Of a stretch of 64,000 nucleotides of DNA, positions 1-64,000 are shown in pieces. A program made the position numbers and the translations under genes. Source of the DNA: Arenibacter catalasegens. GTDB taxonomy: Bacteria; Bacteroidota; Bacteroidia; Flavobacteriales; Flavobacteriaceae. Location of the stretch: NCBI RefSeq assembly GCF_002909235.1, contig NZ_PHQQ01000002.1, positions 248,001-312,000 on the forward strand. Direction: 5' to 3'. How positions within the stretch are numbered: the first letter of the stretch is position 1; each line of letters begins with the position of its first letter. Under the pieces are notes generated by a model. It had not been told where the DNA came from. It saw only the letters and a list, made by a program, of their open reading frames with translations, and ran no database searches.

Positions 1-606
1 CTGCTTGGCCAGTTCAGCGGCTTTTTCTACAGAATCCAAAGCTCCTCTAAATTCATTTCTCCTGTGCACCAAAGATACTTCAGCAGCCACATCGGTTAGA
101 AATATTGCCCAATCCAAGGCAGAATCACCTCCTCCAGAGATAACCACTTTTTTATTCCTATACACCTCAGGATCTTTTATAATATACGCTACACCCTTAT
201 CCTCAAAATCTACCAAATTGGGAATCAAAGGTTTTCTAGGTTCAAAAGACCCTAATCCACCGGCAATAACTACCACTGGAGCCTGATGTTTTGTCCCTTT
301 ATTTGTGGTAACCACAAAAGAACCATCATCCAATTTATCCAAGGTCTGAGCTCTTTCACCCAAGGTAAACCCAGGTTCAAAAGGTTGAATTTGCTGCATC
401 AAATTTTTAACCAAATCACCGGCAAGAATTTCCGGAAATGCTGGAATATCATAAATAGGTTTTTTAGGATAAATTTCAGAACATTGTCCTCCTGGTTGAG
501 GCAATGCATCTATAAGATGCGTCTTCAATTTCAACAATCCCGCTTCAAAAACCGTGAACAACCCTGTTGGACCTGCCCCAATTATAAGTATATCTGTCTT
601 TATCAT
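1..606 (-). CDS. Ferredoxin/flavodoxin--NADP(+) reductase, type 2 (thioredoxin-reductase-like), 3' end cut by window
   Basis: Only the first 202 codons are present; the gene runs off the left edge. The ATG at 604-606 opens with an FAD-binding Rossmann motif (GAGPTGLF, residues about 11-18), then PGGQCSEIYPKKPIYDIPAFP. A second nucleotide-binding fold begins at SGGGDSALDW near residue 164. This layout matches YumC-type ferredoxin-NADP reductases, which resemble thioredoxin reductase but lack its CxxC redox pair; no CxxC is seen in the part available. It lies 79 bp downstream of cobA on the same strand at the end of the sulfate-reduction operon, so it plausibly supplies NADPH electrons to ferredoxin for the sulfite reductase. 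That role is inferred from context. Confidence 0.85.
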   Translation of the reverse strand, partial: MIKTDILIIGAGPTGLFTVFEAGLLKLKTHLIDALPQPGGQCSEIYPKKPIYDIPAFPEILAGDLVKNLMQQIQPFEPGFTLGERAQTLDKLDDGSFVVTTNKGTKHQAPVVVIAGGLGSFEPRKPLIPNLVDFEDKGVAYIIKDPEVYRNKKVVISGGGDSALDWAIFLTDVAAEVSLVHRRNEFRGALDSVEKAAELAKQ

Positions 607-684
607 ACTACTTTGATTAATTCCTAATTAATTATGACACCTATTTAGGCTTAAGCCTACTTAGTTGAATGTCTCTACTATTAT

Positions 685-1518
685 TTACTGCGCCACTTCG
701 TGGCTATTTAATATTTCGGTATAATTTAATAGGGTATTCCTATGATTGACCACCTCACCAATAATAATAATGGCCGGGTTGCTCAATTGGTCTTTAACTA
801 CCAGTGCTTCAATAGAAGCTATTGTTCCTACTCCTACCTTTTCATCTTGGCGTGTGCCATTTTGAATAATGGCAATCGGCATATCGGATTTCCCCTCCTT
901 CTTAAACAGCTCAACAATCTCTGCAAGCTTGCTCATACCCATCAGTATTACTATTGTAGCATTAGATTTGGCTGCCAAGGCAACATCGGTGGATAGTTTA
1001 TGATTTTTTGTAGTTCCTGTAATTACCCAAAAACTTTCGGAGGCACCTCTCTTGGTTACAGGAATGTTTTGGGAAGCAGGTACTGCAACTGATGATGAAA
1101 TTCCGGGAACCATGGTTACCTTAAGGCCTTTACTGGCCGCAAATTCCATTTCTTCCGCTCCTCTACCAAAAACAAATGGATCTCCTCCTTTTAATCTTAC
1201 TACATGTCCGGATGTTTTGGCCCTACTCACAATAAGCTCGTTTATTTGCTCTTGTTGATAGGCATAGCATCCTTTCCTTTTACCAACAAATATATGTTCG
1301 GCGTTAGGAGCATAATTCAATAGGGAGTCATCCACCAAGGCGTCGTACAATACCACGTCTGCCGCCTGCAAGGCCTTTATGGCCTTAAGCGTTATTAATT
1401 CCACATCGCCAGGTCCAGCCCCTACTACGGTCAGCTGCCCAAGTACATTAGCTTCCTTTTTTGAATCAAGGTCAGCTGACGTGGTATTAATATGAATATT
1501 ATCCTCCTTACCAATCAT
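685..1518 (-). CDS. cobA: Uroporphyrinogen-III C-methyltransferase (SUMT)
   Basis: This enzyme methylates uroporphyrinogen III at C2 and C7 with SAM to give precorrin-2, the precursor of the siroheme needed by the sulfite reductase encoded just upstream. The SAM-binding motif VVGAGPGDVELIT follows a non-conserved N-terminal stretch of about 28 residues. YDALVDDSLL, the VRLKGGDPFVFGRG motif and the PGISS motif are all present. At 277 residues it is a stand-alone SUMT; no CysG-like precorrin-2 dehydrogenase/ferrochelatase domain is fused and none is seen nearby. The start is 2 bp after the preceding stop codon, so translation is probably coupled. The missing second siroheme enzyme may lie left of the window. 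Confidence 0.93.
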   Translation of the reverse strand: MIGKEDNIHINTTSADLDSKKEANVLGQLTVVGAGPGDVELITLKAIKALQAADVVLYDALVDDSLLNYAPNAEHIFVGKRKGCYAYQQEQINELIVSRAKTSGHVVRLKGGDPFVFGRGAEEMEFAASKGLKVTMVPGISSSVAVPASQNIPVTKRGASESFWVITGTTKNHKLSTDVALAAKSNATIVILMGMSKLAEIVELFKKEGKSDMPIAIIQNGTRQDEKVGVGTIASIEALVVKDQLSNPAIIIIGEVVNHRNTLLNYTEILNSHEVAQ

Positions 1519-1520
1519 TA

Positions 1521-3611
1521 CTATACGTTTGTCAATTCTAATTTTCTGTATGTTTCCACATTTCCTAAAAATTCAGAAGCATCCTTTAAATATGCTTTGG
1601 CAAAGGCTTCTGTTGGGGCGTTCTGATTTAATTGAAGTACCATTTTCTCAAAGCCTTGATCCAATTTAAACTTACCAGTTGCTATAAATAGCTCATCAAA
1701 ATCCTTAATAATGCTGATATGAGTATTTACCTTGGTATTTTCTGCAGTCAATAAAGCCTTGGCCGTATTCACCATTGATGAATAGGAATGATAGATACTG
1801 GCTGCCCATTTCTCGTCTTCCAAATTCAATTTTGCCGTTTCGATCTTTTCCTCACTGTCAAACAACAATGTGGCAATTAAATCGATTACTACTCCGGCAC
1901 ATTCTCCAACACCAATAGCTTGTTCATATTTTTCCGTAGTACCCCAATCAATAAAATCGGATGCCTCTAGGTTATCCACATCTGACAACGGCTTAAGGAA
2001 ATCATAAAAATACATTTGACCTTTTTCCTCATAATAATCCACAAAGGATTTTCCGTTACCATTGGCATCAAAATCATCTAAAATGAACCTTAATGCTTCA
2101 GGGCCTCTTTTACTAGGTACCTTAATAACTTTATCTGCAAAACGACCGTTACCATCTCCTAAATTTCCACCTCCCAAAAGCACCTGAAGTGCGGGAGCTA
2201 CTAATTTACCTTTTGTTCTAACGGACATTCCTTGAAAACCAATATTGGCCATATTGTGCTGTCCACAAGCATTCATACATCCACTAATCTTAATAACCAC
2301 GTCCTGATTATTGATATAATGTGGGTATTCTGCCTTAATTACTCTCTCTAATTCATCAGCAATCCCAGTACTACTGGCAATTCCCAAATTACAGGTATCC
2401 GTTCCAGGACAGGCCGTAATATCCAATGCCGTATTGTACCCAACTTCGGCAAATCCTAATTTTTCCAATTCTTGATAGAAGAAGGGCACTAAGGATTCCT
2501 TAACATAAGGAATCAATATATTTTGACGCAAACTCAATCTAATTTCACTTGCTGCATATTTTTCTACTAGATCAGCCAATTGTCTGGCTTTTTCTACATA
2601 AAAATCACCCAATAATACCTTTATCCCAATAGCCACATATCCCTGCTGCTTTTGGGGAACCAAGTTGGTAGCCTTCCATACGTCAAAGGCCTTCTGATCC
2701 TTAATGGTAACTTCAGGAGCTTCATTCCCTGCAATATTTACCTTTGGATAAGCATCCGCATCTATTTCGTAAGTTTGGACAGGTATTGCCAATTGCTCTT
2801 CTTCCAACAACTTTTTAAATCCGTCCAAGCCAATATCCTTCAAAAGGAATTTCATTCTAGCCTTAGCCCTACTTTTTCTTTCCCCAAAACGGTCAAAAAC
2901 ACGAACTACACCTTCCATTAAAGGAATAATCTTGTCGGTAGGTAGAAAAGAATAAATTTCATCTGCATGTCTTGGCTGTGATCCCAATCCACCACCCAAA
3001 AGCACCTTAAATCCTTTTACACCATTCTCCACCTTGGCTATAAAGCCAAGATCGTGCATGTATGAAAGACCTGTATCCTCATCAGAGGAAGAAAAGGAAA
3101 CTTTAAACTTCCTCCCCATTTCCTGACTTATAGGATTCCTTAAAAAATACTGAAACAAGGCATGTGCATAGGGGGAAACATCGAAGGGTTCGTTTGCATC
3201 TATTCCGGCAGTTTCACTGGCGGTAACGTTCCTCACTGTATTTCCACAAGCTTCCCTGATCGTAATATCGTCCTGTTCCAACTGGGCCCATAATTCCGGT
3301 GTACGGTTTATGTCCACATAATGGATCTGTATATCCTGACGGGTAGTTATATGTAGTCTTCCGGTTGAATATTCTTCCGAAACATCACATATCCTTCTTA
3401 ACTGCTGAGAGCTAACTTTCCCGTAGGGCAATTTTATACGAATCATTTGGACACCAGGTTGTCTTTGCCCATAAATTCCCCTGGCCAACCTTAGGCTACG
3501 GAATTTTTCCTCGTCCAAACTACCGCCTTGAAATTCACGGATCTTAGCTTCTAATGCTATGATATCCTGTTCTACAACCGGGTTTTCCACTTCTGTTCTG
3601 AAAGTCCGCAT
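1521..3611 (-). CDS. Ferredoxin-type sulfite (nitrite/sulfite) reductase with C-terminal HEPN-like domain
   Basis: This is a siroheme/[4Fe-4S] enzyme catalysing six-electron reduction of sulfite to sulfide. Two ferredoxin-like half-domains are visible at about residues 50-110 and 320-395. The cluster/siroheme cysteines are C401 and C407 (CPGTDTC) and C445 and C449 (CMNAC). The core ends near residue 560. The remaining ~130 residues are an alpha-helical extension with IYHSYSSMVNTAKALL, resembling HEPN domains; this extension is carried by homologues in flavobacteria as I recall. Position between cysN and cobA argues for sulfite rather than nitrite as substrate. No flavoprotein (CysJ) is encoded here, which fits ferredoxin as the electron donor. 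Confidence 0.9.
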   Translation of the reverse strand: MRTFRTEVENPVVEQDIIALEAKIREFQGGSLDEEKFRSLRLARGIYGQRQPGVQMIRIKLPYGKVSSQQLRRICDVSEEYSTGRLHITTRQDIQIHYVDINRTPELWAQLEQDDITIREACGNTVRNVTASETAGIDANEPFDVSPYAHALFQYFLRNPISQEMGRKFKVSFSSSDEDTGLSYMHDLGFIAKVENGVKGFKVLLGGGLGSQPRHADEIYSFLPTDKIIPLMEGVVRVFDRFGERKSRAKARMKFLLKDIGLDGFKKLLEEEQLAIPVQTYEIDADAYPKVNIAGNEAPEVTIKDQKAFDVWKATNLVPQKQQGYVAIGIKVLLGDFYVEKARQLADLVEKYAASEIRLSLRQNILIPYVKESLVPFFYQELEKLGFAEVGYNTALDITACPGTDTCNLGIASSTGIADELERVIKAEYPHYINNQDVVIKISGCMNACGQHNMANIGFQGMSVRTKGKLVAPALQVLLGGGNLGDGNGRFADKVIKVPSKRGPEALRFILDDFDANGNGKSFVDYYEEKGQMYFYDFLKPLSDVDNLEASDFIDWGTTEKYEQAIGVGECAGVVIDLIATLLFDSEEKIETAKLNLEDEKWAASIYHSYSSMVNTAKALLTAENTKVNTHISIIKDFDELFIATGKFKLDQGFEKMVLQLNQNAPTEAFAKAYLKDASEFLGNVETYRKLELTNV

Positions 3612-3721
3612 GCTACTTTTATTTTTTGTTCAAATTGATTATTAATTTTAAAACCTTTAGCCCATAGGGATAATAGATTAAATTGGCAACAACACCATAC
3701 CCCAAGGGGATGGAAGGAGGT

Positions 3722-4969
3722 TTAATTTATAAACCCAACTCCAGCTGTTGTATTGCTTTGATTATCTATTAGGATAAAAGAGCCATTGGTACGGTGATTC
3801 TTGAAAGAATCATAAAAAATAGGCTTATTCAATCTAAAGGTAACCTGTGCTATATCGTTCATTCCCAAGGCAGTGATAGATGTATCTATACCTGAGTAAT
3901 CCGGATTAATTTTATGGTGAATGTTCTCTACCTTGGCCAACACCTTGTTCACTCCGTGCTGCACCACGTATTTTCCTCCTACGGTTAAATTTTGAGAATC
4001 CATCCATGAAACTGTAGCCGTAAATTGCTTGTCGATTGTAGGCAAATCACCTACTTTGACCAACATATCTCCCCTACTAACATTGATTTCATCTTCCAAT
4101 GTTATAGTCACTGATGAACGTCTTGTTGCTGTTTTATACTTTTTGTCGTAAAAATAAATATCCTTGATCTTGGATTTGGTCATAGATGGCAAGACTACTA
4201 CTTCATCACCAACACTAAGTTCACCGCCATATACCTTTCCAGCAAATCCTCTAAAATCATGGAATTCCTCTGTTTTAGGGCGTATCACATATTGAACCGG
4301 AAACCTAGGAGTTCCAACATTATAGATATCCTTTCTATCCAATCCCTCAAAATGCTCTAACAACGTTTGTCCCTTGTACCACGTCATTTCCTCTGACCTG
4401 TTAACCACATTGTCGCCTTTAAGCGCACTCACGGGAATAAAGGTGATTTTCTGATCTTGGTAATCGCGCTTACTCATCAGTTCCTCAAAATCAGCTTTGA
4501 TCTCATTATATCTTTCCTCTGAGTAATCAACCAAGTCCATTTTATTTATGGCCACGATAACATCTTTTATCCTCAATAAGTTATTGATGAAAAAGTGTCT
4601 ATTCGTTTGCTCTATCACCCCTTTTCTGGCGTCGATCAAAATGATGGCAGCCTGTGAGGTAGAAGCGCCAGTAACCATGTTACGCGTATATTCCACATGA
4701 CCAGGAGTATCCGCAATGATATAACTCTTATTGGGTGTGGAGAAATAAATATGGGCTACATCTATAGTAATTCCTTGTTCTCTCTCTGCTACCAAACCAT
4801 CTGTTGCCAAAGAGAAATCAAGATAATCATACCCTTTTTGCTTACTGGTCTTTTCTATGGCCTCCAACTTATCGTCTGTCAGCGACTTTGTATCATACAA
4901 CAATCTCCCGATCAAGGTACTTTTACCGTCATCTACACTTCCTGCTGTTGCTATTTTTAGTACTTCCAT
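3722..4969 (-). CDS. cysN: Sulfate adenylyltransferase subunit 1 (GTPase)
   Basis: This is the regulatory GTPase subunit of ATP sulfurylase; GTP hydrolysis drives APS formation by CysD. The elongation-factor-like G domain shows the P-loop GSVDDGKST (residues 10-18), DTPGH, and NKMD. Beta-barrel domains II and III follow. At 415 residues the protein stops after these domains, so no APS kinase (CysC) domain is fused, unlike in many CysNC proteins. It lies 75 bp downstream of cysD on the same strand. Family identification is firm; assignment to the assimilatory pathway follows from neighbours cysD, cysH and the sulfite reductase. Confidence 0.95.
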   Translation of the reverse strand: MEVLKIATAGSVDDGKSTLIGRLLYDTKSLTDDKLEAIEKTSKQKGYDYLDFSLATDGLVAEREQGITIDVAHIYFSTPNKSYIIADTPGHVEYTRNMVTGASTSQAAIILIDARKGVIEQTNRHFFINNLLRIKDVIVAINKMDLVDYSEERYNEIKADFEELMSKRDYQDQKITFIPVSALKGDNVVNRSEEMTWYKGQTLLEHFEGLDRKDIYNVGTPRFPVQYVIRPKTEEFHDFRGFAGKVYGGELSVGDEVVVLPSMTKSKIKDIYFYDKKYKTATRRSSVTITLEDEINVSRGDMLVKVGDLPTIDKQFTATVSWMDSQNLTVGGKYVVQHGVNKVLAKVENIHHKINPDYSGIDTSITALGMNDIAQVTFRLNKPIFYDSFKNHRTNGSFILIDNQSNTTAGVGFIN

Positions 4970-5044
4970 TTCTTTTGTGTTTTGTAATTGGCTAGTATTC
5001 CATTGACAATTTTTACGAGCGTCAACCTACCTCAACTGCCGATT

Positions 5045-6049
5045 TTAAAAGTATCCTTGTTGTTTTCTTTTCTCCATTGCGGCTTCGGATCGCTTATCAT
5101 CTATCCTAGCTCCTCTTTCCGAAATCTTAGATTCCCTAATTTCACCTACCACCTTTTCAATGGTATCCGCATGGGATAATACCGCCGAAGTACAGCTCAT
5201 GTCCCCAACAGTTCTAAAGCGCACCATGCGCTCTTCCACCTTTTCATCTTCAGCACGGAAAACCACATCATCTTCTGCCGACCATATAAATCCGTCCCTT
5301 AGGAAGATATTTCTTTTATGCGCAAAATAGATGGAAGGTATTTCTATATCCTCTTGTTGGATATAACTCCAAACATCTAATTCCGTCCAGTTGCTGATAG
5401 GAAAAACCCTTACGTTCTGACCCAATTCGATCTGACCGTTCAACATATCGAACAATTCAGGACGTTGATTTTTTTCATCCCATTGTCCAAAATCGTCACG
5501 AACCGAAAAGATACGCTCTTTGGCACGTGCCTTTTCTTCATCCCTTCTGGCTCCACCAATACACGCATCAAATTTGAATTCTTCAATAGCATCCAACAAG
5601 GTAGTAGTCTGCAACATATTCCTACTGGAATATTTTCCAGTTTCTTCTACCACTTTTCCTTGGTCTATGGAATCCTGAACGTTACGAACAATCAATTCAA
5701 CACCTAACTCCTTAACCAACTTATCCCTAAAAGCGATGGTTTCCGGAAAATTATGTCCCGTATCTATATGCATTAGAGGAAATGGTATTTTAGCTGGAAA
5801 AAAGGCTTTCTGCGCCAATCTCACCAAGGTAATGGAATCCTTACCACCCGAAAAAAGCAACACTGGTTTTTCAAACTGTGCCGCAACTTCCCTTAAAATA
5901 TAAATTGCCTCGTTCTCCAAAGCATTGTTATTCAATACTTCCAATTCATTTGATTCGCTCACGTCTACTACTGTTTCCAATCCTGATTCTACAATGCTCA
6001 CAATAATTATGTCTTTAATTGGTTTTCTTCCAAAGGAAGCATTCGCCAA
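5045..6049 (-). CDS. cysD: Sulfate adenylyltransferase subunit 2
   Basis: Catalytic subunit of ATP sulfurylase, an ATP-pyrophosphatase of the PAPS-reductase superfamily, making APS from ATP and sulfate with CysN. The PP-loop SGGKDS is clear (LLFSGGKDSITLVRLAQ), as are HIDTGHNFPET and the IGGARRDEEKARAKER region. The ATG used gives 334 residues, some 30 more than the usual ~300; the first ~45 residues are not conserved. A GTG about 17 codons in (..IIIVSIVES..) is an alternative start. The ATG lies 17 bp after the cysH stop, which favours it. C-terminal residues RKQQGYF are typical of the family. Confidence 0.95.
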   Translation of the reverse strand: MANASFGRKPIKDIIIVSIVESGLETVVDVSESNELEVLNNNALENEAIYILREVAAQFEKPVLLFSGGKDSITLVRLAQKAFFPAKIPFPLMHIDTGHNFPETIAFRDKLVKELGVELIVRNVQDSIDQGKVVEETGKYSSRNMLQTTTLLDAIEEFKFDACIGGARRDEEKARAKERIFSVRDDFGQWDEKNQRPELFDMLNGQIELGQNVRVFPISNWTELDVWSYIQQEDIEIPSIYFAHKRNIFLRDGFIWSAEDDVVFRAEDEKVEERMVRFRTVGDMSCTSAVLSHADTIEKVVGEIRESKISERGARIDDKRSEAAMEKRKQQGYF

Positions 6050-6066
6050 TTGTTAATATTCTTTTC

Positions 6067-6741
6067 TTAGGTATGCAGCCCACATTCCCGATTTTCCAAA
6101 ACCTTGGTGGGGTCAAAATATTTATGCTCATTGGGCAAATTCCTATCCAGGAGATAAGCATCCAATTGACTATCGTTAAAATGATAAAACGGACTTACCT
6201 TTAAGACCCCGTCTCTACTTAAACTCAAAATATCCAAAGAATCCCTTAAAGCAGTCTGTCCCTGTCTAAGATTTGTAAACCAAACATCTGGCTTATGCTC
6301 TTCCATAGCTCTTCTAAAAGGTTCCAATTTAACCTGTTCCGTAAAAAGTTGATGCTTAGGATCGTCTATACCAGGAATTCCCATTACCGCATCCCTATGT
6401 GAGGACGTTTGTTTGGGAACATATAATTTTACATTTAAATGTAGCCTTGCAATTAACCCCTCGGCATGTTTGTAGGTATTTGGTGTATTATAACCAGTAT
6501 CGCACCAAACCACAGGAATATTAGGGGCAACATCCGTTACCGCATGTAAAATAGCCACTTCATAAGGCCTAAAATTTGTTGTCACCAATGGATTCTCGGC
6601 ATATTGAATAGCCCAAGAAATTATTTCTTCCGGTGGTATACCCTTAAACTGTTGGTTTAATTTATGTATTTGTTCCTCTGTAAATGCCATTGTCTCTGAT
6701 TCTTTAAATTCTTTGGATTTAATTACCTCTACCTTCCCCAA
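6067..6741 (-). CDS. cysH: Phosphoadenosine phosphosulfate (PAPS) reductase, thioredoxin-type
   Basis: Reduces activated sulfate to sulfite. The PP-loop-related segment VVWCDTGYNTPNTYKHAE is present, and the last six residues, ECGLHT, carry the single catalytic cysteine (C220) of the conserved ECGxH tail. The paired cysteines (CC...CC) that bind the [4Fe-4S] cluster of bacterial APS reductases are absent, which by family rules points to PAPS as substrate. No APS kinase gene is seen in the window, so either cysC lies elsewhere or this is a cluster-free APS reductase. The ATG overlaps the end of the DUF2061 gene by 13 bp. A second ATG 17 codons in (MAFTEEQIHKL) is also plausible. Confidence 0.92.
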   Translation of the reverse strand: MGKVEVIKSKEFKESETMAFTEEQIHKLNQQFKGIPPEEIISWAIQYAENPLVTTNFRPYEVAILHAVTDVAPNIPVVWCDTGYNTPNTYKHAEGLIARLHLNVKLYVPKQTSSHRDAVMGIPGIDDPKHQLFTEQVKLEPFRRAMEEHKPDVWFTNLRQGQTALRDSLDILSLSRDGVLKVSPFYHFNDSQLDAYLLDRNLPNEHKYFDPTKVLENRECGLHT

Positions 6742-6998
6742 CTAATCTTGTTCCAAATCCTTTCATGGAAGAAATATAGCAACATCTTGGTAAACAACTC
6801 CACGACCCCTATAGAAAGTGCAACGGTCATGGTTCCTGTAACGATCCAAGAAATTAGGATGGTATCCAACGTTCCAATAATTCTCCAACTAATAGATTTA
6901 GCAATACTCCTTTTGGGATTTTCGGTTCTCTTATCAGCCTTATAGCTTTTAGTTGCAGTACCTGTATTATTATTTGCAATTAATTGATCAGCAATCAT
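6729..6998 (-). CDS. DUF2061 family small membrane protein
   Basis: An 89-residue protein. Residues ~28-89 match the DUF2061 pattern: KRSIAKSISWRIIGTLDT at the start of the domain and a WNKISWG-like tail. Two hydrophobic helices (ILISWIVTGTMTVALSIGVVEL and a shorter second segment) suggest an inner-membrane protein. The first ~25 residues are polar and not conserved. It is the first gene of the cys operon, overlaps cysH by 13 bp, and follows the predicted promoter and operator directly. DUF2061 genes often sit with sulfate-assimilation genes, but the function is unknown. I do not assign transport activity. Confidence 0.85.
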   Translation of the reverse strand: MIADQLIANNNTGTATKSYKADKRTENPKRSIAKSISWRIIGTLDTILISWIVTGTMTVALSIGVVELFTKMLLYFFHERIWNKISWGR

Positions 6999-7020
6999 AT
7001 GATAAAAAACTTAAATTTAT

Positions 7021-7043
7021 TACCCTATCGATTTAATAGAGTA
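7021..7043 (-). promoter_or_regulatory. Candidate Rrf2-family operator, proximal copy
   Basis: Inverted repeat TACCCTA-N9-TAGAGTA (one mismatch between arms), 23 bp upstream of the DUF2061 start codon and overlapping the predicted transcription start of the cys operon. The same pattern recurs at 7101-7123, matching 18 of 23 positions. A repressor bound here would block initiation. The regulator is probably the Rrf2 protein encoded next door; this is inference from position and symmetry. Confidence 0.6.
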
Positions 7044-7045
7044 AG

Positions 7046-7053
7046 CAAAAATA
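7046..7053 (-). promoter_or_regulatory. Bacteroidetes-type -7 box for the cys operon
   Basis: On the minus strand the sequence TATTTTTG fits the TAnnTTTG -7 consensus, with a TTG 18 bp upstream as the -33 element (within CATTGTG). The predicted start falls near 7039-7041, inside the proximal operator copy. Confidence 0.55.
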
Positions 7054-7100
7054 GAAATTATTTTCAAAACACAATGATAAAAGCTTCATAAAATTCAACT

Positions 7101-7123
7101 TACCCTACAAATTTAGTAGATTA
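7101..7123 (-). promoter_or_regulatory. Candidate Rrf2-family operator, distal copy
   Basis: TACCCTA-N9-TAGATTA, the same arrangement as at 7021-7043 with an 80-bp offset, about 50 bp upstream of the predicted -7 box. Both copies share ATTTA in the central spacer. Two copies in one 226-bp intergenic region are unlikely by chance. Confidence 0.55.
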
Positions 7124-7224
7124 ATAAAAAAGTCCATTAAAATTTGAAGATTATTAAAGCTTTATAAAGTATTTACTACACAATTTACATTGAATTATAG
7201 CAAATTTAAGTCGTACGCCCCACT

Positions 7225-7635
7225 TCAGGGAACCAAATCTGCAAGAGTGTTGTTCCTAAAAACTTCCAAAGTACTATCCCTCACCTGCAACATTAATTTA
7301 TGCACAGAACAGCTGGCCTCATCTGGGCAATCCTCGCATTTTTCGTAGAAGTTTAAACTCACGCAGGGCACCATGGCTATAGGCCCTTCCAAAACCCTCA
7401 TGACAGTAGTCATGGGGATATCCTTTGGTTCTTTTATAAGGTAATAACCTCCACCCTTTCCTTTTTTGGAACCCAGAAGTCCTGTTTTTCGCAAGGTTAG
7501 AAGAATACTTTCCAGAAATTTCTGAGAAATGTTCTCATGCTTGGCTATTTCAGAAATCTGAACAGGTGAACGCCCTTTTTGAGACGCTAAAAAGGTTAGT
7601 GCCTTTAATCCGTATTTAGTCTTTTTGGAAAGCAT
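7225..7635 (-). CDS. Rrf2 family transcriptional regulator
   Basis: A winged-helix DNA-binding protein of 136 residues. It begins with the Rrf2 signature MLSKKTKYGLKALTFLA, has a recognition region ISQKFLESILLTLRKTGLLGSKKGKGGGYYL, and carries a cysteine cluster PCVSLNFYEKCEDCPDEASC. This cluster resembles the Fe-S-ligating loop of IscR/NsrR-type members, so it may sense iron-sulfur, cysteine or redox status. It sits immediately upstream of the cys operon on the same strand, 226 bp away. In Firmicutes the Rrf2 protein CymR controls cysteine metabolism, so a similar role here is likely but inferred. Confidence 0.9.
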   Translation of the reverse strand: MLSKKTKYGLKALTFLASQKGRSPVQISEIAKHENISQKFLESILLTLRKTGLLGSKKGKGGGYYLIKEPKDIPMTTVMRVLEGPIAMVPCVSLNFYEKCEDCPDEASCSVHKLMLQVRDSTLEVFRNNTLADLVP

Positions 7636-7729
7636 TCAGCGAAGATAAGGAAAATTAACATTGGTCTAAGACCCATCCTTATTTTACAAAATCAGATTTA
7701 GAACATGCGATGCTCTTAAAAGATACAGA

Positions 7730-8899
7730 CTATTCCAGCGCTTGGGATATATCCTCAATAATATCATCTATATGCTCCAATCCTACCGATACCCTGACCA
7801 TACCATCGGTAATACCAGATGCCAGTCTATCCTGGAGAGATAATTTACTATGTGTAGTCGACGCTGGATGGGTAACTATACTTCTAGAATCCCCTAAGTT
7901 TGCGGACAAAGACAACATTTTAATGGCATTAAAGAACTTTTGTCCGGCCTCTACCCCTCCCTTAACCTCAAAAGCCACAACACAACCACCAGCCTTCATC
8001 TGTCTCTTAGCTATTTCATAATTAGGGTGCGATTTTAAAAAGGGGTATTTCACCCAGTTAATCTTCGGGTGCTCTTCTAAAAATTCAGCTAATTTTAACG
8101 CATTATCACAATGTTTATCTACCCTTAGCGCCAGAGTTTCCAAGCTTTTGGACAGTACCCATGCATTAAAAGGTGACAGGGCAGGGCCTGTAATCCTTGA
8201 AAAGCGATACACCTTATCTATTAGAGCTTTGCTCCCAACGGTAATCCCTGCCAACACCCTACCTTGTCCGTCCATTAATTTGGTTCCGGAATGGATTACC
8301 AAATCGGCTCCAAACTTAATGGGCTGTTGTAAATAGGGAGATGCAAAGCAATTATCTATGATATATATTAAATTATGCTTCTTGGCGAATTTACCCAATT
8401 CTTCCAAGTCCAAAACATCCACTCCTGGATTGGTGGGCGATTCCGCATAGATTATTTTGGTGTTAGGGGTCAATAATCCCTCCAATTTATCCAGCTCATC
8501 TATTTTAAAATAGCTCGTGGAAACATTCCATTTAGGAAAATACTGAGTAAACAAACTATGGGTTGACCCAAAAATACTTCTAGCAGAAATAATATGATCT
8601 CCACTTTCCAACAAGGCCGCAAATGTAGAAAACACCGCCGCCATCCCCGACGCAAAGGCAAAACCATCCTCAGCCCCTTCCATCTTACAAACCTTATCTA
8701 TAAACTCGGAGGAATTGGGATTGCTATACCTAGAGTAAATATTACGATCCTTTTCTTCTGCAAACGAGGCACGCATATCCTCTGCATCCTCAAAAATAAA
8801 ACTCGAGGTTAAATACAAGGGGGTGGAATGCTCTAGAAATTGGGTACGTTCTGTCTGGGTTCGTATCGCTTCCGTTTCAAATTTAAAATTCTTCTTCAT
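7730..8899 (-). CDS. metZ: O-succinylhomoserine sulfhydrylase / Cys-Met metabolism PLP enzyme
   Basis: A cystathionine-gamma-synthase-fold PLP enzyme of 389 residues. The Schiff-base lysine is K207 in VIHSGTKLMDGQGR, and the cofactor-contact motifs SRYSNPN, ASGMAAV and ESPTNPG are present. The family uses an acylated homoserine and sulfide to give homocysteine. The sequence looks MetZ-like, yet the acyl donor enzyme encoded nearby is MetX, which commonly makes O-acetylhomoserine, so the preferred ester is uncertain; cystathionine gamma-synthase activity is the alternative. No riboswitch was recognised upstream, unlike for metY and metK. The gene stands alone between the Rrf2 gene and the palindromic repeats. 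Confidence 0.85.
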   Translation of the reverse strand: MKKNFKFETEAIRTQTERTQFLEHSTPLYLTSSFIFEDAEDMRASFAEEKDRNIYSRYSNPNSSEFIDKVCKMEGAEDGFAFASGMAAVFSTFAALLESGDHIISARSIFGSTHSLFTQYFPKWNVSTSYFKIDELDKLEGLLTPNTKIIYAESPTNPGVDVLDLEELGKFAKKHNLIYIIDNCFASPYLQQPIKFGADLVIHSGTKLMDGQGRVLAGITVGSKALIDKVYRFSRITGPALSPFNAWVLSKSLETLALRVDKHCDNALKLAEFLEEHPKINWVKYPFLKSHPNYEIAKRQMKAGGCVVAFEVKGGVEAGQKFFNAIKMLSLSANLGDSRSIVTHPASTTHSKLSLQDRLASGITDGMVRVSVGLEHIDDIIEDISQALE

Positions 8900-8949
8900 T
8901 ATTTCTAATCTATCAAATTCTTATAATATCCATCGTAAAGGATAAGCAT

Positions 8950-9042
8950 TTATTTCATTTTTATGCCAACTGTAATCCCGGTCAATTTTTCTAGCTGGAC
9001 CTGTTGGTAGGGATATTCATAATGTAGGCCCACAACCTGATT
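8950..9042 (-). pseudogene. Possible 3' remnant of a coding sequence truncated by the repeat
   Basis: A stop-free stretch ends at the TAA at 8950-8952 and is closed upstream by an in-frame TAG just inside the palindromic repeat at 9043. It encodes ..LHYEYPYQQ..KLTGITVGIKMK, which reads like the last strands of an outer-membrane barrel. About 30 codons without a stop can occur by chance, so this is only a possibility. Confidence 0.25.
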
Positions 9043-9190
9043 CGATTTCGACTACGCTCAATCTCCGGCATTCCTCAACGGCTGAGCGGAGTCGAAGCCA
9101 CATCCAAATTCTTTCATTCTAAAATCAGACCCGATTTCGACTACGCTCAATCTCCGGCATTCCTCAGCGGCTGAGCGGAGTCGAAGCCAC
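9043..9190. repeat. Paired palindromic repeat, left copy (units A1 and A2)
   Basis: Two 59-bp units (9043-9101 and 9132-9190) separated by a 30-bp spacer. Each unit has imperfect inverted arms TTCGACTACGCTCA and TGAGCGGAGTCGAA (one mismatch in 14) around a ~21-base centre. The whole 148-bp pair, including the spacer, recurs as a direct repeat at 9564-9711, exactly 521 bp away. The palindromes would form strong hairpins in RNA or single-stranded DNA. Confidence 0.95.
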
Positions 9191-9197
9191 CAATCGA

Positions 9198-9521
9198 TTA
9201 TGGTTTAAACTTCTCCTCTATATAATGTTTAAAGTGGGACTCATTTTTACATTCAGCAAGGCCATTTAATTTAGCTAAATCCCCATTTATCAACACCTCC
9301 TTTTTATTTCGACTCCAACCTTGAATTTGCTTTTCACGATAAAATGCCTTATCAATCCTATCATACTCCTCTACATACATCAACTTAACAGGAAGCCTCT
9401 TTTTTGTATGGTTAGCCCCCTTTCCATCATTGTGTTCCTTTAACCTCTTGTCCAAATCCACCGTACTACCACAATAATAACTTCCATCTGAGCATTCCAA
9501 TATGTACAGGAAACCATTCAC
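9198..9521 (-). CDS. GIY-YIG nuclease family protein
   Basis: A 107-residue single-domain protein. The family motifs are visible: LYI (residues 5-7) and YCG (16-18) stand for GIY and YIG, followed by DLDKRLKEHN with R26 and H30, and the metal-binding glutamate E63 in YREKQIQGW. The order and spacing match the small UPF0213-type nucleases. Downstream SRNKKEVLI completes the core, leaving ~30 less conserved residues. It lies 7 bp from the left palindrome pair and 42 bp from the right one. Most single-domain members have no assigned role; its enclosure in repeats suggests it acts on or spreads them, which is inference. Confidence 0.9.
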   Translation of the reverse strand: MNGFLYILECSDGSYYCGSTVDLDKRLKEHNDGKGANHTKKRLPVKLMYVEEYDRIDKAFYREKQIQGWSRNKKEVLINGDLAKLNGLAECKNESHFKHYIEEKFKP

Positions 9522-9563
9522 CTTTAAAAAATTAAAACTATTCTATCTCAAATAAGCAAATTT

Positions 9564-9711
9564 CGATTTCGACTACGCTCAATCTCCGACTATCCCCGGT
9601 GGCTGAGCGGAGTCGAAGCCACATCCAAATTCTTTCATTCTAAAATCAGACCCGATTTCGACTACGCTCAATCTCCGGCATTCCTCAACGGCTGAGCGGA
9701 GTCGAAGCCAC
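9564..9711. repeat. Paired palindromic repeat, right copy (units A3 and A4)
   Basis: Units 9564-9622 and 9653-9711 with the same 30-bp spacer as the left copy (9623-9652 equals 9102-9131). A4 is identical to A1. A3 differs from the others mainly in its centre (ACTATCCCCGGTGG), while its arms are unchanged. Conservation of arms with a varied centre indicates selection on, or copying of, the palindromic structure. Confidence 0.95.
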
Positions 9712-9717
9712 AAATAC

Positions 9718-12700
9718 CTAGCCCTTTTCTGCTATTCGTAAAATATCGCCAAAAACACCTCTGGCTGTAACTGCCGCACCTGCACCCGCTCCCTGAATAA
9801 CCAATGGATGTTCCCCATACGATTCTGTATAAATTTCAATAATGGAATCGGACCCTTTTATTTGTCCAAGCGCACTCTCTTTGGGAACAGACACTAATTT
9901 AACTTCCAATTTTCCCTTTTCCTTCTGCAGGTCGCCTGATAGATCGCCCACATAACGCAAGACGTGATTTGGTTTTTGTGCTTTCTTTATCCTACTAAAT
10001 TTTTCATCCAAAATATCCAATTGCTCCAGAAAGCTTTTTACTTCGCCACCTTGAAGTGACTCAGGAATTAAATTTTCAATTTGAATATCTGAAAACTCAT
10101 TGCTAAGGTCCAATTCCCTGGCCAAAATCAATAATTTCCTTCCCACGTCATTACCGGATAGGTCCTCCCGAGGATCTGGTTCTGTGTATCCCAGTTCCAT
10201 AGCTTCTTTTAAAATTGTAGAGAACAGGGCATCCTTTTCCGAAAAAGTATTAAAAATATAACTCAAAGACCCAGAGAACACTCCTTTAATTCTTGTAATA
10301 TTCTCACCTGAGAGATGCAACAACCTGATTGTATCTATCAATGGTAATCCAGCACCAACATTGGTCTCATACAAATATTGCTTTTGATTCTTAGCAAGTT
10401 CTTCCCTGAGCAACTGATAATAATCGAAACGCAAGGTATTCGCAATCTTATTGGACGACACCAAATCAAAACCATTGTCCACAAAATCAAAATACGAAGC
10501 TACGAAGTCCTCGTTGGCCGTATTGTCTACCGCAATAAGGTTCTCTAAATGATTGTCCTTTGCAAACTTGAATATATCGTTTAAATTATAAGGCACTGCC
10601 TTGGTTTTCATGGAAGTTCTCCAGTTTTTAGAGATCCCATTTTTATTCAACAAAACCTTCTTAGAATTCGCAACCGCAAAAACGTTGATGTTAATCCCTT
10701 TTCTTTTTTCGATAGTCTTGTTAGACTTAAGCACTTGATCAATGAGGGTACCACCTACATTTCCATGGCCAAATATGGCCAAATTTACTTTTTTACTTAT
10801 GCCAAAAATTTGACCATGGACCACGTTAAGGGCCTTGTGCAGATCCGATTTCTTAACCACTAAACTTACATTCTTGCCCGAAATGGTATTGTTAAACAAC
10901 AATGGAACTACCTGATTCTTAATAAGGGCATTAAAAGGCTTATGAAAAGTGCTCAAATCCTGACCTACAATAGAAATAACGGAGACCTGATCAACCACGG
11001 TAATATTATTGATATCCTGTAGCTTAAAATCGGTTTGAAATTCCTCTTCCAAAGAAGTTTTGGCCAAGTTGGCATTTTTAGCGTCCACCACTAAACCAAT
11101 ACCCCTTTCAGAGGATCCCTGAGAAATAATACTTACACTAATATTATTATTGCCCATTGTTCTAAAGATACGGGCATCTACCCCAACCTTGCCCAATAGA
11201 CCTCGGCCTTCCAAATTAATCAAGGCCATATTCTCTATTACGGACAATGACTTTATACCTTCCTTACTGGTCTTGGCACTTATTAAAGTACCTTCATTAT
11301 CGTTGTTAAAGGTATTTAGGATCCGAAGTGGAATATTCTTTTCTATTAATGGAATAATTGTCTTCGCATGCAGGATGTTGGTGCCAAAATTCGCCAATTC
11401 ATTGGCTTCACTGTAGGAAAGTTCTGAAATTCTTTTTGCCTCTGCCACCAAATCTGGATTAGCCGTAAAAATGCCGTCTACATGAGTATAGTTCTGCAGC
11501 TCCTCTGCATTTAAGTAATTGGCCAATAAAGCGGCCGAGTAATTACTCCCATTTCTACCCAATGTAGTTGTTTCGTTAAGTTCATTGGAGGCAATGAAAC
11601 CAGTAGTCACCATTACGGCATCAAGTTCCAATTTACCGAACTCCCTTTTTACATTTTCTTTGGACAAAGTCTCCAGAACTTTTGCATCACCAAAATTGGA
11701 ATCTGTTTTAATAAGCTGTCTGGAGTCCATAAATTTGGCATTGACCCCTTTCCCTATAAGTAATTTTGTTACCAATTTTGCCGAGAGCAATTCTCCATAT
11801 GCCAATACCTGATCCTTTATTTTAGGACTATAATCCCCTAACAGAGCTACCCCTTCAAACAATTTTACCAATCCCTTAAATTCCTCTGAGAGATTGACAT
11901 TGCCATAGGCATGCTGTTGATATTTCTCAAATAGCTCAAAATCCTCTGCATAATCCAACCCCTTGGCGGCCTTGTTCAACATGGCTTCCAATTCATCAGT
12001 AGCCTTATTCCTAGCGGAGACCACTACCGCTATATTTTCACCATTCGCCACCTTATCGGTAACAATCCGCAAAACACTATCCAGTCCTTCTCCATTAGCC
12101 AAAGACTTGCCGCCGAACTTTAGCACCTTCACCTTTTTAGACCTGCCGTTTCGGTCGAAAATGCCCTTTAACAACTCCTCCATTTGATTGAACTCGATCA
12201 AAAAGGCATCGTGCCCGTGAAGGGAATGAATTTCACCATAGGTTACATTACTATTGGCTTGGGCCAATTTTTTAAAGGTATCCTTATTTTCTTGGGCCGT
12301 AAAAAAAAGATCTGAATCTACTCCAATGATATGGATATTGGTATCGCTATTTTGAAGATTAATAAAGGCTTCCTCCCCTTCCCTATTGATATCAATGGTC
12401 TTTAACAATTGATTCATTAATTTATAGGCAGACAATTGAAAACGCTCTTGTAGCTTCTTACCATGGTGTGTTAACCAACTCTCCACATTGAAGACTTTCA
12501 ACTCCTCATTGGTACTTCTTTTAAAGCGGTCATTAAAAGATTCAGGTGTCCTATAACACAGCATTGCATGCATACGCGCATCATGCACCGGCTGTTTGGA
12601 ATTCACTAAAAACTGTTCCTGTATCTGGCAATTGGCAATTAGCCAGTCCGTAGACTTCCAATCGGACGCTACTGGAATAAGATGTTCCGTTAAATGAGGA

Positions 12701-13104
12701 TCTAAAGCTGCCATCTCCCAAGCTATACCCCCCCCTAAAGAACCGCCTATCAGGGCATAAAGCTTACTTGTTTTTAAAGCCTCCAATCCCAAAAGAAAAA
12801 TTTTGGCAATGTCCTTCGCTACAAAATCCTTATAATTTTCTATAACAAATCCATCATACCCATTCCCTGGAATATTAAAGGAAAGAATAGTGTATTTCTT
12901 AGTATCTATACATTTACCATCCCCGACCAATGTCGTCCACCAACCATTTTCTCCAGCCACATCAGAGTTACCTGTTAGGGCGTGGTTTACCAGTATAATT
13001 GGTGCGGAATGCAAGGGAAGGCCAAAGACTTCGTAAGACAAGTTAATGTCCAATGTTTTGCCGCTATAAGTAATGTATTTGTTTATTGAAATATGATGTA
13101 GCAT
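9718..13104 (-). CDS. Trifunctional fusion: homoserine O-acetyltransferase (MetX) - aspartate kinase - homoserine dehydrogenase
   Basis: 1128 residues in three parts. Residues 1-~318 form a MetX alpha/beta-hydrolase: nucleophile S122 in GGSLGGG, likely acid D265 and histidine H298 (GHDAFL). Residues ~324-770 are aspartate kinase: KFGGKS at 329-334, the TTLGRNGSNYSA motif, then two ACT repeats (about 627-690 and 705-765). Residues ~773-1128 are homoserine dehydrogenase with the NAD(P) motif GHGNVG at 779-784. The protein thus covers aspartate activation, aspartate semialdehyde reduction (asd is not here) and homoserine acylation. No frameshift or internal stop is seen. ThrA-type ACT domains suggest feedback control. 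The gene lies downstream of metY with a hairpin between. Confidence 0.93.
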   Translation of the reverse strand: MLHHISINKYITYSGKTLDINLSYEVFGLPLHSAPIILVNHALTGNSDVAGENGWWTTLVGDGKCIDTKKYTILSFNIPGNGYDGFVIENYKDFVAKDIAKIFLLGLEALKTSKLYALIGGSLGGGIAWEMAALDPHLTEHLIPVASDWKSTDWLIANCQIQEQFLVNSKQPVHDARMHAMLCYRTPESFNDRFKRSTNEELKVFNVESWLTHHGKKLQERFQLSAYKLMNQLLKTIDINREGEEAFINLQNSDTNIHIIGVDSDLFFTAQENKDTFKKLAQANSNVTYGEIHSLHGHDAFLIEFNQMEELLKGIFDRNGRSKKVKVLKFGGKSLANGEGLDSVLRIVTDKVANGENIAVVVSARNKATDELEAMLNKAAKGLDYAEDFELFEKYQQHAYGNVNLSEEFKGLVKLFEGVALLGDYSPKIKDQVLAYGELLSAKLVTKLLIGKGVNAKFMDSRQLIKTDSNFGDAKVLETLSKENVKREFGKLELDAVMVTTGFIASNELNETTTLGRNGSNYSAALLANYLNAEELQNYTHVDGIFTANPDLVAEAKRISELSYSEANELANFGTNILHAKTIIPLIEKNIPLRILNTFNNDNEGTLISAKTSKEGIKSLSVIENMALINLEGRGLLGKVGVDARIFRTMGNNNISVSIISQGSSERGIGLVVDAKNANLAKTSLEEEFQTDFKLQDINNITVVDQVSVISIVGQDLSTFHKPFNALIKNQVVPLLFNNTISGKNVSLVVKKSDLHKALNVVHGQIFGISKKVNLAIFGHGNVGGTLIDQVLKSNKTIEKRKGININVFAVANSKKVLLNKNGISKNWRTSMKTKAVPYNLNDIFKFAKDNHLENLIAVDNTANEDFVASYFDFVDNGFDLVSSNKIANTLRFDYYQLLREELAKNQKQYLYETNVGAGLPLIDTIRLLHLSGENITRIKGVFSGSLSYIFNTFSEKDALFSTILKEAMELGYTEPDPREDLSGNDVGRKLLILARELDLSNEFSDIQIENLIPESLQGGEVKSFLEQLDILDEKFSRIKKAQKPNHVLRYVGDLSGDLQKEKGKLEVKLVSVPKESALGQIKGSDSIIEIYTESYGEHPLVIQGAGAGAAVTARGVFGDILRIAEKG

Positions 13105-13159
13105 AAGTTATTTGTACAAGTAATTATTCCTGAAAGAACACTGCATTGCTTTTTAAATG

Positions 13160-13201
13160 ATATGGGAGTGCCTTGAGATATTAAATTCTGCACTCCCATA
13201 T
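13160..13201 (-). terminator. Hairpin between metY and the MetX-AK-HSD gene
   Basis: Perfect 12-bp stem ATATGGGAGTGC / GCACTCCCATAT with an 18-base loop, 36 bp after the metY stop codon. There is no clear U tract on the minus strand (CATTTAAAAAG follows), so it may be a weak terminator or an RNA-stability element rather than a strong stop. Confidence 0.5.
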
Positions 13202-13237
13202 TACTTAATCAATGACCATAAAAAAATAAAATCATTT

Positions 13238-14530
13238 TTACGCCAAAACCGATTTATCAATGACCGAAAAGGCTTGCACCAAATCTGCCTTTATATCTTC
13301 AATATCCTCCAAACCTACACAAAGACGTATCAGATCTTTTGTAACTCCTGTTGTTTGTTGGGCATTGTCATCCAATTGTTGGTGGGTAGTACTGGCTGGG
13401 TGGATAATTAAAGATTTAGTATCCCCTATATTGGCCAATAAAGAGAATAATTTGGTTTCGTCAACAACCTTTTTCGCCGACTCAAACCCTCCCTTAACTC
13501 CAAAGGTCACAATACCACTTTGTCCGTTTGGAAGGTATTTTTTGGCCAACGAATAATAAGGACTGGTTGGCAGACCTGGATAGTTCACCCATGCCACTTC
13601 GTTCCTATCCTGCAACCATTTCGCCAATTCCAATGCATTTTCACTATGTTTCTTGATACGCAGTTCTAAAGTCTCCAATCCTTGAATAATCTGAAAGGCA
13701 TTAAACGGACTCAAAGCGGCGCCAAGGTCTCTTAAGCCTTCTATTCTAACCTTTGCAATAAAGGCAGCGGCCCCTAAAACATCGTGATAAACCAATCCGT
13801 GATATCCTGCAGATGGCTCTGTGAATTCTGGAAATTTTCCACTACTCCAATCAAAGGTACCTGCATCAACAATAACACCACCCATAGAGGTGCCATTTCC
13901 GTTTATATATTTTGTAAGTGAATGTATAACAATGTTTGCTCCGTGTTCAATAGGTTTCACCAAAGCACTAGTGGCCACTGTATTATCTACAATAAAAGGT
14001 ATTTTTGCCTTTTTAGCTACTTCAGATATCGCTTTCAGGTCCAATACATCCAATTTTGGATTCCCTAAAGATTCCACAAAAATTGTCTTTGTATTTTCCT
14101 GAATGGCGTTAGTAAAATTCTCTTCGTCCCCAGGCTCTACAAAAGTGGTCGTTATACCAAATCTAGGCAAGGTTACTGCCAATAAATTATAAGTACCTCC
14201 ATAAAGACTACTAGAAGCCACAATATGGTCACCTGTTTTCAATAAAACCAATAATGCTGTTGAAATAGCAGCTGTACCTGACGCGGTAACTACACTTGCA
14301 AGTCCACCTTCCAAAGCCGCCAAGCGCTGCTCTAGAATATCATTGGTTGGGTTGTTAAGTCTGGTGTAGATAAATCCAGGTTCTGACAAATTAAAAAGAT
14401 TTGCCGCATGATCAGAATTGTTAAATACATAGGCGGTATTTTGATAAATGGGTACAGCCCTGGTTCCAGCTGTTAATTTTGTGTCATGTCCAGCATGCAA
14501 TGCATTTGTTGAAAATTTTTGAGTACTCAT
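13238..14530 (-). CDS. metY: O-acetylhomoserine aminocarboxypropyltransferase (O-acetylhomoserine sulfhydrylase)
   Basis: A PLP enzyme combining O-acetylhomoserine with sulfide to give homocysteine and acetate. It has 430 residues from the ATG at 14528-14530 (MSTQKFSTNALHAGHD); a longer frame starting 22 codons upstream is rejected because that stretch is hydrophobic and unlike the family. The Schiff-base lysine is K207 in VIHSLTKYINGNG, and TRLNNPTND, TASGTAA and ESLGNPKLDVLD motifs are present. Length and sequence fit MetY rather than MetZ. A SAM-I riboswitch precedes the gene on the same strand, so expression should fall when SAM is plentiful. The acyl donor is made by the adjacent MetX domain. 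Confidence 0.93.
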   Translation of the reverse strand: MSTQKFSTNALHAGHDTKLTAGTRAVPIYQNTAYVFNNSDHAANLFNLSEPGFIYTRLNNPTNDILEQRLAALEGGLASVVTASGTAAISTALLVLLKTGDHIVASSSLYGGTYNLLAVTLPRFGITTTFVEPGDEENFTNAIQENTKTIFVESLGNPKLDVLDLKAISEVAKKAKIPFIVDNTVATSALVKPIEHGANIVIHSLTKYINGNGTSMGGVIVDAGTFDWSSGKFPEFTEPSAGYHGLVYHDVLGAAAFIAKVRIEGLRDLGAALSPFNAFQIIQGLETLELRIKKHSENALELAKWLQDRNEVAWVNYPGLPTSPYYSLAKKYLPNGQSGIVTFGVKGGFESAKKVVDETKLFSLLANIGDTKSLIIHPASTTHQQLDDNAQQTTGVTKDLIRLCVGLEDIEDIKADLVQAFSVIDKSVLA

Positions 14531-14655
14531 GATTTCTTGTTTTTTTATATTATTAAAATAGCTAAAATAAAAAGCCAAAACAAATAATGCGGACAATGCA
14601 ATATTGTAAAATCAAAAAGTTAAAAAGAAAGTCAATTACAGAAGTAACCGTTAGT

Positions 14656-14794
14656 GTTATCTGCCATGGACACTGCAAAAATCTCCAATTAATTCTGGAG
14701 CAGCATTTAGGTAGAATTTAGCACCTTCTTTAATAAATGACTAAAGGGTTGCTAAGGCTTCAAAGGGTCTATTCCCTCCACCTTTCTTGATAAC
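14656..14794 (-). ncRNA. SAM-I (S-box) riboswitch controlling metY
   Basis: Read on the minus strand, the S-box core is in order: GTTATCAAGAAAGG, then AGGTGGAGGGA (14773-14783), GACCC..TGAAGCC..GCAACC, then AAGGTGCTAAATTC (14714-14727), a further helix, and the closing strand AGATAAC. The outer P1 helix pairs GTTATC (14789-14794) with GATAAC (14656-14661). The element lies ~125 nt before the metY start. No strong terminator follows, so control could be at translation or through a weak helix near 14640. The match to the family core is close. Confidence 0.92.
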
Positions 14795-14824
14795 AATTCA
14801 ATAAGTGTTTGAACTTTAGGTGTG

Positions 14825-14832
14825 CAAATATA
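14825..14832 (-). promoter_or_regulatory. Candidate -7 box for the metY leader
   Basis: TATATTTG on the minus strand fits TAnnTTTG and places a start near 14818, about 24 nt upstream of the SAM-I riboswitch. No good TTTG -33 element is visible at the right spacing. Confidence 0.45.
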
Positions 14833-14871
14833 GGTATGGAAAATTCTTTTCTCCTAATCTTTTTAAAAAAA

Positions 14872-16128
14872 TTATAAATTGAAGGCTTGTTTCACCAAAT
14901 CAACGGCATCCAATTTCTCCCAAGTAAATAATTCCACTTCTTTTTCTATACGCCCATTATAAGGCGATTCGAAAACCTTTACAACAAATTTAGGCTCCTT
15001 GCCCATGTGCCCATAAGCTGCTGTTTCCAAATAAATTGGATTTCTAAGTTTCAATCGTTCCTCAATGGCAAACGGGCGCATGTCGAACAATTGTGCGACT
15101 TTTTTAGCAATCTCACCATCACTCAAACCAACTTTAGACGTCCCATAGGTATCCACAAATATTGAGGTTGGCTCTACTACGCCAATGGCGTAACTTACCT
15201 GAACCAACATTTCATCAGCAACACCGGCAGCTACAAGATTCTTGGCGGCATGCCTTGCCGCGTATGCAGCACTGCGATCCACTTTACTGGGGTCCTTTCC
15301 ACTAAAGGCACCTCCGCCATGGGCACCTTTGCCTCCATAGGTATCCACAATGATCTTTCTTCCAGTTAAACCAGTATCACCATGGGGCCCACCAATTACA
15401 AATTTCCCTGTTGGATTGATATGATATTTTATAGTGTCGTTAAAAAGTTTCTGTATATTCTCCGGTAATTGTTCTCTTACTCTTGGAATTAGAATTGAGA
15501 TAATATCCTTTTTAATTTTGGCCAACATCAGTTCATCGTCCTTATCAAACTCATCATGTTGGGTAGAGACTACAATAGTGTCTATACGTTGCGGCACATT
15601 ATCATCGGAATATTCAATAGTTACCTGTGCCTTTGCATCCGGCCTTAGATAGGTTATACTATCCCCAACCCTTCTCAAATCGGCCAAAACCTGTAATATC
15701 TTATGTGATATATCCAAGGCCAAGGGCATATAATTGTCCGTTTCCTTAGTGGCATAGCCGAACATCATACCTTGATCTCCTGCACCTTGTTCCTCTTTAG
15801 AACCACGATCTACTCCCTGGCTTATATCTTTGGACTGCTCATGGATCAATGAAATTACGCCACAAGAATCTCCACTAAACTTATAATCGCCATTCGTATA
15901 ACCAATCTTATTAATGACATCCCTTGCAATTTGCTGAACATCAAGATAGGTGTGACTTTTAACCTCCCCGGCCAAAACCACTTGACCAGTGGTCACCAAA
16001 GTTTCACAAGCCACCTTACTTTCCGAGTCAAAAGCTAAAAAATTATCCAATAATGCATCACTAATTTGATCCGCTATCTTATCTGGATGCCCTTCACTAA
16101 CCGATTCCGAAGTAAATAAATATGCCAT
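14872..16128 (-). CDS. metK: S-adenosylmethionine synthase
   Basis: Makes SAM from methionine and ATP. 418 residues, beginning [24 protein letters not shown] with the methionine-binding histidine in GHPDK. The ATP-binding [12 protein letters not shown] hexapeptide region and the glycine-rich [16 protein letters not shown] loop are intact. Slightly longer than the E. coli enzyme (384) through small insertions such as the [10 protein letters not shown] segment. It is transcribed toward metY but has its own promoter and SAM-II-type leader, so the two SAM-related genes are sensed separately. Confidence 0.97.
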
Positions 16129-16216
16129 AAATCCTTTCTAAATAAAATTAATAAGAATTTGACGAAGCATGTTAAAGAAGAGTGGATGTTACAGTCTTTA
16201 ATAGACATAAACAACA

Positions 16217-16290
16217 GAAACTGCTTTAGCATTTTGTTATGCCGAACCTATTTCAGCACTTGAGGTTGCAATCAGTCAAATCCTTCCTCG
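16217..16290 (-). ncRNA. SAM-II type riboswitch controlling metK
   Basis: On the minus strand: helix P1 GAGG/CCTC encloses a loop containing GGATTTGACTGATTGCAA. After an inserted helix (TGCTGAA / TTCGGCA) comes AATGCTAAAGCAGT. The ACTG of the loop can pair with the 3' CAGT to form the pseudoknot that defines SAM-II, and GATTT, TTGCAA and GCTAAA match the family's conserved bases. The element lies about 90 nt before metK. SAM-II is known mainly from Alphaproteobacteria and also Bacteroidetes. I am fairly confident, but no covariance model was run. Confidence 0.75.
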
Positions 16291-16303
16291 ATATATTAGG
16301 GTA

Positions 16304-16311
16304 CAAAAGTA
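16304..16311 (-). promoter_or_regulatory. Candidate -7 box for metK
   Basis: TACTTTTG on the minus strand matches TAnnTTTG, placing the transcript start near 16297, a few nucleotides before the P1 helix of the SAM-II element. The -33 region is poor. Confidence 0.5.
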
Positions 16312-16373
16312 CAAGAATTCTTGACGTATCTAAAAATGTTTAACAACTATTTTAAAATTTACCTTGTTCTATC

Positions 16374-19061
16374 CTATAAATCATACTTTACCGTGAACAA
16401 GACATAACGCGGTTGAATAAAGTAAGAAGAAGTAGTAAAATACAACTCATTGGTGCTATCCCTGTTCAACGTTGCTGTATCCAAAAGGTTAGTGCCTTTA
16501 ATTCCAAATTCCCAGTGACTGTCTTTTTTCTGATAGGTTAAATTGCCCTCCAAAAAACTATAGGTGTTATCTATGGTATTTTCCTTGTCATTGTACTTAT
16601 AATAATCATAATCCAAGTTAAAAATAAAGCTTTTTAAAAAGGAGGCATCCAATCTGGCGAAGGGCCTGCTTGTGTAATAGGTAGTAGCAAGTCCACCATT
16701 ATCATAATTATTTACCGAATATCCATACCCCACCTCTAGATTGGGGGCATCCTTAAAATTGGTAGCCAGTGAAGAGGTATAATTTTGAGTAAACGATTCC
16801 GATTTTCTTGGTTGCAAATCTATGATGTTATTTGTGGCGGACCAGGATACATTGGCCCCTACAGATGCCTTTATTTTTCCAAAAGTACGTTGATACCTGC
16901 TATTGGCACTTAAGGATTCATCTTCCAAGTTTGAGTTTATGGTAGTGCCAATCCTATTAATACCTATAATTTCCGAAGCACTTTTAAGCGCATCTATTCG
17001 TTTCGTATACGTAACATTGGCAAATATGTTGGTAAAATTAAACATATTGAAACTAAAAAAGTTCAAAGATAAGTTATGGTTCAAAGCGCTTTCCAGGTCC
17101 CTATTACCAGAATAAACCGAATTGTAGTTATTAAGGACATAGGCTTCGGCAAAATTATTGACATCAGTAAAAGATCTTGAAACCCTATAATTAAATCGAA
17201 TGTTTTCCGATTTTTTTAGTTGTGCGTTAATATATAGGTCAGGCAGCAGCGCGGTTAGATTATCCTTTACCGTTGTTCCCAACTGGGTATTGTTAGCCCC
17301 GTATTGATGCAATGTAGCGCCTGGATTAAAAGTAAAAATTCCCGCAATTACCTTGTAATGAAAACCTAAATACAAATCCGAAATGGAATAGGTAACATCA
17401 TTGTTAAATTCGGTTTCCGTAAAATCCAATGCTTCTCCCCCATCCAATATTTGAAAAATATTTGAATTAAAATTTTGACGACTCTGAGTGGTGCCCAAGG
17501 TAAATTGTAAATTACTTTTCATACCTGTAACCAAATAATAGTCCACCTTGGCATCCACCTTGTTGGTTATTGTATTTTTACCTTGGTTTAGGTTGTAGAT
17601 ATTCTGACCTTCATCTACTGGAAATATGTCCGTAAACGCAAAATTATCCCTAATGGCATTATAAAAAGGATCTTCATCCTGATAGACATGTTGGGCCTCA
17701 AAGGCAATAATATTTTTTGTGTTTAGGGAGGTATAGTAAATATTGGCATTTTGACTTATAGAAATTGGTTTCTGCTTCTTGGTTTCCGTAATTTCATCCG
17801 TAATATTGGAAATGGAAAGCACATTCTGCAATTCATAGTCGTCCGATTTCTTTAAAAGTACATCGTAATCAATTTGCAATCTTTCATTGGGTTTATAAAC
17901 GGAACTAAATTTGGCCAAACCCAAATGTGCGGTTTGATCTGTTGCCGTGGTGGCATCCTCCGTCTCGTTGGAGGATATATAAACTCGTCGAGTTTGGTTT
18001 TCCATCAAGGTCCCTGTATAGGAATAAACACCAAAACCACTTAAATCCCAATTTTCTATGGGGGAGTAACTAAAGTTGACCGCAGCAAACTTCGTGTTTA
18101 TATTCTTGGCCCTATTGTTTTGAAGACTGGAAAGCCCCAATCCATCGCCTCCAATATCTATTGAACTTCCACTTGTACTACCTAAGTTTCTAAATCCACC
18201 TGTAAAGCTTTGGTAATCCCTCCTATTAAAAGGTGCTTCACCTATATTATTAAGATCGGTAATTATGTTTATACTATAATCAGGACTGTAATAAAATAGT
18301 TTTGGATGGGCCAAATAACTATCGTTGGTACCATACCCTGCAGTTATTTCACCAAACCAAAAATTCTTTTTCCCTTTCTTGAGTTTTATATTCAGGGCCA
18401 CATTGTCCGTATCATTGGTTAGCCCCTTCATCTGGGTTACTTCATTAAAATTTCTTAGCACCTCTATTTTATCAAGGGCATTGGCTGGAATATTGTCTGC
18501 GGCCAACTTGGAATCCCCGTCAAAAAAATCCTTGCCCTCTACCATTACTTTGGTAACCCTTTTACCCTCCACCTCTATTTGCCCGTCGTCATTAATTTCC
18601 ACACCAGGTAAATTGGCCAATACATCCTTTAACTTCTTTTCGGTACCTGTTACAAAAGAATCCGTATCATAAACTATAGTATCGCCCCGGACAGAAATAG
18701 GCATCTCATAAGTTACCTCAACCTCATCCAGTTGGTTGGTTTGTTCATATAGAACAATATCTTTATTAGCATCGTTGGTAGGTGCCGTAAAGGAAAAATC
18801 CTCCGTTTTAAAACCTAAATAACTAATACGAACGTTAAAATTGGCGCCCGATTTTAAGTTTAGCTTATACAACCCACTATGATTTGTGATGCCGTACGAT
18901 TCCAATGCCTTTGTTTCCGTATTTATGGCGATAACATTTGCCATATCGATTCCTACTCCTGTAGAATCCTTAACTATTCCCGTAAGGGTAATTTCCTGTG
19001 AAAAAGCCGTTGAAAAAATGCAAAAGGCAGCCAGTAACGAATATAAATTCTTTTTATACAT
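16374..19061 (-). CDS. Outer-membrane beta-barrel protein with CarboxypepD_reg and plug-like domains (TonB-receptor-like)
   Basis: 895 residues. A signal peptide ending near TAFSQ is followed by a CarboxypepD_reg-like beta-sandwich (about 24-110), then a plug-like region with LKDVLANLPGVEINDDGQIEVEGKRVTKVMVEGKDFF, then ~650 residues of alternating polar/hydrophobic strands typical of an outer-membrane barrel. It belongs to the 'outer membrane beta-barrel family' related to TonB-dependent receptors. No SusD partner is nearby, so glycan uptake is not indicated. The next gene, 53 bp upstream in map terms (19115-19957, transcribed first), encodes a GLPGLI protein, a common pairing. Substrate unknown. 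Confidence 0.85.
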   Translation of the reverse strand: MYKKNLYSLLAAFCIFSTAFSQEITLTGIVKDSTGVGIDMANVIAINTETKALESYGITNHSGLYKLNLKSGANFNVRISYLGFKTEDFSFTAPTNDANKDIVLYEQTNQLDEVEVTYEMPISVRGDTIVYDTDSFVTGTEKKLKDVLANLPGVEINDDGQIEVEGKRVTKVMVEGKDFFDGDSKLAADNIPANALDKIEVLRNFNEVTQMKGLTNDTDNVALNIKLKKGKKNFWFGEITAGYGTNDSYLAHPKLFYYSPDYSINIITDLNNIGEAPFNRRDYQSFTGGFRNLGSTSGSSIDIGGDGLGLSSLQNNRAKNINTKFAAVNFSYSPIENWDLSGFGVYSYTGTLMENQTRRVYISSNETEDATTATDQTAHLGLAKFSSVYKPNERLQIDYDVLLKKSDDYELQNVLSISNITDEITETKKQKPISISQNANIYYTSLNTKNIIAFEAQHVYQDEDPFYNAIRDNFAFTDIFPVDEGQNIYNLNQGKNTITNKVDAKVDYYLVTGMKSNLQFTLGTTQSRQNFNSNIFQILDGGEALDFTETEFNNDVTYSISDLYLGFHYKVIAGIFTFNPGATLHQYGANNTQLGTTVKDNLTALLPDLYINAQLKKSENIRFNYRVSRSFTDVNNFAEAYVLNNYNSVYSGNRDLESALNHNLSLNFFSFNMFNFTNIFANVTYTKRIDALKSASEIIGINRIGTTINSNLEDESLSANSRYQRTFGKIKASVGANVSWSATNNIIDLQPRKSESFTQNYTSSLATNFKDAPNLEVGYGYSVNNYDNGGLATTYYTSRPFARLDASFLKSFIFNLDYDYYKYNDKENTIDNTYSFLEGNLTYQKKDSHWEFGIKGTNLLDTATLNRDSTNELYFTTSSYFIQPRYVLFTVKYDL

Positions 19062-19114
19062 CTCTAAAGAGTAAAATAAAAATGATTAATTATGAAAATA
19101 AGTACCAGGGATTA

Positions 19115-19957
19115 TTAAGGCCTTCCCCCTCCGCCTCTGTTACCTCCACCACCACCACGACGGAAATTCTGCCTCATTTCTGCCATCTTTTCCTTGGAAA
19201 TTTCATCATATTCCTCTTGGGTAACCGTTTTTCCCTTACTGGGTGCCTTTATCTCTTTCTTCTCCGTTGGATTGAGCACTAATTTTGTACACAGTATAAC
19301 TGTAATATCATCCTTTACTTCCAAAATAATACCAGGAAGCCCCCAGTACTCCCCTGGGCCTTGATTTACTGGAACATCTGGCGTATACCAAGCAATTATC
19401 TCGATTTCCTTTTCTGTGAATTCTTCTTCTTTGTTTTCATTATTATCCCTACCCCTACTAAAAATTGCCCGTATATTGGGTCTTTTTATAGTTTTGGTGG
19501 CCGTAGCCTTAAAGGCGGTATAATTACCAATCTGTTTTGACTCTCCTCCAAGTTTCCACTCCAATTTTGGCAATTCATCATCAACCAAAAAAATCTTTCC
19601 AAAAAGGTCATTTTTAACTAAATACCTACCTTCTTTCACATCCTTGTAATAATCGCCACCGGCTCCGCCCATCATTCCAAATCGACCACCACCTCTTTCA
19701 TTGCCTGGTTGCTCCAATCTTTCTTCTTCCTTATAAATAGAGGCGGATTTGTCAAAGGTTAAAATATAGGTCCGTTCGTTGGCTGCCTTAATCCTTTGCA
19801 TTATTTCCTTCTTGCGATCTTCGGGTATTTGCCGACCGTCAAAATCCATATTTACCGTGGTCTTACTAAAATAAGTTGCTTCGCCCTGAAAGTCCTGGGC
19901 ATAAATTCCAATTTGCGATGCAACTAGCATCAAAGAGAAAAAATAGAAATTTTTCAT
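19115..19957 (-). CDS. GLPGLI family protein
   Basis: 280 residues with a signal peptide (MKNFYFFSLMLVASQIGIYAQ). The family-naming motif is present as EYWGLPGIILEV, after WYTPDVPVNQGP. A low-complexity Gly/Arg-rich C-terminus (RRGGGGGNRGGGGRP) ends the protein and another RGGGRF-type patch lies near residue 90. It is the first gene of a two-gene unit with the barrel protein downstream. The family (Porph_ging-type) is restricted mostly to Bacteroidetes, is exported, and has no known biochemical function. Confidence 0.9.
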   Translation of the reverse strand: MKNFYFFSLMLVASQIGIYAQDFQGEATYFSKTTVNMDFDGRQIPEDRKKEIMQRIKAANERTYILTFDKSASIYKEEERLEQPGNERGGGRFGMMGGAGGDYYKDVKEGRYLVKNDLFGKIFLVDDELPKLEWKLGGESKQIGNYTAFKATATKTIKRPNIRAIFSRGRDNNENKEEEFTEKEIEIIAWYTPDVPVNQGPGEYWGLPGIILEVKDDITVILCTKLVLNPTEKKEIKAPSKGKTVTQEEYDEISKEKMAEMRQNFRRGGGGGNRGGGGRP

Positions 19958-20156
19958 TATTTTACATTTTAAGTCAACCTTAAGACTACAATTATAGGTT
20001 ATGGTTTAATCAGAAAACCAATAAAAAAAACAATTATCCCTCCGTATAAGTTTTTTATCGGATAATCTATCAAAGATTTTAACATACACACGATATCTCG
20101 TATATTGTACCACTTAATTATAAGTGAGCACAACACTAACCATAATTACAAAACCT

Positions 20157-20771
20157 ATGCATATCGCCGTTGCAGGAAATATTGGGGCTGGCAAAACCAC
20201 CTTGACCAAACTATTATCGAAACACTACCAATGGGAAGCCCAATTTGAAGATGTAGTTGACAATCCTTATCTGGACGATTTTTACAATCAAATGGAGAGA
20301 TGGAGCTTTAATCTCCAGATTTACTTTTTAAATAACAGATATAGACAAATAATACAGATTAGAAAAGGCGGTAAAGACACCATACAGGATCGTACCATTT
20401 ATGAGGATGCACATATTTTTGCGCCAAACCTCCACGCCATGGGGTTAATGACGAACAGGGATTTTAACAACTATACCAGTCTTTTTGAATTGATGGAAAC
20501 ATTGGTGCAACCCCCAGACCTACTGATTTATTTAAGAAGTTCCATTCCCAATTTGGTAAATCAAATTCATAAAAGGGGACGAGAATATGAAAATAGTATT
20601 TCCATTGAATATTTAAGTAGATTGAACGAGCGCTATGAGGCTTGGGCCGAAAGTTATGGAAAAGGCAATCTCTTGGTCATTGATGTAGATAAACTTAATT
20701 TTGTTGACGAGCCCGAAGATTTAGGTTTGGTGATCAATAAAATTGACGCCGAGATCAACGGCCTGTTTTAA
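20157..20771 (+). CDS. Deoxynucleoside kinase family protein
   Basis: Phosphorylates deoxynucleosides in salvage. 204 residues from the ATG at 20157, giving MHIAVAGNIGAGKTTLTKLL with the P-loop GNIGAGKT at the usual distance from the N terminus; a GTG 11 codons upstream is less likely. The catalytic DRTIYEDA motif (ERS/DR-type) and the arginine-rich lid region KRGREYE follow. Substrate specificity (dAdo, dGuo or others) cannot be read. It is divergent from the GLPGLI gene and convergent with the DUF2183 gene. Confidence 0.9.
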   Translation: MHIAVAGNIGAGKTTLTKLLSKHYQWEAQFEDVVDNPYLDDFYNQMERWSFNLQIYFLNNRYRQIIQIRKGGKDTIQDRTIYEDAHIFAPNLHAMGLMTNRDFNNYTSLFELMETLVQPPDLLIYLRSSIPNLVNQIHKRGREYENSISIEYLSRLNERYEAWAESYGKGNLLVIDVDKLNFVDEPEDLGLVINKIDAEINGLF

Positions 20772-20842
20772 ATCTTAAGACTTTATTAGAGATTAAAATA
20801 CCCTGGTTTACTGAAACGAGTTTTATACAACAAGGAAAAGAT

Positions 20843-21865
20843 TTACTTTTTAATGATCAGTCCCTGTTCTTTGGCATGTTTTATAGCCTGATCACTATCC
20901 TCTACCAATAGTACGGGTATGGCTTTGTTGTCCTGAAACAAACCAACTACCCGTAACATTTTTTTCTTATGCTTAACACTACGTAAATAAATGGCCTTGA
21001 TCCTATTTGGAAACCTTTGGGCAATTTCCAAATAGATATCTGCATCTTTCTCGCCACCATCTCCAATAAGTACAAAAGAAAGTCTGGGATAAGTTTTAAG
21101 GATATTTAAAATTTCGTTGATTTTATGTGGTCGATCATCGGGGCCCTTTAACTTTTTTCTTTTAAAAAATGAGCTTAAGCTCCTCAATAAAATGGGGCCT
21201 TTTGGAAAATTGTTATTCTTTAAAAAAAACTCTAGATATAGATATAGATTCCAAGGACTGTTACTTACATAAAAAATAGGGTTCGCCTTATCTCCAGAAT
21301 CCCCTCTATGCAACAAATGATAAAATTCCGGCGCCCCAGCTAGGGGAATCCTTCTTTCCGGGGTTTTTAAGAAAGTATTGTACAAAACACGCCATTTTAA
21401 TAAGGACACCATACCGGTTTGCAGAATGGTATCATCAATATCACTGATAACCCCAAAATCGGCATCCTTAGAAGGAATCAACATTTCCCCAGGAAATCGG
21501 TTTTCAAGCTGAATATTTCTCTTTAGGGATCTATCGGCATATGAAACCTCAAATGCCAACCACCCTTCCTTATTGCACATGGATTGCAAATCGGTTTTAT
21601 CCAGGGCCAGCAGAAAATAACCTTCCTTATCCGTTTCAAACTCATTTAAAGCACCATTGGGAAGCTTTATTTCTAGAGTACAGTTTCCTATTACATCTGT
21701 CTCAAAGCGTTTCCAGGAATTAATTAAAAGGTGGATAAAATTCTTCTTGGTAAGGTCAATATTTTCGTCTTCCAAGGCACGTCCCTTAACATACAAATGC
21801 GTATTGGAGCCATATGTTTGAAAAACAATAATCTGTAAAGGGTCTCGACTACTAAATAATCCCAT
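20843..21865 (-). CDS. DUF2183 (App1 phosphatidate phosphatase catalytic domain-like) protein
   Basis: 340 residues. The C-terminal half (from about residue 135) has the HAD-type signature SDIDDTI plus YVSNSPWNL and FVLIGDGGEKDADIY, matching the conserved domain of yeast App1, a phosphatidate phosphatase. The N-terminal ~130 residues form a beta-rich part with no recognised function. There is no signal peptide, so it is probably cytoplasmic. It follows the MgtC/DUF4010 gene by 18 bp on the same strand, suggesting one transcript. A lipid-phosphate substrate is inferred only from the family. Confidence 0.82.
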   Translation of the reverse strand: MGLFSSRDPLQIIVFQTYGSNTHLYVKGRALEDENIDLTKKNFIHLLINSWKRFETDVIGNCTLEIKLPNGALNEFETDKEGYFLLALDKTDLQSMCNKEGWLAFEVSYADRSLKRNIQLENRFPGEMLIPSKDADFGVISDIDDTILQTGMVSLLKWRVLYNTFLKTPERRIPLAGAPEFYHLLHRGDSGDKANPIFYVSNSPWNLYLYLEFFLKNNNFPKGPILLRSLSSFFKRKKLKGPDDRPHKINEILNILKTYPRLSFVLIGDGGEKDADIYLEIAQRFPNRIKAIYLRSVKHKKKMLRVVGLFQDNKAIPVLLVEDSDQAIKHAKEQGLIIKK

Positions 21866-21883
21866 AGTTTAAAAATATAAATT

Positions 21884-23134
21884 CTATGGCCATAACCAGA
21901 TTAATAACACTCCTGCAGTAATAGCAATTCCGAAGGCAATTGCGATCCATCGCCCTAACTGTTTACTTCCCAACACGCTAGCCACAACCCCCTTAAAAGC
22001 TAAATTGGACATGGAGGCAATAAGAATAAGTCGCCAGCCAGTGGATGTGTTCAATGTTTCGGTTTTTATAAGTTGGGACAAAGAAAGGGTAATGGCATCT
22101 ACATCCGTTAACCCGCTAATGATTGCAACCAGATACAAAGCCTCGTTCCCGAACTCCTCCTTGGCAAATGCTACGGCCAATAAAATAGCACCATAAAGCA
22201 ATCCAAAGATCAATGCACTTTTAAACTGGGCGGGATTATTTGGCTCTGGCATTCTATCAGTATCCGAATCTTTATTTATACTGTAAAACAATCCAACGCA
22301 TACAACGGCCATAACCACAAATTCCAACAATAAAGGCAGTAGCATTTCAGGCACTTTTTCCGGCACTACTACACCCACTTCCACCATTACCCTAGCTAAA
22401 GCAATTGCCGAAGCAGTTGTAATTACAAAGGCTGCCATTTTGCTTATAGATGCAGTATCTCTAGTTTTACGGGCATAACTTACTGTAGTTGCCGTGCTGC
22501 TAATCAAGCCTCCTAAAACACCATTTGAAATAATTCCAACTTTCTTTCCTACGAACTTATAAATAAAATACCCTAAGATGCTCAACCCTACAATAAGGGT
22601 TATCATTAACCAAATGTTTTGAGGATTTAGCACCTCATATGGTCCATAGGTTTTATTTGGCAGAATAGGCAGCACCACCAATGATATACCAGCAAAGGTC
22701 ATTATGGCCGCCAGATCCTTTTCCTGTAGTTTATCTATAAATCCATGCAATCTTTCCTTTACATAGAGTAGCACTGCCATGGAAGTACCCATTATTACAC
22801 CCAAAACCCTATCGCCCATCACCAAATAAGCTCCTATAGCAAACATCATCAAGGCAGCCACTTCCGTTGTCTGTCCAATATCCGGATTAGTAAATGTCTT
22901 TAATTTAATTATGTTGGCAACTATCAGTAAACCGGTTACAGCTATACCGAGAACCGGTAAAATAAACGGATTTTGATAATCCCTACTTAAGAATCCCGCC
23001 AATACACCCAAAACGGCAATAAGGGTAAATGTCCTTACCCCTACCATTTCACTATTGGCTTTCTGACGCTGAAGACCTACCAGCAGCCCTAATCCAAAGG
23101 CAATACCCAATGTGCTTAAATCATGATAATCCAT
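21884..23134 (-). CDS. MgtC/SapB-like, DUF4010 multi-pass membrane protein
   Basis: 416 residues, about 12 hydrophobic segments. The N-terminal ~135 residues carry the MgtC signature (GIAFGLGLLVGLQRQ, VGVRTFTLIAVLG); the rest is the DUF4010 domain (LGGLISSTATTVSYARKTRD, ALYLVAIISGLTDVDAITLS). Known MgtC proteins are linked to magnesium stress and virulence in other bacteria, but this two-domain form has no assigned function. It is in an apparent operon with the DUF2183 gene, and separated from hppA by a strong terminator. Confidence 0.85.
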   Translation of the reverse strand: MDYHDLSTLGIAFGLGLLVGLQRQKANSEMVGVRTFTLIAVLGVLAGFLSRDYQNPFILPVLGIAVTGLLIVANIIKLKTFTNPDIGQTTEVAALMMFAIGAYLVMGDRVLGVIMGTSMAVLLYVKERLHGFIDKLQEKDLAAIMTFAGISLVVLPILPNKTYGPYEVLNPQNIWLMITLIVGLSILGYFIYKFVGKKVGIISNGVLGGLISSTATTVSYARKTRDTASISKMAAFVITTASAIALARVMVEVGVVVPEKVPEMLLPLLLEFVVMAVVCVGLFYSINKDSDTDRMPEPNNPAQFKSALIFGLLYGAILLAVAFAKEEFGNEALYLVAIISGLTDVDAITLSLSQLIKTETLNTSTGWRLILIASMSNLAFKGVVASVLGSKQLGRWIAIAFGIAITAGVLLIWLWP

Positions 23135-23163
23135 TTACCGTAACGTATTAACAACCCTAAAAG

Positions 23164-23188
23164 TAAAAACCCCGATCAACGGGGTTTT
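23164..23188 (-). terminator. Intrinsic terminator of hppA
   Basis: Perfect 10-bp stem AAAAACCCCG / CGGGGTTTTT around ATCAA, with T runs on either strand, 32 bp past the hppA stop codon and before the next minus-strand gene. Confidence 0.85.
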
Positions 23189-23219
23189 TAAGATAATACC
23201 AAAAAATAAGTTATACAAC

Positions 23220-25634
23220 TTACTTATTAATCTCTACCTTTTCTATTACGACTTTACTTCCGTTCTTATTGGATTTTACTGTAGTATTTTCAAAAGCTTC
23301 CAGCTGGACCTTTACTTCTTCAGCCGTTCCTTTAAACGTTTTCTCCTCTTTTTTGGTCTCACCATTTACTGTTGTGGTATAGGTAATAACGGCTTGAGCC
23401 AATTCCGGGGATTTCACATTCATTTCCATCTGTACATCTTGCTCTGTCAATCCTGTCTCAGCATGACCTCCTAATATGGGGGCAATTACCAACCCTATTA
23501 AACAGGTAAGTTTAATAAGAATGTTCATCGAAGGACCTGAGGTATCCTTAAATGGATCACCAACCGTATCCCCTGTTACAGCTGCTTTATGGGCATCCGA
23601 TCCCTTATAAGTCATTTCACCGTTAATTTCAACACCAGCTTCAAAAGATTTCTTTGCGTTATCCCAAGCACCACCGGCGTTATTTTGGAATATGGCCCAA
23701 AGTACACCAGAAACGGTAACCCCTGCCATATAACCACCCAACATTTCAGCAATCATCTGATTGTCGCTTCCATAAACCAATTTACCTAAAAGAACAATTG
23801 CTATAGGGAAGCCAATGGTCAGAATTCCTGGCAACATCATTTCGCGAAGGGCCGCCTTGGTAGAAATATCCACACACTTGGCATAATCAGGTTTTCCTGT
23901 ACCCTCCATAATACCAGGAATTTCCTTGAACTGTCTACGCACTTCGTAAACCATATCCATAGCCGCTTTACCTACAGAATTCATGGCCAATGCCGAAAAA
24001 ACTACTGGAATCATGCCTCCTACAAACAACATGGCAAGAACTGGTGCCTTAAAAATGTTAATTCCGTCGATACCTGTAAAGGTTACATAAGCTGCGAATA
24101 AGGCCAATGAAGTCAATGCAGCAGAGGCAATTGCAAATCCCTTTCCTGTAGCTGCCGTGGTATTCCCTACGGAATCCAATATATCTGTACGTTCCCTTAC
24201 AATAGGATCTTGCTCACTCATTTCCGCAATACCACCGGCATTATCAGAGATAGGTCCAAACGCATCAATAGCCAATTGCATGGCTGTAGTAGCCATCATT
24301 GCTGAAGCTGCTAATGCTACCCCATAAAAACCTGCCAAGGCGTAGGAAGACCAAATTGCCGCAGCGAATATTAGAACAGTTGGAAATGTAGAAATCATCC
24401 CCGTTGCTAAACCGGCAATAACATTGGTTCCGGCACCAGTACTGGATTTTTGCACTATGGCCATTACCGGCTTTGTACCCAATCCTGTATAATATTCAGT
24501 AACTGAGGAAATAACCCCACCTACAACCAAACCAATAACAGTGGCATAAAACACCCTTATGGAAGAAATATCCTTTAACCCTTCACCAAAAAACTCCATT
24601 TGCATGGTTTCTGGCAGCATATACTTTACCAACACAAAGCAGGCAATCAAGGTTAACGCTATAGAAGCCCAGTTGCCAATATTCAAGGCACCTTGCACTT
24701 CCTTTTCCTTGGCATCGTTGTTTTTTATTTTAACCAACATTGTTCCTATAATGGAAAAAATAATTCCAAAGCCAGCAATGGCCATGGGCAATAAAATAGG
24801 TCCTATTCCACCAAAGGCATCCTGAATGGCACCGCCCATGTCTTTAATAACGTAATTTCCGAGCACCATAGCCGCCAATACGGTAGCCACATACGAACCA
24901 AATAAATCGGCCCCCATACCTGCAACATCCCCAACATTGTCACCAACGTTATCTGCAATAGTAGCTGGGTTACGTGGATCATCCTCAGGAATTCCTGCCT
25001 CTACCTTACCAACCAAATCCGCCCCTACATCGGCCGCTTTGGTATAAATACCTCCACCAACTCTCGCGAACAAGGCTATGGATTCTGCCCCTAAAGAAAA
25101 ACCTGCCAATGTTTCAAGAACTATCGTCATGTCTTCTGTTGAAGTCCATGTACCGTTCATAAAGAAGTGAAATAAGAGTATAAAAGCAGTTGTTAAACCC
25201 AATACGGCCAAACCTGCAACTCCAAGTCCCATGACAGTTCCTCCACCGAAGGAAACTTTTAATGCCTGTGGCAAACTGGTACGAGCAGCCTGTGTTGTTC
25301 TAACATTAGTTTTTGTTGCTATTTTCATTCCCATATTACCCGCCAGTGCAGAAAAGAATGCTCCAAAAATGAAAGCTACTACTATAAGAATATGTGTAGT
25401 AGGTACTATAAATGAAATTGCAGCCAATGCAATACTGGCCCCTATAACGAAGATGGTCAATAATTTATATTCTGCCTTAAGAAAAGCCAAGGCCCCTTCA
25501 TAGATATAATCTGAAATTTCTTTCATTTTTCCATCTCCAGCATTCTGCTTTAATACCCAAGACCTTTTTACCGCCATAAAAGCAAGACCTACCAATGCCA
25601 TAATTATTGGCAAGTAAATAATTATTGATTCCAT
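23220..25634 (-). CDS. hppA: Membrane-bound, ion-pumping pyrophosphatase (K+-dependent type)
   Basis: 804 residues with about 16 membrane helices. It hydrolyses pyrophosphate and pumps H+ and/or Na+. The substrate-binding segment [43 protein letters not shown] (read in parts) is intact, as is the second DNAGGIAEM site. [10 protein letters not shown] has alanine where K+-independent enzymes have lysine, so K+-dependence is expected. The pumped ion cannot be read with certainty. After the core, about 80 extra hydrophilic residues follow (from [10 protein letters not shown] to the end), not typical of characterised enzymes. A soluble pyrophosphatase gene lies directly upstream. Confidence 0.93.
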
Positions 25635-25693
25635 TTGTTTGATTGTTTGTTATATAATTTGAGGGGCAAAAATAGTAAAATATGGGAGAATAA

Positions 25694-25727
25694 AAAAAGC
25701 AATATCACTTCCATGATATTGCTTTTT
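25694..25727 (-). terminator. Intrinsic terminator of ppa
   Basis: Perfect 14-bp stem AAAAAGCAATATCA / TGATATTGCTTTTT with a 6-base loop, 22 bp beyond the ppa stop and before hppA; on the minus strand it ends in a T run. Confidence 0.8.
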
Positions 25728-25748
25728 GACTTTTTAAAAAATTAAGGT

Positions 25749-26279
25749 TTAATACTTTATGCTTACATCTTGTTTTGGCACATCGCTATCCTTGAACCTT
25801 TGTATACATTTTGCTACAATTTCCCTAGCTTCTTGTTGCTCTCCCCATCCACCAACATCGACTTTTTTCTTTTCCAAATCCTTATAAACCTTAAAGAAAT
25901 GTTCTATTTCCTTTATTAAATGCGGATTTAATTCATTTAAATCATTGATTTTGTTCCAAATCGGATCTGATACCGGCACACAAATTACCTTTTCATCCGG
26001 GCCTTTCTCATCAGTCATGTGAAAGACACCAATAGGTTTAACTTCCATAACACATCCAGGAAACGTTGCTTCCGTAACCAAAACCAGCACGTCCAATGGA
26101 TCGCCGTCCAAGGCCAGAGTTTCCGGCACAAAGCCATAATCAGCAGGATACATCATGGATGAAAAAATCATTCTATCGTATCTTATCTTCTTTAAGGCAA
26201 AATCGTATTCATACTTATTCCTACTCCCTTTTGGTATTTCAATCAATACATCGAACGACGTAATTTCTTCACTGCTCAT
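25749..26279 (-). CDS. ppa: Inorganic pyrophosphatase, soluble family I
   Basis: Hydrolyses pyrophosphate released by biosynthesis. 176 residues with the family signature region DGDPLDVLVL (three active-site aspartates), IPKGSRNKYEYD at the start and YPADYGFVPET. Length is normal for a hexameric bacterial family I enzyme. It is transcribed ahead of hppA on the same strand, but the terminator between them suggests independent control of soluble and membrane pyrophosphatase. Confidence 0.95.
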   Translation of the reverse strand: MSSEEITSFDVLIEIPKGSRNKYEYDFALKKIRYDRMIFSSMMYPADYGFVPETLALDGDPLDVLVLVTEATFPGCVMEVKPIGVFHMTDEKGPDEKVICVPVSDPIWNKINDLNELNPHLIKEIEHFFKVYKDLEKKKVDVGGWGEQQEAREIVAKCIQRFKDSDVPKQDVSIKY

Positions 26280-26348
26280 ATGGTTATGTTTAATCTTACA
26301 ATTTTCTAAAATAACAAAATAATATCAGGTAACGGACAATTAAATACA

Positions 26349-28844
26349 TTAGAAGTGAAATCCGAAAGATCCCGTTACCCCAAAAGACCTAGCACCGGGG
26401 TTTTCCAAATAATTGCCCCTAAAGTTAAAATCTATTCTTAATATCTTCAATATATTGCCAACACCCACGGAGTACTCCCAATATATCTTATCATTTGGTG
26501 CCATCAACGGAATGTTTGCCGGTGAGCTCAAGGCCTTATTTTCGTCCGAAAGTTCGCCCCAAACACCCCTTAGACCAACTATTTCTCTCAAATTCCAGTT
26601 TCTCATAAAAGGAATTCGAGAAAGGAACCTACCATTAAAGTTGTGTTCCAAATGGGCCGATACATAGGTATCGGTTACAAATTCGTAAAAATCAAGATTG
26701 GAAAAGGTATTGTACACGGAGAAAAAGGTTTGGTTTCCAGGTATGGCATTAAGCAAGCCCAATGGCACCTCTCCGTAAGTTTTACCAATTTCCACCGTAC
26801 TTAGCAATCTTCCAATACCTCCAACTTGCCAAGGTTGGGTATAACTAAATTGCACCTTTTTATAATCGAAATCACTATCAATAAAGTTTTTAATTCCGTT
26901 GGTATAGGATAAAAACAAGGTACTGTAGTTATCATTCACATCCCTTCTTTCCACCCCATTGCCTATGGTTCTTTTTCCGGGAGTGTATATTAGAATTGTA
27001 GAGAGATCAAATTGATTAATTTCTGAAGATAAACCTGTGGGTGAAGAAGGGTCTATATAATCTAGATTAAAGGCATTCGGCAAGGCAGAACTAAGTGTTC
27101 TATAGGAACCCCCTACCCCTATCCTAAAATTAGTGACAGGCTCCATTTCCAAGTTAAAAGTGCTAAGATCAATATTGGTAAGCCTATCATTGGAACCCAC
27201 AGTAAACACAGAGGATGAGGCTATACTCCTTCCTAAGACATCGTTAGTGGCCGTTAAACTTATTCCCAATTGTTCTATATCCCTACGTTTACCACCTGAA
27301 ATTATAAACCTGGATTTCTTATCCACCAGCCATTTCCCGGAAATTCCATACTTAAATTTATCGTCCCCAAAACCATAGGCAACGTAACCTTGAAGTCGCC
27401 ATGGATCATTTTGTCCAAAATAGGTTCTTGCCCCTGCCCTGAGACGTATCCCTTCCGCTTCATTGTAGCCAAAAACACTATAAACATCACCCAGGTCCAA
27501 ATTCCACTTATCTATCTCCACAAAGCCGGAACCCAAGATACTCACTATATTATAGTAGCTTTTAAATTTGGGCACCGTTTTTAAGGTATCCAACAATTTA
27601 TATATCCCTTTTTCATCAGCATTTAAAGACTCTAACCTATTGGTTGCCCAGAAATCATCTTCCTTGTTTAAGACCAGCGGGTCAAAGGGATCAGTTTTTG
27701 CCCTGTAAAATTCATTTGGCTTGGGCTGATCAAATTTATAGTCCCCGTAGACCGTAGTCCTCTTACCATATACCCCCCGTGAATTTTCTTTTTTATTAAA
27801 GCTGAAATCGGACAACATATAATCCCTGGTCAACAGAAAAACGGAATCATTGACCACATCAAACTCCTGTTCAATATAAATCTCCTTGACCCAGTTAATA
27901 TTGGCACTTTTGGTAACGGCTAAATTTATATTCTTCACCGCATAAGTAGTGTCATTCACCCAAAAGTCACCTTTAAAGGTCAATTCATTCTTTCTACGCG
28001 GATAGTAGATAATATTATAGCACCATTTGTTATCTATATAGGCACTATCTGCCAAGACATAGTTATAGGTATCAACACCGGTTTTAGACAAGGGACTGGT
28101 AAAACTCTTATCGAAAAATTTCAAATAATTATTATATATATCGTAATCGGAATACAAATCGGCTATAAAAGCAATTATTGCCTGATTATTGTTAAATCCC
28201 GAATTCTTGCTGCCAAGCACATCTTCCTTTACCGCGCCCGTCTCATTGTTGCCATATACCTTGGCGAAGGTTTCGTTCAAAAAAATTGGCAAATAGGTCT
28301 TCCCTGTTATCCGTGAGGTATCCAAATCATTAAAAACAAATTCAAGCCCCCTAAAAACCCTACTTTTCATTAAGGCACTATCTATAGTATTCAGGTCAAA
28401 CTCTACCTTTTCGTATTTGTCAAACTGATATTGTTTAAACATATGGACCCCATTTTTCCGCTTTTTGGCCCATATTTTTTTTAGGATATCTATGGCTGGA
28501 TTATTTTTCTTGTCAGTTTTGCCAAAATAAACTACCACCTCATCCAACTGCTCACTGGACTCTGCCAGTACAATATTCATATTGTAGGTGACTTTTGATG
28601 TAAGGGTTATTTCTTTGGTTTCATAACCAATAAAAGACACCAATAAGGTCGTATAGGTATTGTCTGATTCCATATAAAACCGCCCATTATCATTGGTAAT
28701 GGTCCCTTCCGAAGAATCCTTGAACAAAACATTGGCAAAGGCAACAGGTTCGCCCATTTCGTCCAGTACTATACCGCCAACTTTAGTCTGGGATATGGAT
28801 AATTGAACTATAAATAAAAAAAAGATTATAAGGTTTCTTGTCAT
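26349..28844 (-). CDS. DUF5686 and carboxypeptidase-regulatory-like domain protein
   Basis: 831 residues. The signal peptide ends near LSISQ; a CarboxypepD_reg-like domain follows (KVGGIVLDEMGEPVAFANVLFKDS, about residues 20-105), then the DUF5686 region beginning around NPAIDILKKIWAKKRKNG and running to the C terminus, which ends in SFGVTGSFGFHF, a typical outer-membrane barrel end with terminal Phe. It is probably an outer-membrane protein; function unknown. It is separated from ppa by 69 bp on the same strand and may share its promoter region. Confidence 0.85.
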   Translation of the reverse strand: MTRNLIIFFLFIVQLSISQTKVGGIVLDEMGEPVAFANVLFKDSSEGTITNDNGRFYMESDNTYTTLLVSFIGYETKEITLTSKVTYNMNIVLAESSEQLDEVVVYFGKTDKKNNPAIDILKKIWAKKRKNGVHMFKQYQFDKYEKVEFDLNTIDSALMKSRVFRGLEFVFNDLDTSRITGKTYLPIFLNETFAKVYGNNETGAVKEDVLGSKNSGFNNNQAIIAFIADLYSDYDIYNNYLKFFDKSFTSPLSKTGVDTYNYVLADSAYIDNKWCYNIIYYPRRKNELTFKGDFWVNDTTYAVKNINLAVTKSANINWVKEIYIEQEFDVVNDSVFLLTRDYMLSDFSFNKKENSRGVYGKRTTVYGDYKFDQPKPNEFYRAKTDPFDPLVLNKEDDFWATNRLESLNADEKGIYKLLDTLKTVPKFKSYYNIVSILGSGFVEIDKWNLDLGDVYSVFGYNEAEGIRLRAGARTYFGQNDPWRLQGYVAYGFGDDKFKYGISGKWLVDKKSRFIISGGKRRDIEQLGISLTATNDVLGRSIASSSVFTVGSNDRLTNIDLSTFNLEMEPVTNFRIGVGGSYRTLSSALPNAFNLDYIDPSSPTGLSSEINQFDLSTILIYTPGKRTIGNGVERRDVNDNYSTLFLSYTNGIKNFIDSDFDYKKVQFSYTQPWQVGGIGRLLSTVEIGKTYGEVPLGLLNAIPGNQTFFSVYNTFSNLDFYEFVTDTYVSAHLEHNFNGRFLSRIPFMRNWNLREIVGLRGVWGELSDENKALSSPANIPLMAPNDKIYWEYSVGVGNILKILRIDFNFRGNYLENPGARSFGVTGSFGFHF

Positions 28845-28961
28845 TTTATAATATAAACGGACTTCTAAAAATATAGTTCCTTTCCGTTAAATTTGAGAAC
28901 CGAACCAATAGACGTAACCTACGTACTATTCTTACCTATTTAAATTGATTTATAATATAAA

Positions 28962-28990
28962 AGCTTCGTCAACCATAAGTTAACGAAGCT
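28962..28990 (-). terminator. Terminator of pdhB
   Basis: Hairpin AGCTTCGT..AAC / GTT..ACGAAGCT with a short T run on the minus-strand 3' side (TTTTATATT), 24 bp past the pdhB stop. Confidence 0.65.
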
Positions 28991-29013
28991 AATAGTCTAA
29001 TTTAAGATACGGT

Positions 29014-29991
29014 TTACTTGTACAATACTTTTTTAACCGCCTTTACAACATCTTCATAATTTGGCAACCATTCCGCCAACAATACTGGAGAATATGGTGC
29101 TGGAGTATCTGCTGTGTTGATCTTCACTATAGGCGCATCCAAATAATCAAATGCGTTGGCCTGAATATGATAAGTAATTTCAGTGGCAACATTGCCAAAA
29201 GGCCAAGCTTCCTCCAAAATAACCAATCTATTGGTCTTCTTTACCGATTTTAAAACCGCCTCATAGTCCAATGGCTTAACTGTACGCAAATCAATAATTT
29301 CTACGCTTATATTTTCTTTGGCCAATTCTTCGGCCGCTTTATCCGCTTCTTTAATAATTTTACCGAATGATACGATGGTAACATCCGTACCTTCCCTCCT
29401 AATATCAGCAACTCCCAATGGGATAGTAAACTCACCTTCTGGAACCTCCCCTTTATCGCCGTACATTTGTTCAGACTCCATAAATATTACCGGATCATTG
29501 TCGCGAATTGCAGATTTCAACAAGCCCTTGGCATCTTTTGGGTTTGAAGGAATTACCACCTTAAGTCCAGGACAGTTGGCAAACCAACTCTCAAATGCCT
29601 GTGAATGGGTTGCTCCTAATTGTCCAGCTGACCCAGTAGGACCCCGAAATACTATTGGGCAATTAAATTGCCCCCCGGACATTTGCCTAATCTTAGCAGC
29701 GTTATTGATAATCTGATCTATCCCGACCAAAGCAAAATTAAAGGTCATAAACTCTATAATTGGTCTATTGCCAATCATAGCAGAACCCACACCTATACCG
29801 GAAAACCCAAGCTCGGATATCGGGGTATCTATTATCCTTTCCGGTCCAAACTCCTGTAACATTCCCTTAGAAGCCTTATAAGCTCCGTTATACTCAGCAA
29901 CTTCCTCACCCATTAAATAAATGGACTCGTCTTTCCTCATCTCCTCGGACATTGCTTCTTGTATAGCCTCCCTAAACTGTAGTGTTTTCAT
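29014..29991 (-). CDS. pdhB: Pyruvate dehydrogenase complex E1 component, beta subunit
   Basis: 325 residues starting MKTLQFREAIQEAMSEEMRKDESIYLMGEEVAEYNGAYK (read in parts), the standard E1-beta N terminus. The thiamine-diphosphate-contact region EVAEYNGAYKAS, GVGSAMIGNRPIIEFMTF and the C-terminal transketolase domain (DLRTVKPLDYEAVLKSVKKTNRLVILEE) are complete. It acts with E1-alpha to decarboxylate pyruvate. pdhA and the E2/E3 genes are not in the window; a solitary pdhB is usual in flavobacteria as I recall. Branched-chain ketoacid dehydrogenase is less likely by sequence. Confidence 0.93.
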   Translation of the reverse strand: MKTLQFREAIQEAMSEEMRKDESIYLMGEEVAEYNGAYKASKGMLQEFGPERIIDTPISELGFSGIGVGSAMIGNRPIIEFMTFNFALVGIDQIINNAAKIRQMSGGQFNCPIVFRGPTGSAGQLGATHSQAFESWFANCPGLKVVIPSNPKDAKGLLKSAIRDNDPVIFMESEQMYGDKGEVPEGEFTIPLGVADIRREGTDVTIVSFGKIIKEADKAAEELAKENISVEIIDLRTVKPLDYEAVLKSVKKTNRLVILEEAWPFGNVATEITYHIQANAFDYLDAPIVKINTADTPAPYSPVLLAEWLPNYEDVVKAVKKVLYK

Positions 29992-30033
29992 CTGTAAAAT
30001 GGAATCTTTATATTAAAATGCTAAAAGCGCAAG

Positions 30034-30041
30034 CAAAAATA
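30034..30041 (-). promoter_or_regulatory. Candidate -7 box for pdhB
   Basis: TATTTTTG on the minus strand, 42 bp upstream of the pdhB start codon; the -33 element is not clear at standard spacing. Confidence 0.4.
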
Positions 30042-30089
30042 GGAAATAATATGTCAAAATTAAGTGGTTCATAATTAAAAATACTTCAA

Positions 30090-30117
30090 AAAAATACTAT
30101 GCATGCATAGTATTTTT
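30090..30117. promoter_or_regulatory. 28-bp perfect palindrome in the divergent pdhB-etfB promoter region
   Basis: A fully self-complementary sequence with centre TGCATGCA and arms AAAAATACTA / TAGTATTTTT. It lies 98 bp upstream of pdhB and 60 bp upstream of etfB, overlapping the expected -33 region of etfB. Because both genes point away from it, a terminator role is not expected; an operator for a dimeric repressor is the better explanation. Confidence 0.5.
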
Positions 30118-30130
30118 AAAAATTATTAAG

Positions 30131-30138
30131 TATCTTAG
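30131..30138 (+). promoter_or_regulatory. Candidate -7 box for etfBA
   Basis: TATCTTAG, one base off TAnnTTTG, 39 bp before the etfB start and 13 bp downstream of the palindrome. Confidence 0.35.
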
Positions 30139-30177
30139 CCTCCATTTCTTAATTAACGGTCAACAAAATATTAATTT

Positions 30178-30924
30178 ATGAAAATTTTAGTATGCCTAAG
30201 TAATGTCCCCGACACTACTTCCAAAATAAACTTCACTGACGGAGACACAAAGTTTGACACCAATGGGGTTCAATTTGTTATTAATCCCAATGACGAATTT
30301 GGTCTTACCCGTGCTATGTGGTTTAAAGAGAAACAAGGTGCTACCGTGCATGTAGCCACTGTAGGCGAGGCTAATACCGAGCCAACCATAAGAAAGGCCC
30401 TTGCCATAGGTGCAGACGAAGCCATACGCATAAACGCCATTCCTACCGATGGATATTATGTAGCCGAGCAGTTGGCAGAAATCGTAAAAAACGGAGAATA
30501 CGACCTTGTGATCGCAGGACGGGAATCTATTGATTACAATGGTGGAATGGTTCCAGGAATCTTAGCTTCTTTGTCAGGAATGAATTTCGTCAATACTTGT
30601 ATTAGTTTGGACATAGAGGGTAACAATGCCACAGCTATGAGGGAGATCGATGGTGGAAAAGAAAAAATAACGACCATATTGCCATTGGTAATTGGCGGGC
30701 AAAAAGGTTTAGTTGCCGAAAGTGACTTAAGAATTCCCAATATGAGAGGAATCATGATGGCACGACAAAAGAAATTAAATGTAGTTGAACCAATTTCGGC
30801 CAACAAATCAACAGACGACGTTAAATTTGAGAAGCCAGCACCTAAAGGCCAAGTTAAATTGGTGGATGCCGACAATATAGACGAATTGATCAATCTATTG
30901 CACAACGAAGCGAAGGTAATATAA
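30178..30924 (+). CDS. etfB: Electron transfer flavoprotein, beta subunit
   Basis: 248 residues, starting MKILVCLSNVPDTTSKINF. The family signature VIAGRESIDYNGGMVPGILA and the AMP-binding region are present. The heterodimer with EtfA carries electrons from acyl-CoA and related dehydrogenases to the quinone pool. etfA follows in the same direction after 138 bp, which contains a weak inverted repeat (ATGACAA..TTGTCAT). Confidence 0.95.
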   Translation: MKILVCLSNVPDTTSKINFTDGDTKFDTNGVQFVINPNDEFGLTRAMWFKEKQGATVHVATVGEANTEPTIRKALAIGADEAIRINAIPTDGYYVAEQLAEIVKNGEYDLVIAGRESIDYNGGMVPGILASLSGMNFVNTCISLDIEGNNATAMREIDGGKEKITTILPLVIGGQKGLVAESDLRIPNMRGIMMARQKKLNVVEPISANKSTDDVKFEKPAPKGQVKLVDADNIDELINLLHNEAKVI

Positions 30925-31062
30925 AGTTACCTTTCTTTTAAGAGCTTCCAACAATGACAAAGACTTTAATAGCACTATTGTCATAATTATAAAGAAAAAA
31001 ATAACAATGCCCAGTAACATTACAACTTTGACACTAGGCGCATATATAAAAAATTAAAAATT

Positions 31063-32031
31063 ATGTCAGTTTTAGTATATACAGAATCCGAAAACGGGAA
31101 ATTCAAAAAGAATGCCCATGAGGTGGCCTCCTACGCATATGAGGTAGCGAAACAAATGGGCACTACTGCTACAGCAATATCAATTAACGCCAATGAAGCG
31201 GAAAGCCTAAGTGACTTTGGCATCTCCAAGGTCTTGAACGTCTCTAATGACCGTCTTAAAACCTTTAACGCAAAAGCATTTGCGGAAGTTGTAAATCAGG
31301 CTGCGCAAAAAGAAAGTGCAAAGGTGATTATTCTTAGCTCCAGTGCGGACACTAAATTTTTAGCTCCTATTTTAACAGCCCAATTAAAGGCCGGATATGT
31401 GCCCAACGTAGTTTCGGCACCGGAAAGTACTAATCCCTTTAAAGTTAAAAGAACGGTTTTCAGTAATAAGGGATTTGCTTTTACCGAGATTAGTTCTGAA
31501 GTTAAAATTATTGGAGTTTCCAACAATGCCTTTGGAAGCAAAGAAAACAAGGCTACTGCCGTAGTTGAAGGCTTTGACCCCAGCTTGGCCGACGATTTGT
31601 TTACTACCAAATCCGTAGAAATTGACAAAGTAGCCGGAAAGGCCACTATAGCTGATGCGGACATAGTGGTATCAGGAGGAAGAGGACTTAAAGGCCCGGA
31701 AAACTGGGGAATGATAGAGGAATTAGCGGAAGTATTGGGAGCGGCAACAGCATGTTCCAAACCTGTATCTGACCTTGGATGGAGACCTCATGGAGAACAT
31801 GTTGGCCAAACAGGAAAACCGGTAGCCAGCAATTTATACATTGCCATTGGTATCTCCGGAGCCATTCAACATTTAGCAGGTGTTAGCTCTTCCAAAGTAA
31901 AAGTAGTCATAAATACAGACCCTGAGGCCCCATTTTTTAAGGCCGCCGACTACGGTATTGTAGGTGATGCTTTTGAAGTTGTTCCTAAGCTAATCGAAAA
32001 ATTAAAGGAATTTAAGGCACAAAACGCTTAA
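31063..32031 (+). CDS. etfA: Electron transfer flavoprotein, alpha subunit
   Basis: 322 residues. The C-terminal FAD domain shows the hallmark VVSGGRGLKGPENWGMIEELAEVLG, RPHGEHVGQTGKPV, and YIAIGISGAIQHLAG motifs; NTDPEAPFFKAADYGIVGD closes the FAD site. Pairs with the adjacent EtfB. A strong terminator directly follows. Acyl-CoA dehydrogenase or ETF:quinone oxidoreductase genes are not in the window. Confidence 0.96.
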   Translation: MSVLVYTESENGKFKKNAHEVASYAYEVAKQMGTTATAISINANEAESLSDFGISKVLNVSNDRLKTFNAKAFAEVVNQAAQKESAKVIILSSSADTKFLAPILTAQLKAGYVPNVVSAPESTNPFKVKRTVFSNKGFAFTEISSEVKIIGVSNNAFGSKENKATAVVEGFDPSLADDLFTTKSVEIDKVAGKATIADADIVVSGGRGLKGPENWGMIEELAEVLGAATACSKPVSDLGWRPHGEHVGQTGKPVASNLYIAIGISGAIQHLAGVSSSKVKVVINTDPEAPFFKAADYGIVGDAFEVVPKLIEKLKEFKAQNA

Positions 32032-32057
32032 TTTTTGTTAAATTGTGCCCCTTAAAG

Positions 32058-32106
32058 GGCTGCTCAAATATACTTGGTCTGTCCAGTATTTTGAACAGCC
32101 TTTTTT
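32058..32106 (+). terminator. Terminator of etfBA
   Basis: Stem GGCTG..TCAAA..ATACT..GG pairing with CC..AGTAT..TTTGA..CAGCC, followed by TTTTTT, 26 bp after the etfA stop codon. Confidence 0.9.
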
Positions 32107-32121
32107 AGTTGATAAATTTCT

Positions 32122-32751
32122 ATGAGTTTAGTTAGATTAAAAATAAAAGGGATATCCTATAGCCAAACGCAAAATGGTGCCTATGCCCTTATATTGAATG
32201 AAGTTGATGGTGACCGCAAACTACCTATCGTCATTGGTGCTTTTGAGGCCCAATCCATAGCCATTGCCCTGGAGAAGGAAATTAAGCCGCCAAGACCGCT
32301 TACGCACGACCTTTTTAAAAATTTTGCGGACCGATTTGATATCGTTATAAAGCAGGTTATCATCCACAAACTGGTAGACGGGGTTTTTTATTCGAGCATA
32401 ATTTGTGAACGCGATAAAATAGAGGAAATCATAGATGCTAGGACAAGTGATGCCATTGCTTTGGCATTAAGGTTCAATGCCCCTATTTTTACCTATAAAA
32501 CCATTCTGGACAAAGCTGGTATCTTCCTGAAATTTTCTTCAAAAGAGAAGGACAAAGAAGATTCTGACGACAGTATTATGGTTGACGAAATACTTCAAGA
32601 AGGAGAAACCGTAGAAATAAATACCGGGGCTTCAGATGGCTACAAAGAACTTAGCCTCGAAGAATTGTATGCGGAGCTGGACAAGGCCGTTGCCAGTGAA
32701 GACTACGAAAAAGCCGCTAAACTTAGGGATGAAATCTCCAAACGCAAATAA
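32122..32751 (+). CDS. Bifunctional nuclease domain (DUF151) protein with C-terminal UvrB/UvrC motif
   Basis: 209 residues. Residues ~1-135 form the BFN domain (KLPIVIGAFEAQSIAIALE, RPLTHDLF, DARTSDAIALALRFNAPIF). A charged linker (KEKDKEDSDDS) leads to a UvrB/UvrC coiled-coil motif near the C terminus (LEELYAELDKAVASEDYEKAAKLRDEISK). The name comes from plant homologues with DNase/RNase activity; the bacterial role is not settled. The UVR motif suggests interaction with a partner protein. It lies 21 bp upstream of the nucleoside transporter and may be co-transcribed with it. Confidence 0.88.
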   Translation: MSLVRLKIKGISYSQTQNGAYALILNEVDGDRKLPIVIGAFEAQSIAIALEKEIKPPRPLTHDLFKNFADRFDIVIKQVIIHKLVDGVFYSSIICERDKIEEIIDARTSDAIALALRFNAPIFTYKTILDKAGIFLKFSSKEKDKEDSDDSIMVDEILQEGETVEINTGASDGYKELSLEELYAELDKAVASEDYEKAAKLRDEISKRK

Positions 32752-32772
32752 ATTACCTGTAATAATTATTGG

Positions 32773-34233
32773 ATGAGAAATAAACTTTGGGTGTTATTTG
32801 TTTTCTGCTTTATAGCTTTTCCATCCTTCGCCCAAGAAATACCCAACCCCAACCTGTTACAGAGCAGCTTGGAAATCATACCCAATCAAGGCATATCTTT
32901 TCAAAGTATTTGGAGAGGGATTTTAGGAATGTTATCCTTGATTTTTATTGCCTACCTTTTCAGTAACAACAAAAAAGCTATCAATTGGAAAACAGCAGGA
33001 ATTGGACTCTTTATCCAACTTGTGCTGGCCATTTGCATTCTTATTGGTGACAAAATAGGCTTTAATGCTTTTGGGTATCGATTTGACCTTAGTTTTGTTT
33101 CGAAAATTTTTGAGTTTGGCGGGGAAATTTTTGTCAGTATTTTAGATTTTACCAGAGCAGGCAGTAAATTTCTTTTTGAAGGATTGGTAGTGGACATGGA
33201 TACCTTTGGATTTATTTTTGCATTTCAGGTCCTGCCGACCATTATCTTCTTTTCTGCACTTACCTCAGTTTTGTTCTATCTGGGAATAATACAAAAAGTA
33301 GTTCAGGCATTGGCATGGTTATTAACCAAAACACTAGGGATTTCGGGTGCAGAAAGTTTAAGTGTTACCGGTAATATTTTTTTAGGACAAACGGAAGCTC
33401 CCTTACTAATAAAGGCCTATTTGGAAAAGATGACTAGGTCCGAAATACTTTTGGTCATGATAGGCGGCATGGCCACTGTGGCCGGCGCCGTTCTAGCTGC
33501 GTATATTGGCTTTTTGGGAGGAGACGATCCCATCCTTAGGCTACAGTTCGCCAAACACCTTTTGGCCGCATCGGTTATGGCAGCACCAGGTGCCATTGTT
33601 ATCTCCAAAATTTTATATCCTCAAACCGAAGAAATAAACACTGAGGTACATGTTTCCAATGAAAAAATTGGTTCCAATATACTAGACTCCATATCCAACG
33701 GAACTACAGAGGGCTTAAAATTAGCGGTAAATGTCGGCGCTATGCTTTTAGTATTTGTTGCTTTTATTGCCATGATAAATGGTATATTAAATTGGACAGG
33801 CGATATTACGGACCTAAACCCATGGATCGCCTCCAATTCACCTTATGAGAAGTTTTCTTTGGAAGCCATACTGGGGACCATATTTGCTCCTCTTATGTGG
33901 CTTATCGGAGTAGATTCCACAGATATTATGCTGATGGGGCAACTTTTGGGCATTAAATTGGCTGCCAGTGAATTCATTGGGTACATACAATTGGCAGAAC
34001 TAAAAAATATAGCCAACAGTACTCATTTCTCATTCAACAAATCAATTATCATGGCCACTTATATGTTATGTGGCTTTGCCAATTTCGCCTCTATTGGAAT
34101 TCAGATAGGGGGCATAGGTTCCTTGGCGCCAGGTCAGCGAAAAACCTTGTCCGAATTTGGCATGAAAGCAGTACTGGGAGGTTCTATCGCCTCTTTACTT
34201 TCCGCTACTATAGCGGGAATGATTTTGGGATAA
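32773..34233 (+). CDS. NupC/CNT family nucleoside transporter
   Basis: 486 residues. After an N-terminal signal-like hydrophobic segment (ending SFAQ) and a short periplasmic stretch, the CNT family core follows: NWKTAGIGLFIQL, SVTGNIFLGQTEAPLLIKAYLEKMTRSE and MLCGFANFASIGIQIGGIGSLAPGQR. These motifs bind nucleoside and sodium in concentrative nucleoside transporters. Its position before thyA, and a deoxynucleoside kinase 12 kb away, fits nucleoside salvage. Exact substrates unknown. Confidence 0.92.
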   Translation: MRNKLWVLFVFCFIAFPSFAQEIPNPNLLQSSLEIIPNQGISFQSIWRGILGMLSLIFIAYLFSNNKKAINWKTAGIGLFIQLVLAICILIGDKIGFNAFGYRFDLSFVSKIFEFGGEIFVSILDFTRAGSKFLFEGLVVDMDTFGFIFAFQVLPTIIFFSALTSVLFYLGIIQKVVQALAWLLTKTLGISGAESLSVTGNIFLGQTEAPLLIKAYLEKMTRSEILLVMIGGMATVAGAVLAAYIGFLGGDDPILRLQFAKHLLAASVMAAPGAIVISKILYPQTEEINTEVHVSNEKIGSNILDSISNGTTEGLKLAVNVGAMLLVFVAFIAMINGILNWTGDITDLNPWIASNSPYEKFSLEAILGTIFAPLMWLIGVDSTDIMLMGQLLGIKLAASEFIGYIQLAELKNIANSTHFSFNKSIIMATYMLCGFANFASIGIQIGGIGSLAPGQRKTLSEFGMKAVLGGSIASLLSATIAGMILG

Positions 34234-34568
34234 GTCAATTACCTCAAGGCAAGCCCGCCCATGAGGCATCGAAAGGAAACTACTAAAAGTAGTTCGAATC
34301 CAGCCTGAACGGAACGGCAGGCCTGCCCGTTCCGTTTAGGCGGACAAGTGCAGAGCATTCAAATCTCACTAAGTGAGTAAAAAAAAACAAATCCAGAGAT
34401 TTGCTGAACACGGAAATATTCGCATTATTTCCCGTTAATAAAATTTAATAACTTCAAACCTTAGAACATCGTACCCAAGGTAGATTTACCTAATTTTGCT
34501 AGACAATTTTTTAGACTAAAATCTAAACTATACTCCCTCCTTTTTGGAGATTAACAAGGCTAAGGCAT
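34234..34568 (+). other. Intergenic region with several hairpins, including a near-perfect palindrome at 34303-34341
   Basis: No gene is seen. Three structures stand out: AACTACT-AAA-AGTAGTT near 34279-34295; GCCTgAACGGAACGG-CAG-GC-CTG-CCCGTTCCGTTtAGGC at 34303-34341; and CTCAC-TAA-GTGAG near 34366, followed by TAAAAAAAAA. TTCGAATCC just before the large palindrome resembles a tRNA T-arm, but no tRNA folds. This GC-rich block is unlike its AT-rich surroundings and may be a decayed repeat. Confidence 0.5.
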
Positions 34569-35393
34569 ATGAAGCAATATCACGATTTACTAAACCATGT
34601 ATTGGAAAATGGAACCCAAAAAGGAGATAGGACCGGAACGGGCACCAAAAGTGTATTTGGCTATCAAATGCGCTTTGATTTAGCGGATGGCTTTCCCATG
34701 GTAACCACAAAAAAACTACACCTAAAATCCATTGTCCACGAATTACTTTGGTTTCTAAAAGGAGATACCAATATTACTTATTTACAAGAAAACGGTGTTA
34801 GGATCTGGAATGAATGGGCCGATGAAAACGGTAATTTAGGTCCTGTTTATGGATATCAGTGGCGCAATTGGAATGGTGACGAGATAGATCAGATAAAAGA
34901 AGTCGTAAACTCCCTTAAAACCAATCCCAACAGTCGTCGTATGTTGGTTTCCGCATGGAACCCGAGTGTTCTACCAGACACCTCATTATCATTCTCGGAG
35001 AATGTCGCCAATGGCAAAGCGGCATTGCCCCCATGTCATGCATTTTTTCAATTTTATGTTGCCGACGGAAAATTGTCCTGTCAATTATATCAAAGAAGTG
35101 CAGATATATTTTTAGGTGTTCCGTTCAACATTGCATCCTATGCCCTATTCACCTTAATGATGGCACAGGTTTGCGGATTGCAACCTGGCGAATTCATTCA
35201 TACCTTTGGCGATGCACACATCTACAACAACCATTTTGAACAAGTTGCCCTGCAATTAAGTCGTCCCCTCAAGCCTTTGCCAAAAATGGTTTTAAATCCT
35301 AATGTAAAGGACATTTTCGACTTTAAATTTGAAGATTTTAGTTTGTTGGAATACGACCCGCACCCACATATTAAAGCAGTAGTAGCCATTTAA
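34569..35393 (+). CDS. thyA: Thymidylate synthase
   Basis: Methylates dUMP to dTMP with methylenetetrahydrofolate. 274 residues; the catalytic cysteine is C156 in [23 protein letters not shown], the [10 protein letters not shown] segment and the dUMP-binding [10 protein letters not shown] and [19 protein letters not shown] motifs are present. Length matches the ThyA family. Dihydrofolate reductase, which recycles its product, is encoded 4.7 kb downstream. Confidence 0.98.
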
Positions 35394-35498
35394 AACATTA
35401 TTCCTCAGTAGAAGTGTAAGGAAAACTTTTTTTCTAGACTAATTCTCAGTGATAGTCAAAAACCTGTTACAAAATGAAACGGGTTAATTCCCTGTTTT

Positions 35499-35528
35499 TT
35501 TGGGTTAATCATAAGTCGCGTACATTTC
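35499..35528 (+). promoter_or_regulatory. Promoter for egtBD
   Basis: TTTG at 35499-35502, an 18-bp spacer, then TACATTTC at 35521-35528, close to the TTTG-N18-TAnnTTTG consensus. It lies inside the extended open frame of egtB and supports the internal start at 35552. Confidence 0.5.
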
Positions 35529-35551
35529 TTAATTTAGGGATAAATATTGAT

Positions 35552-36712
35552 ATGGTCCTTACAGGTCAGATAACTGATTTTTTTTTAGAAACTAGAAAGC
35601 ATACTGAAACCATATGCAAGCCTCTGGAAATTGAGGATTATGTGGTACAGCCTATAGTAGATGTTTCTCCCCCAAAATGGCATTTGGGCCATACCACATG
35701 GTTTTTTGAAGAATTCATCCTCAAAAAACACTTTCACGACTACAAATCATTCGATTCCAACTTTTCATTTGTTTTCAATAGCTATTATGAAACGGTAGGC
35801 AAAAGAGTAATTCGTGCCGATCGCGGCAACCTTTCCAGACCTTCGGTTGCCAAAGTTTATGAGTACAGGACCCATGTTACACAAAACATGAAGCTGTTTT
35901 TAGATCAGGGAATAACGAGGGAGATTGAGGAATTGGTCGAAATAGGCATCCATCACGAAAAACAACATCAGGAATTATTATTAACGGATATTAAATATAT
36001 ACTTGGCAATAATCCACTTTTGCCAGTATTTTCGTCTTCCCACAAAGAACATATCCCTGATGATTACAATCAGGAATGGGTAAAAATTGCTGAGGGCATC
36101 TATAGTATTGGACATAATTCCGATGAATTTTGTTATGACAATGAACTAGGCTTTCATAAGGTGTATCTCCAACCATTTTCCATATCCAATAAGTTGGTGA
36201 CCAATTTGGAATACCTAGCTTTTATGGAGGATAATGCTTATAAAAAATTTGACCTATGGCATGCCGAAGGATGGGATTGGGTTAAGAACAATCAAATCAA
36301 CGCCCCGCTCTATTGGCACCAAATAGATGATGATTGGCACAATTACACCTTAAATGGACTGCAAAGCATAGACTGGGAAGCGCCCATTACCCACATATCC
36401 TATTTTGAGGCTTATGCTTATGCACAATGGAAAAACTGTCGCTTACCAACAGAATTTGAATGGGAAATAGCCTCCCAATATTTTAATTGGGGCAAAAGAT
36501 GGGAGTGGACGGAAAGCGCCTATTTACCTTATCCAAATTATAAAAAAGCGAGCGGCGCCCTTGGCGAATACAATGGCAAGTTTATGGTAAACCAGAAGGT
36601 GCTTAGAGGTAGTTCTATTGCCACACCAGCAAAACATGCAAGGCACACATATCGCAATTTCTTTCCGACCAATCTACGATGGCAATTTACAGGGATTAGA
36701 TTGGCCAAATAA
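35552..36712 (+). CDS. egtB: Ergothioneine biosynthesis protein EgtB-like (sulfoxide synthase)
   Basis: A non-haem iron enzyme linking a thiol to trimethylhistidine (hercynine). 386 residues from the ATG at 35552. The frame is open 26 codons farther upstream, but a good promoter lies inside that stretch and the extra residues are not family-like. The N-terminal DinB-type domain has the iron ligands H47 (WHLGHTTWFFE) and H135/H139 (HHEKQHQE). The C-terminal FGE-sulfatase/C-type-lectin-like domain runs from about 205, ending TYRNFFPTNLRWQFTGIRLAK. egtD follows 9 bp later. The thiol donor (gamma-glutamylcysteine or cysteine) cannot be told; no egtA or egtC is seen. Confidence 0.88.
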   Translation: MVLTGQITDFFLETRKHTETICKPLEIEDYVVQPIVDVSPPKWHLGHTTWFFEEFILKKHFHDYKSFDSNFSFVFNSYYETVGKRVIRADRGNLSRPSVAKVYEYRTHVTQNMKLFLDQGITREIEELVEIGIHHEKQHQELLLTDIKYILGNNPLLPVFSSSHKEHIPDDYNQEWVKIAEGIYSIGHNSDEFCYDNELGFHKVYLQPFSISNKLVTNLEYLAFMEDNAYKKFDLWHAEGWDWVKNNQINAPLYWHQIDDDWHNYTLNGLQSIDWEAPITHISYFEAYAYAQWKNCRLPTEFEWEIASQYFNWGKRWEWTESAYLPYPNYKKASGALGEYNGKFMVNQKVLRGSSIATPAKHARHTYRNFFPTNLRWQFTGIRLAK

Positions 36713-36721
36713 CAATAATTT

Positions 36722-37693
36722 ATGGAACAACAAACAATAACAGCACTTGACACTAAATTCCAAAAGGATGTATATAACGGCCTAACGGATTTCCCAAAGC
36801 ACTTATCCTCAAAATATTTCTACGACCATAAAGGTGATAAGATTTTTCAGCAAATTATGAATATGCCAGAGTATTATTTAACCAGTTGTGAATACAACAT
36901 ATTGGATTTGAATAAAGCTCAAATAACGGCCCTGTTTGCAAAAGAAACCACTAGCATAAATTTATTGGAACTTGGGGCTGGTGATGGCACCAAAACCAAA
37001 ATATTATTAGAGCAATTATCGGGTACCGGAATAGATTTTAAATATATTCCTATCGATATTAGCCAAAATGCCCTGGACCAATTGGAAACTTCCCTTTCCT
37101 TGGATTACCCAACCGTAAATGTTGAGACAAGACAGGGCACTTATATTGAAACCCTAAAAGCCATAAGAAAGGAAGGGAATTCCAGGAATATAATCCTTTT
37201 CCTAGGTTCCAATATTGGAAATCTATTGCATGACCAAGCTCTTGGATTCCTGTCGGAGTTAGAAAGATCTATGGAAATTGATGATATGATCTTACTGGGT
37301 TGCGATCAGAAAAAAAATCCACAGACCATCTTGGATGCCTATAACGATCCGGCCGGAATTACGGAAGCCTTCAATAAAAATTTACTAAAGAGAATAAATT
37401 CGGAATTGCAAGGGAATTTTGAATTGGACAAATTTTTGCATTGGGAAACCTATGATCCGCAAACTGGTACGGCGAAAAGTTATTTGGTATCCAAAGAAGC
37501 ACAAGAAATCCATATAAAATCTATTGACTTAGTCGTTAATTTTGAGGCTTGGGAAACAATCCATACCGAGATTTCCCAGAAATATGATGATAGTGACATT
37601 ACCAACTTGGCAAATGAGGCCGGCTTAAAAGTTTTGAATGCCTTCACGGATTCCAAGAAGTATTTTAAGAATTATATCCTGATAAAAGAATAG
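36722..37693 (+). CDS. egtD: L-histidine N(alpha)-methyltransferase
   Basis: Trimethylates histidine with three SAM to give hercynine, the substrate of EgtB. 323 residues; SAM-binding motif LLELGAGDGTKTKILLEQL, then YIPIDISQNALDQLE, LFLGSNIGNL and the histidine-binding RINSELQGNFELDKFLHWETYDP, all as in the EgtD/DUF2260 family. It is 9 bp downstream of egtB on the same strand, a clear operon. The last of the SAM used is produced by metK in this window. Confidence 0.92.
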   Translation: MEQQTITALDTKFQKDVYNGLTDFPKHLSSKYFYDHKGDKIFQQIMNMPEYYLTSCEYNILDLNKAQITALFAKETTSINLLELGAGDGTKTKILLEQLSGTGIDFKYIPIDISQNALDQLETSLSLDYPTVNVETRQGTYIETLKAIRKEGNSRNIILFLGSNIGNLLHDQALGFLSELERSMEIDDMILLGCDQKKNPQTILDAYNDPAGITEAFNKNLLKRINSELQGNFELDKFLHWETYDPQTGTAKSYLVSKEAQEIHIKSIDLVVNFEAWETIHTEISQKYDDSDITNLANEAGLKVLNAFTDSKKYFKNYILIKE

Positions 37694-37750
37694 AATTAAG
37701 GAATATCCCCAAAAGAAAAATTTATATGAACAACATTAAAAACCAAAACA

Positions 37751-38031
37751 ATGAAGGCCATCTGGAATAGTAAGATAATTGCGGAAAGTGATGATACCAT
37801 TGTTATTGAGAACAACCATTATTTTCCTGCCGATAGTATTAAAACGGAGTATTTTTCCCCTAGCACAACCCACACTATATGCCCTTGGAAAGGTTCTGCT
37901 TCTTATTATAATTAATGGTGGATGGTGCAAAGAACAATGATGCGGCTTGGTATTATCCGGAAATAAGCGATCTAGCGAAATCGATTCAGGGAAGAATCGC
38001 ATTTTGGAAAGGGGTTACTGTAGAAAAATAA
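37751..38031 (+). pseudogene. DUF427 domain protein, split by a one-base frameshift
   Basis: The first frame (37751-37915) encodes 54 residues, MKAIWNSKIIAESDD..FPADSIKTEYF..CPWKGSASYYN, ending in TAA. The rest continues in a different frame (37915-38031) as MVDGAKNNDAAWYYPE..AFWKG..VEK. Joined, they give a typical ~92-residue DUF427 protein with the conserved CPWKG and DAAWYYPEP-like motifs. One missing base near 37912 restores the frame (AAT-TTA-ATG). The TAA stop and the next ATG overlap as TAATG, so coupled synthesis of two pieces is possible. It could also be a sequencing error. Function of DUF427 unknown. Confidence 0.85.
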
Positions 38032-38070
38032 GTTCTAAAGGAACGATGATAAATAAATATTCTCATTAAT

Positions 38071-38105
38071 CTGATACCATTGAAGTTAAATATCAATGGT
38101 ATCAG
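38071..38105. terminator. Hairpin between the convergent DUF427 and CBM48 genes
   Basis: Perfect 13-bp stem CTGATACCATTGA / TCAATGGTATCAG with a 9-base loop, 10 bp from the end of the CBM48 gene and 39 bp from that of DUF427. U tracts are weak on both strands; a two-way terminator is likely from position. Confidence 0.65.
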
Positions 38106-38115
38106 ATATAAATAA

Positions 38116-38412
38116 TTACAATTCCAAAACTGAATTCTCAGCACCAGCGAATTCATTCCATTGGTAACGATCAGCCTCAGCCTCGTTAATGAAATTACCA
38201 TCCACTATATACTTAAATTCATATGTTTGTTCTTTAGGTAAATCGAAAGTCCCCTTGAAGGTTCCATTTTTCAATTTCTTAAGTGCACTACCTTTTGGGC
38301 TCCAATTATTAAAATCTCCTACAACCGCAACCTTCTTGGCATCTTCTGCAGGAACTGAAAAAGTTACCTTGCATACTGGCTTACTCTTTAAATATTGTTT
38401 TGTAATTCCCAT
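38116..38412 (-). CDS. Isoamylase early-set / CBM48 (AMPK glycogen-binding-like) domain protein
   Basis: 98 residues forming a single CBM48-type beta-sandwich: VTFSVPAEDAKKVAVVGDFNNW, the typical start with the GDFNNW motif; then GTFKGTFDLPKEQTYEFKYIVDG and an acidic tail ENSVLEL. No catalytic domain or signal peptide. Such stand-alone proteins are common in Bacteroidetes; some bind glycogen or starch, but a role has not been shown here. Neighbours do not point to glycogen metabolism. Confidence 0.9.
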   Translation of the reverse strand: MGITKQYLKSKPVCKVTFSVPAEDAKKVAVVGDFNNWSPKGSALKKLKNGTFKGTFDLPKEQTYEFKYIVDGNFINEAEADRYQWNEFAGAENSVLEL

Positions 38413-38566
38413 AACCTCTAAATTTTAGATTAAAGTGCAAAATTACATCATTAAATCCCTCATTACCAATGACCAATGTCATTTTTATCATTTTCTTAAA
38501 ATAAGTTTAACAATTGACCTACTTTAATAATTTAACAGGGCAAAATTCCTAAGAAATTAACATTTA

Positions 38567-39655
38567 CTATTTTTCCTTAAGGATTCCTATAATCTTATCT
38601 ATCTCATTTTCTGTATTGTAGAAATGAAAACTTAAACGAATACCGTTTCCCCGCTGGGCACAAATCACATCCTTCTCCAATAATTTAGCATATATATCCT
38701 TATTTGCCGAAATATTAAAAATAGAACTATGTTCTTTTCGCTTTACAACGGAATCTTCTAATAGCCCTAAATTCCCAAACTCCATTTTTGCCTTTTTAGA
38801 TAGCTTTTTAATTTGGTCCGAAATAGTCTCCATACCAATGCCCGATAGAAACCCTAGAGAATAATTTAAACTCCCAAAATTAAATGTATCCAAATGTCCA
38901 GGCTCAAATTGTTTTGCGAAGGACACCTTATCTTTGCCATTCAAATACGCATTTGCCGAATTAAAACCAACAGAGCGACAAGTAAATTTGGCAGCTGTTT
39001 CATCTGCAAATAACATAAATCCGTTTCCGTATCCTCCAAGAAGCCATTTATAGGAACTGCCACCTACAACATCTATTCCTGAATCCTCAAAATTAAAAAT
39101 ATCGGTACCCAAATATTGAGTACCGTCCGCTATGATCAAGAGATCAGGGAACTTCATTTTTAAATTCCTTAAGAATTCCAGATCAACTTTGATGCCATTT
39201 AACCATTGCACCAAGCTTAGGGCCAGAACATTGATGTTCTTGGATTTGATATTGTTATAAATATCTTCCTCCAAACCCTCGGTGACCTTTACATAGTAGG
39301 TGGTACACTCCCTATTCTCAAAAGGCCAATTAACGGAAGGATAATCCCCTTCCAACAACAATACATTTCTTTTGCCTCCCATTCCTTCCAATAATAAATT
39401 GAGTCCAATGGAAAAATTGGGTACCAAAGCTACATTTTCAGCCTTACAGCCAAAGAATTTTCCAACGGTATTTCTGGTTTCTGAAATAAGTACATTACTT
39501 TTCATTTTCATCATACTCCCTCCAATAAGGAAATCAAGGTCATGTTCCTGACGCCAATCCAGAAGACCATCATAAAGCAAACCTGAGGTGGCTGTATTTA
39601 CATAGGTGTATTGACTTAAAACTGGGAATTGTTTAATAATCTTTTGCATATCCAA
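38567..39655 (-). CDS. Aminotransferase class V-fold PLP enzyme (possible EgtE-like C-S lyase)
   Basis: 362 residues; the PLP lysine is in VVGGSSYKWLLGGYGNGF and the aspartate contacting the ring nitrogen is in LLIIADGTQYLGT. VNTATSGLLYDGLLDW near the start resembles the substrate-binding loop of cysteine desulfurase/isopenicillin epimerase-like enzymes. EgtE, the last enzyme of ergothioneine synthesis, has this fold, and egtB-egtD lie 2 kb away, though on the other strand with two unrelated genes between. That role is a suggestion; a cysteine desulfurase-like or unrelated lyase is also possible. An ATG two codons in is an alternative start. Confidence 0.8.
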   Translation of the reverse strand: MDMQKIIKQFPVLSQYTYVNTATSGLLYDGLLDWRQEHDLDFLIGGSMMKMKSNVLISETRNTVGKFFGCKAENVALVPNFSIGLNLLLEGMGGKRNVLLLEGDYPSVNWPFENRECTTYYVKVTEGLEEDIYNNIKSKNINVLALSLVQWLNGIKVDLEFLRNLKMKFPDLLIIADGTQYLGTDIFNFEDSGIDVVGGSSYKWLLGGYGNGFMLFADETAAKFTCRSVGFNSANAYLNGKDKVSFAKQFEPGHLDTFNFGSLNYSLGFLSGIGMETISDQIKKLSKKAKMEFGNLGLLEDSVVKRKEHSSIFNISANKDIYAKLLEKDVICAQRGNGIRLSFHFYNTENEIDKIIGILKEK

Positions 39656-39678
39656 AGATGTAAAATTTGTATTTATGG

Positions 39679-39686
39679 TATCTTTG
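39679..39686 (+). promoter_or_regulatory. -7 box for the 2TM-folA unit
   Basis: TATCTTTG, an exact TAnnTTTG match, 20 bp before the ATG at 39706; it makes the longer frame starting at 39667 unlikely. Confidence 0.5.
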
Positions 39687-39705
39687 TCTAAAGATAGGAA
39701 TTAGG

Positions 39706-40092
39706 ATGTTCTTCAAGAATAAAAAAAAATCACTTATAGAAATTGAGCAGCATGAACTCTTGGAACATGCTCAAACTAGGATAAAACAAAAAAAGAATCT
39801 GTTTAGCCACTTTGTGGTGTTTTTGATCGGAAGTGTATTTCTGATCATCATCAATAAAATACTTAAGTATGGCGTGGAATACAACTGGTTCGTCTGGGCC
39901 ATTACCTTTTGGGCCTTTTTGTTCGCCATTCATATCTTTAACGTATTTGTTACCACAAAATTCATGGGCTTGGAATGGGAGCGGGCGCAACGCGAAAAAT
40001 TGGTCTTAAAACAAAAACATAAAATAGCCGAATTGCAGAAGGAGATCGAAACCGACTTTCCTTTATCCAACATTAATAAAAAAAAAGAATAG
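39706..40092 (+). CDS. 2TM domain-containing membrane protein
   Basis: 128 residues from the ATG at 39706 (MFFKNKKKSLIEIEQHE). The domain has a basic/amphipathic N-terminal helix, two membrane helices (LFSHFVVFLIGSVFLIIIN and WFVWAITFWAFLFAIHIFNVF), and a charged coiled-coil tail, matching the 2TM family of Bacteroidetes, which is also found fused to LytTR histidine kinases. Function unknown. Its stop codon overlaps the GTG start of folA by one base (TAGTG), so the two are translationally coupled. Confidence 0.85.
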   Translation: MFFKNKKKSLIEIEQHELLEHAQTRIKQKKNLFSHFVVFLIGSVFLIIINKILKYGVEYNWFVWAITFWAFLFAIHIFNVFVTTKFMGLEWERAQREKLVLKQKHKIAELQKEIETDFPLSNINKKKE

Positions 40093-40589
40093 TGAACATT
40101 CTATCTATCATAGCTGCTGCCGCAGAAAACAACGCTTTGGGCAAAGACAACGACCTATTGTGGCATTTACCCGACGATTTTAAACGGTTTAAAAGTCTTA
40201 CCTCAGGGCATAAAATAATCATGGGTCGAAAAACTTTCGAGAGCTTCCCTAAACCTTTGCCCAATAGAACCCATATTATTATCACCAGGGATAAAGACTA
40301 TACCGTAAACCATACCCATTGCATTGTAGTACATTCCATTCAGGAAGCATTGAACTTGGTAAAAGGCGACTCCTTATCCTTTATTATCGGAGGAGGCGAA
40401 ATCTACCGGCTTGGATTGGAGCATGCTAACCAAATAGAACTTACCAGAGTGCATGGGTCTTTTGAAGCGGACACCTTTTTCCCTGATTTTGACGAAGCTA
40501 AATGGCAATTGACAAAAGAAGATTACCACCCTAAGGATGAGCGACATAAATATGATTTCACTTATTTAACGTATATGAAAAAGTCATAA
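40092..40589 (+). CDS. folA: Dihydrofolate reductase
   Basis: Reduces dihydrofolate to tetrahydrofolate with NADPH. 165 residues from a GTG start that overlaps the previous stop by one base; the sequence begins MNILSIIAAAAENNALGKDNDLLWHLPDDFKRFK with the active-site acid in LPDDF. IIMGRKTFESFP and FIIGGGEIYRL are the NADPH motifs. Supplies folate to ThyA (34569-35393). No other reasonable start exists downstream of the conserved N terminus. Confidence 0.96.
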   Translation: MNILSIIAAAAENNALGKDNDLLWHLPDDFKRFKSLTSGHKIIMGRKTFESFPKPLPNRTHIIITRDKDYTVNHTHCIVVHSIQEALNLVKGDSLSFIIGGGEIYRLGLEHANQIELTRVHGSFEADTFFPDFDEAKWQLTKEDYHPKDERHKYDFTYLTYMKKS

Positions 40590-40611
40590 TAACGACCACT
40601 AAGGCAAAAAG

Positions 40612-41403
40612 TTAAAAGTCCAAATATTCTGCCCTATAAGGAACCCTATCCTCCTTTAAAAAGGATTTTAAAACTAAAATATCCCCGTTTGTAAAAAATT
40701 GATGTTCTATATCTTCTTGATCCAAGCTGTTTAGTAAATAAAATTGCTGTAATACGTTTTTGGTGTGTTTGGCTACCCCCTCCCCAGAGTCAATAATCTC
40801 AATATTATTTGGTAAAATTTCCCTTATCAAGGGTATTAAATATGGATAATGAGTACACCCCAGAACCAATTGATCCATCCCTTGGCTTAACATTGGTTCC
40901 AAATAGGTTTGCAATAGCTCCCGGGTTTTGGGGGTATGAACCTCTCCTTTTTCTATAAGCTCCACCAAGCCTGTACCAACTTGATCAAGCACCTTTATGC
41001 CATTAGCGTGGATTTCCGAAGTACTATTGAACAAGGCACTTGTTAAAGTCCCCTTTGTAGCCAATACTCCAACAGTCTTAGTTTTGGAATTCAAGGCTGC
41101 AGGCTTAATAGCAGGTTCAATTCCTATAAGTGGTATGCTGTAGCTGGCCCTAAGCTCTTTAATGGCGTTAGTAGTAGCCGTGTTACAGGCAACAACTATA
41201 AGCTTACAACCCCTTTTTAAAAGTAATTCAACATTTTTAATACTAAGTTGTAGAATTTGCTCTTTTGATTTTTCACCATAGGGGGCATTCTTACTATCGG
41301 CCAAATAAATTGTTGATTCATGTGGAAGAATCTTATTGATTTCACGCCAAATTGAAGTGCCTCCAATGCCCGAATCAAAAATACCTATAGGACCTTTATT
41401 CAT
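40612..41403 (-). CDS. murI: Glutamate racemase
   Basis: Converts L- to D-glutamate for peptidoglycan. 263 residues with FDSGIGGTSIWREI at the start, the catalytic cysteine pair in VACNTATTNAI and LGCTHYPYL, and the downstream DSGEGVAKH segment. Convergent with folA; 135 bp upstream of it on the same strand lies the end of the Mpl-type ligase gene, another murein enzyme. Confidence 0.96.
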   Translation of the reverse strand: MNKGPIGIFDSGIGGTSIWREINKILPHESTIYLADSKNAPYGEKSKEQILQLSIKNVELLLKRGCKLIVVACNTATTNAIKELRASYSIPLIGIEPAIKPAALNSKTKTVGVLATKGTLTSALFNSTSEIHANGIKVLDQVGTGLVELIEKGEVHTPKTRELLQTYLEPMLSQGMDQLVLGCTHYPYLIPLIREILPNNIEIIDSGEGVAKHTKNVLQQFYLLNSLDQEDIEHQFFTNGDILVLKSFLKEDRVPYRAEYLDF

Positions 41404-41538
41404 TTAAAAAAAGATAAATCAGCCATAAAGTTACATTAATATTGCTTTTTGCAAAGGTTCTTTAATCGAATTTAAAATCCTTTTGCCTCAAACCCTGGTC
41501 ACCTTTATTTAACATAATTTCAAACGAATAATGCCTAT

Positions 41539-42900
41539 TTAATAACATTCCACCATCTCTTTAACCTCTTCTAAATTCAATCCACCGTAATTTCCTGAAC
41601 TCATTAAAAGTAGTACTGAGTTGTCATATTCCTGACCAAAAACAAAATTTTTGAAAATTTCGGCCTCTGTAAAAATTTGTAAATCGTTCCGAACAAAGGC
41701 CTCTGAAATTTGTTCTGGGGTCACCTCTTTTAGCTTTTTAATTTTAACCGATTCCGGCAAATAGAAAACCGCTGCTATATCGGCGGCTTCCAGCGCACCC
41801 TTATACTCCTTTAAAAACTCGGGATTAAAGCTACTATAGGTATGTAATTCCAAACATGCAATTAATTTTCTATTCGGATACTGCTCCTTTACGGCCATGG
41901 TCGTGGCCATTACCTTGCTCGGTGAATGGGCAAAATCCTTATAGGCAACAGCGGTCTTTCCCTCTGCAATTTTTTCCAATCTTTTGGAAGCCCCTTTAAA
42001 GGATGCTATTGCTTCATAAAAGTCATCCTCATCCACGCCCATATTTTGGCATATCCATTTTGCCCCCGCCAAATTGTTCAAGTTATGCTTCCCGAAAACC
42101 TCAATAGGCATGGGCCCCTCTGGAGTCTCCAAAATAGTTTGTCCGTTTTCAACAGCATATTGAGGAGTATGATATGGGAGTTTTCGAATAGCATTCTCGG
42201 ATGCCTTTACCACCTTATCTACTTCCAGGTCTTCTTCATTATAGGTAATACTCCCTCCTTTTACGATGCTATCCACAAAAATTCGAAATTGCTCCACATA
42301 GTTATCATAGGTAGGAAATACATTAATATGATCCCAAGCTATTCCACTTAAAAGGGCAATATTGGGTTTATATAAATGAAACTTTGGCCTCCTATCTATT
42401 GGCGAGGACAAGTATTCGTCCCCCTCCAAAACTATAAAATCGTTCTCCTCGGTAAGGTGCACCATGCGATCAAATCCGTCCAGTTGTGCTCCAACCATAA
42501 AATCTACTGGTTTATCATGATAATTTAGCACATGCAAGATCATAGAGGTAATAGTGGTCTTGCCATGGCTTCCCCCAATGACAACCCTAGTTTTATTTTT
42601 GGATTGTTCATATAAAAATTCTGGATAGGAATATATTTTCAATCCTAATTCCTGTGCCCTTAACAGCTCTGGGTTATCTGCCTTGGCGTGCATTCCTAAA
42701 ATTACCGCATCCAAATTGGAGTGTAACTTTTCCGGAAACCAGCCAAAGGGTTCTGGTAAAAGCCCCTTAGCTTTCAACCTAGTTTTGGAAGGTTCAAAAA
42801 TTACGTCATCACTTCCCGAAATAATATACCCTTTATGATGTAATGCCAAGGCCAAATTGTGCATTGCACTGCCTCCGATGGCAATAAAATGAATATGCAT
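41539..42900 (-). CDS. mpl: Mur ligase family protein, Mpl-type (UDP-MurNAc : tripeptide ligase)
   Basis: 453 residues. N-terminal Rossmann-like domain (HIHFIAIGGSAMHNLALALH), central ATPase domain with the P-loop GGSHGKTT, and the C-terminal Mur ligase domain (AHSPSKVMATTMAVKEQYPNRKLIACLELHTYSSFN). This is closest to Mpl, which joins recycled L-Ala-gamma-D-Glu-meso-DAP to UDP-MurNAc; MurC is the alternative, but the short N-terminal motif GGSAMHN and overall form favour Mpl. Adjacent murI supports a cell-wall role. Recycling function is from the family. Confidence 0.82.
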   Translation of the reverse strand: MHIHFIAIGGSAMHNLALALHHKGYIISGSDDVIFEPSKTRLKAKGLLPEPFGWFPEKLHSNLDAVILGMHAKADNPELLRAQELGLKIYSYPEFLYEQSKNKTRVVIGGSHGKTTITSMILHVLNYHDKPVDFMVGAQLDGFDRMVHLTEENDFIVLEGDEYLSSPIDRRPKFHLYKPNIALLSGIAWDHINVFPTYDNYVEQFRIFVDSIVKGGSITYNEEDLEVDKVVKASENAIRKLPYHTPQYAVENGQTILETPEGPMPIEVFGKHNLNNLAGAKWICQNMGVDEDDFYEAIASFKGASKRLEKIAEGKTAVAYKDFAHSPSKVMATTMAVKEQYPNRKLIACLELHTYSSFNPEFLKEYKGALEAADIAAVFYLPESVKIKKLKEVTPEQISEAFVRNDLQIFTEAEIFKNFVFGQEYDNSVLLLMSSGNYGGLNLEEVKEMVECY

Positions 42901-43196
42901 GAAAAAATCAATTTAAGGGGTAAAGATAATCATTGTTCAAGGCTATCAAAAATGTTATTGAAAGGTTTCATTTTAAGGAAAATAAATAGCTTCAAACCCA
43001 AGTTGCCCTGGACCCTTGAAGGAACCTATCTAAGGGTCGAGACATTAAACCAGTTACCCCGCCAAAAAGGCGGGGTTCGTTCGACTATCCCATTTCAACA
43101 CGCCTGCGGCTTTTGAAATACGGACCTCACGAATAAGACCGAAAAGCATCGTTAAAACCTGATTATTTTTTAATTTAGTACCAAACAACCCAATTG
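42901..43196. other. Divergent intergenic region with two hairpins
   Basis: No gene is seen in these 296 bp. A strong hairpin CCCCGCC-AAAAA-GGCGGGG lies at 43057-43075 and a second, ATTTCAA / TTGAAAT, at 43092-43119. Neither has a U tract. The genes on both sides point outward, so terminators would not be expected unless an unannotated transcript ends here. Confidence 0.6.
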
Positions 43197-43514
43197 ATGA
43201 AAATAAAACTTGCAGAAATTGTTTCTAAGGAAATTATGCCCGGCTATCATGGAAAACTTATTCATGCACAAAATATGAGTTTGGCCTTTTGGGAAGTAGA
43301 AGAAGGTGCTAAAGTTCCAGAGCATAAACATATAAACGAGCAGGTAATGCAAGTGCTCGAAGGGAAATTTGAATTTACTTTGGGCGGTATTACCAACACC
43401 TACGAACCAGGAGACCTGGTAATAATCCCTTCAAATATTCCCCATAGTGGGCGAGCGCTGACTCCCTGTAAATTAATGGATGTGTTTAGCCCAACAAGGG
43501 AAGAATATAAATAA
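43197..43514 (+). CDS. Small cupin domain protein
   Basis: 105 residues from the ATG at 43197. One cupin barrel with motif 1 PEHKHINEQVMQVLEGKFEFTLGG (metal ligands His, His, Glu) and motif 2 YEPGDLVIIPSNIPHSGRAL (His). A metal-binding site is therefore complete. The ligand or reaction is unknown; the family includes dioxygenases, isomerases and storage-like proteins. 41 bp upstream of the SDR gene on the same strand, so the pair may form an operon. Confidence 0.88.
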   Translation: MKIKLAEIVSKEIMPGYHGKLIHAQNMSLAFWEVEEGAKVPEHKHINEQVMQVLEGKFEFTLGGITNTYEPGDLVIIPSNIPHSGRALTPCKLMDVFSPTREEYK

Positions 43515-43555
43515 AAGGCCCTTCCTAAAGGGATCGGGTTTAAAAATTAAAAAGG

Positions 43556-44341
43556 ATGAACATATCACTTAAAAATAAAAAAGCATTGATAGGTGGCAGT
43601 AGCCGCGGAATAGGCAGGGCCATTGCCCAGCAGTTGGCACTAAGTGGCGCTAGTGTAACAATAATGGCCCGTAGTGAGGATAAATTAAAATCTCTCGTAT
43701 CAAATCTTCCTACTGATAATGGGCAACGCCACCAGTATTTGGTGATAGATAATTCCAATCTTAACAGCTATAAGCAAACTATTGCTGATTTCTTTAAAAC
43801 AAATACAGTTGATATTTTGGTTAACAATACCCAGGGACCCGCAGCGGGAGGGGTCTTGGAAAAAACATCAGAAGATTATCAAGATGCGTTCAACCTACTT
43901 TTTAAGACCGTGGTATTTACAACGGAACAGGCCCTCCAGGGAATGATTGCCCAGAAATATGGACGAATTATTAACGTAGCCTCTGTTTCGGTAAAGGAAC
44001 CTTTGTCCTATTTGGCGCTGTCCAATACCATTCGGGCCGCAGTAGTTACCTGGTCCAAAACCTTGGCTTCCGATGTTGGCCAATACAACATTACAGTGAA
44101 CAGTACCTTGACAGGATATTTTAATACGGAAAGGTTAAAAGAACTTAATGGTGCCAAGGCTAAATCCTTGGGTATTCCGATTGCTGAAGTTGAAAAGCAA
44201 ATGCTCACCCATGTTCCTGTTGGCCGATTTGGCAATCCAGCGGAATATGGCCATTTGGTTACTTTCTTAGCATCCGAGTACGCCTCCTTTATAACCGGAA
44301 CCAATATTCCAATAGATGGTGGGTTGCTTAAATCTCTATAA
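43556..44341 (+). CDS. Short-chain dehydrogenase/reductase family protein lacking the YxxxK pair
   Basis: 261 residues. The cofactor motif GGSSRGIGRA, the NNTQG (NNAG-like) motif and the C-terminal SEYASFITGTNIPIDGG are standard for classical SDRs. The catalytic serine is likely in NVASVSVKEP. In the following segment YLALSNTIRAAVVTWSKTLA, alignment to the usual YSASKAAV places Ser where the catalytic Tyr should be and Arg in place of Lys. This LSNTxRA subgroup recurs among SDRs in my recollection. Activity on a substrate is therefore uncertain. A hairpin follows at 44383-44399. Confidence 0.85.
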   Translation: MNISLKNKKALIGGSSRGIGRAIAQQLALSGASVTIMARSEDKLKSLVSNLPTDNGQRHQYLVIDNSNLNSYKQTIADFFKTNTVDILVNNTQGPAAGGVLEKTSEDYQDAFNLLFKTVVFTTEQALQGMIAQKYGRIINVASVSVKEPLSYLALSNTIRAAVVTWSKTLASDVGQYNITVNSTLTGYFNTERLKELNGAKAKSLGIPIAEVEKQMLTHVPVGRFGNPAEYGHLVTFLASEYASFITGTNIPIDGGLLKSL

Positions 44342-44382
44342 ATTGTTGGCTTCGGAACAGAATTCCCCGCGTTTCCAACTTT

Positions 44383-44399
44383 GCCCAAAAGTATTGGGC
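44383..44399 (+). terminator. Weak terminator after the SDR gene
   Basis: GCCCAA-AAGTA-TTGGGC followed by TCTT, 42 bp after the stop codon. Confidence 0.4.
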
Positions 44400-44582
44400 T
44401 CTTAAAGGAAATTAATGCTTCTATAGACTGAGAAAAAAATCGGTGTACTTCGGAAGCAACGTTGGTATTCTTTTTGCATCTAAGCACTTCAAGGTCGGTT
44501 TGCTCATTCAAAAGTACAGTTTACTCATTTACCCTTGCGATACCATAATATATAGCCCAATTTTGTTTCTTAAATTATTACG

Positions 44583-47500
44583 ATGAAAAAGATAGCAACA
44601 ATATTCACCATAATTCTATTCTCTCAAATGGGACATTCCCAATCTATCAACGATTCTTATACAGCGCTTTGGGAAAGGGTACAAAAATTTGAAAAGGAGG
44701 CACTCACAAAATCCGCCCTAAATATTGTAGCCTTAATTTCCAAAAAGGCCCAAAAAGAGCAGAATTCTGTTGAGATCATAAAATCCCTTTTATACACCTC
44801 CAAATACGCCTTAACCTTAGAGGAAGATGCCCAATTAAAAATAGTGCAAGACTTTAAATTGGAAATAGCCCAAAGCCAATTCCCCACCACCAATATTCTG
44901 GAAAGTTATTTGGCGAATATGTATTGGCAATATTTTCAACAAAATAGATATCAATTCTACGACCGTACAGAAACAAAGAAAAAAGTAGATTCTGTTGACT
45001 TTAGAACCTGGGACCTAACCACTATTTTCCATGAAATTAGCATACATTTTGTTGCCTCATTACAGAATTCATCGAAATTACAACAGCTAAAAGTAGCTTC
45101 GTTCAAAGAAATCTTGTCAGAACAAAAAGGCTCGGAAACTTTTCGCCCTACCCTGTTTGATCTTTTAGCCCATTCAGCCTTGGATTTTTATAAGACAAGT
45201 GAAACCAGTATTACACGGCCAGCTGATAAATTTGAACTGGATATGCCCGAAATACTATTTGAAGCAAAACAATTTGTTGAACAAAAAATTAGTAGTGATG
45301 ACGAAACTTCTCTGCAAGCCAGGGCCATATTGGTTTATCAGCAACTCTTGGAGATGCACTCCAAGGACCCCTCAAGCTTGGCATTTGTGGATGTTGATAT
45401 AGAACGAATAAAATATATAAGGGAACATGCCGTATTCCAGAATAAGGACCAACAGTATTTGGAGGTGTTGCAGAACACGGCCGAAGCACTAGGAAATAAT
45501 AAAAACTCAGCCTTATACCTATATGAAATTGCATTGTTGTACCGCGAATGGGGTAATACCTATCAACCTAATACCAAAGAAGTACACCGCTGGAAACAGA
45601 AAGAAGCCTTGGCAGTTTGCGAATCTGTTATAAGTCAATTTCCAAATACTAGGGGCGCAGAAAAATGTAAAGCTTTAAAATCAGAGATTCTTTCCAAAGA
45701 CATTCAATTGACCGGGGAAAGATATATTCCGACCAACAAGCCTTCGCGTATACTTGTAGAATATAAAAACCTGAATGAGATTTTTTTATCAGCTCGCAAG
45801 ATTTCCCAAAAGGAAATAAAACAGCTTAACGAGCTATATCCTGAGGACAAGAAATTAGCATTTATTCAAAAGCTAAAGGAAGTTAAAAAATGGGATGCAA
45901 AACTCATTAATGAAAAGGACTATCAATCCCATAAAATTGAAATTCCCTTACCTGAATTGGCGGACGGGTCCTATATCATTTTAGGCCTCCCAAATCCTGA
46001 TGCACAAACAACTTTCTCCTTTAGCCCTATCCAAGTCACCAATCTGGCATTGGTAGAGAGTCAAACCAACACGGATCATCACTTCCAGCTAATTGATCGC
46101 AACCACGGAAAACCCATTTCAGGGGCTACCTTAAAATTCTCCTATAATCTAAACTACGAAAGACCTGTACTGACCAAGACTTTGATTTCCAATGAAAAAG
46201 GCATGGTAACCCTTCCCTTATCTAACCAGCGCTGGAACAATGTAGATATCCTGGTTAGCGCAAAAGATGAAGAGGCCTTCTTTGATGACTTTTATGTTAA
46301 TCGCAATTATGACCAAGGGGAGGGAGACAACCTCTATTCCTGTTTTTTATTTACGGACAGAAGCATTTACAGGCCGGGACAACCCTTATATTTTAAAGGA
46401 TTGGCGATAGTGCAAAAAGATGATAAATCCTCCGTACTTACCAAAACTAAATTAACGGTAAGCCTTATAGATGTTAACCATCAAGAAGTTGCCCAACAAG
46501 AATTTAAGACCAATGATTATGGTTCCTTTTCAGGAGAATTCATATTACCCAACAACGGACTTACAGGTAATTATTATCTGAAAGTAGATTCTGAAGAAGT
46601 TGATATTAGCGGTAATAGTTATTTTTTAGTGGAAGAATACAAACGTCCCAAATTTGAAACCGCCTTAGATCCGGTTAAGGAGACTTACAAGGTTAATGAT
46701 AGTATATCCGTTCAAGGTAAGGCCACTGCTTATGCAGGAAGCCTTATTACCGACGCCAAGGTAAGTTACACCGTACGCCGGGTAGTCTATTATCCAAAAT
46801 GGTATTATTGGCACCTACCCTATTTTGATGGCACCCCTCAAGAAATTGCCCATGGCAAAATAATTACTGATGCCAATGGAAAATACACCATTAATTTTAA
46901 GGCCCTACCGGACCTAAGTATTGCCAAAGAAAATTTACCCACCTTTAATTATGAAGTTACCGCTGACGTCACAGACCTCAATGGCGAGACCCATAGTGCA
47001 ACTACCATGATCAACGTTGGATATCATGCGCTTACCGCTGATATCCAAATTGCAGACCTCCTAAATAAGGATATAAAGAATCCTAAGATTACTATTTCCA
47101 CCAATAACCTAAACGGGCAATTTGTTCCAGCACAAGGAACCTTGAAAATGTATAAACTAAAAGCGCCCGGCAATGTCTTAAGACCAAGACCATGGGCAGC
47201 GCCTGATTATGATGGCTTTGGAAAGTCCAAATTCAAGGAAATTTATCCGCATGAAGCCTTTGGTAAGGAAGACAATTCCGCCTATTGGGAAAAGGGTGAA
47301 CTGGTATGGGATTCCAGTTTTGATACAGGAAAATCTAAGGAAATTAGCCTAGGTACCATTAAAAAATGGATGTCCGGTAAATATGTCATAGAACTGGAAA
47401 CTAAGGATAAATTTGGACAACTGGTAAAGGATATTACGCAAACTACTTTATACAGTGATAACGACAAGAAGTTGGCCGACAATCAGCTTTTTCAAATCAA

Positions 47501-50500
47501 GTCGGACAAAAGTACTTATGAAATAGGGGATAAAGTACAGCTTAGCTTCCTCTCTTGTGCCGAGGATATTTCTATCTCCGTATTCATTGAAAAAGACCGG
47601 AAAGTTGTGGCAACCCATATCATTGAATTGCACAATAATTCTAAGTCTATCGAAATTCCCGTTACGGCGGACGACCTAGGTGGATTTGCCATAAGTTATA
47701 GTTACTCAGCATTTAATTCATTTCAAACGGGAAGCCTTTCCATTGCTGTTCCCTACCCCAGTTCGGACCTTGAAATAGAAACGCTTACTTTCAGGGATAA
47801 GTTACTTCCTGGAGCGGAAGAAACTTGGTCCTTTAAAGTTAAAGGGCCTAAAGGAGATAAGGTAACGGCAGAATTGCTGGCCAGTATGTACGACGCCTCA
47901 TTGGATGCTTTTCAAGGGCATCATTGGAATTTTTCCCCCAATTACAGAGGACAATATTATACCCACGGGAATCTGAATGCCAATAAAAGTTACGGGATTA
48001 CCTCTTTTAACACCTATTTAAATTTTGGGGACGGTTTCGCCTATGACCCTCAGTATTATGACTCCTTGGATTGGTTCGACTTCCATTTTGGATATGGCTA
48101 CGCCAGGAGGGAAAGAATGATGATGAAGAGCAGTGCCCCGGGTGCCATAATGGAAATATCAGCGGATAGTGAAGCCCTGGAAGAAACAGTAGTGACCGGT
48201 TTTGGGACACCAGCTCCAGAAAACAAGGCGGGCAGCCAAGTTCCACAGGACAACAATGTTGAAAAGGATGGGTTTGATGATATTCAGATTCGGAAAAATC
48301 TTCAAGAGACGGCTTTTTTCTTCCCTCAACTGCTGACCGATCAAGATGGTAATGTGACTTTCAGCTTTACAACGCCCGAAGCTTTAACCAAGTGGAAATT
48401 ACAGTTGCTGGCACATACCAAAACCTTGCAAAGTGCCACTACTACTTTGGAAACGGTCACGCAAAAGAAATTGATGGTTACCCCCAATGTACCTCGATTT
48501 TTACGTGAGGGCGATAAAATAATTATAAGCACAAAAATTGCTAACCTTACGGACAAATCGCTTAATGGAATAGCGAGGCTGGAATTGCTGGATGCCCTAA
48601 GCGGTAAAGATATCACCCATGAATTATTGATTACTGATGACAGTCTAGGAACAGCTAAAACCGAAAATTCCTTTACCGTAGATGCCAAGGGAAATACTCA
48701 AGTATCCTGGAACCTAAAAATTCCAGAAGGAATTGAAGCAATCCAATATAAAGTAATGGCAAAAGCGGGCGATTTTAGTGATGGGGAACAAAATGTACTC
48801 CCTGTACTTACCAACCGTATGTTGGTTACCGAAACCTTACCAATGTGGGTACGAGGTAATGAAACAAAGACCTTTACTTTGGAAAAACTTAAAAATATCA
48901 ATTCCACTACCTTAAAGCATCACCAACTTAGCCTGGAAATAACTTCCAACCCAGCGTGGTACGCGGTACAAGCCCTACCTTATTTAATGGAATACCCTTA
49001 TGACTGTAATGAGCAAATATTTTCGAGATTCTATGCCTACACCTTGGGTGGATACATTGCCAATTCCAATCCTAGAATCCAAGAGGTATTTAAGCAATGG
49101 GCCAATTCAGATGCCTTATTGAGCAATCTTGAGAAGAATCAAGAATTAAAATCGATTTTAATTCAGGAGACACCCTGGCTGCGAGATGCCCAATCTGAAA
49201 GCGAACAAAAGAAGCGTATAGCATTGCTCTTTGATCTTAATAAATTGAAGAATAATCAGACCAATGCCCTTAACAAACTAGAACAGAACCAAATGTCATC
49301 CGGTGCTTGGGCTTGGTTTAATGGCGGTCCGGAAAACCGGTTTATCACACAACATATTATCACTGGCTTAGGGCATCTTAAAAAACTAACATCCACCGAA
49401 GGACGAGAAGGAGCATCCGGGACCAACAAAGGCGTTGACCCTAAAGTACAGGAAATAACAGAAAATGCGGTTGCTTATTTGGACAAGGAGTTTGTAAAGG
49501 AATACGAGCAAATGAAAAAATACGCCAGAAGTCTGAACGATGATCACTTGAGCCAGACCCAGCTGCATTACCTATATATGCGCAGTTTTTTTCCAGACAT
49601 TTTAATCCCTAAAAAGGTTAATGAAATTATGGAATACTATAAAACACAGGCGCAAAAATTTTGGGTAAAGCGGGATTTGTATTCCAAGGGACTTCTTTCC
49701 CTTTTCCTATACAGAAATAATGATACAATAACTGCCAATAAAATAATCAAGTCCTTGGAAGAAAATAGTATTACTAGTGAAGAATTGGGTATGTATTGGA
49801 AAGAAAACACCAATTCCTGGCATTGGCACCAAGCACCAATAGAGACCCAGGCACTATTGATCGAAGCTTTTTCTGAAATTAAAAACGATGTTAAAACTAT
49901 AGACAACCTTAAAATATGGTTGTTAAAGCACAAACAGACCAACCAATGGAAAACTACAAAAGCGACCACAGATGCGGTATATGCACTACTATTGCAGGGA
50001 AGTGACTGGTTATCCATAACGGATGCTGTTGAGGTAACGGTGGGAGGAGAAAAAATTGAAGCTTCCAAACTGGATAATGTTAAAGTGGAAGCCGGTACTG
50101 GATATTTTAAAACCACTTGGACCAAAAACGAAGTAGTTCCGAAAATGGCGGAGGTTCAACTTGTTAAAAAAGGAAATGGAATTGCCTGGGGAGCCTTGTA
50201 CTGGCAATATTTTGAGGATTTGGACAAAATTACGACTGCAGATACACCTTTGAAATTAAAAAAGAAAGTGTTCTTAAAAACGAACACAGATACGGGTGAG
50301 GTAATATCGGAAATCAATGACGAAACACGATTAAATGTGGGCAATTTGGTTCGAATAAGAATTGAATTAAGGGCAGATAGACCCATGGAATTTGTGCATA
50401 TGAAAGATATGAGAGCTGCTGGATTGGAACCCATCAATGTACTTTCCAGTTATAAATGGCAAGACGGACTGGGCTTCTATGAGAGCACTAAAGATGCCAG

Positions 50501-50666
50501 CACAAATTTCTTTTTCGACTATTTGCCAAAAGGAGTTTATGTATTCGAATATGACTTAAGGGTTAACAATGCAGGTGATTTCAGTAATGGGATTACTACG
50601 ATACAAAGTATGTATGCACCAGAATTTAGTAGCCATAGTGAGGGGACAAGAATTGCAGTGGAATAG
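44583..50666 (+). CDS. Alpha-2-macroglobulin family protein with intact thioester motif
   Basis: 2027 residues, exported (signal peptide ending GHSQ). A long N-terminal helical/TPR-like part (about 20-400) precedes macroglobulin domains (FTDRSIYRPGQPLYFKGLA near 600) and the ANA-type domain (VTPNVPRFLREGDKIIISTKI near 1300). The thioester motif is CNEQ in YPYDCNEQIFSRFY, with C1475, E1477 and Q1478; the helical thioester domain follows. A likely bait region at about 1170-1240 is Met/Ser/Ala/Glu-rich. Bacterial homologues trap proteases at the cell envelope. The usual partner, PBP1C (pbpC), is not adjacent. The protein is longer than E. coli YfhM (about 1650). Confidence 0.93.
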   Translation: MKKIATIFTIILFSQMGHSQSINDSYTALWERVQKFEKEALTKSALNIVALISKKAQKEQNSVEIIKSLLYTSKYALTLEEDAQLKIVQDFKLEIAQSQFPTTNILESYLANMYWQYFQQNRYQFYDRTETKKKVDSVDFRTWDLTTIFHEISIHFVASLQNSSKLQQLKVASFKEILSEQKGSETFRPTLFDLLAHSALDFYKTSETSITRPADKFELDMPEILFEAKQFVEQKISSDDETSLQARAILVYQQLLEMHSKDPSSLAFVDVDIERIKYIREHAVFQNKDQQYLEVLQNTAEALGNNKNSALYLYEIALLYREWGNTYQPNTKEVHRWKQKEALAVCESVISQFPNTRGAEKCKALKSEILSKDIQLTGERYIPTNKPSRILVEYKNLNEIFLSARKISQKEIKQLNELYPEDKKLAFIQKLKEVKKWDAKLINEKDYQSHKIEIPLPELADGSYIILGLPNPDAQTTFSFSPIQVTNLALVESQTNTDHHFQLIDRNHGKPISGATLKFSYNLNYERPVLTKTLISNEKGMVTLPLSNQRWNNVDILVSAKDEEAFFDDFYVNRNYDQGEGDNLYSCFLFTDRSIYRPGQPLYFKGLAIVQKDDKSSVLTKTKLTVSLIDVNHQEVAQQEFKTNDYGSFSGEFILPNNGLTGNYYLKVDSEEVDISGNSYFLVEEYKRPKFETALDPVKETYKVNDSISVQGKATAYAGSLITDAKVSYTVRRVVYYPKWYYWHLPYFDGTPQEIAHGKIITDANGKYTINFKALPDLSIAKENLPTFNYEVTADVTDLNGETHSATTMINVGYHALTADIQIADLLNKDIKNPKITISTNNLNGQFVPAQGTLKMYKLKAPGNVLRPRPWAAPDYDGFGKSKFKEIYPHEAFGKEDNSAYWEKGELVWDSSFDTGKSKEISLGTIKKWMSGKYVIELETKDKFGQLVKDITQTTLYSDNDKKLADNQLFQIKSDKSTYEIGDKVQLSFLSCAEDISISVFIEKDRKVVATHIIELHNNSKSIEIPVTADDLGGFAISYSYSAFNSFQTGSLSIAVPYPSSDLEIETLTFRDKLLPGAEETWSFKVKGPKGDKVTAELLASMYDASLDAFQGHHWNFSPNYRGQYYTHGNLNANKSYGITSFNTYLNFGDGFAYDPQYYDSLDWFDFHFGYGYARRERMMMKSSAPGAIMEISADSEALEETVVTGFGTPAPENKAGSQVPQDNNVEKDGFDDIQIRKNLQETAFFFPQLLTDQDGNVTFSFTTPEALTKWKLQLLAHTKTLQSATTTLETVTQKKLMVTPNVPRFLREGDKIIISTKIANLTDKSLNGIARLELLDALSGKDITHELLITDDSLGTAKTENSFTVDAKGNTQVSWNLKIPEGIEAIQYKVMAKAGDFSDGEQNVLPVLTNRMLVTETLPMWVRGNETKTFTLEKLKNINSTTLKHHQLSLEITSNPAWYAVQALPYLMEYPYDCNEQIFSRFYAYTLGGYIANSNPRIQEVFKQWANSDALLSNLEKNQELKSILIQETPWLRDAQSESEQKKRIALLFDLNKLKNNQTNALNKLEQNQMSSGAWAWFNGGPENRFITQHIITGLGHLKKLTSTEGREGASGTNKGVDPKVQEITENAVAYLDKEFVKEYEQMKKYARSLNDDHLSQTQLHYLYMRSFFPDILIPKKVNEIMEYYKTQAQKFWVKRDLYSKGLLSLFLYRNNDTITANKIIKSLEENSITSEELGMYWKENTNSWHWHQAPIETQALLIEAFSEIKNDVKTIDNLKIWLLKHKQTNQWKTTKATTDAVYALLLQGSDWLSITDAVEVTVGGEKIEASKLDNVKVEAGTGYFKTTWTKNEVVPKMAEVQLVKKGNGIAWGALYWQYFEDLDKITTADTPLKLKKKVFLKTNTDTGEVISEINDETRLNVGNLVRIRIELRADRPMEFVHMKDMRAAGLEPINVLSSYKWQDGLGFYESTKDASTNFFFDYLPKGVYVFEYDLRVNNAGDFSNGITTIQSMYAPEFSSHSEGTRIAVE

Positions 50667-50744
50667 CAAAAAAACATAAGATTAATAAAAAGGTATTGCT
50701 TTTTTTCATAATTTCATAAATAACTAACATAAAACCAAAGAATT

Positions 50745-51119
50745 ATGAACTCTACCTTTTTTATTGCATTGCGTTTTGTTTTTGGACTTTTCCTTATCGT
50801 CTTTGGGGCGAATAAATTCTTACATTTTATGCCTGCAGGGCAAATGTCCGAAGCGGCTATGAACTATTTTTCAGCTTTAATGAGTACAAATACCCTTTAT
50901 GTGGTAGCCATAGTGGAAATTCTTTCCGGACTTTCATTATTGACAAACAAATTTGGTGCTTTGATGATGATTATCCTTATGACCGTTTCGGTAAATGCAT
51001 TATTGTTCAATGCATTTTTGGAACCAGGTTCCATTGGCCTAACTTTAGTCTTGCTTGTTCTTAATATAGTGATGCTCTACGCCTACAAGGACAGATATAA
51101 GGATATACTTAGACCATAA
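50745..51119 (+). CDS. DoxX-like membrane protein
   Basis: 124 residues with four hydrophobic helices. The first helix and following loop, ALRFVFGLFLIVFGANKFLHFMP, and VVAIVEILSGLSLLTNKFGALMMIILM match the DoxX/DoxX-like family. Members are quinol-related or uncharacterised small membrane proteins. It lies 78 bp after the macroglobulin gene on the same strand, before a strong terminator, so it may share that transcript. No function is assigned. Confidence 0.85.
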   Translation: MNSTFFIALRFVFGLFLIVFGANKFLHFMPAGQMSEAAMNYFSALMSTNTLYVVAIVEILSGLSLLTNKFGALMMIILMTVSVNALLFNAFLEPGSIGLTLVLLVLNIVMLYAYKDRYKDILRP

Positions 51120-51143
51120 TTTTTAATAAAAAATATTCCAAAA

Positions 51144-51183
51144 AATAAGAAGCGGGACCAAATTATTGGTCCCGCTTCTTATT
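51144..51183. terminator. Strong bidirectional terminator
   Basis: Perfect 18-bp stem AATAAGAAGCGGGACCAA / TTGGTCCCGCTTCTTATT with a 4-base loop between the convergent DoxX and DUF4136 genes. Confidence 0.9.
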
Positions 51184-51223
51184 AACAATATTACAGATAT
51201 TTAATATGTAGATTGTATTAAAC

Positions 51224-51751
51224 TTATTTTCTACTTTTTGGCGGGTATTTTTCAAAGGTTTTGGCAACCAATGCCTGTAGTTTTTGCTCCCTTTCATTGG
51301 GAGAACTATTTTCCCTAAGGGAACTTACCGTAATGGCCTGCCAAAATAGTTCATCCTTCTGGCTATCCACAAAATCAATCTGAATTTCCCGTTCAACATT
51401 TGCTGCCCCCACTGGAATTCCTATAGACATACCTCCACCTACATTTCTACCACCTCCACCTAGGCCCACACCTACGGTATTGTTTCTTGGTGCTTGAAAA
51501 GACCTACTCATAATTCCTATTAAAAATTCCGGCTCTTCGGACAACAAAAAGCCTTTACCGCGCATAATGGAATCTATGGCCCTCAATAATCTTTTAGAAT
51601 CCAATTCACTTAAACCAATATCCATATCCGGATAATAATTATAGGTGGTATATTTAGAAAAATCGGTGTCCCTATCGTAGTCATAATTTACACGAATAGT
51701 ACTACAAGAAACTAAAAAGACCAATAACACGAATGGGATTATACTTTTCAT
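51224..51751 (-). CDS. DUF4136 lipoprotein
   Basis: 175 residues with a lipobox LVSC (C16) after a hydrophobic signal. The DUF4136 domain is visible from VNYDYDRDTDFSKYTTYNYYPD to the C-terminal region with SPNEREQKLQALVAKTFEKYPPK. A glycine-rich loop (GVGLGGGGRNVGGG) sits in the middle. Envelope protein of unknown function, common in Bacteroidetes and Proteobacteria. A long hairpin ends only 17 bp before its start codon. Confidence 0.9.
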   Translation of the reverse strand: MKSIIPFVLLVFLVSCSTIRVNYDYDRDTDFSKYTTYNYYPDMDIGLSELDSKRLLRAIDSIMRGKGFLLSEEPEFLIGIMSRSFQAPRNNTVGVGLGGGGRNVGGGMSIGIPVGAANVEREIQIDFVDSQKDELFWQAITVSSLRENSSPNEREQKLQALVAKTFEKYPPKSRK

Positions 51752-51768
51752 TATTCAGATTTTTATAC

Positions 51769-51810
51769 GAGCATGTTTAAGAGATTGTGTACAATTTCTT
51801 AAACATGCTC
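51769..51810 (-). terminator. Long hairpin between obg and the DUF4136 gene
   Basis: GAGCATGTTTAAGA..ATTG / CAAT..TCTTAAACATGCTC, a 19-bp stem with one mismatch and a 4-base loop. It lies 107 bp past the obg stop and 17 bp before the DUF4136 ATG; it most likely ends the obg transcript. Confidence 0.65.
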
Positions 51811-51917
51811 TAAAATAGCAAAAATTATTAATGCCGTTTTTTATGAAGGTAAGTATTCGTTAAAACGCAAGGCAATAGGTAGCTTGAATAGCTATCTGTT
51901 CAAAAAAATAAATGAAA

Positions 51918-52919
51918 TTATTTATTTAGCATTGCCCATAGTCTGTCCTTTAGTTCTACCAGTCCCATCTGGGCTACCGATGAAATAAACATATATGGAA
52001 TATCCTTAAAATCCTTGTCCAGCTCAAGCCTCATCTCCGAAATAAGCTCTTCATCCAGCATATCCGACTTAGAAATTGTTATCAATCTGTCCTTGTCCAA
52101 CAACTCTGGATTATATCTTCGAAGCTCATCTAGCAAAATCTCGTATTCTTTGGAAATATCCTTGCTATCGGCCGGAATTAAGAATAGTAAAGTAGAATTC
52201 CGTTCTATATGTCTTAAAAAATAATGCCCAAGTCCTTTCCCTTCCGCTGCGCCTTCAATAATACCGGGAATATCCGCAATAACAAAACTTTTAAAATCCC
52301 TGTATTCTACAATTCCCAAATTGGGCTTTAGAGTAGTAAACTCATAATCCGCAATTTTAGGTTGGGCAGAAGTAAGTACAGATAAAAGGGTAGATTTACC
52401 CGCATTTGGAAAACCTACCAAACCAACATCTGCCAATACTTTTAATTCTAAAATAAGGTCCAATTCCTGTGCACTAACACCGGGTTGTGCGTATCTGGGT
52501 GTCTGATTGGTAGCTGTTCTAAAATGCCAGTTACCTCGACCCCCCATACCGCCTTCCAAAAGAATTCTTTCCTCCTGATCTTCGGTAATCTCCATCAACA
52601 CCTCTTGGGTCTCAGAATCTTTAATGACCGTTCCTAAGGGTACGTCCAAATATACATCCTGGCCATCAGCACCACTACTACGGTTCTTACTACCATGTTC
52701 ACCGTGACCTGCCCTAAAAGTCCTTGTAAATTTAAACCCTAATAGAGTCCATAAATTTTTATTGCCTCGGACAATAATGTGACCCCCACGACCACCATCA
52801 CCACCGTCTGGCCCACCTTTTGTTATAAACTTTTCCCTATGTAAATGCACAGAACCTTTTCCTCCTTTACCGGATTCCAAGTGCACTTTTACATAATCCA
52901 CAAAATTTCCTTCAGTCAT
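51918..52919 (-). CDS. obg: GTPase Obg (CgtA)
   Basis: Ribosome-assembly and stress-related GTPase. 333 residues: the glycine-rich Obg fold ([43 protein letters not shown] read in parts), then the G domain with [27 protein letters not shown], and SKSDMLD. The C-terminal OCT domain is absent, as in many Bacteroidetes Obg proteins. Monocistronic or with the Hpt-Adk gene 168 bp upstream on the same strand. Confidence 0.96.
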
Positions 52920-53087
52920 TTTTTTAGCTTATTTATCCATGGTCCATCAACACCTGGCCACCATATGTCTATAATTCAACACCTTAAACCCTAAAATCGC
53001 TGTAGGTTCCAATTATACAAACCAACCAAGGCCTTCATTATTAATGACGATTGTTGCCTAGACTTAAAACTCGCTTTTGGCCAGATC

Positions 53088-54203
53088 TTAAATTGCTTGT
53101 AACTCTTCAATTACTTTTGCCAAGCGGCTAGTAATATCCTCAATAGAACCTATTCCGTTTACACTATGAAATTTCCCCTGATCGTCATAGTAATCCTTTA
53201 AGGGGGCTGTTTTTTCATTGTATTCATCAAAACGGTTACGTATCATTTTTTCATCCTGATCATCGGTCCTGCCACTTACCTTACCTCGCTCCAATAATCT
53301 TTGTATCAATACTTCATCGTTAGCCTCCAAAGCAATGGTCGCATCAATCCTCATTTCCTTTGTTACTAAAAAATTATCCAATGCCTTGGCTTGAGCCGTT
53401 GTCCTAGGAAAACCATCAAAGATAAATCCACTGGCTTCAGGATTTTTTTCTACCTCGTCCTGTAACATCTTAATGGTAACCTCATCGGGTACTAATTCTC
53501 CCTTGTCAATATAAGATTTTGCCAATGTGCCCAGTTCCGTACCATTTTTAATGTTATAACGAAAAACATCTCCTGTAGAAATATGTTTTAAATTATATTT
53601 ATCCTTTAAAAATGAAGCCTGCGTGCCCTTTCCTGCACCAGGTTTTCCAAACAAAACTAGGTTTATCATGTGCTTTTGGTTTAGTTGATATACTTCTCTT
53701 AAATTTCTTCCCAATTCATTATAATCCAATCCATAGCCCACTATAAATCTATCCTCGATTTTCAAACCAAAATAGTCTATATCATACTCCCCGTTATAAA
53801 CCTCAGATTTGTAAAACAAGGTGGCAATTTTAAATTCCTTTACCTTGGTATTGGAAAATAAGTCGATTAATTTTTTAACGGTCCTACCGGTATCAATGAT
53901 ATCTTCCAAGATAATAACACTGCGACCTTCAATATTCTCGGGAACGTCCAACAAGGTCTCCACTATTCCTGTAGACGTAAGTCCTTGGTAGGAGCTTAAG
54001 CGTACAAAGGATACCTCGCAAGGGTATGGATAAGCCTTTAAAAAGTCTGAAACAAACATAAAGGCGCCGTTGAGGACCCCCACAAAAATGGGAGTTTCCT
54101 TTTTATAATCCACAGCCACCTGGTCTGCAATCTTTTTAATTGCGGCCATAATTTCACCTTCACTTATAAAAGGCTTAAAATATTTGTCGTGTAGCTTAAT
54201 CAA
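53088..54203 (-). CDS. Fused hypoxanthine phosphoribosyltransferase - adenylate kinase
   Basis: 371 residues. Residues 1-~178 are a purine phosphoribosyltransferase with the PRPP motif VIILEDIIDTGRT and GVLNGAFMF. From about 180 (MINLVLFGKPGAGKGTQ) a complete adenylate kinase follows: ISTGDVFRYNI, FDGFPRTTAQA, RGKVSGRTDDQ. The adenylate kinase LID is the short form without Zn cysteines. No gap separates the parts, so M180 is where a separate adk would start. Together they link purine-base salvage to nucleotide phosphorylation. This fusion recurs in flavobacteria as I recall. Divergent from purK. Confidence 0.93.
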   Translation of the reverse strand: MIKLHDKYFKPFISEGEIMAAIKKIADQVAVDYKKETPIFVGVLNGAFMFVSDFLKAYPYPCEVSFVRLSSYQGLTSTGIVETLLDVPENIEGRSVIILEDIIDTGRTVKKLIDLFSNTKVKEFKIATLFYKSEVYNGEYDIDYFGLKIEDRFIVGYGLDYNELGRNLREVYQLNQKHMINLVLFGKPGAGKGTQASFLKDKYNLKHISTGDVFRYNIKNGTELGTLAKSYIDKGELVPDEVTIKMLQDEVEKNPEASGFIFDGFPRTTAQAKALDNFLVTKEMRIDATIALEANDEVLIQRLLERGKVSGRTDDQDEKMIRNRFDEYNEKTAPLKDYYDDQGKFHSVNGIGSIEDITSRLAKVIEELQAI

Positions 54204-54234
54204 GGCTGTTGTTTTTATAATAAATTTAAGATGC

Positions 54235-54242
54235 CAAATATA
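54235..54242 (-). promoter_or_regulatory. Candidate -7 box for hpt-adk
   Basis: TATATTTG on the minus strand, 31 bp upstream of the start codon. Confidence 0.4.
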
Positions 54243-54296
54243 GCACTTTGATTTCTCTTTTTTAACGGTCTAAGCCTAGTTTCTAAGATTTAGATG

Positions 54297-54304
54297 TATT
54301 TTTG
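54297..54304 (+). promoter_or_regulatory. Candidate -7 box for purK
   Basis: TATTTTTG, matching TAnnTTTG, 43 bp upstream of the purK start codon; no clear -33 box. Confidence 0.4.
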
Positions 54305-54347
54305 TTCCTAATATACAATCTACTTTAATACAAGCGAATCATTTCCA

Positions 54348-55502
54348 ATGAACTATTTTTCTTCTGAATTTAAACTAGGAATACTAGGAGGCGGTCAATT
54401 AGGTAAGATGCTTTTGTACGAAACAAGAAAATTTGACATCCATACCAAGGTAATGGACCCGTCTGAGGAAGCCCCTTCAAAAATAGCCTGCAATGAGTTT
54501 TTTAAAGGTGATATAATGGATTTTGATGCGGTATACCGCTTTGGCAAAAAAGTAGACCTGTTAACCATTGAAATCGAGAACGTAAACCTGGATGCCCTAG
54601 AAAAACTGGAGGATGAAGGCTTAAAGGTATTTCCGCCGACCGGTGCATTACGCATTATACAAAACAAGGCAAAACAAAAATTGTTCTACATTGACAATAG
54701 TATACCCACAGCAGATTTTCAGCGTTTCGCCTACAAGAGTGAGATTGAGGACAGTATTACCAATGGAGGTTTGAAATTTCCTTTTATATGGAAAGCTACC
54801 CAATTTGGATACGATGGACAAGGGGTTAAAGTAGTTCGTAAATTGGAAGATTTAAACGGTCTTCCTTCCGGAGAATGCATCACCGAGGAGATGATAAATT
54901 TTAAAAATGAACTTGCCGTTATTGTCGCCCGTAGCGCCAGTGGGGAAGTTAAGACGTATCCCGTAGTGGAAATGGAATTCCACCCCGAGGCCAATCAGGT
55001 AGAATATGTATTATGTCCTGCCAGGATAGATGCCAAGGTGGCGGAAAAAGCTCAAGAAATAGCGTTACAATTATCCCATAAAATAAAACATGTTGGGCTT
55101 TTGGCAGTAGAAATGTTCCAGACACAAGAGAATAAAATTTTGGTAAACGAAGTAGCTCCAAGACCCCACAACAGTGGTCATTATAGTATAGAAGCCAGCT
55201 ACACCAATCAATTTGAACAACATATCCGAGCTATTTTGGACCTTCCATTGGGAAATACTGCCAGTAAAGTTGCTGGTATTATGGTGAATTTGGTTGGAGC
55301 CGAAGGACACACTGGAAATGTTGTCTATGAAAATATGGAGGAAATATTGAAACTAGAAGGTGTCACCCCTCATATATATGGAAAAAAGCAGACCCGGCCT
55401 TTTCGAAAAATGGGTCATGTAACCATTGTAAACAACGACATTAGTGAGGCTAGAAAAATAGCCGAACAAGTAAAGAACACGATAAAAGTGATAAGCGAAT
55501 AA
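54348..55502 (+). CDS. purK: 5-(carboxyamino)imidazole ribonucleotide synthase
   Basis: ATP-dependent carboxylation of AIR in purine synthesis. 384 residues with the ATP-grasp layout: LGILGGGQLGKMLLYE at the start, ATQFGYDGQGVKVV, and EVAPRPHNSGHYSIEA. purE follows 15 bp later on the same strand. It is read away from the hpt-adk gene, placing de novo and salvage purine genes next to each other. Confidence 0.96.
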   Translation: MNYFSSEFKLGILGGGQLGKMLLYETRKFDIHTKVMDPSEEAPSKIACNEFFKGDIMDFDAVYRFGKKVDLLTIEIENVNLDALEKLEDEGLKVFPPTGALRIIQNKAKQKLFYIDNSIPTADFQRFAYKSEIEDSITNGGLKFPFIWKATQFGYDGQGVKVVRKLEDLNGLPSGECITEEMINFKNELAVIVARSASGEVKTYPVVEMEFHPEANQVEYVLCPARIDAKVAEKAQEIALQLSHKIKHVGLLAVEMFQTQENKILVNEVAPRPHNSGHYSIEASYTNQFEQHIRAILDLPLGNTASKVAGIMVNLVGAEGHTGNVVYENMEEILKLEGVTPHIYGKKQTRPFRKMGHVTIVNNDISEARKIAEQVKNTIKVISE

Positions 55503-55517
55503 GAAATTTTCAATGAT

Positions 55518-56012
55518 ATGAGTAAAGTAGCGATAGTTATGGGTAGTACTAGCGACCTCCCTGTTATGCAAGAAGCCATTGATATATTAAAAGGTTTTGA
55601 TATTGAGGTAGATGTTGATATTGTATCGGCACACCGTACACCGGAAAAATTGTTCGATTTTAGCAAGAATGCCCATATAAAAGGATATTCCGTAATCATT
55701 GCCGGCGCAGGTGGCGCAGCCCACTTGCCAGGAATGGTGGCATCCATGTCTCCTTTACCCGTGATCGGTGTTCCTGTAAAAAGCAGTAATTCTATAGATG
55801 GCTGGGATTCTATCCTATCCATTCTTCAAATGCCAGGCGGAGTCCCTGTGGCTACTGTAGCCCTAAATGGCGCAAAAAATGCCGGAATTTTGGCTGCACA
55901 GATTATCGGAAGTTCGGATAAATGTGTCCTGGATAAAATTATCCTGTACAAGGAAGGCCTTAAGCAAAAGGTAATCGCCGGCGCAGAAGAAATGAAAAAA
56001 AGCACAAAGTAG
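55518..56012 (+). CDS. purE: 5-(carboxyamino)imidazole ribonucleotide mutase
   Basis: Moves the carboxyl group of N5-CAIR to C4. 164 residues, class I PurE: MGSTSDLPVMQ, SAHRTPEKLFDF, and AGAGGAAHLPGMVASMSPLPVIGVPV. Functions with PurK immediately upstream. Confidence 0.97.
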   Translation: MSKVAIVMGSTSDLPVMQEAIDILKGFDIEVDVDIVSAHRTPEKLFDFSKNAHIKGYSVIIAGAGGAAHLPGMVASMSPLPVIGVPVKSSNSIDGWDSILSILQMPGGVPVATVALNGAKNAGILAAQIIGSSDKCVLDKIILYKEGLKQKVIAGAEEMKKSTK

Positions 56013-56073
56013 TCTGCATTAAGTGACATATTTAAGAATTCCAATTCCAAATTAAAAAACACAACACCCCAAA

Positions 56074-58092
56074 ATGAATCCGTTGTTAACCTCTTTCGAT
56101 ACAGCTCCATTCTCCAAGATTAAAAATGAGCATTTTAAACCTGCATTAATAAAGGCAATAGATGACGCTAAGGCCGAGATAGACGCTATTGTCAATACCA
56201 AGGAGTCTCCCACTTTTGAAAACACTATAAAAGCTTTGGATTTTACCGGACAGCAATTGGACAGGATATCCAGTGTTTTTTTTAATTTAAATTCCGCAGA
56301 GACCAATCCAGAAATCCAGAAAATAGCCCAAGAGGTCTCTCCACTGCTTTCAGAATTCAGTAATGACATTACCTTGAACGTTGAATTGTTCAAGCGCGTT
56401 AAGGCCGTATACGACCAAATTGATACTTTGGAATTAACCACTGAGGAACAAACCCTATTAGATAAAAAATATAAAAGTTTCAGTAGAAACGGGGCTAATT
56501 TAGCTGAGAATAAAAAGAATCGCTTACGGGAAATTGATACCGAACTATCCAAATTAAAGCTTCAATTTGGAGAGAATGTTTTGGCCGAGACCAACAAATT
56601 TGAAATGCACATTACCAATGAGGAGGATTTGGCCGGTCTTCCTGATGGAGAAAAAGAAGCTGCCGCCCAATTGGCAAAAGCAAAGAACAAAGATGGCTGG
56701 TTGATTACCTTGGATTATCCAAGCTATATTCCATTTATGAAATATGCCGACAACCGAAAATTACGCAAGGAATTGTCCATTGCATTTGGAAGCAAAGGTT
56801 TTCATAATGATGATTTGGACAACCAGAAAAACATAATCAAGATTACCAACCTCAGGCATGAAAGGGCCAACTTATTGGGTTATAAAACACATGCCCATTA
56901 CGTATTGGAGGAGCGTATGGCGGAAACCCCGGAAAAGGTATATCATTTCCTTAACGAATTGTTGGAAAAGGCAAAACCTGCAGCAGAAAGGGAATATACC
57001 CAGTTGGAAGATTTTGCTAAAAACCTAGATAGTATAGACCAATTGGAAAAATGGGATGGCGCCTATTATTCTGAAAAATTAAAGCAGAAGTTGTTCAATC
57101 TGGACGATGAAAAGCTTAAACCATATTTTAAACTGGAAAATGTAATTGCAGGAGTATTTAAAGTGGCCGAAAAATTATTTGGCCTGCAATTTGAAGAAGT
57201 TTTTGATGTAGACAAATACCACCCAGATGTAAAGACTTATCGCATTTACAATCAGGACAAAAATCTTGTATCGTTATTTTATGCCGACTTCCACCCAAGA
57301 TCGGGAAAACGGGGTGGGGCCTGGATGACTTCTTACAAATCGCAATATGTACAAAACGGAATTAATGTACGCCCGCATATTTCCAATGTCTGCAATTTCA
57401 CCAAACCTACCGCTAGCAAACCTTCATTACTTACTTTCAATGAAGTAACCACCTTATTTCATGAGTTTGGACACGGATTACATGGTATGTTGGCGAATAC
57501 GGTCTACCCAGGGCTTTCGGGCACTTCCGTATATTGGGATTTTGTAGAACTCCCGAGTCAAGTAATGGAAAACTGGTGTTACGAAAAAGAGGCCCTGGAA
57601 TTGTTTGCAACCCATTACCAGACTGGCGAAGTAATTCCAATGGAATTGGTTCAAAAAATAAAAGACTCGGCAACTTTCCAAGAAGGAATGGCCACATTGC
57701 GACAAATAAGTTTTGGATTGTTGGACATGTCCTGGCATGGGACGGATCCGTCAAAGATTACGGATGTTAAGGCTCAAGAAAGTTTAGCCTTTAAGGATAC
57801 CGATCTATACCCCGAATGTCTGGAAACCTGCATGAGTACCTCATTTTCCCATATATTTCAAGGAGGATATTCCTCAGGCTATTACAGCTATAAATGGGCG
57901 GAAGTATTAGATGCCGACGCCTTTGCATACTTTAAGGAAAAGGGGATCTTCAACAAGGAGGTGGCAACTAAATTCAAGGAGCATGTACTCTCTAAAGGAG
58001 GTACAGAAAAGCCGATGGAATTGTATAAACGTTTTAGAGGAAGCGAACCAAAGATCGAGGCATTACTGAAAAGGGCCGGATTATTAAGTTAA
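56074..58092 (+). CDS. M3 family metallopeptidase (oligopeptidase A / dipeptidyl carboxypeptidase type)
   Basis: 672 residues, zinc peptidase of the thimet oligopeptidase family. The zinc motif is H463-E464-F-G-H467 in TTLFHEFGHGLHGML, with the third ligand downstream in the SGTSVYWDFVELPSQVMENW region. No signal peptide, so cytoplasmic; degrades short peptides. Length and motifs fit both Dcp and PrlC; which one cannot be settled by reading. 61 bp after purE on the same strand. Confidence 0.92.
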   Translation: MNPLLTSFDTAPFSKIKNEHFKPALIKAIDDAKAEIDAIVNTKESPTFENTIKALDFTGQQLDRISSVFFNLNSAETNPEIQKIAQEVSPLLSEFSNDITLNVELFKRVKAVYDQIDTLELTTEEQTLLDKKYKSFSRNGANLAENKKNRLREIDTELSKLKLQFGENVLAETNKFEMHITNEEDLAGLPDGEKEAAAQLAKAKNKDGWLITLDYPSYIPFMKYADNRKLRKELSIAFGSKGFHNDDLDNQKNIIKITNLRHERANLLGYKTHAHYVLEERMAETPEKVYHFLNELLEKAKPAAEREYTQLEDFAKNLDSIDQLEKWDGAYYSEKLKQKLFNLDDEKLKPYFKLENVIAGVFKVAEKLFGLQFEEVFDVDKYHPDVKTYRIYNQDKNLVSLFYADFHPRSGKRGGAWMTSYKSQYVQNGINVRPHISNVCNFTKPTASKPSLLTFNEVTTLFHEFGHGLHGMLANTVYPGLSGTSVYWDFVELPSQVMENWCYEKEALELFATHYQTGEVIPMELVQKIKDSATFQEGMATLRQISFGLLDMSWHGTDPSKITDVKAQESLAFKDTDLYPECLETCMSTSFSHIFQGGYSSGYYSYKWAEVLDADAFAYFKEKGIFNKEVATKFKEHVLSKGGTEKPMELYKRFRGSEPKIEALLKRAGLLS

Positions 58093-58149
58093 TTGCTGAT
58101 CGTGCTCTAATAATTATAAAACCCTCATATAATACTGCAATATTATTTT

Positions 58150-58590
58150 ATGAACACTAATGTACCGGATTGGCTAATTATATTGGGAGGTATTGGTCAG
58201 ATCTTCACTGCATTGATCTATCCGTACATACGTCATAATGTATTTGATTGGTACAACGATGTAAAACAATTAAAGCCTCTCAACCAAGAAATAGCCAAAA
58301 CCTATGGCCGATACATCCAAGGTCTTAATTTTTCATTTGGATTAATCGCAATACTTCTAACAAGTGATTTACAAAACGGATCACGATTGGCTCTTGCATT
58401 GACTGGTTTGATAGCAGCCTATTGGATTGGCAAAGTTATTACACAGATAGCGTACTACCCGATGTACCAAATTCCGCAGAAGTCTTTATTTAAGATTGGT
58501 AGTTATTTCATGAACGCACTATTTATCTTATTTGCTTCTGTATTTACTTGGCTCTTTATAAACAATCTTCTACATTATATATCGTCTTAA
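58150..58590 (+). CDS. Hypothetical multi-pass membrane protein
   Basis: 146 residues with four predicted membrane helices (WLIILGGIGQIFTALIY; FSFGLIAILL; LALALTGLIAAYWIGKVI; IGSYFMNALFILFASVFTWLFINN). I do not recognise a named family. It lies 57 bp after the M3 peptidase gene on the same strand and converges with the PH-domain gene. Nothing in the sequence suggests a function. Confidence 0.75.
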   Translation: MNTNVPDWLIILGGIGQIFTALIYPYIRHNVFDWYNDVKQLKPLNQEIAKTYGRYIQGLNFSFGLIAILLTSDLQNGSRLALALTGLIAAYWIGKVITQIAYYPMYQIPQKSLFKIGSYFMNALFILFASVFTWLFINNLLHYISS

Positions 58591-58597
58591 TCCTCAT

Positions 58598-59008
58598 TTA
58601 CAGTCCGGATCTATCCTCTATCTTGGGATTCAGCTGTTTTAAATGGGCAATAAATGCACGTTTCTCCTTTGGAGAGATGATAACACTTTCATATGTATTG
58701 TAAAAAATCTCCAGCCTATCCAATGAAGCAGCCGGGGCACTAATGGGGTTATTGGTTGCCTCAATTTTTGTAATGGTATCTATTTGAATGGTCCGTTTGA
58801 TCAGAAATCCACTTTTAACACGGAACACACTGTCATCAACCTCATAATTGGTAAACAAAAAAATATAGATAATAAAAAGAAAGGTCAATAATAAAATTAT
58901 TGGACCAACTCCATCAGAATTATTTATCATTAAGTAGACAGGAGCAACCACCATAAGCACAATAACCGGAACAAGAAACCAACCAATTTTTGACTTATAT
59001 TTTACCAT
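58598..59008 (-). CDS. PH-domain-like small membrane protein
   Basis: 136 residues. Two membrane helices at the N terminus (WFLVPVIVLMVVAPVYLMI and VGPIILLLTFLFIIYIFLF) are followed by a beta-rich segment (YEVDDSVFRVKSGFLIKRTIQIDTITKIEATNNPISAPAASLDRLEIFY read in parts) resembling bacterial PH (bPH/YdbT-like) domains. The C terminus has FIAHLKQLNPKI, typical of that group. Likely envelope-associated; role unknown. Confidence 0.75.
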   Translation of the reverse strand: MVKYKSKIGWFLVPVIVLMVVAPVYLMINNSDGVGPIILLLTFLFIIYIFLFTNYEVDDSVFRVKSGFLIKRTIQIDTITKIEATNNPISAPAASLDRLEIFYNTYESVIISPKEKRAFIAHLKQLNPKIEDRSGL

Positions 59009-59074
59009 ATTTAATTCCGTATACCAATTAATGGGGTTTTCGGCGCTTTCAATAGTAAGACTTAGACCCTAACA

Positions 59075-59434
59075 TTAATTTCCGTTTTTAACCGCATCAT
59101 AGCCGCCTTCCAAATTCACTACATGCTTGTAGCCCATGGACTTTAGCTTTTCCTGAGCCTTAAGGCTTCGGCCTCCCATCTTGCAGTACACATATATTGT
59201 TTTGTCTTTGTCCACGGCACTAAAATGTTCCATAAAATTAGGCTCATACCAATTAACATTTTCGGCATTCTCCAAATGCCCGGCCCCAAATTCCTCTGGA
59301 GTCCGTACATCTACCAAAATCCCTTTATCAAGTAATTCTTGATTAAAATCGGTTATTGGCATTTTGCTCACAGCTTCCTGCGAACAACCTGTTTGCAGTA
59401 TTAATACTACCAAAAAAAGAAATATTGCTCTCAT
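59075..59434 (-). CDS. Rhodanese-like domain lipoprotein
   Basis: 119 residues. A signal with lipobox LQTGC (C17) anchors a single rhodanese domain: VDVRTPEEFGAGHLENAENV and the active-site loop YCKMGGRSLKA with catalytic C84. Placed in the envelope, it might handle sulfane sulfur or act on thiols. Divergent from the ECF sigma gene, with 72 bp between start codons, so shared control is possible. Confidence 0.9.
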   Translation of the reverse strand: MRAIFLFLVVLILQTGCSQEAVSKMPITDFNQELLDKGILVDVRTPEEFGAGHLENAENVNWYEPNFMEHFSAVDKDKTIYVYCKMGGRSLKAQEKLKSMGYKHVVNLEGGYDAVKNGN

Positions 59435-59483
59435 ATCTTATTTACTTATTCAAAAATAAGAATTCTACTTCAGAAAAATCACT

Positions 59484-59491
59484 TATTTTTG
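59484..59491 (+). promoter_or_regulatory. Candidate -7 box for the ECF sigma gene
   Basis: TATTTTTG, 15 bp before the ATG at 59507, so the transcript would have a leader of only about 10 nt. Confidence 0.4.
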
Positions 59492-59506
59492 AAATGACAA
59501 ACAGGT

Positions 59507-60067
59507 ATGACAAAACAAGAATTAAATCCGGATATATGGGTCGATAGTTATTCCGATTACCTCTTTAATTATGCGGTAAGTCGGGTTAACGATTCGGAAA
59601 TAGCCAAAGATTTGGTACAGGAGACCTTTTTTGCTGGTTTAAAATCGGCTAAAAATTTTAAAGGGGAGGCTGCCGAACGCACTTGGTTGATTTCAATTTT
59701 AAAAAGAAAGGTAATTGATCATTATCGCAAAATAAACTCCAAAAAAGCGAAATCTATGATCCGCATCACCCAAAACCAAAATAGTGAGGCTGATAGCAAC
59801 TTTTTGGAAGAACAAGTAGCGGACCCAATGAGTCTATTGGAAAATAGTCAAATAGAAAACGAGGAATTAGGCCTGGCCATTCAGGACTGTATCTCCAAGC
59901 TTCCAAAAAAACACGCACTGGCCTTTACCCTTAAAACCATAAACGGACTTAGTACGGAAGAGGTATGTAAGGAGCTAGAAATTAATCCGTCTAACCTTTG
60001 GGTTATAATCCACAGAGCAAGAACTGTTCTCATGGATTGCCTGAATAACAATTGGTTTAAAATATGA
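59507..60067 (+). CDS. RNA polymerase sigma factor, ECF type
   Basis: 186 residues with region 2 (YLFNYAVSRVNDSEIAKDLVQETFFAGLKSAKNFKGEAAERTWLISILKRKVIDHYRK read in parts) and region 4 (LPKKHALAFTLKTINGLSTEEVCKELEINPSNLWVIIHRARTVL). The linker is short, as usual for ECF factors. The next gene overlaps its stop by four bases (ATGA) and encodes a small Cys-rich protein, probably its anti-sigma factor. Target promoters are unknown. Confidence 0.92.
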   Translation: MTKQELNPDIWVDSYSDYLFNYAVSRVNDSEIAKDLVQETFFAGLKSAKNFKGEAAERTWLISILKRKVIDHYRKINSKKAKSMIRITQNQNSEADSNFLEEQVADPMSLLENSQIENEELGLAIQDCISKLPKKHALAFTLKTINGLSTEEVCKELEINPSNLWVIIHRARTVLMDCLNNNWFKI

Positions 60068-60291
60068 AGACCTGTAAGGATGTTGAAGTAATTTGCACGA
60101 AAGTACAGTATAGGGAAGCCTCTTTTCTTGAGAAAATCAAGATCAGACTTCACTTGTTGTTTTGTAAAACCTGCAAAACTTTTTCCAGTAAGAATACAAA
60201 ATTAACTACACTCTGTTCCCAAGCCAGTCTTAAAACACTTCCTATAGAAGAAAAAGAAAAGATGAAAGAGAATTTAAAATCAAAGGCCTAA
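60064..60291 (+). CDS. Small putative zinc-binding anti-sigma factor
   Basis: 75 residues. RLHLLFCKTCKTF holds H-x3-C-x2-C, the ZAS zinc motif of anti-sigma factors; two further cysteines lie at the N terminus (CKDVEVIC). There is no membrane helix, so it would be a soluble ZAS-type protein and shorter than usual. It overlaps the sigma gene by 4 bp, and its 3' end overlaps the UbiA-like gene by 12 bp on the opposite strand. The role is inferred from motif and coupling. Confidence 0.78.
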   Translation: MKTCKDVEVICTKVQYREASFLEKIKIRLHLLFCKTCKTFSSKNTKLTTLCSQASLKTLPIEEKEKMKENLKSKA

Positions 60292-61110
60292 AAAGGTATC
60301 CAACCCTAAAATACAGACCCACCAAAAAATAGGAATAGCCTCTACCCAAAAAGAGGCAAAATATGGAGTTTGTTTTCGTTTAGTAATAAACATAAATATT
60401 CCCAACATTAAAAACACCACCCCTTTGCTTATAACCTCCAAGTATGTTAAGTCGTCTTTGAGAAAGGTTAAAGAGAAAAAAACTACAACGCCCAAAGCTG
60501 CATATACTTTTGTGTTTATAAAACCAAATCTTTGAGGCAAAGTTTTAAGTTCTGGATCGTCATATTTCAAGTCCCTTATTTCAAACGGCACCATTAGGAT
60601 CAAGACCATCAAAAATCGTTGCACCCCCTCCACTCCAACATCCCAGTCCATCGTCTTATTTGCAGCAATGACCGGCAGAACGACCGTTGTACCAGCCCAG
60701 ACCAAAGCAACTATAAAAATTTTAAGTCCCCCTAAATTTCTAAGATTTTTAGTGTTAGGCAATAAAGGAATGGCATATAAACTAGTTAAAATTGACAATA
60801 CGACAATTCCTATCCATGTATCAAAAGACATAAAATAAGCATGATATAAGGCAAGGGCTCCCGCAATAAAACTAAATGCTTGAATATTTTTGTGATAGGC
60901 GTTAGCTACTAAAAAATACTTTTTAGCCTCCACCCCGTATTTCACAAAATTGTAACAAGCAATTGTTCCAAAAAAAGCCAAATACGAGATATGGTTGTCC
61001 CTAGACAGTCCAAAAAAAACACAGGTAATTTCAATAAATGCAAAAACTGATATGGCAACATGTATACTGGCATCCAAATAAAAATGAAATATGTATTTAA
61101 GCCAGTTCAT
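60280..61110 (-). CDS. UbiA-like membrane protein
   Basis: 276 residues with eight or nine membrane helices. EIRDLKYDDPELKTLPQRFG matches the second conserved segment of UbiA prenyltransferases (DxxxD..TLPxRxG). The first NDxxDxxxD motif is not evident (FVKYGVEAKKY in its place), so prenyltransferase activity is in doubt. Homologues in flavobacteria are mostly called hypothetical. Convergent with the sigma/anti-sigma pair. Confidence 0.65.
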   Translation of the reverse strand: MNWLKYIFHFYLDASIHVAISVFAFIEITCVFFGLSRDNHISYLAFFGTIACYNFVKYGVEAKKYFLVANAYHKNIQAFSFIAGALALYHAYFMSFDTWIGIVVLSILTSLYAIPLLPNTKNLRNLGGLKIFIVALVWAGTTVVLPVIAANKTMDWDVGVEGVQRFLMVLILMVPFEIRDLKYDDPELKTLPQRFGFINTKVYAALGVVVFFSLTFLKDDLTYLEVISKGVVFLMLGIFMFITKRKQTPYFASFWVEAIPIFWWVCILGLDTFLGL

Positions 61111-61207
61111 AAATTAAAAATAACAATAGTGTTTATAACCTCTTCTTTTAGTTAAAAACTTTGAACGAGTTCGAGGTAAAAGCTGCAAAATAAACATAAA
61201 TAATGAG

Positions 61208-61215
61208 TATTTTTG
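61208..61215 (+). promoter_or_regulatory. Candidate -7 box for gcvP
   Basis: TATTTTTG, 34 bp before the gcvP ATG; a second equal match at 61224-61231 is also possible. No glycine riboswitch was seen upstream. Confidence 0.35.
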
Positions 61216-61249
61216 CTCACCTATATTTTTGATTAAAATAGCTTAAATT

Positions 61250-64000
61250 ATGAGGACAGACGTATTTGCCTTACGCCATATAGGCATTAGAGAAGAGGAC
61301 CTTCCACAAATGCTGAAAACCATCCATGTAAACTCCGTGGACCAGTTGATTTCCGAAACCATTCCAGACGATATACGTCTTGCAAAACCTTTGGCTTTGG
61401 ACCAGCCCATGAATGAGCACGAGTATTTGTCCCACATTCAAAATTTATCAGAGAAGAATAAAGTGTTTAAATCCTATATCGGATTAGGGTATCATGAAAG
61501 TATAACTCCTTCCGTGATAAAAAGAAATATTCTGGAAAATGCCGGATGGTATACGGCCTACACTCCCTATCAAGCCGAGATTGCCCAAGGTCGACTGGAA
61601 GCCTTATTGAATTTTCAGACCGTAATTGCGGAACTCACTGGAATGGAATTGGCCAACGCCTCCCTTTTGGACGAAAGTACCGCCGCTGCAGAGGCTATGG
61701 CCATGTTATTCGATGTTCGAAGTAGAGACCAAAAGAAAAATAATGTTTTAAAATTTTTCGTTTCAGAGGAAATATTACCTCAAACATTATCCTTATTACA
61801 AACAAGGTCAACACCTTTGGGAATAGATTTAATTATTGGCAATCACCAAGAATTTGAATTCAGCGATGATTATTTTGGCGCTCTATTACAATACCCTGGA
61901 AAATATGGTCAAGTCCATGATTATGCTCCATTTATAGCCAGTGCTGCAGAAAAAAATATAAAAGTTGCCGTGGCGGCAGATATATTGAGTTTGGCAATAT
62001 TGACTCCTCCAGGTGAATTTGGTGCAGATGTTGTGGTAGGGACCACTCAACGTTTTGGCATTCCTTTGGGCTATGGAGGTCCCCATGCGGCCTTTTTTGC
62101 AACAAAAGAAGAATACAAAAGAAGTATTCCTGGAAGAATTATAGGTGTCACCAAGGACATTGATGGCAAGACCGCTTTGAGGATGGCTTTACAGACCAGA
62201 GAACAGCACATTAAACGGGACAAAGCCACATCCAACATTTGTACAGCCCAGGTACTATTGGCCGTAATGGCAGGAATGTACGCAGTGTATCACGGACCAA
62301 AAGGATTAAAATATATTGCAAGTAAAGTAAATTCTTCCGCTACTACATTGGCCGAAAGTCTTGAAAAATTAGGCCTATATCAGACGAATACTTCTTACTT
62401 TGATACCATAAGCATAAAAGCTGATTCTTCAAAAGTTAGGCCCATTGCCGAAAAGTACGAGGTTAATTTCCTCTATATTGATGCAAACACCATATCCATT
62501 TCTTTAAACGAGGCTACATCCTTAAAAGACCTGCAACAAATAGTAACTATTTTCGCCGAAGCTATTGGAAAGAAGTCTATTCCTTTAAATGCACTGCTGC
62601 CCCAATCTGCGATTGAAAACAACCTCACCCGTACTACAACGTATTTGGAGAATGCTGTATTCAATTCCTATCATTCAGAAACCGAATTGATGCGGTATAT
62701 AAAAAAATTGGAAAGAAAAGATTTGGCATTGAACCATTCCATGATTTCCTTGGGCTCCTGTACCATGAAGTTGAACGCGGCTTCGGAAATGCTCCCTATT
62801 AGCCTTGCTCGCTGGGGAAATATTCATCCTTTTGTACCAATTGAACAAGCGGAGGGATATCAAATCATTTTAAAAGAACTGGAAAAAGACCTTAATATTA
62901 TCACCGGATTTGCCGGAACTTCTTTACAACCCAATTCTGGAGCACAAGGTGAATTTGCAGGCCTTATGGTAATTAGGGCCTATCACGAATCCAGAGGGGA
63001 AGGCCATAGAAACATATGCCTTATACCTGCCTCTGCCCATGGCACCAATCCTGCATCTGCTGTTATGGCGGGAATGAAGGTAGTGGTAACCAAAACCGAT
63101 GAAAATGGCAACATAGATGTAACCGATTTAGGAGAAAAGGCTGCTTTGCACAAAGACAATCTTTCTGCTTTAATGGTAACATATCCTTCCACACATGGTG
63201 TATTTGAATCCTCTATTAAGGAAATAACAAAATTGATCCATGATAATGGTGGACAGGTCTATATGGACGGAGCAAATATGAACGCACAGGTTGGGTTGAC
63301 CAACCCCGCAACCATTGGTGCCGATGTCTGCCACTTAAACCTGCACAAAACATTCGCCATACCGCACGGTGGTGGTGGACCTGGAGTGGGACCTATTTGT
63401 GTAGCAGAGCAATTGGTTCCGTTCTTGCCCGGAAACCCAATAATAAAAACAGGAGGAGACAAGGCAATTACAGCTATATCGGCAGCACCTTGGGGAAGTT
63501 CTCTTGTCTGTCTTATATCCTATGGATATATAAAAATGTTGGGGGAATACGGTTTAACGCAGTCCACAAAGACAGCCATACTAAATGCAAACTACATTAA
63601 AAATAAACTGAATGGAAAATTCGACGTTCTTTATACCGGAGAAAAAGGAAGGGCGGCCCACGAGATGATTATTGACTGTAGACCCTTTAAAGAAAATGGC
63701 ATAGAAGTTACCGACATTGCAAAAAGATTAATGGACTATGGTTTTCATGCACCTACAGTCTCTTTTCCTGTTGCCGGGACACTTATGATCGAGCCCACAG
63801 AGAGCGAAAGCTTAGCTGAATTGGATCGGTTCTGCAGTGCTTTGCTTTCTATTCGTGAAGAAATAGATGCTGCTTCGATTGAGGATAGCAACAATGCCCT
63901 GAAAAATTCCCCACACACTTTGGAAATGATAACCAGTGACCAATGGGATTTTCCATATACTAGACAACGAGCAGCCTTCCCATTGCCTTATATTATTGAA
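61250..64000 (+). CDS. gcvP: Glycine dehydrogenase (decarboxylating), P protein, truncated by the window end
   Basis: The PLP-dependent P protein of the glycine cleavage system removes CO2 from glycine and passes the aminomethyl group to the H protein lipoate. The ATG at 61250 opens 917 codons to the window edge without a stop; full-length proteins have about 950. The PLP lysine is K700 in LNLHKTFAIPHGGGGPG. Both halves of the duplicated fold are present (GYHESITPSVIKRNILENAGWYTAYTPYQAEIAQGR; MISLGSCTMKLNAASEM). It is the single-chain form. gcvT and gcvH are not in view. Confidence 0.97.
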   Translation, partial: MRTDVFALRHIGIREEDLPQMLKTIHVNSVDQLISETIPDDIRLAKPLALDQPMNEHEYLSHIQNLSEKNKVFKSYIGLGYHESITPSVIKRNILENAGWYTAYTPYQAEIAQGRLEALLNFQTVIAELTGMELANASLLDESTAAAEAMAMLFDVRSRDQKKNNVLKFFVSEEILPQTLSLLQTRSTPLGIDLIIGNHQEFEFSDDYFGALLQYPGKYGQVHDYAPFIASAAEKNIKVAVAADILSLAILTPPGEFGADVVVGTTQRFGIPLGYGGPHAAFFATKEEYKRSIPGRIIGVTKDIDGKTALRMALQTREQHIKRDKATSNICTAQVLLAVMAGMYAVYHGPKGLKYIASKVNSSATTLAESLEKLGLYQTNTSYFDTISIKADSSKVRPIAEKYEVNFLYIDANTISISLNEATSLKDLQQIVTIFAEAIGKKSIPLNALLPQSAIENNLTRTTTYLENAVFNSYHSETELMRYIKKLERKDLALNHSMISLGSCTMKLNAASEMLPISLARWGNIHPFVPIEQAEGYQIILKELEKDLNIITGFAGTSLQPNSGAQGEFAGLMVIRAYHESRGEGHRNICLIPASAHGTNPASAVMAGMKVVVTKTDENGNIDVTDLGEKAALHKDNLSALMVTYPSTHGVFESSIKEITKLIHDNGGQVYMDGANMNAQVGLTNPATIGADVCHLNLHKTFAIPHGGGGPGVGPICVAEQLVPFLPGNPIIKTGGDKAITAISAAPWGSSLVCLISYGYIKMLGEYGLTQSTKTAILNANYIKNKLNGKFDVLYTGEKGRAAHEMIIDCRPFKENGIEVTDIAKRLMDYGFHAPTVSFPVAGTLMIEPTESESLAELDRFCSALLSIREEIDAASIEDSNNALKNSPHTLEMITSDQWDFPYTRQRAAFPLPYIIE

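Follow-up and report, generated by a model that had tools for sequence, protein, structure and literature searches.

A single-domain GIY-YIG nuclease gene and the palindromes on either side of it, located in the window (the whole stretch of 64,000 nucleotides of an Arenibacter genome that was analysed), probably form a REPtron-like home locus, in which a resident nuclease gene lies between REP-like hairpins of its own. REPs rank among the commonest repeats of bacterial genomes, and a REPtron is a REP transposase gene situated among its REPs; to our knowledge, only the GTAG super-family of REPs had an enzyme so far. Comparison of the loci collected from other genomes showed the branches of the single-domain GIY-YIG family each to be bracketed by a hairpin repeat of their own, an association that may supply one class of bacterial hairpin repeats with the enzyme partner it has long lacked. 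Such branch-specific bracketing names a candidate enzyme both for the CGTC REPs and for another hairpin family, which occurs in many phyla. As the proteins are of approximately 100 residues and are easily purified, the question is directly testable.

The window locus and the metZ-thrA junction

As described in the sequence-only reading of this DNA, four 59-bp palindromic units are arranged in two unit-spacer-unit pairs around the GIY-YIG gene. On one side lie unit 1 (9043..9101, with two inverted heads at 9047-9060 on the plus and 9083-9096 on the minus strand), a 30-bp spacer (9102..9131) with the same sequence as the spacer across the gene, and unit 2 (9132..9190; heads at 9136-9149, plus, and 9172-9185, minus). 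On the other side are unit 3 (9564..9622; heads at 9568-9581, plus, and 9604-9617, minus), the centre of which has diverged, a second 30-bp spacer (9623..9652), and unit 4 (9653..9711; heads at 9657-9670, plus, and 9693-9706, minus), with neither units nor spacers being assigned a strand. The gene between them (9198..9521, minus strand) belongs to clade A and encodes a product of 107 aa from a GTG start. Its distances of 7 bp to unit 2 and 42 bp to unit 3 had been given correctly, as had the end of the element 6 bp from a stop codon, with unit 4 stopping 6 bp before the end of the metX-thrA ORF at 9718. The two pairs had also been called identical, which they are not; a repeat search found them to be 94% alike over 154 nt with a start-to-start distance of 521, and most of the differences, by eye, fall within the centre of unit 3, the divergence of which had been remarked upon.

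Chance is excluded for these palindromes, as the arm TTCGACTNCGCTCA has 37 occurrences in the 5.45-Mb genome and its backwards-read control has none. Folding of the 59-nt unit as DNA gave a value of -13.4 kcal/mol (z -3.9). Outside the element, and conserved as its neighbours, are a gene that we take to encode a metZ-like sulfhydrylase (7730..8899, minus strand), matched in 18/18 genus genomes, and one presumably encoding a MetX-ThrA fusion (9718..13104, minus strand), the C-terminus of which adjoins metZ in all 18; both names follow the sequence-only reading.

The protein of the window matches the GIY-YIG profile PF01541 (E 7.9e-19, 68 bits), with a weak match to TIGR01453 being the only other profile match obtained. 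Residues of catalytic type (Y16, G18, R26, H30, and E63) are invariant across 26 aligned relatives, and the AlphaFold2 model of the protein has a mean pLDDT of 79.5. The closest solved structures by sequence are those of the UPF0213/YhbQ-like PDB entries 1zg2 (E 9e-17) and 1ywl (E 2e-11). When the window gene (genome G000) was compared with its closest orthologue (G008), 17 of the 19 nucleotide changes were found to be synonymous, the split between synonymous and nonsynonymous changes being nearer even in the other orthologue pairs compared. As judged by such substitution counts, the gene between the repeats was shown to stay under purifying selection.

The metZ-thrA junction could be located in 18/18 genus genomes. 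A GIY-YIG gene is present there in six of these, with heads on both sides or nearby, and the site is without the gene in the other 12. Recombination between the pairs had been expected to excise the gene cleanly, a suggestion left unsupported by the gene-less intervals, nine of the 12 keeping decayed palindrome remnants that were recognised by eye. In three of the 18 genomes (G004, G010, and G014), neither element nor remnant was seen, also by eye. The site looks like that of an old resident with vertical inheritance and repeated loss, rather than that of a recent mobile insertion. In branches A, D, E, and F, most of the genus genes occur singly and in syntenic positions. Some GIY-YIG match was found in 17/18 genus genomes, with branch A in only six, and a gene of branch A was found in 10 of 90 family genomes. 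The metZ-thrA interval of G010 and G014 measures 84 bp and holds one GTGGTGCTCC..GGGGCACCA stem-loop, terminator-like by eye, and the orthologue of G005 is a broken frame in two pieces (G005:C34:84832-85145; L065/L080).

Branch-specific hairpins beside GIY-YIG genes

From the window alone, a parallel to REP/RAYT systems with a GIY-YIG enzyme had been proposed, with an association between repeats and genes as its test, and this association proved to be far beyond chance, both in the genus and across phyla. At 26 of the 30 genus GIY-YIG loci of all kinds (a set that counts L065 and L080, the halves of one broken gene, separately), direct copies of a repeat lie on both sides of the gene within 1,500 bp; one of the remaining four has inverted repeats only and three have none. 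A wider set was made up of the best 80 of at least 552 confirmed relatives, which by our own placing represent about a dozen phyla and which include three Arenibacter loci of 89-97% identical relatives. Among these best 80 of at least 552, direct repeats occur on both sides within 400 bp at 38 loci, of which at least two (L132 and L186) look like coding or other repeats and not palindromes; for control ORFs elsewhere in these loci the figure is 12/652 (Fisher p 1e-30). The count falls to 35/77 when the three Arenibacter loci are removed from this best 80, and 42 of the best 80 of at least 552 gave no direct repeat by the 400-bp test.

Branches were assigned from short protein signatures alone, with 21 of 213 rows staying without a branch; the tree excludes eight rows of fewer than 55 residues, and three Arenibacter loci duplicating genus genomes were dropped from the matrix. 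The motif of the branch itself is present at 73/89 loci in A, 6/7 in B, 5/5 in C, 10/10 in D, 4/6 in E, and 7/7 in F, where B and F share one joint motif expression and where these on-diagonal counts are partly circular, the motif expressions and the head expression given below having been written after the sequences were seen. All 36 genus genes assigned to A-F carry the motif of their own branch and one carries that of another branch too, the genus rows of D, E, and F being partly orthologous and so not independent. For branch-A rows outside the genus, the head is present in 67/83. On shuffling of the labels, the observed mutual information was never reached in 5,000 trials. More independent are the test of the published CGTC description and the mismatch test in non-Bacteroidota, both presented below. 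None of the repeats was found at the 10 loci with YhbQ-like genes, and a syntenic GIY-YIG branch (GYFYILSNSTRNLLYAG; L039/L082 on G000:C7 and L081 on G007:C4) has an intact frame and no flanking repeat.

This match between branch and repeat bears on the alternative that GIY-YIG genes land, in the style of homing, in repeats that already exist, with each branch preferring one of them. The enzyme would cut an empty array and repair would copy the gene in, the repeats themselves not being spread by the enzyme. GIY-YIG is a homing endonuclease superfamily (PMC1564403), many genomes have repeats and no gene, and the sister class beside tRNA genes, with its partial tRNA copies (30/40 loci), resembles insertion into a target. 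However, for A, D, E, and F most genus genes are resident singly and in synteny and have not arrived recently, the remnants at sites without the gene have the look of decay, and so strict a match of branch and repeat requires repeats and enzymes to have diversified jointly, such that we consider this alternative unlikely.

The repeat of branch A is composed of a conserved 13-14-nt head (TTCGRC..GCTCA) on a 3-5-bp stem, and it usually occurs as an inverted pair. Using the head expression TTCG[AG][CG]N(2-4)[CGT]CTCA on the loci of the best 80 of at least 552 relatives, 258 heads were found in a nominal 64 kb within 400 bp of the 80 genes, compared to 60 in the 998 kb farther out. Heads are present on both sides at 57 of these best 80 loci, upstream only at eight, downstream only at seven, and on neither side at eight. 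In 31 non-Bacteroidota loci, a word derived from Arenibacter and allowed up to two mismatches occurred 51 times in 19.0 kb near the genes and 16 times in 329 kb far from them. The bases beside the head pair at 4.03 of 5 positions, against a mean of 2.19 when partners were dealt between loci (sd 0.07, maximum 2.45 in 200 shuffles), and 33 distinct perfect 5-bp stems were identified. Such pairing statistics show the branch-A stem to change by compensation, so that selection acts on a short hairpin whose head is fixed and whose stem is free to vary as long as it stays complementary. The 129 neighbouring head pairs are oriented F-R in 58 cases, R-F in 28, F-F in 19, and R-R in 24, and the gene lies between R upstream and F downstream in 32/57 (p 6e-7 against one quarter).

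These features make it very unlikely that the hairpins simply end or regulate the transcript of the nuclease, be it a selfish or a housekeeping gene, and are unrelated to its activity. The hairpins do occur from a few to ~100 bp from both gene ends, and in the 2013 survey REPs are reported mainly downstream of coding regions (PMC3733652). Termination nonetheless needs neither a conserved head with a covarying stem nor inverted pairs (58 F-R of 129), neither direct copies on both sides nor branch-specific repeats, and the control ORFs and YhbQ-like genes are without such hairpins.

The second repeat type of interest is that of branch E. CGTC REPs are described as having a CGTC or TGTC tag, an 8-9-bp stem starting with AT, a loop of 4-5, and a CCA tail, with family 1 being dRS3 of Neisseria (Di Nocera 2013, PMC3733652). 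That survey described them as having no transposase dedicated to them, with no tyrosine transposase gene seen to carry them on its flanks. The branch-E repeat of Arenibacter fits this published description. In a gammaproteobacterial sample of 143 genomes, from the class of a Methylococcaceae bin, 37 matches were obtained in 28 genomes and 30 loci were fetched. CGTC REPs with the strict tag occur on both sides at 17 of these 30 branch-E loci and on either side at 19, 11 loci having none; 63 were counted in 20.4 kb near the genes and eight in 50.6 kb farther away, and the CCA tail is present in most of the printed examples. A looser expression had given 21/30 for either side and 7/92 for branch A, and it was tightened since two matches were without the tag. 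The strict scan placed the repeat on both sides at 4/6 loci in the first branch-E set and at none in A (89), B (7), C (5), D (10), F (7), T (55), or Y (10), with the strict tag found at 3/89 branch-A loci. A tag followed by AYTNC was seen 74 times near B, D, E, and F against 1.8 expected from shuffles, and at background level near A, C, T, and Y (branch A, 7 vs. 5.5 expected). The window repeat, which is of branch A, carries no CGTC-type tag. By the same reasoning as for branch A, the branch-E enzyme would be the dedicated enzyme of the CGTC REPs.

Concerted evolution, copy number, and proposed mechanism

Left and right spacers are identical within each of the three genomes that have both (31/31, 30/30, and 30/30 in G000, G008, and G015). 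Between these genomes the spacers are 74-83% alike (23/31 to 25/30) and the gene is 92-94% alike. On this comparison, the two sides must often recombine or be recopied from each other. Their concerted evolution suggests that recombination takes place at the repeats, and no other observation comes closer to being evidence of activity there; no movement of an element was caught in the genomes compared.

The window genome holds 45 heads, eight at home and 37 away from the gene, which is far below the hundreds of copies usual for REPs. For the genus, the heads that lie away from home number 37, 29, 18, 14, 8, and 3 where the gene is present and 0-14 where it is absent (p 0.09). Among 90 family genomes, the median is 9.5 heads in the 10 with a branch-A gene against 1.0 in the 80 without (p 0.0008), a difference reduced to p 0.12 once four home copies are subtracted, and heads occur in 48 of the 80 family genomes in which no branch-A gene was detected. 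Counts of the branch-D palindromes in the genus do not differ significantly according to whether the genome has the gene (p 0.21), and one gene-less genome has 24. A strong link between presence of the gene and genome-wide copy number was consequently rejected, being weak or absent after removal of the home copies (A and D in the genus, A in the family). Dispersal of the repeats may be old, may be shared between branches with similar repeats, or may come from other processes.

It is highly improbable that these are ordinary REPs moved by a RAYT or an IS200/IS605 transposase with the GIY-YIG gene as a passenger. Y1_Tnp genes are present in 15/18 genus genomes, and one of 20 fetched Y1 loci has a lone branch-A hairpin ~280 bp from the Y1_Tnp gene (L345, G000:C45). 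Yet three genomes (G002, G007, and G017) hold heads with no Y1_Tnp match, G002 even holding the element, none of the 20 fetched Y1 loci (from 48 matches listed) is bracketed by any of the repeats, and the 2013 survey gives no tyrosine transposase gene flanked by CGTC REPs (PMC3733652). A RAYT was thus rejected as the responsible enzyme on account of the Y1_Tnp-free genomes holding heads and the lack of bracketing at the fetched Y1 loci. SLX1, a GIY-YIG enzyme, cuts branched DNA, but that the window protein is a host enzyme which trims or resolves cruciforms, and sits at this site as it tolerates or protects such DNA, is scarcely credible given a patchy distribution (branch A in 6/18 genus and 10/90 family genomes) and one repeat type per branch, both unlike a general housekeeping role.

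In the preferred reading of a REPtron-like home locus, the nuclease would recognise the head in hairpin or cruciform form and would nick or cut it. Repair of the break would copy or exchange repeat units between sites, and such exchange would keep the bracketing copies alike and occasionally seed new copies elsewhere, while the gene itself would pass mostly vertically, like TnpA-REP genes. We infer recognition, cutting, and exchange from the chemistry of the superfamily, the conserved head with its free stem, and the concerted evolution of the two sides. More tentatively, and with somewhat less than an even chance of being correct, it can be proposed that single-domain GIY-YIG nucleases constitute a second, independent class of bacterial REP enzymes, in which each branch would recognise and propagate its own hairpins, CGTC REPs included, and the sister branch would act analogously at tRNA genes. 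If true, this would provide a biological role for a large group of single-domain GIY-YIG proteins annotated by domain alone, and the evolution of bacterial hairpin repeats would have involved no fewer than two unrelated nuclease folds.

Comparison with known systems and a tRNA-linked sister class

In its workings the element resembles a REPtron, yet it does not qualify as one, having no HUH transposase and no GTAG foot. With the REPtrons or REP-RAYT systems (TnpA-REP, with their GTAG REPs and REPINs) it shares a single nuclease gene with palindromic repeats of its own on both sides, an arrangement found at the window locus and its relatives, a repeat family specific to each enzyme type, repeats set in inverted pairs, a gene resident by vertical descent, and a patchy distribution. 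It differs in its enzyme, which is a GIY-YIG protein (PF01541) with no Y1/HUH tyrosine transposase domain (PF01797), the type present in REPtrons. It also differs in its repeat. The GT[A/G]G tetranucleotide is absent from the foot of the window hairpin, which has the head TTCGRC..GCTCA between variable stems instead, and other branches carry a CGTC tag. The likeness to CGTC REPs is closest in branch E, whose loci carry the CGTC/TGTC tag, an 8-bp stem starting with AT, a short loop, and mostly a CCA tail; branches B, D, and F carry the CGTC tag before other stems, and the branch-A repeat of the window differs in being without the tag.

GIY-YIG homing endonucleases of the I-TevI and I-BmoI type belong to the same catalytic superfamily and have a similarly selfish-style distribution. 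In contrast to these, neither an intron nor a DNA-binding domain fused at the C-terminus was seen in the window element (107 aa with one Pfam domain), and its gene is bracketed by repeats and does not lie inside another gene. At metZ-thrA, the three of 18 genus sites that by eye have neither element nor remnant defined no precise target duplication. The UPF0213/YhbQ-like proteins (1zg2 and 1ywl) are the closest structures by sequence, yet none of their genes at the 10 loci has bracketing repeats, nor do they have a tRNA-gene neighbourhood. A search confined to the open-access literature, without subscription journals or preprints, yielded no publication that connects GIY-YIG proteins with REPs; priority is therefore unproven.

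Intergenic mosaics were also observed, in which branch-A heads, branch-D palindromes, and the AT-rich repeat TTTATTGCTAATTGT alternate (L049 on G000:C42, L048 on C36, L050 on C47, and L051 on C59), with several of these occurring near contig ends.

A sister class of GIY-YIG genes, with products of ~80 aa, adjoins tRNA genes. A tRNA gene is present at 36 of 40 such loci and a further full or partial copy of that tRNA at 30 of 40, the tRNAs concerned being those for Pro, Arg, Leu, Val, Asn, Glu, Asp, Lys, and Ser. Loci of this class include L034 (G000:C19), L038/L041 (C25), L040 (C1), L075, L076, L087, L200, L215, and in part L267-L297. On contig C19 of the window genome, three genes of the sister class stand in tandem at intervals of ~322 bp, each following a copy of the 5' part of tRNA-Pro with an extra hairpin.
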